NCBI GenBank assembly: GCA_018398765.1
Contig: JAHBMJ010001927.1
Coordinates: forward strand, 1-24,646
Source of the DNA: Chromera velia
Lineage: Eukaryota > Sar > Chromeraceae
Direction of reading: 5' to 3'
DNA: 24,646 nt
Shown: positions 1 to 24,646 of the stretch, piece by piece
Layout of the letters: each line of letters begins with the position of its first letter
Numbering within the stretch: the stretch's first letter is position 1
The notes under the pieces: generated by a model
The model's database searches: none
Told to the model about the DNA's origin: nothing
Seen by the model: the letters and a program-made list of their open reading frames with translations, nothing else
Program-made: the position numbers and the translations under genes

Positions 1-365
1 CTAACATTAATACAGCTAGCTTCAATTCTTTGTTTTATCTTTTGTTTTAAAAGAATCACGTTTTAAAGAATGTTTATTAAATTTAAAAGCTTATAAACAA
101 CGATTAAATACAATAGAACACCCTATGTTATTCCTATATTTCAAAGTCCGAAATGATGTTAAAGTCCGGTAGGTTTCATTATGTCATGTTTATAAAAAAT
201 CATGCTTTTTGCTCATTATTTTATAAAAAAATCTTTGTTACTGACTTTGTATGATTGATTGGTTCCACGTATAATGAACCTATTAATGATTGATGACATA
301 TAAGAAGAATGATTGAATGTTATTGAATGTAATGATAAGTGATAAGTGATTTAGTGGTGCCTTAG
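1..365. other. AT-rich intergenic DNA, no gene seen
   Basis: This stretch is very AT-rich, with long A and T runs and loosely repeated words such as gaatgattgaatg and gataagtgataagtg near 308-350. No open frame of meaningful length, no splice-bounded coding piece and no RNA gene can be supported. Its composition resembles the islands at 10100-11300 and 22600-23330, which suggests old transposon debris or low-constraint spacer; that is inference. Confidence 0.6.
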
Positions 366-688
366 AGCACTGTCGCCGTTTTGTCTTATAGAGGTTGCCC
401 CCGCAAATGGCAGGACAAGACTCGGATATTCACATTGTTATGTCGTACTTTGAAGGCGAAAGAGACGACAGTAGTTTTAAAGGCGCGTAGAAGCGCCTTA
501 TTGAGGAGGGGGCATGTGTTACGGTCTACTCAGACCGCAACTTAAGTCTTTGATTATTCTGAGACGCTTTGCTGTCTGTGTCCTTTGGCAGACATCAGGA
601 GAATCACAATGGATGAAATGTGAGCACTGCCAGGTGGCAGACTGAGAAGCGGAAGGTCTCGGGTTCGATTCTCACCTCCATCTCTTTT
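366..688 (+). ncRNA. Cluster of perfect hairpins ending in a tRNA-like segment (candidate Pol III RNA or SINE-like element)
   Basis: Several exact or near-exact inverted repeats are packed into about 275 bases: ACTGTCG 369-375 with CGACAGT 466-472; GTTTTGTC 378-385 with GACAAGAC 414-421 (one G-U pair); AAGGCGC 480-486 with GCGCCTT 493-499; CGGTCT 522-527 with AGACCG 532-537; TGTCTG 573-578 with CAGACA 589-594; CTGCC 627-631 with GGCAG 636-640. They are followed by a B-box-like GGTTCGATTCT at 662-672 and a TTTT run at 685-688, as expected for a Pol III terminator. ATGGATG 609-615 can pair with CCTCCAT 675-681 except at one position, giving a 73-base tRNA-sized unit. The D and T arms of a standard tRNA do not fold well and the A-box-like TGGCAGACTGAG (635-646) lies too close to the B box, so this is not called a functional tRNA. 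It could be a structured RNA gene, a tRNA-derived SINE or a relic. A 27-codon open frame (407-490) lies inside; its significance is unknown. Confidence 0.35.
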
Positions 689-1245
689 GCCTAACTTTCA
701 CAAGAAGCCGATTAATCGGTTCTGTATCGGTTAAGGCAAAGTATGTCAAACTTGATACACTTTCAAAAATGAAAGTCTGTCAAACATGATACACTTACAT
801 AATTGATACACTTTCACAATTGGCAACCTTTGCAGGAAACAAACATAAAATATAACTTTGAAAAAAAAGAAAAGAAAGAATCGATTAAAAACTTGACCTC
901 GGAGTAACAGAATTGAATCCCAAATCGAGTTGACTTACCTTCTGGAAGAATTGACTTGAAACGATCTGAACCGACTTTCACTGACTTCAATAACACTGAG
1001 TGAATAATTAAAAGATATATTTAACTCCAATTCTAGTTCTATTCTTCTGTTTCGGCTTCGTCTGACCTACTGAGTCCGGAGGAGCTCAGAACAATATTGC
1101 ATTATTTTTTTAATGAAATTTTAACCTAAGCATAATCATTTTTTTCTCCATATAGATTGAATAAATTTGAATTGTGAGACTTTTTTTCGCTTTTTGTTTC
1201 TGTTCATAGTAGTTCATACTTCTATAATAATGCCCCTAATTAACC
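689..1245. other. AT-rich spacer with short degenerate direct repeats
   Basis: No gene is visible. Between about 746 and 820 the word tgatacactt occurs three times, twice preceded by gtcaaac, as a decayed short direct repeat (cacttgatacactttca-like units). The rest is A/T-rich, with A runs near 861-880 and T runs near 1105 and 1180. The AT-rich composition ends at about 1250, where GC-rich genic DNA begins. Confidence 0.5.
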
Positions 1246-1861
1246 CTAATGTTTGGTGATTGGGGGTAATTGGGGGTTTCGTTTTAAAACGATGTTTTTT
1301 ATTTGACTCCCATAGTCTCCATTATCTTGGACCGCGGGGGCCTCCATTGCTGCAAGGTCAGAAGACGCGGTGGGGTTCGCACAAAAGGAGCCGGTTGGGG
1401 ACATGCATGCATGATGAAAACGCGGAGACGGCCGATCGGGAAAAAAGGAGACGCACACCCGTCTGACCCCGTATTTGCCCGTCTATACTCTCGTCCTCCA
1501 TCTGACTGAGTCCATCATATCCTCGCGGTCCTCCACACTGCTGTTCTACCATGTATAATTAACCACTTATCACATTCGATCCGGAGATCCTGCAAGAGTA
1601 GTTGGTCTCTCGCTCCATGGCAGTACGGCTGCTCGACAGCGGGTCATAGTGCATGGAAAATCCTTTGAGTGCTTTGTCTCTGAATTCGGTCGGAGACTTT
1701 CCATGCACCCATGTTGGTTTGGTATACCAATTACTTATATAATAGGCCACTGGGGGAAGAGGAGTCTGGTTGGTGGAGCCTCGTGTCATTTGTGCGCTGA
1801 CTCTTCCCTGAAAGACCATTTGAGAAGAAACGCTTTCTCGATTCAGTAGAGGCTGTGAAGG
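1246..1861 (+). promoter_or_regulatory. 5' flank and presumed leader of the VPS51 gene
   Basis: This is the transition from AT-rich spacer to GC-rich genic DNA upstream of the VPS51 start codon. No TATA-like or other core promoter element can be assigned with confidence. An in-frame stop (tga, 1856-1858) lies one codon before the ATG at 1862, which fixes that ATG as the first possible start in this exon. Open frames here on both strands, such as 1559-1987 minus, overlap the conserved first exon and show no family features. Confidence 0.45.
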
Positions 1862-4800
1862 ATGGATATCGACAGCCCGGACTTCAATGTGAAGGCATTT
1901 GTGGACAGATGCATCCAGCACGGCAACCTCAGTGCTGTGGTGCGGGAGGCGCAGTCCCTGAAAAAGGATGTGAAGAAGATTGACCATGACCTTCGTCAGC
2001 TGGTGTTTGCGAATTACAACAAGTTCATCTACGCCACAGATGTCATGAAGGACCTTTGCGAAAATCTAGAGAGCATCGAGAGAGAGCTCGAGAGACTGTC
2101 TCCAGGCATGGAGAAAGTGCAGAAGATCAACGCTGGGTTGAAGGAAGCCTGCGTGGACAGGGCAGAGGAACTGAAGGTCAGCTTCCTCTCCTCAAGAAGC
2201 GTGTTCTCGTCAGACTACCCTGTCCCTTCCTCTCCAGTCTGCCCTTCCTTGAAATCCTTTGTTGTTCTGTCGGACACTGAGACACACAGGACGAACAAAC
2301 TCAAAGTCGCGTTCCCCAACATTCACTGCCAGTAACTCTTTTAGACAGCTTACATTCAAAATGCGTCTCTGTTTCTGTATTTCAGTGGCCAAGCTGTGCC
2401 TACCGATTCGCTACTCTGTCTCTGTCCTTTCTTTCGGGTTTTTTGACCACTGCAAGTGTCCTCTTCCCCCTCCAAACTTCTCTTATACCTGTTTTCGGTG
2501 TCTGTATTCAATGTCACTTTGCTCCAAGTTTCTCTCCGCATGCTCCCTCTCCTCATCCCTTTCGCGTGGTTCCCGATTCCTTCAGGAGATGGCCTCCGTG
2601 CACGTGACTCTCGCACAGGCGGAGAAACTGCAGAACCTGCCGGAGCTCCTCGACGAGGTCAGTCGCCAAGGCACTCACGAGTTTTTATCCTTGTTGTAAG
2701 GTTTCAGCCAAGGCACTCACCCAGTGAAGGCTCATGAAGAAGACGCAGAAGGATAAACAAAAGCAAACCAACCACATCGCGTGTCTGCGTCTGTCTCTGT
2801 CTGTCCATCGTGCATTTATCTGCATGCAGCTGTGGGAGGCAGGGGAGATGCGTCAGGTTCTCTGTGAGTGTCGGGCCTTCGAGTTCTTCATGGAATCCCT
2901 CGGTCTGAATCTCCAAGGGGGGGAGGGAGGGGGGGCGACGTCTGCAGCGAATGCGGCGGCGCACTCCCAAACCATTCTGGGCTCCCTGATGAGTCCGGGG
3001 CTCCTGCGGGTGACTGCAAAGGCCGTACGGGATCACGAGGCGAGGGCCCGGAAGGAAGTTGTACGAAGATTCAAGCAGAGTTGTGAGGGGGGGTTTGTGG
3101 ATTGTTTGAGTTCACCATCGGGAAAGGGGGAACAGGAAACAGGAGGGCGGGGGGCCACGTCGCGCAGTCAAATAAAGCTTCCCCCTGCAGGCCCCTCCCA
3201 GAAATCTGTGGGGGCGGTTTCTTCCTCGTCTGCGTCGTCCTCGGGTCCGATGCGGGTTCTCCAAAGCCAATCTCAGAGACATTCCCTTTCTCTGTCTTCT
3301 GTCTCTGCCATGGCATCTGCACTTCTTGAGAAAGAGAGGGAAAAGGAAAGAGAAACCAGGAAAGCCGTCTCTGGTGCTCGTGTAGTCAGCACAAAGGCAG
3401 ACGCAGAAGCCACCGAGGATGCGCGTGCAGTCGCCATGAGAGTCCAAAAAAAGTCCCTCGAGGCCGCAAGACTGATGGGTGTGGCAGCGATGGCAGGAAA
3501 GCCTGAAGAGGGGGCGGGGGAAATGATGTGGATGTGTCCCTTCCTTGCGCATGCTGTCAGACACGCCTGCGCAGTGCTCTTCTGCTCAGCGGTGCGTCTA
3601 GGGTCTGCTCGTTTACGGGACAGGGAGAGGGAGAGGGGACGCGAGAGAACAACAGAAGGGGAGGGAGGGGACCCAGCAGAAGGGGTCCTAGGAAAAGGCC
3701 AAGCCTCGATGTCGATGGAAGCACCAGAGAGGGAAAGAGACGGTACCACGTGCCTTGATCCCTCCCCCATACCTGTTGGTGCCGCCGCTTCCCCGGACGC
3801 CTCCGTCCTCCTCCCCCTCCCCCAAGTGTCCAATCCGATGCTGCAGGGGGATTGGGGGAGAAGGGTGGTGACGAGTGGACAGATCTCCCTCGTGTGGTTG
3901 GAGTATTTGGTCGGCTGTGGGATCCCTTTTTTCCGTCGTTTGTGTGATGAGATGACAAATTGTCTTCAGACTTTGAGAGAGAGGGAGTTGGAGGAGGAAA
4001 TCGAAAGGGAAAGGCTAGAGGAAGAAGGGGGGATGGAGGCAGCTGCATCAGTCGGGAATCGGCAGGTGATTTCCAAGGAGAGAAGTCGTCTCTCCAATCT
4101 GCTCTCGGGTCTGCGGGCAGAATTCTGCAACAATTTGGCACAGTGCGCTGCAGTGGTGGGTCGTTCGCTTCGCTTTTTGCCTGTTCTTGGTCGCGTGCAC
4201 TACTCTTGTTGTCTGAACCTTTCTATTCGGGACTAACAGGTAGAGACAGACACATGCTTTTCAACAGAGCGGGCGGAAAGGGGCAGGGTAGAAGGAGAGA
4301 GAGAGAGAGAGCCGCCTCCCTTCAATCTATCAGAGAAGTGAGGGCCGGCTGACAGAAGAGAACCTGCAAGGACGAAGCCAGTCCTCTCGCTGTTTTTGAA
4401 TGTCTTCCAAGTCCTTACAAGACATGCGTGCTACTCGGTGTTTCTTGTCTTTGTATTTTCTTCTGTTCGCTTTGTTTTTTGACTTGATAATGATGTCCGG
4501 TGGTTCTGGTTTCGCATTGTGTGGCCTGCCTGTCTTCCTGTCTGCTTGCTCCATGTGCGTTGATGTGTGTATGCATGTCTGTCTGCTTCAATCTGTGCAG
4601 ATGTGTGCAAGGACCCCGGGAGGGTCTGCCCCTAACTTTCCTTCTGTCTGGCTGTGCGCCCTCGGGGAGCTGCAACGCTCTGTTCTCGTCCTCTCCCCTC
4701 CCTTCTCCCCCGCAGAGATGGGACTCGAGAGGGCAAAAATCTCGGCATGGCTCGGTCAGTCGCTCCGAAGCTCTCGGAGTTGGATAAGAAAAGAAAGGAT

Positions 4801-7800
4801 TCAGTACACCCTGATGATGAGATCTTGTCAACAACCCGAAAGGAATGACACACACAGTCTTTCTCGTAATCATGGTAAAACGGGGGAATGGGTGGAGTCC
4901 AGAGCAGGATTTGAGAAGCCACAGCAAGTACGAGCGCTGTCTCTGTATGGGTTTCTTTATCAGTCAACGGGTGTTTTTGCACGTGTGTGCACGCCTAGCA
5001 AGTAAATACTGTCAACATAAATATTTCTTCCTTACACACTTTGGGAGGATGCAGTGGATTCAGCCCTCAAGCACGCGACTCTGGAAGCAGAGACGGGAGT
5101 GATGGCTGCCCTGAGGGAGCTGGAAAGGTTGGTCTGCACGTTCGTTTTTCTGTCTGTCCCTGCATCTCGAGAGGGAATGCGAATTTGCACCGTAAGAGAT
5201 TTTTTCGTGGATAGCAAAGAGAAGCTGAGTGTAAGTGAGTCGAAAGAGAAAGGGGAAAACATGAAACAGAAAGACTGTGTGTCTCCGTGCTTCCTTGTTT
5301 TGCTTTTGTCGCGTCTTAACTTCCAAACGCTTCTTCATTCAGTTCTTCTTCCTGCCCTTTTACTTGTTTCACCCAGCCAGCCTTTGTCCGTCTGCGCCTT
5401 TCATTCATCTGAAAGACTTGAATGCGATCGTCTGCGCATCTGTCACTGACTGGCTCCAGGATCTGTGGAGAGGCAGTGAGGCAAGAGATCAGACAGTCTG
5501 GGGCCGGTTTGTCTCTCTCCGAGGGGGGAAGCCGGTCTGCCACCGCTACCTCCGCGTCTGCTTCTGCGTCTGTTGGTCTTCTCGGCGTTCCGGGAGAGGC
5601 TGCAGAAAGAGAAAGAGAAAAGGAGACGGGGGGAAACTCTGGGAAGTCTTCAGTCGTTCGACCATCTCTGTCCCCTACACAGCGCCTGTCGCACCTCTTG
5701 AGCATTCAGAGGGGAGTCACTTCAACAGAATCGGGTGTCGACCTGCAGAGAACTCTCGAGAGCCCGTGGAAGCTTGTGAGAAAAGAATTGCAGATCGGAG
5801 CTCGAAAAAGTCTTCAGGGCGCGGCCTCTCTCCTTCCCTTTGTGCCCCAAAACCCCGCGGCAACGCTTTGTGGAAGTGACTCCTTTCTAGAAGGGGAGGA
5901 GGGAGAGGCAGAGGGGGAGGAGGGAAGGGGGGAGAAGGAACAAAAGGTCCCAGAGGGTAGAGCTGAACTTGCTCTCCGAGCAGCCAAACTGGCGCTGCAG
6001 CCGATGGAACGGGCCATTGAAACTGCGTTGATTGTCTCCAATAATCTGGAGGTCGGTCACTGGTTCCTCTACTCCTTTTCGTCTGACTCTTTGCGAGAGT
6101 GTTCATGACAAGAGGCAATTTCTATACGGGTTTTTTGTGCGCCCCTATTTTTCCTTGAGTATGCGCGCGTGTGCGAGTCTTTGAGTGTGCGCAGTATGCC
6201 CCTGTACCATACGCGTAAGTGCGTGAGTCTTTGCTTGATAGAACCTGCCTGCCTGTGTGAATTTGGGGTGGAAACTCTATGCGTGTATGATCTGTTTTGT
6301 GTGTGCCTAGCTCTGTCTGTGCATGTGTCTCCTCTCTCTGTATGCATGCAGAGCGGCAAAGCAGAGGAAAACCAGCATGGTGGAAGGCAGACGCAGAAGG
6401 TGGAGGCGACGGAGGGGGCAGCAGCGTGGTGGTTTTCCCGAGCAGAAACGATGAGTGGCAGTTTCCCTTGTCCGATGTCGATTGTGGAACGGGATGAGAG
6501 GGAGGGGGCTGCGGCGGCCCGCAGATGGTGTATGGAGCTGTTGAAAGAGGAGGGGAAAGAAAACCAAGGGCATAAATTCGTGAGTGGAGAGGGGGGGAGG
6601 GTGGCAGACGGGTGCATGGATAGAGGGTCCGACCTTGCGTCTCTTCAAATGGAGCGTGTGAGCATTGAGCTGATTGCCCTCTGCGGTTGGATTGCTACGA
6701 AGGGAGTGGACGCAGTGAGGTCAGTCAGTCAGGTGGACTCGCTGTGACCTTGGAATCCTTCGTTCGTTCGTTTGTTGGTGTTTTGGCTGCCTGCTTTCAA
6801 AACCAAGTGGAGTCTGGTCAATCGAGTTCCGTCACGTGTTGTGTTCTGTCTGCATTTCCGTGTGTGTAATTGTCCAGTTCCTTTTGTTTTCCGATTTCTG
6901 TCTCTCTTCGTGAACGGGTCCGTGTCGAGCTCGAAGTGGCAATGATTTTGCCCTCGTGCATCTTTCCAGGTTGTTTCTCTCGTCCCAGGTTTGCAACATC
7001 TTTTCGCCTCCTTTCAAGGTCAAGCCACTGCCCCCCTTTTTCTTTGAAGCAACACATGTGAGTTCACTTCCCCCCCTGTCTTCGTGCATTCAACCAGGTA
7101 TTCATACATGTCCTTGAAAGAATTGATGCCCTTCAGTCAATTGATTTCCCTTTTTGCTCCCTGTTTGTGTGAGTGTGTGGGTACATGAATGCAGTCGGGA
7201 GATTCGGAATATCCTCCCACAGGGTCTTTTGGACATCGCCTCAGAGGACAGACCGGAAGAAGGGGAGTGTCTAGAGGAAGTTCAAGAGAGAGTACGCAAC
7301 AAAGCAGAGACGGTAAGCAACGAGCAAACAAACGGCTCTTTGTCGATCCTGAACAACCCAACGCTCTTATCTGAGTCCGTTTTGCGTGCTTACAAAACTC
7401 CTGAGTGCTGGTGTCCCCAGTGCATCCCCCCTGATGCTGTGTACTTCTTTATTTCTCTTGCCTTGATTGATGTGTCTTGTGTGAATTCCAATGCAGGCGG
7501 CTGTCAGGCTGACGAACCTCGTTGCAGTCTCACGCGCCCACGGAGCGACTGCCGCCGTTCTCCACACGTCGGTCAAGTCACCCGTTGAGGGTGCAGAGGA
7601 AAACGAAGGGTGTGGGGGCACGCGCCTTTTCTCAGGCTGGGCAGAGGCTTGTGAGAGAGCAGCTGGGTGTTTACTTTCAGTGGAACAGCTGTTGCTTTCC
7701 TCCCTTTTCCCTTCGGTTGTGCGGAAAGTGTTGGACAACAGGGGGGGCATTGAGGACTCTCCAGTGGGGGGAAAGGAGGGGGGCCCTCTGACTGCAGGGA

Positions 7801-10053
7801 AGGGGGGGAGGGCACGGGCGGTGCCGAGTGGCACGTCTGCTTCCTCTGCAGCCCCCACTGAGGGCGTGAGCGACTCGGACTCCGACGAGGATGCAGAGGG
7901 GCCCTCGGGGCTTCTGCGGGAGTCGAGGAAAGGGATTGGGGAAGGAGGCCAGAGTCACCCGATCGTGTTGAATGCGCAAGAACGTGGAGAGATTTGGCGT
8001 CGTGTGAAGAGTCGGGGGGGGGTTGGTGGAGTGGGAAGAGGTAGGGGAGGCTCCCCCTCTCCTCTGCACCAGAGGGGCACCGAGGTTTGGGGTTCTGCAG
8101 GAGGCAACGGTCGTTGGGGGAAGGGAGACGGGTATGCGAGTAGGGAGGCAGATGAGGATGAAGACGATACAGCGGCGTTTGTACAAAGTCTGGCAGCTGC
8201 TGTGGGGTCGGGTATTGGGGACGCAGGTATTCACTCCGTGTCTGTGGAGGGGCCTGGAAGGGGAGGGGCGGGGGCCCGTCTTGTGTCTGGAGCTGACTCC
8301 CTGGGCCCGTCTTCCCCTTCGGCCTTTGAAAAGGAGGTGGGGCGTCTGGTAGGACGGAAGGCGGCTGTGTGGGCGCTGTGTGGGGGGGAGGGAGGGGGTG
8401 CAAAGGAAAGTGAAGAGGACCCACGCGTCGAGGAGGAGAGGAAAGGTGCGCGGGGGAGCATCTTTAGGTGAGTCGTTGTTGTGACTTGCTGGGTTTCTTT
8501 CTGGGTGTGTCGGTCGATCGGGTGTCGTGGGTACTTGACTTTTGTCAAGTCACGTCTTTTTATGCTTTTTTCAAGTCACGTCTTTTTATGTTTTTTTCAA
8601 GTCACATCTTTCCTCAAACCACATCCTCCATGTCGTTGACTGGATTCGCAATACATTCTCACGTGTGCTGAGCGATTGCATGCGTCTAGAACCGTGAAGA
8701 TGGGCCTTCGAGATGATGTCTCCGGCTCCTTCCATGACTTGCTTGCACTTGATGTGGTCCCTTTTTGGTGAATCCTGTTGGTCTCTTGCCTTCGTCCATT
8801 ACATTGATTTTTCTCTTCCAGCCTGTGCTGAAGACAAGGTGGGGACAGGAGCTGAGAGATGACCTCGGCACTGTCCGCAAATCTGTTTTTAATTCATTCT
8901 CATCTGAGTCATTTTTCTGTTTTCTGCCTCCAGATGCCCCGACGAAAAGCGACGGCACAGAAAGGGGGGAGAAGCAGGAGGGCGGGACCGCAGGGGTGTC
9001 GTTCGTTTCGAAAGGGGCCTCTCCTTTCTTGTCGGAAAGGCTTTGAGGGTCTGTTGGGCTGCCGTGCTGAGGGGGGCGTCTGAAGCTGTGCTGGGAGCAG
9101 GAGCGCTCCTCTCCTCCCATAGGGGCGAGGGCCGTCTGGGTGGTGAGGTGGCGGGGCTGCAAAATGTGCAGGTCGGGCAGCATTTACTTGTGGCCCGTTT
9201 TTCTGACTTGCTGGTTTAGTTTGGTGGCACAATCGGTCTTGTATTCCGATTGATGTGAAACGGAGTTTCCAAAGACGTGCATGAGGTGGAGTTCCGTCGA
9301 GAGTGCTGGTCCCTCTCGCCCGCCCTTTCTCCCTGCACTTCTCGCAACTGCTTTCCTTCATGAAGATCCAAATCTGATAATTTTGTTAGAGCCATTTCCG
9401 TCTCCCCTTTTAGGCTGCGTGTCAGAACGGTCCATGCTGGACGTTGACTGTTCAGTAGTCTGTCTGTTGCCATGCTCAGTTAGCCATCATGAAGCTGTCA
9501 GCCTGCGTTGTGACGTTTTGCTCCTGTCACTGTGACTGTGTGCAGTTCGGTTGTGCGCTTCTTTCTGACGTGATTCGGAGATCTGGCTGGACCACTTCGG
9601 AAGAGAGGACGGCTCTCTTGGCCATGGGGGAAGAGGTCAGTCTCTCTATCGCGTTTTGTGAAGCGAGGCTGGCTACCTCTTTCGGAAGCGCTTCCACACG
9701 TTCTTCTTCTTCTTTTTCTCTCTTTGTCTTCCGAACGTCCTTTGATCCGTCGACGACCTCTTGAAGGAGAAACGAAGCGGAGTGTCTGTCGGTGGACCGC
9801 TGGACCCTCGTTCCTTCTTCTCTTTCTTCTTTGCCGCGCCTCATTATGGCAGAGTTCTCCGATAGGCATAGGGTGGGTGGTGTTTTTTTGTTGTTTTCTC
9901 AATTGTCTACTTGCTGCTCTTCTGCTGCTGCAGAGTCTTCTGACGGCCGAAGAGCTAACAGGAAGAGTACCCACTGGGCTCTCTCCAGAAATCCAGAGAG
10001 CTCAAGTTGACCACGTCCATTCAGCAATGCACCGACTGGGACTTTCTATTTAA
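1862..10053 (+). CDS. VPS51: Vps51 homologue, GARP/EARP tethering complex subunit (14-exon model)
   Basis: Vps51 joins Vps52-54 (GARP) or Vps50 (EARP) to tether endosome-derived vesicles at the Golgi or recycling endosomes. Residues 1-105 match the family N-terminus: FNVKAFVDRCI, GNLSAVV, then KIDHDLRQLVFANYNKFI and ATDVMKDL, followed by a heptad-rich coiled coil. Modelled exons are 1862-2176, 2586-2657, 2830-4159, 4716-4754, 5055-5127, 5460-6051, 6352-6719, 7195-7312, 7497-8467, 8690-8756, 8822-8838, 8934-9213, 9546-9635 and 9934-10053. Every junction is GT-AG and phases agree throughout, giving 4452 nt or 1483 residues; plant and animal Vps51 are nearer 800. The excess is low-complexity Ser/Gly/Glu-rich sequence in exons 3, 6, 7 and 9. 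The C-terminal exons (8934-10053) read through helical sequence in a way reminiscent of plant Vps51 ends. The start has an in-frame stop just upstream. The weakest parts are exons 10-11 (8690-8838), with poor donors and a 17-nt microexon. Identity is very likely; exact exon ends are moderately sure. Confidence 0.88.
8545..8612 (+). repeat. 26-bp tandem repeat in VPS51 intron 9
   Basis: The word tcaagtcac starts at 8545, 8571 and 8597, giving just under three copies of a 26-bp unit made of tcaagtcacgtcttttta plus a T-rich spacer. The third copy has one change (cacatc for cacgtc) and decays after 8612. It lies wholly inside the modelled intron between exons 9 and 10. Confidence 0.85.
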
Positions 10054-10608
10054 ATCTTGCGGTGGCTTCGTTTTTTTTTTGCCGGCCTAGTCTTATAGGC
10101 GCTAAAATTCTATCAGTTTCTCAAGGCAAGAACGCTAAGTAGTACAGTAAGTTTTCTGGCAATTCAACCTCAATCATGAATTCAATAAATCAAAAACTTA
10201 TACTTAAAAATATTATAGCATATATAACTTTATTCCTTTTTTCGTTTTTGAATGGGAAAACGTTCACAATCATGAAAAGGATGAAGGAGGACAAAAGCAT
10301 GTCGAAGCAGGTTGAGGAATGAGCGGGGTCAGGGACGGCACATAAGCACCCCTTGCATGCCTATCTCCCACTCGGTTCGCAACTTTATTCCTACATCTAT
10401 GGCCCTATGGGCTAAAATAATAGTAGAATAGTGGGAATAGTAACTATTTGTATCTACTTTTGTTTACGATTATTCGTTGGAAACCTACCATAAAATCTAA
10501 ATTGATAGTAGCCCTCGTACTATACTAAATGTTAGTGGCATGCCAGTAAATGCAGTGACTTAATTATTATTTATTGAATATATAAATAATTAAACTAGTT
10601 AGCACTAG
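10054..10608. other. VPS51 3' flank passing into AT-rich spacer
   Basis: The stop codon at 10051-10053 is followed by a T run (about 10071-10080) and then AT-rich DNA. The first hundred or so bases presumably hold the VPS51 3' UTR, but no polyadenylation signal can be assigned with confidence. No gene is seen. A short GC-richer stretch lies near 10320-10380. Confidence 0.5.
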
Positions 10609-11098
10609 CTACCTTGCAGATAGCTAGGATTTTGTGGGATTTTAGCCGAGGATTTTAGCGGATTTAGGTAGATTTTGCCTAGGATTCTGCCGGACTATTT
10701 TTCCAGGATTTTAGAATCTAAAATCCTGGCTCTAGGGATTATAAAGACTAAAATCCTGGATCCTGAGATTTTAAAAATAAATGCCAGGATTTTACGGGAT
10801 TTTACGGGGTTTTACGGGATTATATCTTTCCCGTAAAATCCCGTATAATCCTACAAAATCCCATATAATCCCGTAAAATCTTAGGAAGAGGCTAGGATTT
10901 TAGCTTTCTTCCAGGATTTTAGATTCGGATTCCAAATTCTAATATCCTAGGTGTAGGGATTATATTTTTAACGTTAAGAGTCCAGCAGAATCCTGGGCAA
11001 AATCCGTCAAAATCCGCTAAAATCCTGGCCAAAATCCCATAAAATCCGCTAAAATCCTGGGCTAAAATCCCGCAAAATCCTGGTTACCTGCAGGGTAG
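10609..11098. mobile_element. 490-bp foldback / MITE-like element with 37-bp terminal inverted repeats
   Basis: The left end (10609-10645) and the reverse complement of the right end (11062-11098) match at 32 of 37 bases. Both begin CTACC and end AGGATTTTG(T/C)GGGATTTTAG. The arms are built of degenerate ggatttta-type words: forward copies fill about 10625-10815 and reverse copies (aaaatcc) fill about 10830-11090. They meet at a centre where CGGGATTATA faces TATAATCC-type words near 10815-10850. Matches continue inside the arms, for example gattttgcctaggattctgcc near 10670 against cagaatcctgggcaaaatcc near 10987. There is no coding capacity, so any mobility would depend on an enzyme supplied elsewhere. 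No target-site duplication could be recognised; the flanks are AT-rich on both sides. The structure is clear; calling it a transposon is inference. Confidence 0.75.
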
Positions 11099-12850
11099 TA
11101 TTTAAAATTATTAATTTATGACTTAAATGTTTTGGTATAGTTTCACTTTATTTTTCACTATAAGTCAACTTCAAAAGATATATAAGCAAAAAAGAAAAAA
11201 ATTATACAGAATTATTAAGTGTCTATAGTGAAGTTACCTTATGACAGCTGAGATTAATTACCTTTTCATTGTGTCAGTGATACGTATTTGCTTTGACTTC
11301 CCGTTTCAGCTGCTATCATCAGTGCTATGACTCGGATGTAGGACAGCCGGAATGGTGGGTGCATAGTGACGCGAAAAAGCCCACGAAGAATGAAGCAAGT
11401 GGGAAGGGGAGGAAGGACAATGCATCCATTCACTCGCCCAATCGCGATCAATCGATAGATAGATGAAGAATGCGCTCCGTGAGCTGCGTTGGATGGTCAG
11501 GGGCTTCATCCCTCTCGGGTGTCTGATAGAGATCATGGCCAGTCTGCTTGATTCGCTTCTCGACAAGTCGCTTGTGGACACCGAAGGGTTGAAGGAAGCC
11601 ACTCGAAGGAGAAGGAAGGGATGGAGAACAAATGATCTGGATGAAAGCGATGGGCACACAAGCAAGCAGGCAGAGAGGCAAGCAGAAAGAACATATGTGA
11701 ACGAAAGCATGTCTGTGGAGACAAACCAGAGAGAGAAGACCTGCATGTTCAAAGTCCCCTCCCGCCTCATCCACCAATCGATCGAGAGGGAAGAGGAAGG
11801 GGGGGGAACGGTTCCTCCTGGCTCAGTCACTCGGACGTTGCCATGCCAGACAACTGCGCGTGCGTGTTCAGTTGTTGCGTCCATCTACCTGTTCTTTGCT
11901 TTCTTGCTCTCCTTTTTGCCTTCCCTCCATTCTCCGATCCCCCGCAGAGACCGACAACCCTTTTCTCACCCTGCCTCAGATAAATTCTCCACCACCCCTT
12001 CATTCTTCCCCTTCCGTCAACAGAGAGAAAGGGGGGGAAGAATTCTGAGCTGTCATGCAGTCGACGATGGAAGTAAGGGAAGAAGGAAGGAAAGGAGGAA
12101 TTGTTTCTTCCTCTTTCAAGGGCATTCTCTGATGATCGCCGAGCTGAGACTCCCAGCGCGCACGCCTGATTGCGTAGCAACGCTGCGGAAGGCTGAATGA
12201 CTTGCAGGGCTGCTTTGCATTTTTTGTGTGCATGAGAGGTGCTTGTCAGTTCTGTCTCACTGTTTTCCCTTTCGGCCATTCCTGAATTATCTAAGACAAC
12301 TTGCGGAGCGAGTAGAAACAGAGATGAGATCGAAAAGGACGTCTCGATGGCATAAAAAGTGGAATTGGATGGACGAATGGAAGTGGGACAGGTCGCTTTG
12401 ACTAATCGTTTAAATTTCCTTCGGTTGCTGTGGGTGCATTTGCAATAGGGGGCCCCAGCAGGAGATGCCGGCAGGGTTTGTGGCTGTCAGGAGGAAGGGA
12501 GAGGGAGTTGTTTTCCCGCCTGCGTGCCTTCCTTGCTTGCGTCAGGACTGCACACACGCATTCAGTCTGCCCTCTCGAGCCCCTTTCGTCCCTCCACCAA
12601 TCTGCCCTTCACGGCACCAGAAAAAGCCGAGGCAAAAATTAAACACCGACAGAGAAAGGGGGAAAAAGAGAACGGTGACACGCACAAACAAAATCAGGGA
12701 CAGTCAACGGGCGTATAGTGACTTGCACTCTCGATGCCAAAATGATTGGAGGGTCACTCCCCCCCCCGTGCAGTTATGTCAATGGAGCAGGGTCTGAAAG
12801 ACTTTCAAGGCAGAAGGATGGAAAGAAGAAATGGAGCAAAGACAGCACTT

Positions 12851-12851
<1 letters not shown>

Positions 12852-12888
<37 letters not shown>
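12852..12888. repeat. (CA)n microsatellite
   Basis: An uninterrupted CA run of 37 bases lies in the non-coding region downstream of the RING gene. It is long enough to be length-polymorphic. Confidence 0.98.
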
Positions 12889-12890
<2 letters not shown>

Positions 12891-13676
12891 ACTTTTGCAC
12901 ACGAGCACACATGTACATGAACCCCCCCTTTCTTCAATCCCATCAGAGAAGAGACCGTCCCTTCCCTTCCCAAAAGGCACAAAGAAAGAAATCCAAGAAC
13001 GGGTTGAAGATTCCACAATTGAGGACATGAAGAAAGAGGAAGAGGGAGGAGAGTTCGAAGACAGACACTGATCGACATGAAGGCAGCCGGGAGAGAGGAA
13101 GGACAAATGAGAAGACAGGCTCTCCCACCAGCTTGCAATCGAAGCAAAAGAGGAAGAGAAGGACGGAGCCGGAAGGGAACGAAAGGCACCGAAAAGGCAG
13201 GACGGCATTCATTCAGCCAGCAGATTGTTGCTCTTCCCTTCCCCCCACATTTCTTTCTCTCGATATCTTTTCTGGGAGAGGCTGGCTTTCCCCCTCTGCA
13301 ATCGTTCTCTCTACCGCATAGCTTTCTGTCTCGCCCACGAAGAGATTTGACAGGCACCAAGAACGGACATGTTGGAGAAAGAAGGGACGAATGAGGAAAG
13401 AAAGAGAAAATCCACCGGGTTGAATTCCAATGAAAGAAAGAAAAGTGCCTGTCCAAAGCTGTCTAAATAACTCCTCTTCCTTCCCTGGCGCGCATTCGAT
13501 TCCATCGACCTTCCGAGCCAAATCCATCCCCGTCTGCTTTCCTTCTATTTCTCTCCAAACGAATCTGATTCACGACTTGCCTGCCTGCCTTGCTTTTCGA
13601 CCAATCAACGAAAAGATGAAATGGGTGTGGCGGTGGTGCACAAACCTTTCCGAAAGGAACGTTGACGGCCAAAGGA

Positions 13677-13716
<40 letters not shown>
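13677..13716. repeat. (GA)n microsatellite just past the RING gene stop codon
   Basis: A nearly pure GA run with one interruption (gaaag) starts six bases beyond the stop codon at 13722-13724 on the minus strand. The transcript would therefore open its 3' UTR with a (CU)n tract. Confidence 0.97.
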
Positions 13717-13721
13717 CAAAT

Positions 13722-16700
13722 CTAGAGCAGTGCCGCAGACTCACTCTCACTCTCACTTCCCTCCAAAAAGTCCTCAAGGTCATCCTCCCTCACATCCTCT
13801 CCATCTCTCTCTCTAGTCTCGTCCCCCTCCTCTTCCTCCTCACCACTCCCCTCTGACTCATCACCACCATCCCGCCGAGAGCCTGCCGAGGAGAATCTGG
13901 AAGGGTTCACACCTGTGGGCGTGGCGTCGGGTCTTGCTTCCTCTCTCTCACCAAGGTCCTGCTGAGATGGAGCGTGAGGGGAGTCCGTCTGATGATCCGC
14001 TCGTCGCTCTGCCTCCCTCAGTCTCTCCTGTTGTTGACGCAGCCGTTCGTAGGCAGCCAGGCCGACCCCCTCCTCCGCCTGGCGTCCTGTCCCTGTCCTT
14101 CTCTCCATCCCCTCAGCACCCGTCTCTACGCCCACCCCCCCGGGTCCAGGAGGGTCCTCTCGGATGTCTGCGAACTGGACCTGCTCTTGTGCGTGCAGAG
14201 GGGTGAAGATGGACACATACGGAGGGGGGTGGAGCTCCTCGAGCCTGCAGACAGAGGAGAGGAGAGGGGAGGTACGTCAACAGGTCTGCATCGATTGCAC
14301 CGAATAGAGTGGCCAAAGAAAATGGCTGGCATCCGGGTTTCTTCTCTATTTTCTTCTTTTGCAGATCTAGACAGACAAGAAGGACGACGATAGAGAAAAA
14401 GAGACACGGAAGGTAGAGTGAGTGAGTCCCTTCAGGAAAGACGCTGGAGGGAGAAGGCAGCGTCTGCGGAGCGATCTCTCTCTCTAACGTACCAGGTAGC
14501 AGTGCTACGAGATCGCCACCGCACAGCGTCCTGTACAGACACGATGTCTGAGAACTCCTCTCTGCAGGCAGGCAGACACGCATTTATTTATTTATTTATT
14601 CTATACTGTATGAAAACAAATGCACACAGACACGATGTCTGAGAACTCCTCTCTGCAGGCAGGAAAGCACGGACGCACGCGCGCACTCAACCAATAACAC
14701 AGGCATGCAAGCAGAGAGAGCGTATTTTGACGGAAAAAACGAAACAGAGTTTTCTGAAAGGACACCAACTGCAACGGGAGAAATGAGGGAACCGAATCGC
14801 ATCTAAGAGGAGGAAAACCAGCATGCACACAAGCAGGCAAAGAGCCTTCCAAGACACTCACCCACCCACCGACGAAACACCCAACCCACCAACCTGAGTC
14901 GAATCAGAGCGAAGATTCTCCACTCGTCTGTCAACAACGACTCGGACTCCCCCATTTCCCTGTCTCTGTCTCCATTCAAATCCTCCTCTTCTCCGTCTCC
15001 TCCCATCACACCAGCCTGGGGGGACCCTCCAGTCTCTCTGTCCCTGTTTCTGTCCTCACCCCCACCCCCCAGAACCCCTCCAGAGCCACTCCCTCTCCCT
15101 GTCGCCGCTGTGGTGGTTGAGTCTCCAAGTCCGGATCCTCCCGCGGCAGAGACGGCAGAGAGAGACCCCTGGGTTGCCGCTGCGTATCGCAACGGCCTGG
15201 TGGTTCTTTCTCTTTCGTGGTCCTGTCTTCGGGTCGAGGGGGAGAGTCCGGAGGCAGAGTTGCGGTCGTGCATGAGCAGAGACGCCACGAGGCACACGGG
15301 ACAGTCGACCTGACTGAGACCCCTGGCAGAGGACCTGAGGGAGGGAGGAGAAACAGGCAGAGGGAGAGGGGATCCACGAGAGGAAAAGAACTACAAAAGT
15401 GCCCGCCCAGCGTTCACGACTAAGAGGGAGGAGCAGCTCCTTCCATACACAGTGTCACTGCCAGTCTCTGAAAAAGAATGGTGTCGCTTCAAATTAAGAA
15501 CAGAACAGTCGGAGGCTCTCCGAACGCACCGACCACAACGGAAGAGCCAACGAAGCGCGATTCGAGGAAGAAAAGAACGCGGGGAGACAAGCCGGCGAAG
15601 AGAGGATACAGAAGGAAAACAGACACGGAAACCGCAAACATATGAGAGTCGGAAAACACACACACGCAGCCCCCCACGATTCCTCCCATATATCCCCAAA
15701 TCCCCTCCCGTACCAACCAGCTGTTCGCACACTCTGTGTGGAATCTGTGTCCGCAGAGGAACGCCACCACCGCAGGGCCGCACCTGTGAGAAAACCCCCC
15801 GTCCCCCCCCATGCCCCCCATGCCTCTGCTGCCCCCTCTCCTCCCACTTCCATCAACACTCCCTCCCCCCCCTCCTGAGGGACCCACATCATCATCTCCA
15901 AAATCACCCCCAAGACACCCGCAGAGAGCCGACAGCCCCCCACAGAGCATATCCGACTCTCTCTCGCCCTCGCGCTCTTCCCGGGACCTCCCCGCGCACC
16001 CCCCACACTCCCCCCCCCAACAGGAACACCCACAGCCAGGAGGACCGCAAAGAGAGAACGAACTAGAGCTCGGGACAGGGAGCTCCTCAATGCACACGGG
16101 GCACAAACTGGCCAACCCCCCCCCACAAGAATTGCCGAACGACGAGCCACTGCCCCCCTTCCCCCCTCTCTTGCCGTCCCGTGCCCACCTCCCTCTACTC
16201 CGTCTCATCCGCAGACACGGCAACAGGCACGAGAGAGAGGACCGAAGTCTCTCGCAAACCCCCGACTGACTACCACTCCCCCCAAATCCGTGAGGGTGGA
16301 ATTCTTCCAACGGACTTGCCGCACCCGGGTCCACTTCTGCCAACACTCGGTGGATACGGGCGATTTTAGCTCGGCATTTCGAGACACGGAGGGCGTGCCT
16401 GCAACGGGAAAGGGTCTCGAGGGCAGCGCAGACAGTGACGCACGCTGCCATGAGCACGCACATCAGGAGCACAGCGGAGAGAAACGCAGTCGCGCGCTTC
16501 TGGCGCAGGTCTGCCACTGTGAACTTGCCTGCGCCTATGGCGGAGAGTGACTCTGCCAGTCTCGTCACCACCAACTCCGGTGGGGCCCCTCCTCTCACTG
16601 CACTCTCCTCTACGTGTCTGATTAGATCCCTACCGAATATTCTCTGCATGTCTCTATCAACAGAGATACGCACAATATTGGAAGAAATGTCAAATATGGC

Positions 16701-18547
16701 CAACACCCCATGAGTGCACTCCCCCCCCAGCACACCCCACCGACGTCCGAGGCGGGACGCAAAGTCTTCGTAAATCCTCCCGACTCCAAAACCCAAACTC
16801 ACAGAGACCCACAAGAGCGATCTAGAGGCAGAGGACACAAGCAATGCGAGAGGACGAAATACAGGGGGCTGGTCCCCCTCATTCTCTCCTCTCGGGTTCT
16901 CTTTCCGAGAAAGGTGCTGGGAGACTGCCAATGCGGCAGTGGGGGAAGCGGAAGAGGAGACGGACGTGGAAGAAGTATTCGTTTGCAAAAGCGAAATCTT
17001 GCTTTGTCTTGCCGGAAGTGAGGGAGTGTGATGGGGGGATTTTGTCTCGGGACTGTCAAGCACCGTTGTGTTTTGATTTGCTGCAGACAGAAGAGGGGCT
17101 CCTCCGGCAGGAGCAGGGATGCCCTTGAAGGGCGTCGGGGAGTACTGCTGTTGCGGCGGCGCGTCGGGTCCCTTTGCCCCCTTAATCTGAACACCCGCCC
17201 CTGTCCCTGGAGGACCTCCAAGGGACGCGGAGGAGGACACCCCCACACCCACAGGCAAGCCCCCCCCCCCTGGTGCACTCATGCTGGTGGAGGCAGACAC
17301 GGGCCCGTCGGGTCTCGGCAGCGGTTCCCCTGTCAACACGTCCTTCTCGTATGTTTTGCCATCTGAGCCAGCAGGCATGGATCCTGAGGCCCCTGGCACC
17401 GCCACATTCGCACCCGTGTAGTCACTGCCCGTCGCCGCAATGGGGGGAAACTCCATGTCCTCTGCGTGCACCTCCCGCTGCTGATCAGGGGAGGGGTACG
17501 AGAGGGCGTCCCCTCTATCGACCTCACCCACAATGGCGATGACCACAGTCGGGGGGGATGCGGGGCAATTGGAGGGACCTGTGAGCTGCAGTCGGGAAGG
17601 AGTGGAGAACGGCAGAGGGAATGGACTCATCGGCAGCAGAAGCAGGAACAGAGGACTGCGCAGGGGAAAGGAAGGAGGCAAGCAGAAGGACCAAGAGAGG
17701 GCGCGAAAGAGTAGATGGTTCGATTCAGTTCGCGATGAATGCTTCAAGAACGGAACTAAGCGCATTCGCAAATTAAAGCTGAATCCTTATCACAGACTGA
17801 GACAGCCATGGGGGCCAGATGGGCAAAAAGAGGCGCTAGGGGCTTTCTTTTGTGCGTCGCGCTTTTAGTATTTGCCGCTCAAGTTCAGCTGTTGACTTTC
17901 CCCATCGAAATTCACGAAGCTGTAGTGACACTTCTGGTGGTAGCGGGAAAGGAAAGACATCGGAACCCTTAGCATTCGATTGCGATCCGTTACTTTGGAA
18001 ACTGGCACTTCTGTCTTCTCGCAGGCCGATGATTCTTCCTCCCTGCCTAGACTTGTTTCCTTTCCTTTCTTGCACGTACCTGTGGAATCGATGAGAGGCG
18101 GCGGTCGGCATCGTCGGCCGAGCTCTCACTGATGGCCCTCTCAGGGTCGCACAGGTGAGAGTACTGCACGTTGGAAGGTCTGCAGGTCCACCCTTCTCCT
18201 GTCTTTGAGGCGGGAGGGGAGGCGGAGAGGGGAAGCACTTGGGGTGAAGAGGAAGGAGGCAGATGCAGTTGGGGGAGGTCTAAAACCCCCCAGGGACGTC
18301 TGGCAGAACGCGACTGGAGAAGAGAAGTATCTGGATTTTCTTCCCCTGTCTCCCTGTGTTTTGCTTCCGCAACTTCTTCTTTTTCTTCTTCCCCATCTCT
18401 GTGAAGAAATCGTGACAGGCCAGGTAGGACCCCCAGATTGGCCCCCAGCATTTTTGCATCGCACGGACGCACCGCCGCTCTTTGCTCCCCCCCGAGAAGG
18501 AGAACGAGGCAGCAGAGAGCCGTACGGAGTGCCCACTCACAGTGCAT
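13722..18547 (-). CDS. Predicted membrane RING-H2 protein with signal peptide, TPM-like domain and acidic tail (5-exon model)
   Basis: Probably a membrane-anchored E3 ubiquitin ligase. Exons on the minus strand are 18547-18080, 17585-15718, 15334-14894, 14561-14493 and 14244-13722. Every junction is GT-AG and phases agree (0,2,2,2), giving 3369 nt or 1122 residues. A signal peptide (ALCCLVLLLGG core) opens the protein. Residues about 120-156 (HLCDPERAISESS) and 413-507 (RIYEDFASRLGRRWGV, then HGVLAIFDISSNIVRI) resemble the two halves of a TPM domain (TLP18.3/Psb32/MOLO-1 family), separated by about 250 mostly low-complexity residues. A transmembrane helix spans about 522-545 (TAFLSAVLLMCVLMAACVTV). 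The RING-H2 finger has CPVC at 651-654, CGHRFHTEC at 767-775, a Trp codon split by an intron, then VDCPVC in the next exon. The loop between the first two Cys pairs is 112 residues, far above the usual 9-39. A helical block (DEWRIFALIRLR, EEFSDIVSVQDAV) and an acidic tail ending in SESESESAALL follow. The RING and membrane topology are fairly sure; TPM assignment is moderate. Confidence 0.82.
14535..14663. repeat. 38-bp exact direct repeat duplicating a 3' splice site and exon start
   Basis: The same 38 bases occur at 14535-14572 and 14626-14663, 91 bases apart. On the minus strand each copy reads cctgcctgcag followed by agaggagttctcagacatcg, that is, the acceptor and first codons of exon 4 of the RING gene. 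Only the copy at 14572-14535 leads into the open exon ending at 14493. The other, at 14663-14626, reads EEFSDIVSV and then soon meets an in-frame stop. The spacer holds a (TTTA)n-like run. It looks like a local segmental duplication that created a decoy acceptor. Confidence 0.9.
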
Positions 18548-19227
18548 GATGGAAAAGGGACGTGAATCGCCTAATGAGCAGAGACTACATGGTCCATGCA
18601 GAAGTTCAAGTCCAGTGGCTTAGACGTACATGATCTCACGAACTGTGTTTGTAAAATTTTGTCTGCTCAATTCGCGATCAGCCTGAATTCTCCGTCCACT
18701 TCCATCACTTCAGGACAGACTTGAAATGCTCTCACCCCAGCGCGGATCAGAAGATGACAATGATGACACTGACGATCCACTGAAGTCTGAAGGGCAGGAT
18801 ACGAAAGTCCTGGTACCAATTAAGAGACAGGCTGTGATTGAAGCAACACGTACTTTTTTCAAAGCTGCGAGCTGCATGCGGCGGCGCGCATTCAGATTGC
18901 GCACGTACCGCGCGCGTATATACGTGCATATATATATATGGTCACGTATTATGGTGCATGCATGGCGGCGCCGCGGCGCCTCGTGCACCGCCGAAAATCT
19001 GAGAGATCAAAATCTCTCAAACTCCGCGCGTGGTCGAAGTTGTGTCACTCTGTCCAAGTGGCTGGCAGATATCTGATGTCTGTACAGCTTGCAAACGACT
19101 TGACATCATAAGCCCTTCTTCATCGTGATCGACGTGCTCTGGAATCTGATTGCGTTAACTTGGGCGTGCGTTGGAGAGGCCAGAGGAGACGAGAAAAAGG
19201 AGACTGCAGTGCGGTTTCGGAAGGAAA
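18548..19227. promoter_or_regulatory. Divergent intergenic region between the RING gene and SEC11
   Basis: The 680 bases between the start codon of the minus-strand RING gene (18547) and that of plus-strand SEC11 (19228) must contain both promoters unless a leader intron lies here. Visible features are alternating purine-pyrimidine DNA (cgcgcgtatatacgtgcatatatatatatg, about 18910-18940), tgcatgcatgg at 18955-18965, and a perfect 14-base palindrome GGCGCCGCGGCGCC at 18967-18980. An open frame at 18726-19076 covers these repeats; its translation is arginine-rich and repeat-derived and is not accepted as a gene. No standard core promoter motif is certain; the tatata run near 18930 may simply be part of the repeat. 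Confidence 0.5.
18967..18980. repeat. Perfect GC palindrome in the divergent promoter region
   Basis: GGCGCCGCGGCGCC equals its own reverse complement. It sits between the two divergent genes next to alternating (RY)n DNA. It could bind a dimeric regulator or adopt an unusual DNA form; function is unknown. Confidence 0.9.
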
Positions 19228-21107
19228 ATGTTGGAGACGCTGAAACAATACTGGGCTGAGTTCTCAGTCCTCTTCAAAAAGCCTCGAAGTGTAAGTCGTT
19301 TTCAAGTGCTTCTAGTAATGTGCAATGTCTTGCAGTAGTATACCTTTGCGGTTTATGCATGATGTGTGTGCAGTTTTTTCAACAGGCCCTGAACCTGGCG
19401 TGTGTTGTCTTCTGGGCGCTGATGATGTGGAAGGGCTTGATGATTGTGACGGGAAGCGAAAGTCCGGTAGTGGTCGTGCTGAGGTCAGTCAAGCGTCTTG
19501 ATTTCTCTGTCTCTTTGCGCTGGAAAGCTCCCTCAGAGACTGCCGGCCAAGGGTGCCGGCGTTTGTTTTCATTACACCAGATGTGCTGACCGAGATGCCC
19601 GGTTCTTTTTATTGCAGTGGTAGCATGGAGCCGTGCTTCTACAGAGGGGACATTCTGTTTCTAACGTGGAAGCCTGATCCTGTACTGGCAGGGGATGTAA
19701 TCGTCTTCAATGTGGACGGACGGGACATCCCAATCGTACATCGAATTATATCCGTACATGAAAAGTCAGTCAGTGCCAGGGAGTCCGTTCGAAGATTCTC
19801 CTCCACCGTTTCTCTGGTTTGCCTTTCGTCTTCCCTGTCCAGCTTTCGCTCCTAGCGCTCCAGCCTCTTGAGGTTTCCAATTCTGTCCTACTTTCCTTTT
19901 TCTTCTCATTCATCTCTTTACCCTTTGGGGATCGCATGACCTTCGTCTCCTCTCTCTTTAGCACCGTGCCACCCCCATCGGTCTCATCATCGTTTTGAAC
20001 TCTCCCATGAGTGCCCGTCACCTTACTTCTTTCTATCTGCTCTCGGGTCCGCCTGTCTGTCTGTCTGGTTGCTTCCGGAATCCCCGTGACCGTCTGCTGA
20101 CTGCATGTCGGTCTTGTGACGCTCCTTCCCTGCACCCATCTCTGCGTATTTTTCGGTTTCCGAATCACTGTTTTCTTTCTGCTTCCTCTGTTTCTCTGAT
20201 TTCCTATTTCGGTCATCATTTTTCGCTGTATGGTATTATTGTTTGATGAATGCCGAGGTCTCATACACGGCCTACATACACGGCCTGTGAGTTAAAGAGG
20301 CCACTGGAGAGGTGCGCACTCTAAAAGGACGTGCATTTTCGATATTTTTCTTCTTTAACCCTTTTCTCCCTTTCTCTTTCTTCTCTGCCTGTCTCCTGCT
20401 CCCTGGGCTCTGGCTGAAAGCAGTTCAAAGGGGGAGGTGAACGTTTTGACGAAGGGAGACAACAACCAGGTGGACGATAGGGGACTCTACGCACGGAAAC
20501 AACTGTGGTTAAAGAAGAATAACATCATGGGGAGGGCTCAGGGGTAAGTTTGAGTCGGATCGAGAGGAGGATTTGTTTCTTTGCTTGTCTGTCTGTTTGT
20601 TTGGCTGTTGGTTCATTGTGTTCCATTCTTGAGCACCTTTGGGGAGGGGGCCTTCCTGATTGATTTTTTTTTCCGGGTCTTCTCTCCCTTCCTTTGCCTG
20701 TTGCGCTTTGGTTTTTGCTTCTTTAAATATTCGGCTTCGTTTTCTCTTACGTGTCTTTGCATGCGTCTGTGTCTTTTTCTTTCTTTCCTCGTTTTTTTCT
20801 TTCTTTTATTTTCTTTCTTTCTGTCTTTCTTTTTTTCTGGCTTTATTTTCTTTTCTTTCTTTCCTTCCTTCTTCCGTTCCTTCCTTCCTTTTTTCCTTTC
20901 ATTTTTTCTTCCGTCCTTCCTGTCTGCTTTTGTCCGTTTTTCAGTTTTTCCCTGTCTGTCTCTGTGTATGAAGAGGAAAAAAACAATACAAGCGGAAGTT
21001 CACATCCTTATTTCGCGGAGAGAGAAAAAAAGGGAGCAAGAGGAAGAAAAAGAAATTTATCGTCCGTCTGTCTGTTTGTCTGTCTGTCTGTGAAGAACCC
21101 TATCGTC

Positions 21108-21139
<32 letters not shown>

Positions 21140-22160
21140 CGAGAGAGTCTGTGTGAAGAAGAAGAAACAGAACAAGAAGAAAAAGAAAAAGATAAGGAGA
21201 GGTCATACTGCTTGTCCCATCGGCTGTCTCTGATGATTTTTGATTTCTTTCGGGAACCGTTGGCTGAACGTTTTCTCTGTTGATCTCGTGCTTACGTCTT
21301 TGTTGCCTTCACTCGTTATCGCCTTTCTTGTCCGCTGAGTTATGTGTTCCTGTGTGTCTGCGTGCGTCCGTGTGTGCATGTGTGTGAGAGAGAGTGTCTG
21401 TGTGCGTGTTCACAATAGTTGTGCGTGCGTGTGTGCGTGTGTGTGATTGCTGCAGATTTCTTCCATACGTGGGAATGGTCACAATCTGGCTGAACGACTA
21501 TCCATGGTAAGTGGATGATTTCTCTTGCTGGTAACAGGAATGACAGGGAGAAAGAAGAGAGAGCATGTAAAGAGACAGAGAGACAAAAGGGGAGAGAGAA
21601 CGTCAATCCAATGGGTCCTGTAAAGGCTCTGAACCAGTCAAGCTAGCTGCCTAGCACCTTTCGTTTTCCTTACCCTGACCCCCGCTTTGATTCTTGGGGT
21701 TTCAATCTCAACTCTTTGCAGTCCGGAATTCCTTCCTGTCCCCCTCACGTCTTCTTTTGTTTTTTTCTTTCAAATGATTCTATCTCCTCTTGAAAGAGTC
21801 GCTGAGCAGTACGGAGGAGTATGCGAACCCCGTCGCCACCCACGGACCTTTCTCTGCTGCTGCGGTGCTTCTTGCGGCACTTCTCATCTCTCTGTCTCTC
21901 TTCTCTCTCTGTGTGAGAGAGGGAGAAGCAAAATATGTGGAATTGAATGTTTTCCATTCTTCTCCAGCTGGCGTCATCCAACTTTTTGTTTGCTACTCTT
22001 GATGGTTTCTGTTCTTAGTTTTTCTTCTTCCTCTTCTCACTAGACAGGTTCATGTCATAACTTACCTCGCACGCCTTTGGCCCCCTGCCCTCCCCTCTGC
22101 AGGCTAAAATATCTTCTCGTAGGCTCGATGGCGTTCATGGTAATGATAGGAAGGGAATAG
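19228..22160 (+). CDS. SEC11: Signal peptidase complex catalytic subunit Sec11 (6 exons)
   Basis: This is the serine protease (family S26B) that removes signal peptides from proteins entering the ER, acting with the small subunits of the signal peptidase complex. Exons are 19228-19290, 19374-19483, 19618-19764, 20424-20543, 21456-21506 and 22103-22160. Every junction is GT-AG and in phase (0,2,2,2,2), giving 549 nt or 182 residues, the normal size. An N-terminal transmembrane helix (residues about 26-45, [20 protein letters not shown]) precedes [18 protein letters not shown], which contains the catalytic Ser of the SGSMEP motif. The catalytic His is in IPIVHRII, and the Asp region reads LTKGDNN then [26 protein letters not shown] and a C-terminal hydrophobic helix complete the protein. 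The start gives the usual short cytosolic N-terminus (MLETLKQYW). Introns 3-5 are long for so small a gene (659, 912 and 596 bases) and packed with simple repeats. Nothing is missing or broken. It is divergent from the RING gene, with no sign of co-transcription. Confidence 0.97.
20770..20945 (+). repeat. Degenerate (TTTC)n/(TTCC)n tract in SEC11 intron 4
   Basis: About 175 bases are almost pure pyrimidine on the coding strand, built of tttc, ttcc and tttt words. The tract lies inside the intron between exons 4 and 5. Open frames across it translate to F/L/S-rich peptides and are artefacts of the repeat. Confidence 0.9.
21061..21092 (+). repeat. (CTGT)n tract in SEC11 intron 4
   Basis: A short run of ctgt/ttgt tetranucleotides lies in the same intron and is followed at about 21108-21148 by a GT then GA-rich run. 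The same tetranucleotide family (GACA on the opposite strand) closes the window at 24615-24646 and recurs as short runs in other introns. Confidence 0.9.
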
Positions 22161-22620
22161 TAGCACTACAGGGAAAGGACGACCTGTTGATTCAGCTAGC
22201 TCTTTCGTTCGATCCTGGATGGATGGCCCCCCAAGTTCCTTCGACCCTCTCATCGATCGTCATTGGCGCAGGCAGACAAGAGAATCTGTCTGTATAGCCT
22301 GATCGGTCGAGTCCCCGTGCCGCTTCAACACGCCAAACTGTGACTTCCCCCACCACACTCCGCCTTCTTCCCCGTCGGTTTTGTACCTTTCCAAACGCAC
22401 GCGGCTGGCTGCAATCGTGCAGTTTCGAGTCGCCTGCTTCACTTTGCTCGGGGTGAGTGGGAGAAAACCCCGGGACTTCGCAGCCACCCCCCTGGGTTTC
22501 TTGCGGATCAGTGATGCATGAATACCGTTACGGAAATTGATCTGACATGTAAAGAGAGCACCGGCCGTGCTCAAGCCGTCCCCTGCATGTTGATGCTCGC
22601 TGCTTTAGTGGTTGCACTAT
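22161..22620. other. SEC11 3' flank; one doubtful minus-strand open frame
   Basis: Downstream of the SEC11 stop (22158-22160) the DNA keeps genic composition to about 22620. A 104-codon open frame lies on the minus strand at 22574-22260 (it contains GVWWGKSQFGVLKRHGD). It has no recognisable domain. It could be a gene remnant, an exon or chance. No terminator or polyadenylation signal can be pinned down. Confidence 0.35.
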
Positions 22621-23400
22621 ACATGGTCTAGAGTCTAGACAATATACCGTGATGATCGAAATTGACTAGGAAATTGAATGAATGAATGAATAAAATTCAA
22701 TGAATGAAAGAATGATCATCAATGATGTGACTGAGACGAAGCCTACGACGAAGCTTATACTAAAGTAGGTTTTATAGACTTTAGTAGATTTGAAACTCTT
22801 TCTAAACTAGCTTCTAGCTAAAGCTTTTTTGATAATAAAGTCTTATGCACTAGCAGCACTACAGGTTCAAAGTTATGTCAACTAAAAAACTTTTTTAATT
22901 TTATTTTTTAAAGTTTTTTAAAAAAAATGAGTTTCGATCGTGTTTAGTCCTCGTATGTAGAATTATGTATCATTCTAGAGAATGTTCTTAATTTTAATGA
23001 ATCTTAAAATTATATGGCAGTATTATGACTCATATAATTTAATAATAAGATTCTGCAGGTTTTTAGTCTCATGTATACAATGTTAGATCATTACCGGGCC
23101 TATACTTCCAACGCTGCAGCTACAAACCTAGCTACAAACGCAGATAAGCGCAGGCTTCGGATATTTGGCGGCAAGTTCGGTAACTTCGGCCTATAGCCAA
23201 ACTATGCGTTTCGGTTTTAATTATAAATTAAAAGACTAAAGTTAACACACAACTTAACAGAATATTAACACATTTTTTTTCTGCAGCCACCACTTGAGAG
23301 TGACTCCACATGTATATAAGACTATCGAGAAACTACAACGAGAATTCATGGTCTAGCTCGTGGTTCACTTTGGACTCCACTGTACAGAATCTTAATCAAA
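22621..23400. other. AT-rich intergenic island, no gene seen
   Basis: Composition shifts sharply to A/T. Visible items are tagagtctaga near 22629-22639, degenerate gaatgaatgaatg repeats at about 22674-22715, a perfect hairpin TACTAAAGT 22758-22766 with ACTTTAGTA 22778-22786, and long T/A runs at 22889-22927. No coding piece is seen on either strand. A transposon remnant is possible but no ends could be found. Confidence 0.5.
22758..22786. repeat. Short perfect hairpin in AT-rich island
   Basis: A nine-base perfect inverted repeat (TACTAAAGT / ACTTTAGTA) surrounds an 11-base loop. It lies about 600 bases past the SEC11 stop, too far to be a confident transcription-end signal. Confidence 0.7.
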
Positions 23401-23682
23401 GCGCAGCGGCATCTTTCAGCAAGCAACGTACGCAGATAGAGCACGTATACCACACTCTAATACAGTCGACGACGGCGTGAAACGGTGTAATGATAACGTT
23501 GTGGAAAACAAAACTGGGTCGGGAGCATTTCCTACGCAAAGAGGAAAGGAGAATAGGGGAGGGAGGAAAGATGGCATGAAAGAAAAACCGAGAAAACGAA
23601 CAAGAACAGGTTCAGCGCCATCTTTCAAAACTGCATGTTGACTCACTCATTCACCCGCTCGCTCGCTCACTCACTCCTTCCT
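23401..23682. other. 3' flank of the right-edge gene
   Basis: This genic-composition DNA lies just beyond the stop codon of the minus-strand terminal exon and probably holds its 3' UTR. A run of ctcactcattcacccgctcgctcgctcactcactcc words (about 23641-23680) forms a degenerate tetranucleotide repeat next to the stop. No other gene is seen. Confidence 0.45.
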
Positions 23683-24082
23683 TCATTGAATGCCCCCATT
23701 GATTCCCCCAGGAGATCTCATGCGAGGAGGCGAGGGGGAAGCGGAAGAGGGGACAGAGAGATACGCAGCAGTCCCCACTCCAACCCTCCCCTCTGTCGGG
23801 GCGTCCCCCACCAGCTCCTCCCCTTCCTGCATGATCGTTTCCTCCGGGGAATGCCACTCCCCTCCCCGGTCTGTGTACTGGGAGTGTGTGGTGGATCTGC
23901 GGCCTCCGTGGCCATGGGGCGTGGGGGGGCGTGAGTAGGGGTACCGAGAGAGGGCGGAACCTGCTAGAGGCGGAGGGGGGGTGGGTGTGTTCAGTCTGTG
24001 CTGGCGCTGCTGATCTGGAAAGATGGGCGCGGTGACTTCGAGAACTTTGAACACGTTGTCAAAAGTCTCTTCGGCAACGTCC
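23683..24082 (-). CDS. 3'-terminal exon of an unrecognised gene (partial, continues off the right edge)
   Basis: On the minus strand an acceptor (tctgtctgtctgtgcag) at 24083 opens a frame of 1 + 399 bases ending in TGA. It encodes about 132 residues: DVAEETFDNVFKVLEVTAPIF, then a Pro/Gly/Ser-rich stretch (TPTPPPPLAG, PYSRPPTP), then an acidic and polar end. The amphipathic start followed by low-complexity tail is typical of the other genes here. The phase-2 acceptor implies an upstream exon, and the pyrimidine-rich minus strand from 24083 to the window end looks like its intron. No domain is recognisable and no function is proposed. The gene is convergent with SEC11. Confidence 0.55.
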
Positions 24083-24446
24083 CTGCACAGACAGACAGAT
24101 ACAGGGAAGAGGGGGTCATTCGAACATACAGGGAATGGATAGGCAGATTCCAAGGCTGTTCTATGAGATGCGTGAGTATGTGATTGCGTTGTATCTTTTT
24201 GTAATCGAACGGGCGTCTCTCTTCCCTTTCTTTGCTCATTTTGTCTCTCTAAACCCTGGGTACTCTCTTGCGGGCTTCTTCAATCATATTTGATGCTCCA
24301 TCGCCCAATGCCTCCAGCAGCCATCGCTTCCTTCCTTGATCCATCCGTCCATCCATCCAGAGGTACATCGATAAATCCATGCGAGGACACACACACCCAC
24401 AGACTATATGTTTCTTCTTCTCCCTTCTTTTCACACCCACAGACAG

Positions 24447-24509
<63 letters not shown>
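24447..24509. repeat. Compound (CA)n(GA)n microsatellite
   Basis: An uninterrupted CA run passes directly into an uninterrupted GA run, 63 bases in all. Confidence 0.97.
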
Positions 24510-24514
<5 letters not shown>

Positions 24515-24612
24515 AGAGAGAGGGAGAGAGAGGGGAAGAGAGGGGGGGGCAGGGGAGAGAGAGAGAGAGAGACAGACAGACTATATCGTCTTTTCTTCAC
24601 TTCACTTTTTCC

Positions 24613-24614
<2 letters not shown>

Positions 24615-24646
<32 letters not shown>
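24615..24646. repeat. (GACA)n tetranucleotide repeat at the window edge
   Basis: Eight perfect GACA units run into the window end, so the array may be longer. The opposite strand reads (TGTC)n, the same family as the intron repeats of SEC11. Confidence 0.97.

Follow-up and report, generated by a model that had tools for sequence, protein, structure and literature searches.

A predicted membrane protein of Chromera velia joining a divergent MOLO-1-type TPM domain to a RING-H2 finger

The locus described here raises the question of whether a TPM-type domain lying outside the cytosol can be joined, within a single protein, to a RING finger on the cytosolic side. Photosystem repair, receptor levels and the sporogony of malaria parasites have all been linked to TPM/MOLO-1 domains. 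Where such a domain is physically joined to a RING, turnover or sorting of membrane complexes suggests itself as the downstream step, a role that would be testable through one protein. We found no published description of a MOLO-1/TPM-type domain outside combined with a RING finger inside: in the one open-access library searched, no TPM domain was paired with a ubiquitin ligase, no RING finger occurred in work on the TPM domain or TLP18.3, and TPM_phosphatase and RING appeared together only in work on bacterial phage-shock systems.

Gene model and order of domains

The window, that is the whole 24,646-nt stretch of C. velia DNA analyzed, contains a minus-strand gene (18547-13722) in which, as an earlier note on this DNA had proposed, a single reading frame runs through five exons, from the ATG at 18547 to a stop codon ending at 13722. 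Two junctions are possible between exons 2 and 3, namely 15718/15334 (model B, 1122 aa) and 15714/15309 (model A, 1115 aa), and every intron in either model has GT-AG ends. The exons and protein features, all on the minus strand, are the following.

18080..18547, minus strand: exon 1, N-terminus resembling a signal peptide, then the beginning of the TPM/MOLO1 domain (from the reading frame and the donor GTACGTGC)
15718..17585 (end at 15714 in model A), minus strand: exon 2, remaining TPM domain, membrane helix and RING ligands 1-6
14894..15334 (start at 15309 in model A), minus strand: exon 3, RING ligands 7-8 and helix 1 of the C-terminal block
14493..14561, minus strand: exon 4, 69 nt, EEFSDIVSVQDAV, contributing to the C-terminal block (from the reading frame)
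13722..14244, minus strand: exon 5, remainder of the C-terminal block, acidic tail and stop codon (from the reading frame)
18476..18547, minus strand: signal-peptide-like N-terminus, about residues 1-24 (hydropathy)
17508..18199, minus strand: N-terminal half of the TPM/MOLO1 domain, residues 117-182, split by the intron 18079-17586 (PF17175 profile)
16794..17507, minus strand: Ser/Pro/Gly/Ala-rich insert in the TPM domain, 238 residues, 183-420 (sequence composition)
16494..16793, minus strand: C-terminal half of the TPM domain, about residues 421-520 (profiles, hhalign, alignment-guided model)
16419..16475, minus strand: single membrane helix, residues 527-545 (Kyte-Doolittle 2.72)
15729..16103, minus strand: RING-H2 ligands 1-6, C651, C654, C767, H769, H772 and C775 (sequence and Pfam)
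15789..16052, minus strand: Gly/Cys-rich RING insert between ligands 2 and 3, 88 residues, 668-755 (sequence)
15292..15303, minus strand: RING ligands 7-8, CPVC, residues 790-793 (sequence)

A 46-nt near-copy of the exon 4 start and its acceptor lies upstream, at 14626-14671.

The order signal peptide, one membrane helix, RING-H2 finger was recovered, the first two elements by hydropathy only. The signal peptide and the single helix had both been claimed before, and both agree with the hydropathy profile: the hydrophobic N-terminus (MHCEWALRTALCCLVLLLG) has a Kyte-Doolittle value of 1.41, and residues 527-545 are the top 19-residue window of the whole protein. This segment is helical in both structure models, the one built without relatives and the alignment-guided one. 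A basic stretch after the helix is in favor of a type I orientation, against which counts the slight difference in K/R content across the helix (three in the 15 residues before it, four after).

As the model was drawn from DNA alone and exon 2 can be joined to exon 3 in two ways, the RING might belong to one gene and the TPM-membrane part to another, wrongly joined to it. However, an uninterrupted reading frame (17786-15489) covers exon 2, and within this one exon the C-terminal half of the TPM domain is followed by the membrane helix and then by six of the eight RING ligands, which makes their fusion independent of splice guesses. The last two ligands lie in exon 3 and the RING is complete only when that exon is joined, so that only an unseen intron within exon 2 could split the parts. 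Nor are exons 1-2 and exons 3-5 easily reconciled with two separate genes, since the TPM match crosses the exon 1/2 junction and the RING ligands are divided between exons 2 and 3. A gene-model artefact is consequently regarded as improbable.

The MOLO-1-type TPM domain

The TPM-like region, expected within residues 110-510, had formerly been called by pattern only; profile searches have now placed a TPM-superfamily match within residues 121-484. With residues 183-420 omitted, a removal point chosen by the analyst, Pfam MOLO1 (PF17175) was matched at 29.8 bits (E=7.9e-7, cut-off 27) over profile positions 16-116 of 122. Under the same cut-off remained the whole protein (17.0 bits, E=0.0071) and a second construct carrying 24 more residues, through the membrane helix (22.0 bits). 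Shuffling of the C-terminal half, again with the insert omitted, left 16.1-17.2 bits in all nine controls. The N-terminal half alone scored 19.1 bits, under the cut-off, over profile positions 16-77, and none of seven shuffles of it matched any family; the last 40 residues of exon 1 alone gave E=0.028, likewise under the cut-off.

The cut-off of PF04536 (TPM_phosphatase), 22.1 bits, was not reached by any of the five stretches or constructs for which a match was listed (12.2 to 17.1 bits, the lowest value being that of the whole protein), the C-terminal half being among the matches under the cut-off. Against a proteobacterial TPM model built from 41 sequences, this half scored 9.2 bits and both halves joined 8.2 bits, values reached by none of 2000 shuffles in either case. 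The whole protein scored 4.8 bits (one better among 2000 shuffles, at 9.8 bits, with 311 reported), and the N-terminal half −2.3 bits, which 284 of 1319 reported shuffles equalled. By hhalign, the C-terminal half attained 77.5%, compared with at most 6.3% in 60 shuffles, and the whole protein 39.6%. Bacterial TPM genes were sought by scanning genome contigs with E. coli YgcG, which yielded 34 stretches matching the pattern, one of them confirmed; a search of viral contigs for relatives of exon 2 yielded two stretches fitting the pattern, neither of them confirmed. Exon 2 had no match in NCBIfam and, by sequence, a single chain in the PDB, the TPM domain 7tbr (E=1.4). Two PDB chains suggesting an LRP1-type module in the N-terminal half (E=0.11 and 0.31) were read as a coincidence of Cys spacing.

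The AlphaFold2 model made without relatives reached no confident fold (pLDDT 49), and no TPM domain stood among the 50 matches listed out of 314. In the alignment-guided model, the six best Foldseek matches were of TPM type (7tbr, E=0.019), none of them at E≤0.001; this likeness in shape depends on the TPM rows supplied in the alignment. Among these matches was PG_0361, a protein filed as TPM. Taken at the level of sequence, the region is best described as a divergent TPM domain of MOLO-1 type with MOLO1 (PF17175) as the closest family, an assignment borne out by the profiles.

The divergence affects the best-kept motif of the family. Asp468 replaces a Gly present in 17 of 17 aligned rows, so that GYG reads DRD; over its full length GYGLE has become DRDMQ, and NNG/DNG has become THG. 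Because this motif is altered, phosphatase activity of the lumenal domain is unlikely. A protein with two enzymes, in which a TPM acid phosphatase is tethered beside the RING, could draw on a plant TPM protein with reported in vitro phosphatase activity (PMC7487766), but both substitutions speak against it, as do the excerpts of a comparative study proposing a chaperone-like assembly role for TPM (PMC11237479) and of a later study citing it, which deems a phosphatase role unlikely (PMC12419801). We therefore consider this reading highly improbable.

The same motif loss, together with marginal TPM scores and a 238-residue insert in the domain, would also fit an ordinary membrane RING ligase whose TPM part has decayed, or serves only as a structural stalk, and has no partner. 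Several core positions are nevertheless kept (G449, in 16 of 17 rows; L451, in 17 of 17; W439, in 13 of 17), and the match to the MOLO1 profile extends over most of its length. Moreover, Plasmodium TPM proteins are described, in excerpts of the reports on them, as also being without the phosphatase residues (PMC7618085), yet one is reported to be necessary for sporogony (PMC7487766). A mere stalk thus seems unlikely, and a divergent domain that still binds a partner is preferred.

The RING-H2 finger and the C-terminal block

The RING finger noticed earlier was confirmed by profile. Its eight ligands are complete in the order C-C-C-H-H-C-C-C (the six in exon 2 followed by C790 and C793). With the 88-residue insert omitted and junction 15718/15334, the scores were 30.6 bits for PF00097 (cut-off 21) and 29.6 bits for PF13639 (cut-off 27.3). 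Using junction 15714/15309 instead, PF00097 was reached (25.0 bits) and PF13639 was not (25.1 bits). On these scores, model A was rejected as the main form; it may be an alternative form. The whole protein reached neither cut-off (17.3 and 19.5 bits, respectively). The case illustrates how extended inserts of low complexity may keep two recognizable domains of a protist protein under whole-protein annotation cut-offs. Compared by sequence with the PDB, the insert-less RING matched nothing at E≤0.01.

RING ligases usually contact the E2 through a hydrophobic residue after ligand 2, a Trp after ligand 6 and a Pro after ligand 7, and strongly active RINGs usually carry Arg or Lys after ligand 8. 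The usual contact positions are occupied here by I655, W779 and P791, in support of a ligase, while a Leu directly after ligand 8 counts against it.

The helical block C-terminal to the RING lies within the reading frame of the gene (exons 3-5). By sequence, it matched nothing in the PDB up to E=10. A SAM domain was considered and rejected, SAM_1 giving 14.9 bits (E=0.036, cut-off 23) with a fragment and being absent from the whole-protein matches.

Predicted function and comparison with known systems

Taken together, the locus probably encodes a type I membrane E3 ubiquitin ligase whose lumenal MOLO-1-type TPM domain would bind a membrane partner or assemble it. The protein would reside in the secretory or endosomal system, with a presumably cleaved signal peptide placing the TPM domain in the lumen or outside the cell and the RING-H2 in the cytosol. 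N328 and N359 are candidate glycosylation sites. The lumenal domain may bind, or help assemble, a membrane or cargo protein; the RING would recruit an E2 and direct ubiquitin to that partner on its cytosolic face, or to the ligase itself, and the ubiquitinated partner would then be sorted or degraded.

As read from sequence, the layout is that of a PA-TM-RING ligase with a different lumenal domain. Plant RMR receptors belong to the PA-TM-RING ligases. Members such as Goliath/RNF130, GRAIL/RNF128, RNF13 and RNF167 are described as having a signal peptide, a lumenal or extracellular domain, a membrane helix and a RING-H2 (PMC4021871), all of which are also predicted here. In contrast, the lumenal domain of the C. 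velia protein is TPM/MOLO1, and both its TPM and RING domains carry long inserts. No protease-associated domain was among the Pfam matches listed, up to a maximum E of 10, with HMMER filters dropping most matches above about 0.1.

Bacterial TPM proteins of the YgcG/BA41/BA42 type, TLP18.3 and Psb32 resemble the domain in its C-terminal half, as judged from HMM and hhalign comparisons and from the alignment-guided model; the protein here differs from them in the loss of GYG, the 238-residue insert and the added RING. C. elegans MOLO-1, a modulator of the levamisole receptor (PF17175), falls into the same domain family by profile when the insert is omitted. MOLO-1 is known as a small single-pass receptor accessory without a RING.

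More tentatively, the protein could represent a separate MOLO1/TPM-TM-RING class, kept across photosynthetic or other apicomplexan relatives, in which a lumenal receptor-assembly domain selects the membrane complexes to be ubiquitinated; in that case malaria parasites, with their RING-less MOLO1-TM proteins, would have cut-down cousins of it. The Plasmodium proteins, comprising MOLO1-domain proteins, TPM2 and CRONE, have a signal peptide (TPM2), a TPM/MOLO1 domain and a C-terminal membrane helix (PMC7487766, PMC7618085), and two MOLO1-domain members are entered with 261 and 275 in a length-like table column (PMC8274421). The excerpts of these reports place the helix at or near the C-terminus and mention no RING, whereas the C. 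velia protein adds a RING to this arrangement.

Gene structure and domain layout

The five-exon minus-strand gene proposed in the earlier note (18547-13722) could be reconstructed, its exons joining in a single frame through GT-AG introns to encode 1122 residues (model B, the main form, whose residue numbering is used throughout). An alternative exon 2/3 junction, 15714/15309, is likewise in frame and yields 1115 residues (model A).

Exons of the gene, rebuilt from sequence
18547-18080, minus strand, exon 1
17585-15718, minus strand, exon 2 (model B)
15334-14894, minus strand, exon 3 (model B)
14561-14493, minus strand, exon 4
14244-13722, minus strand, exon 5

Exon 2 is a single open stretch encoding the membrane helix (527-545) together with residues ~421-520 before it, which form the C-terminal half of the TPM domain, and RING ligands 1-6 (651-775) after it. 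The TPM domain starts in exon 1 and RING ligands 7-8 come from exon 3, the remainder of each intron-split domain being encoded by the next exon. The case for the domain fusion is thus independent of splice choice.

Two other genes were observed nearby. An open stretch at 1859-2335 (plus strand) encodes a Vps51/Exo84/COG1-type N-terminus (PF08700, E=7e-17), that is, a Golgi/endosome tethering subunit. Divergently oriented at ~19360-19800 (plus strand) lies an S26-family signal peptidase, probably SEC11 (PF10502, 24.6 bits against a cut-off of 22.9, for a hand-joined two-exon piece). Together with the introns, these neighbours indicate a eukaryotic source, perhaps a chromerid or another alveolate.

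The TPM/MOLO1 domain

The TPM call of the earlier note was made by pattern, and Pfam supports it above cut-off only once an insert is removed. In the whole protein, MOLO1 (PF17175) matched residues 121-178 (E=0.0071) and TPM_phosphatase (PF04536) residues 428-484 (E=0.19), both below cut-off and separated by a Ser/Pro/Gly/Ala-rich insert of 238 residues (183-420). Without this insert, the halves merge in one MOLO1 alignment (29.8 bits, cut-off 27; E=7.9e-7; profile positions 16-116 of 122). Of the two insert-less constructs tried, the other, retaining 24 more insert residues and extending through the membrane helix, scored below cut-off (22.0 bits, N-terminal half only). Shuffling the C-terminal half lowered the MOLO1 score to 16.1-17.2 bits in all nine controls, and none of seven shuffles of the N-terminal half matched any family. 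By itself the N-terminal half scored 19.1 bits, against 15.1 for its exon 1 part and no match for its exon 2 part, indicating that the exon 1/2 join adds signal.

A second profile was built from 41 proteobacterial TPM domains, gathered from a one-phylum genome sample (match in 58 of 200 genomes), with 2000 shuffles per test, only part of which HMMER reported. The C-terminal half (9.2 bits; best shuffle 4.9, 1267 reported) and the joined halves (8.2 bits; best shuffle 3.7, 887 reported) were equalled by no shuffle. Counting against the TPM reading, the N-terminal half went unrecognised by this profile (-2.3 bits, matched by 284 of 1319 reported shuffles) and the whole protein (4.8 bits) was exceeded by one shuffle (9.8; 311 reported). 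With hhalign, the C-terminal half reached a probability of 77.5% over 46 columns, compared with at most 6.3% in 60 shuffles; shuffle controls covered this half, the joined halves giving 71.1% and the whole protein 39.6%. A sequence search of exon 2 against the PDB listed one chain, 7tbr, which is a TPM domain; its E-value of 1.4 carries no significance by itself.

For fold prediction, residues 393-545 were modelled, leaving out the domain part before the insert. AlphaFold2 without relatives gave a pLDDT of 49, and the 50 matches listed (of 314) in a fold search with this model included no chain of a TPM protein. With 17 bacterial TPM rows in the alignment, pLDDT rose to 70.9 (pTM 0.47), and the top six Foldseek matches were TPM-type: 7tbr, BA42 (twice), PG_0361, which we take to be such a protein, and BA41 (twice). 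The best E was 0.019, none being ≤0.001, and TLP18.3 and Psb32 ranked lower, amid unrelated matches. As its alignment consisted of TPM proteins, this model indicates compatibility with a TPM fold rather than independent proof.

Several positions are kept relative to an alignment of 17 family rows (G449 in 16, L451 in all 17, W439 in 13 and I463 in 15). The GYGLE motif is altered, with Asp468 in place of the Gly found in 17/17 rows. One paper regards Plasmodium TPM proteins as possible phosphatases (PMC7487766); for the present domain we favour a binding or assembly role.

The RING finger and C-terminal block

The RING finger noted previously has a full RING-H2 ligand set (C651, C654, C767, H769, H772, C775, C790, C793), with a Gly/Cys-rich insert of 88 residues between ligands 2 and 3. 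Pfam cut-offs (PF00097, 21 bits; PF13639, 27.3 bits) were passed only with this insert removed, RING families scoring at most 20.0 bits in the whole-protein search, none reaching its cut-off. The insert-less RING of model B scored 30.6 bits with PF00097 and 29.6 with PF13639, both above cut-off; that of model A scored 25.0 (above) and 25.1 (below), respectively. The exon 2/3 junction choice (15714-15718 / 15309-15334) sets the ligand 6-7 spacing at 7 or 14 residues, and if both junctions are used, one form may carry a weaker RING. I655, W779 and P791 occupy the usual E2-contact positions of RING ligases; ligand 8 is followed by Leu rather than Arg/Lys.

After the RING lies a predicted helical C-terminal block, DEWRIFALIRLREEFSDIVSVQDAVRW...TWLEELHPPPYVSIF (14928-14894, 14561-14493 and 14244 onward, minus strand). 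It gave a faint SAM-like match below cut-off (E=0.036) and no relative in a sequence search of the PDB. Inside intron 3, the exon 4 acceptor and start are repeated as a 46-nt near-duplicate (93%; 14535-14580 and 14626-14671). If the upstream copy were used, with its acceptor before 14652, the product would be a 942-residue protein ending in EEFSDIVSVCICFHTV that retains the RING and lacks the acidic tail.

Proposed function and known relatives

Taken together, the earlier observation is borne out and sharpened, and its interpretation is supported for the domains and their layout; the function we infer. On the best-supported reading the protein acts as an E3 ligase of type I membrane topology: its lumenal MOLO1/TPM domain would bind a membrane or cargo partner and its RING would ubiquitinate that partner, or the ligase itself. 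This orientation is suggested chiefly by the signal-peptide-like start; the charges flanking the membrane helix add little, as the 15-residue stretches on either side contain 3 K/R (before) and 4 K/R (after).

A search of one literature library found no paper combining 'TPM domain' and 'ubiquitin ligase'; a fused TPM-RING form may be listed in domain databases. Plasmodium possesses TPM-TM proteins located in the crystalloid, TPM2 among them with an ER signal peptide (PMC7487766, PMC7618085), and also proteins named MOLO1-domain proteins (PMC9876418, PMC8274421); the passages describing these proteins do not refer to a RING.
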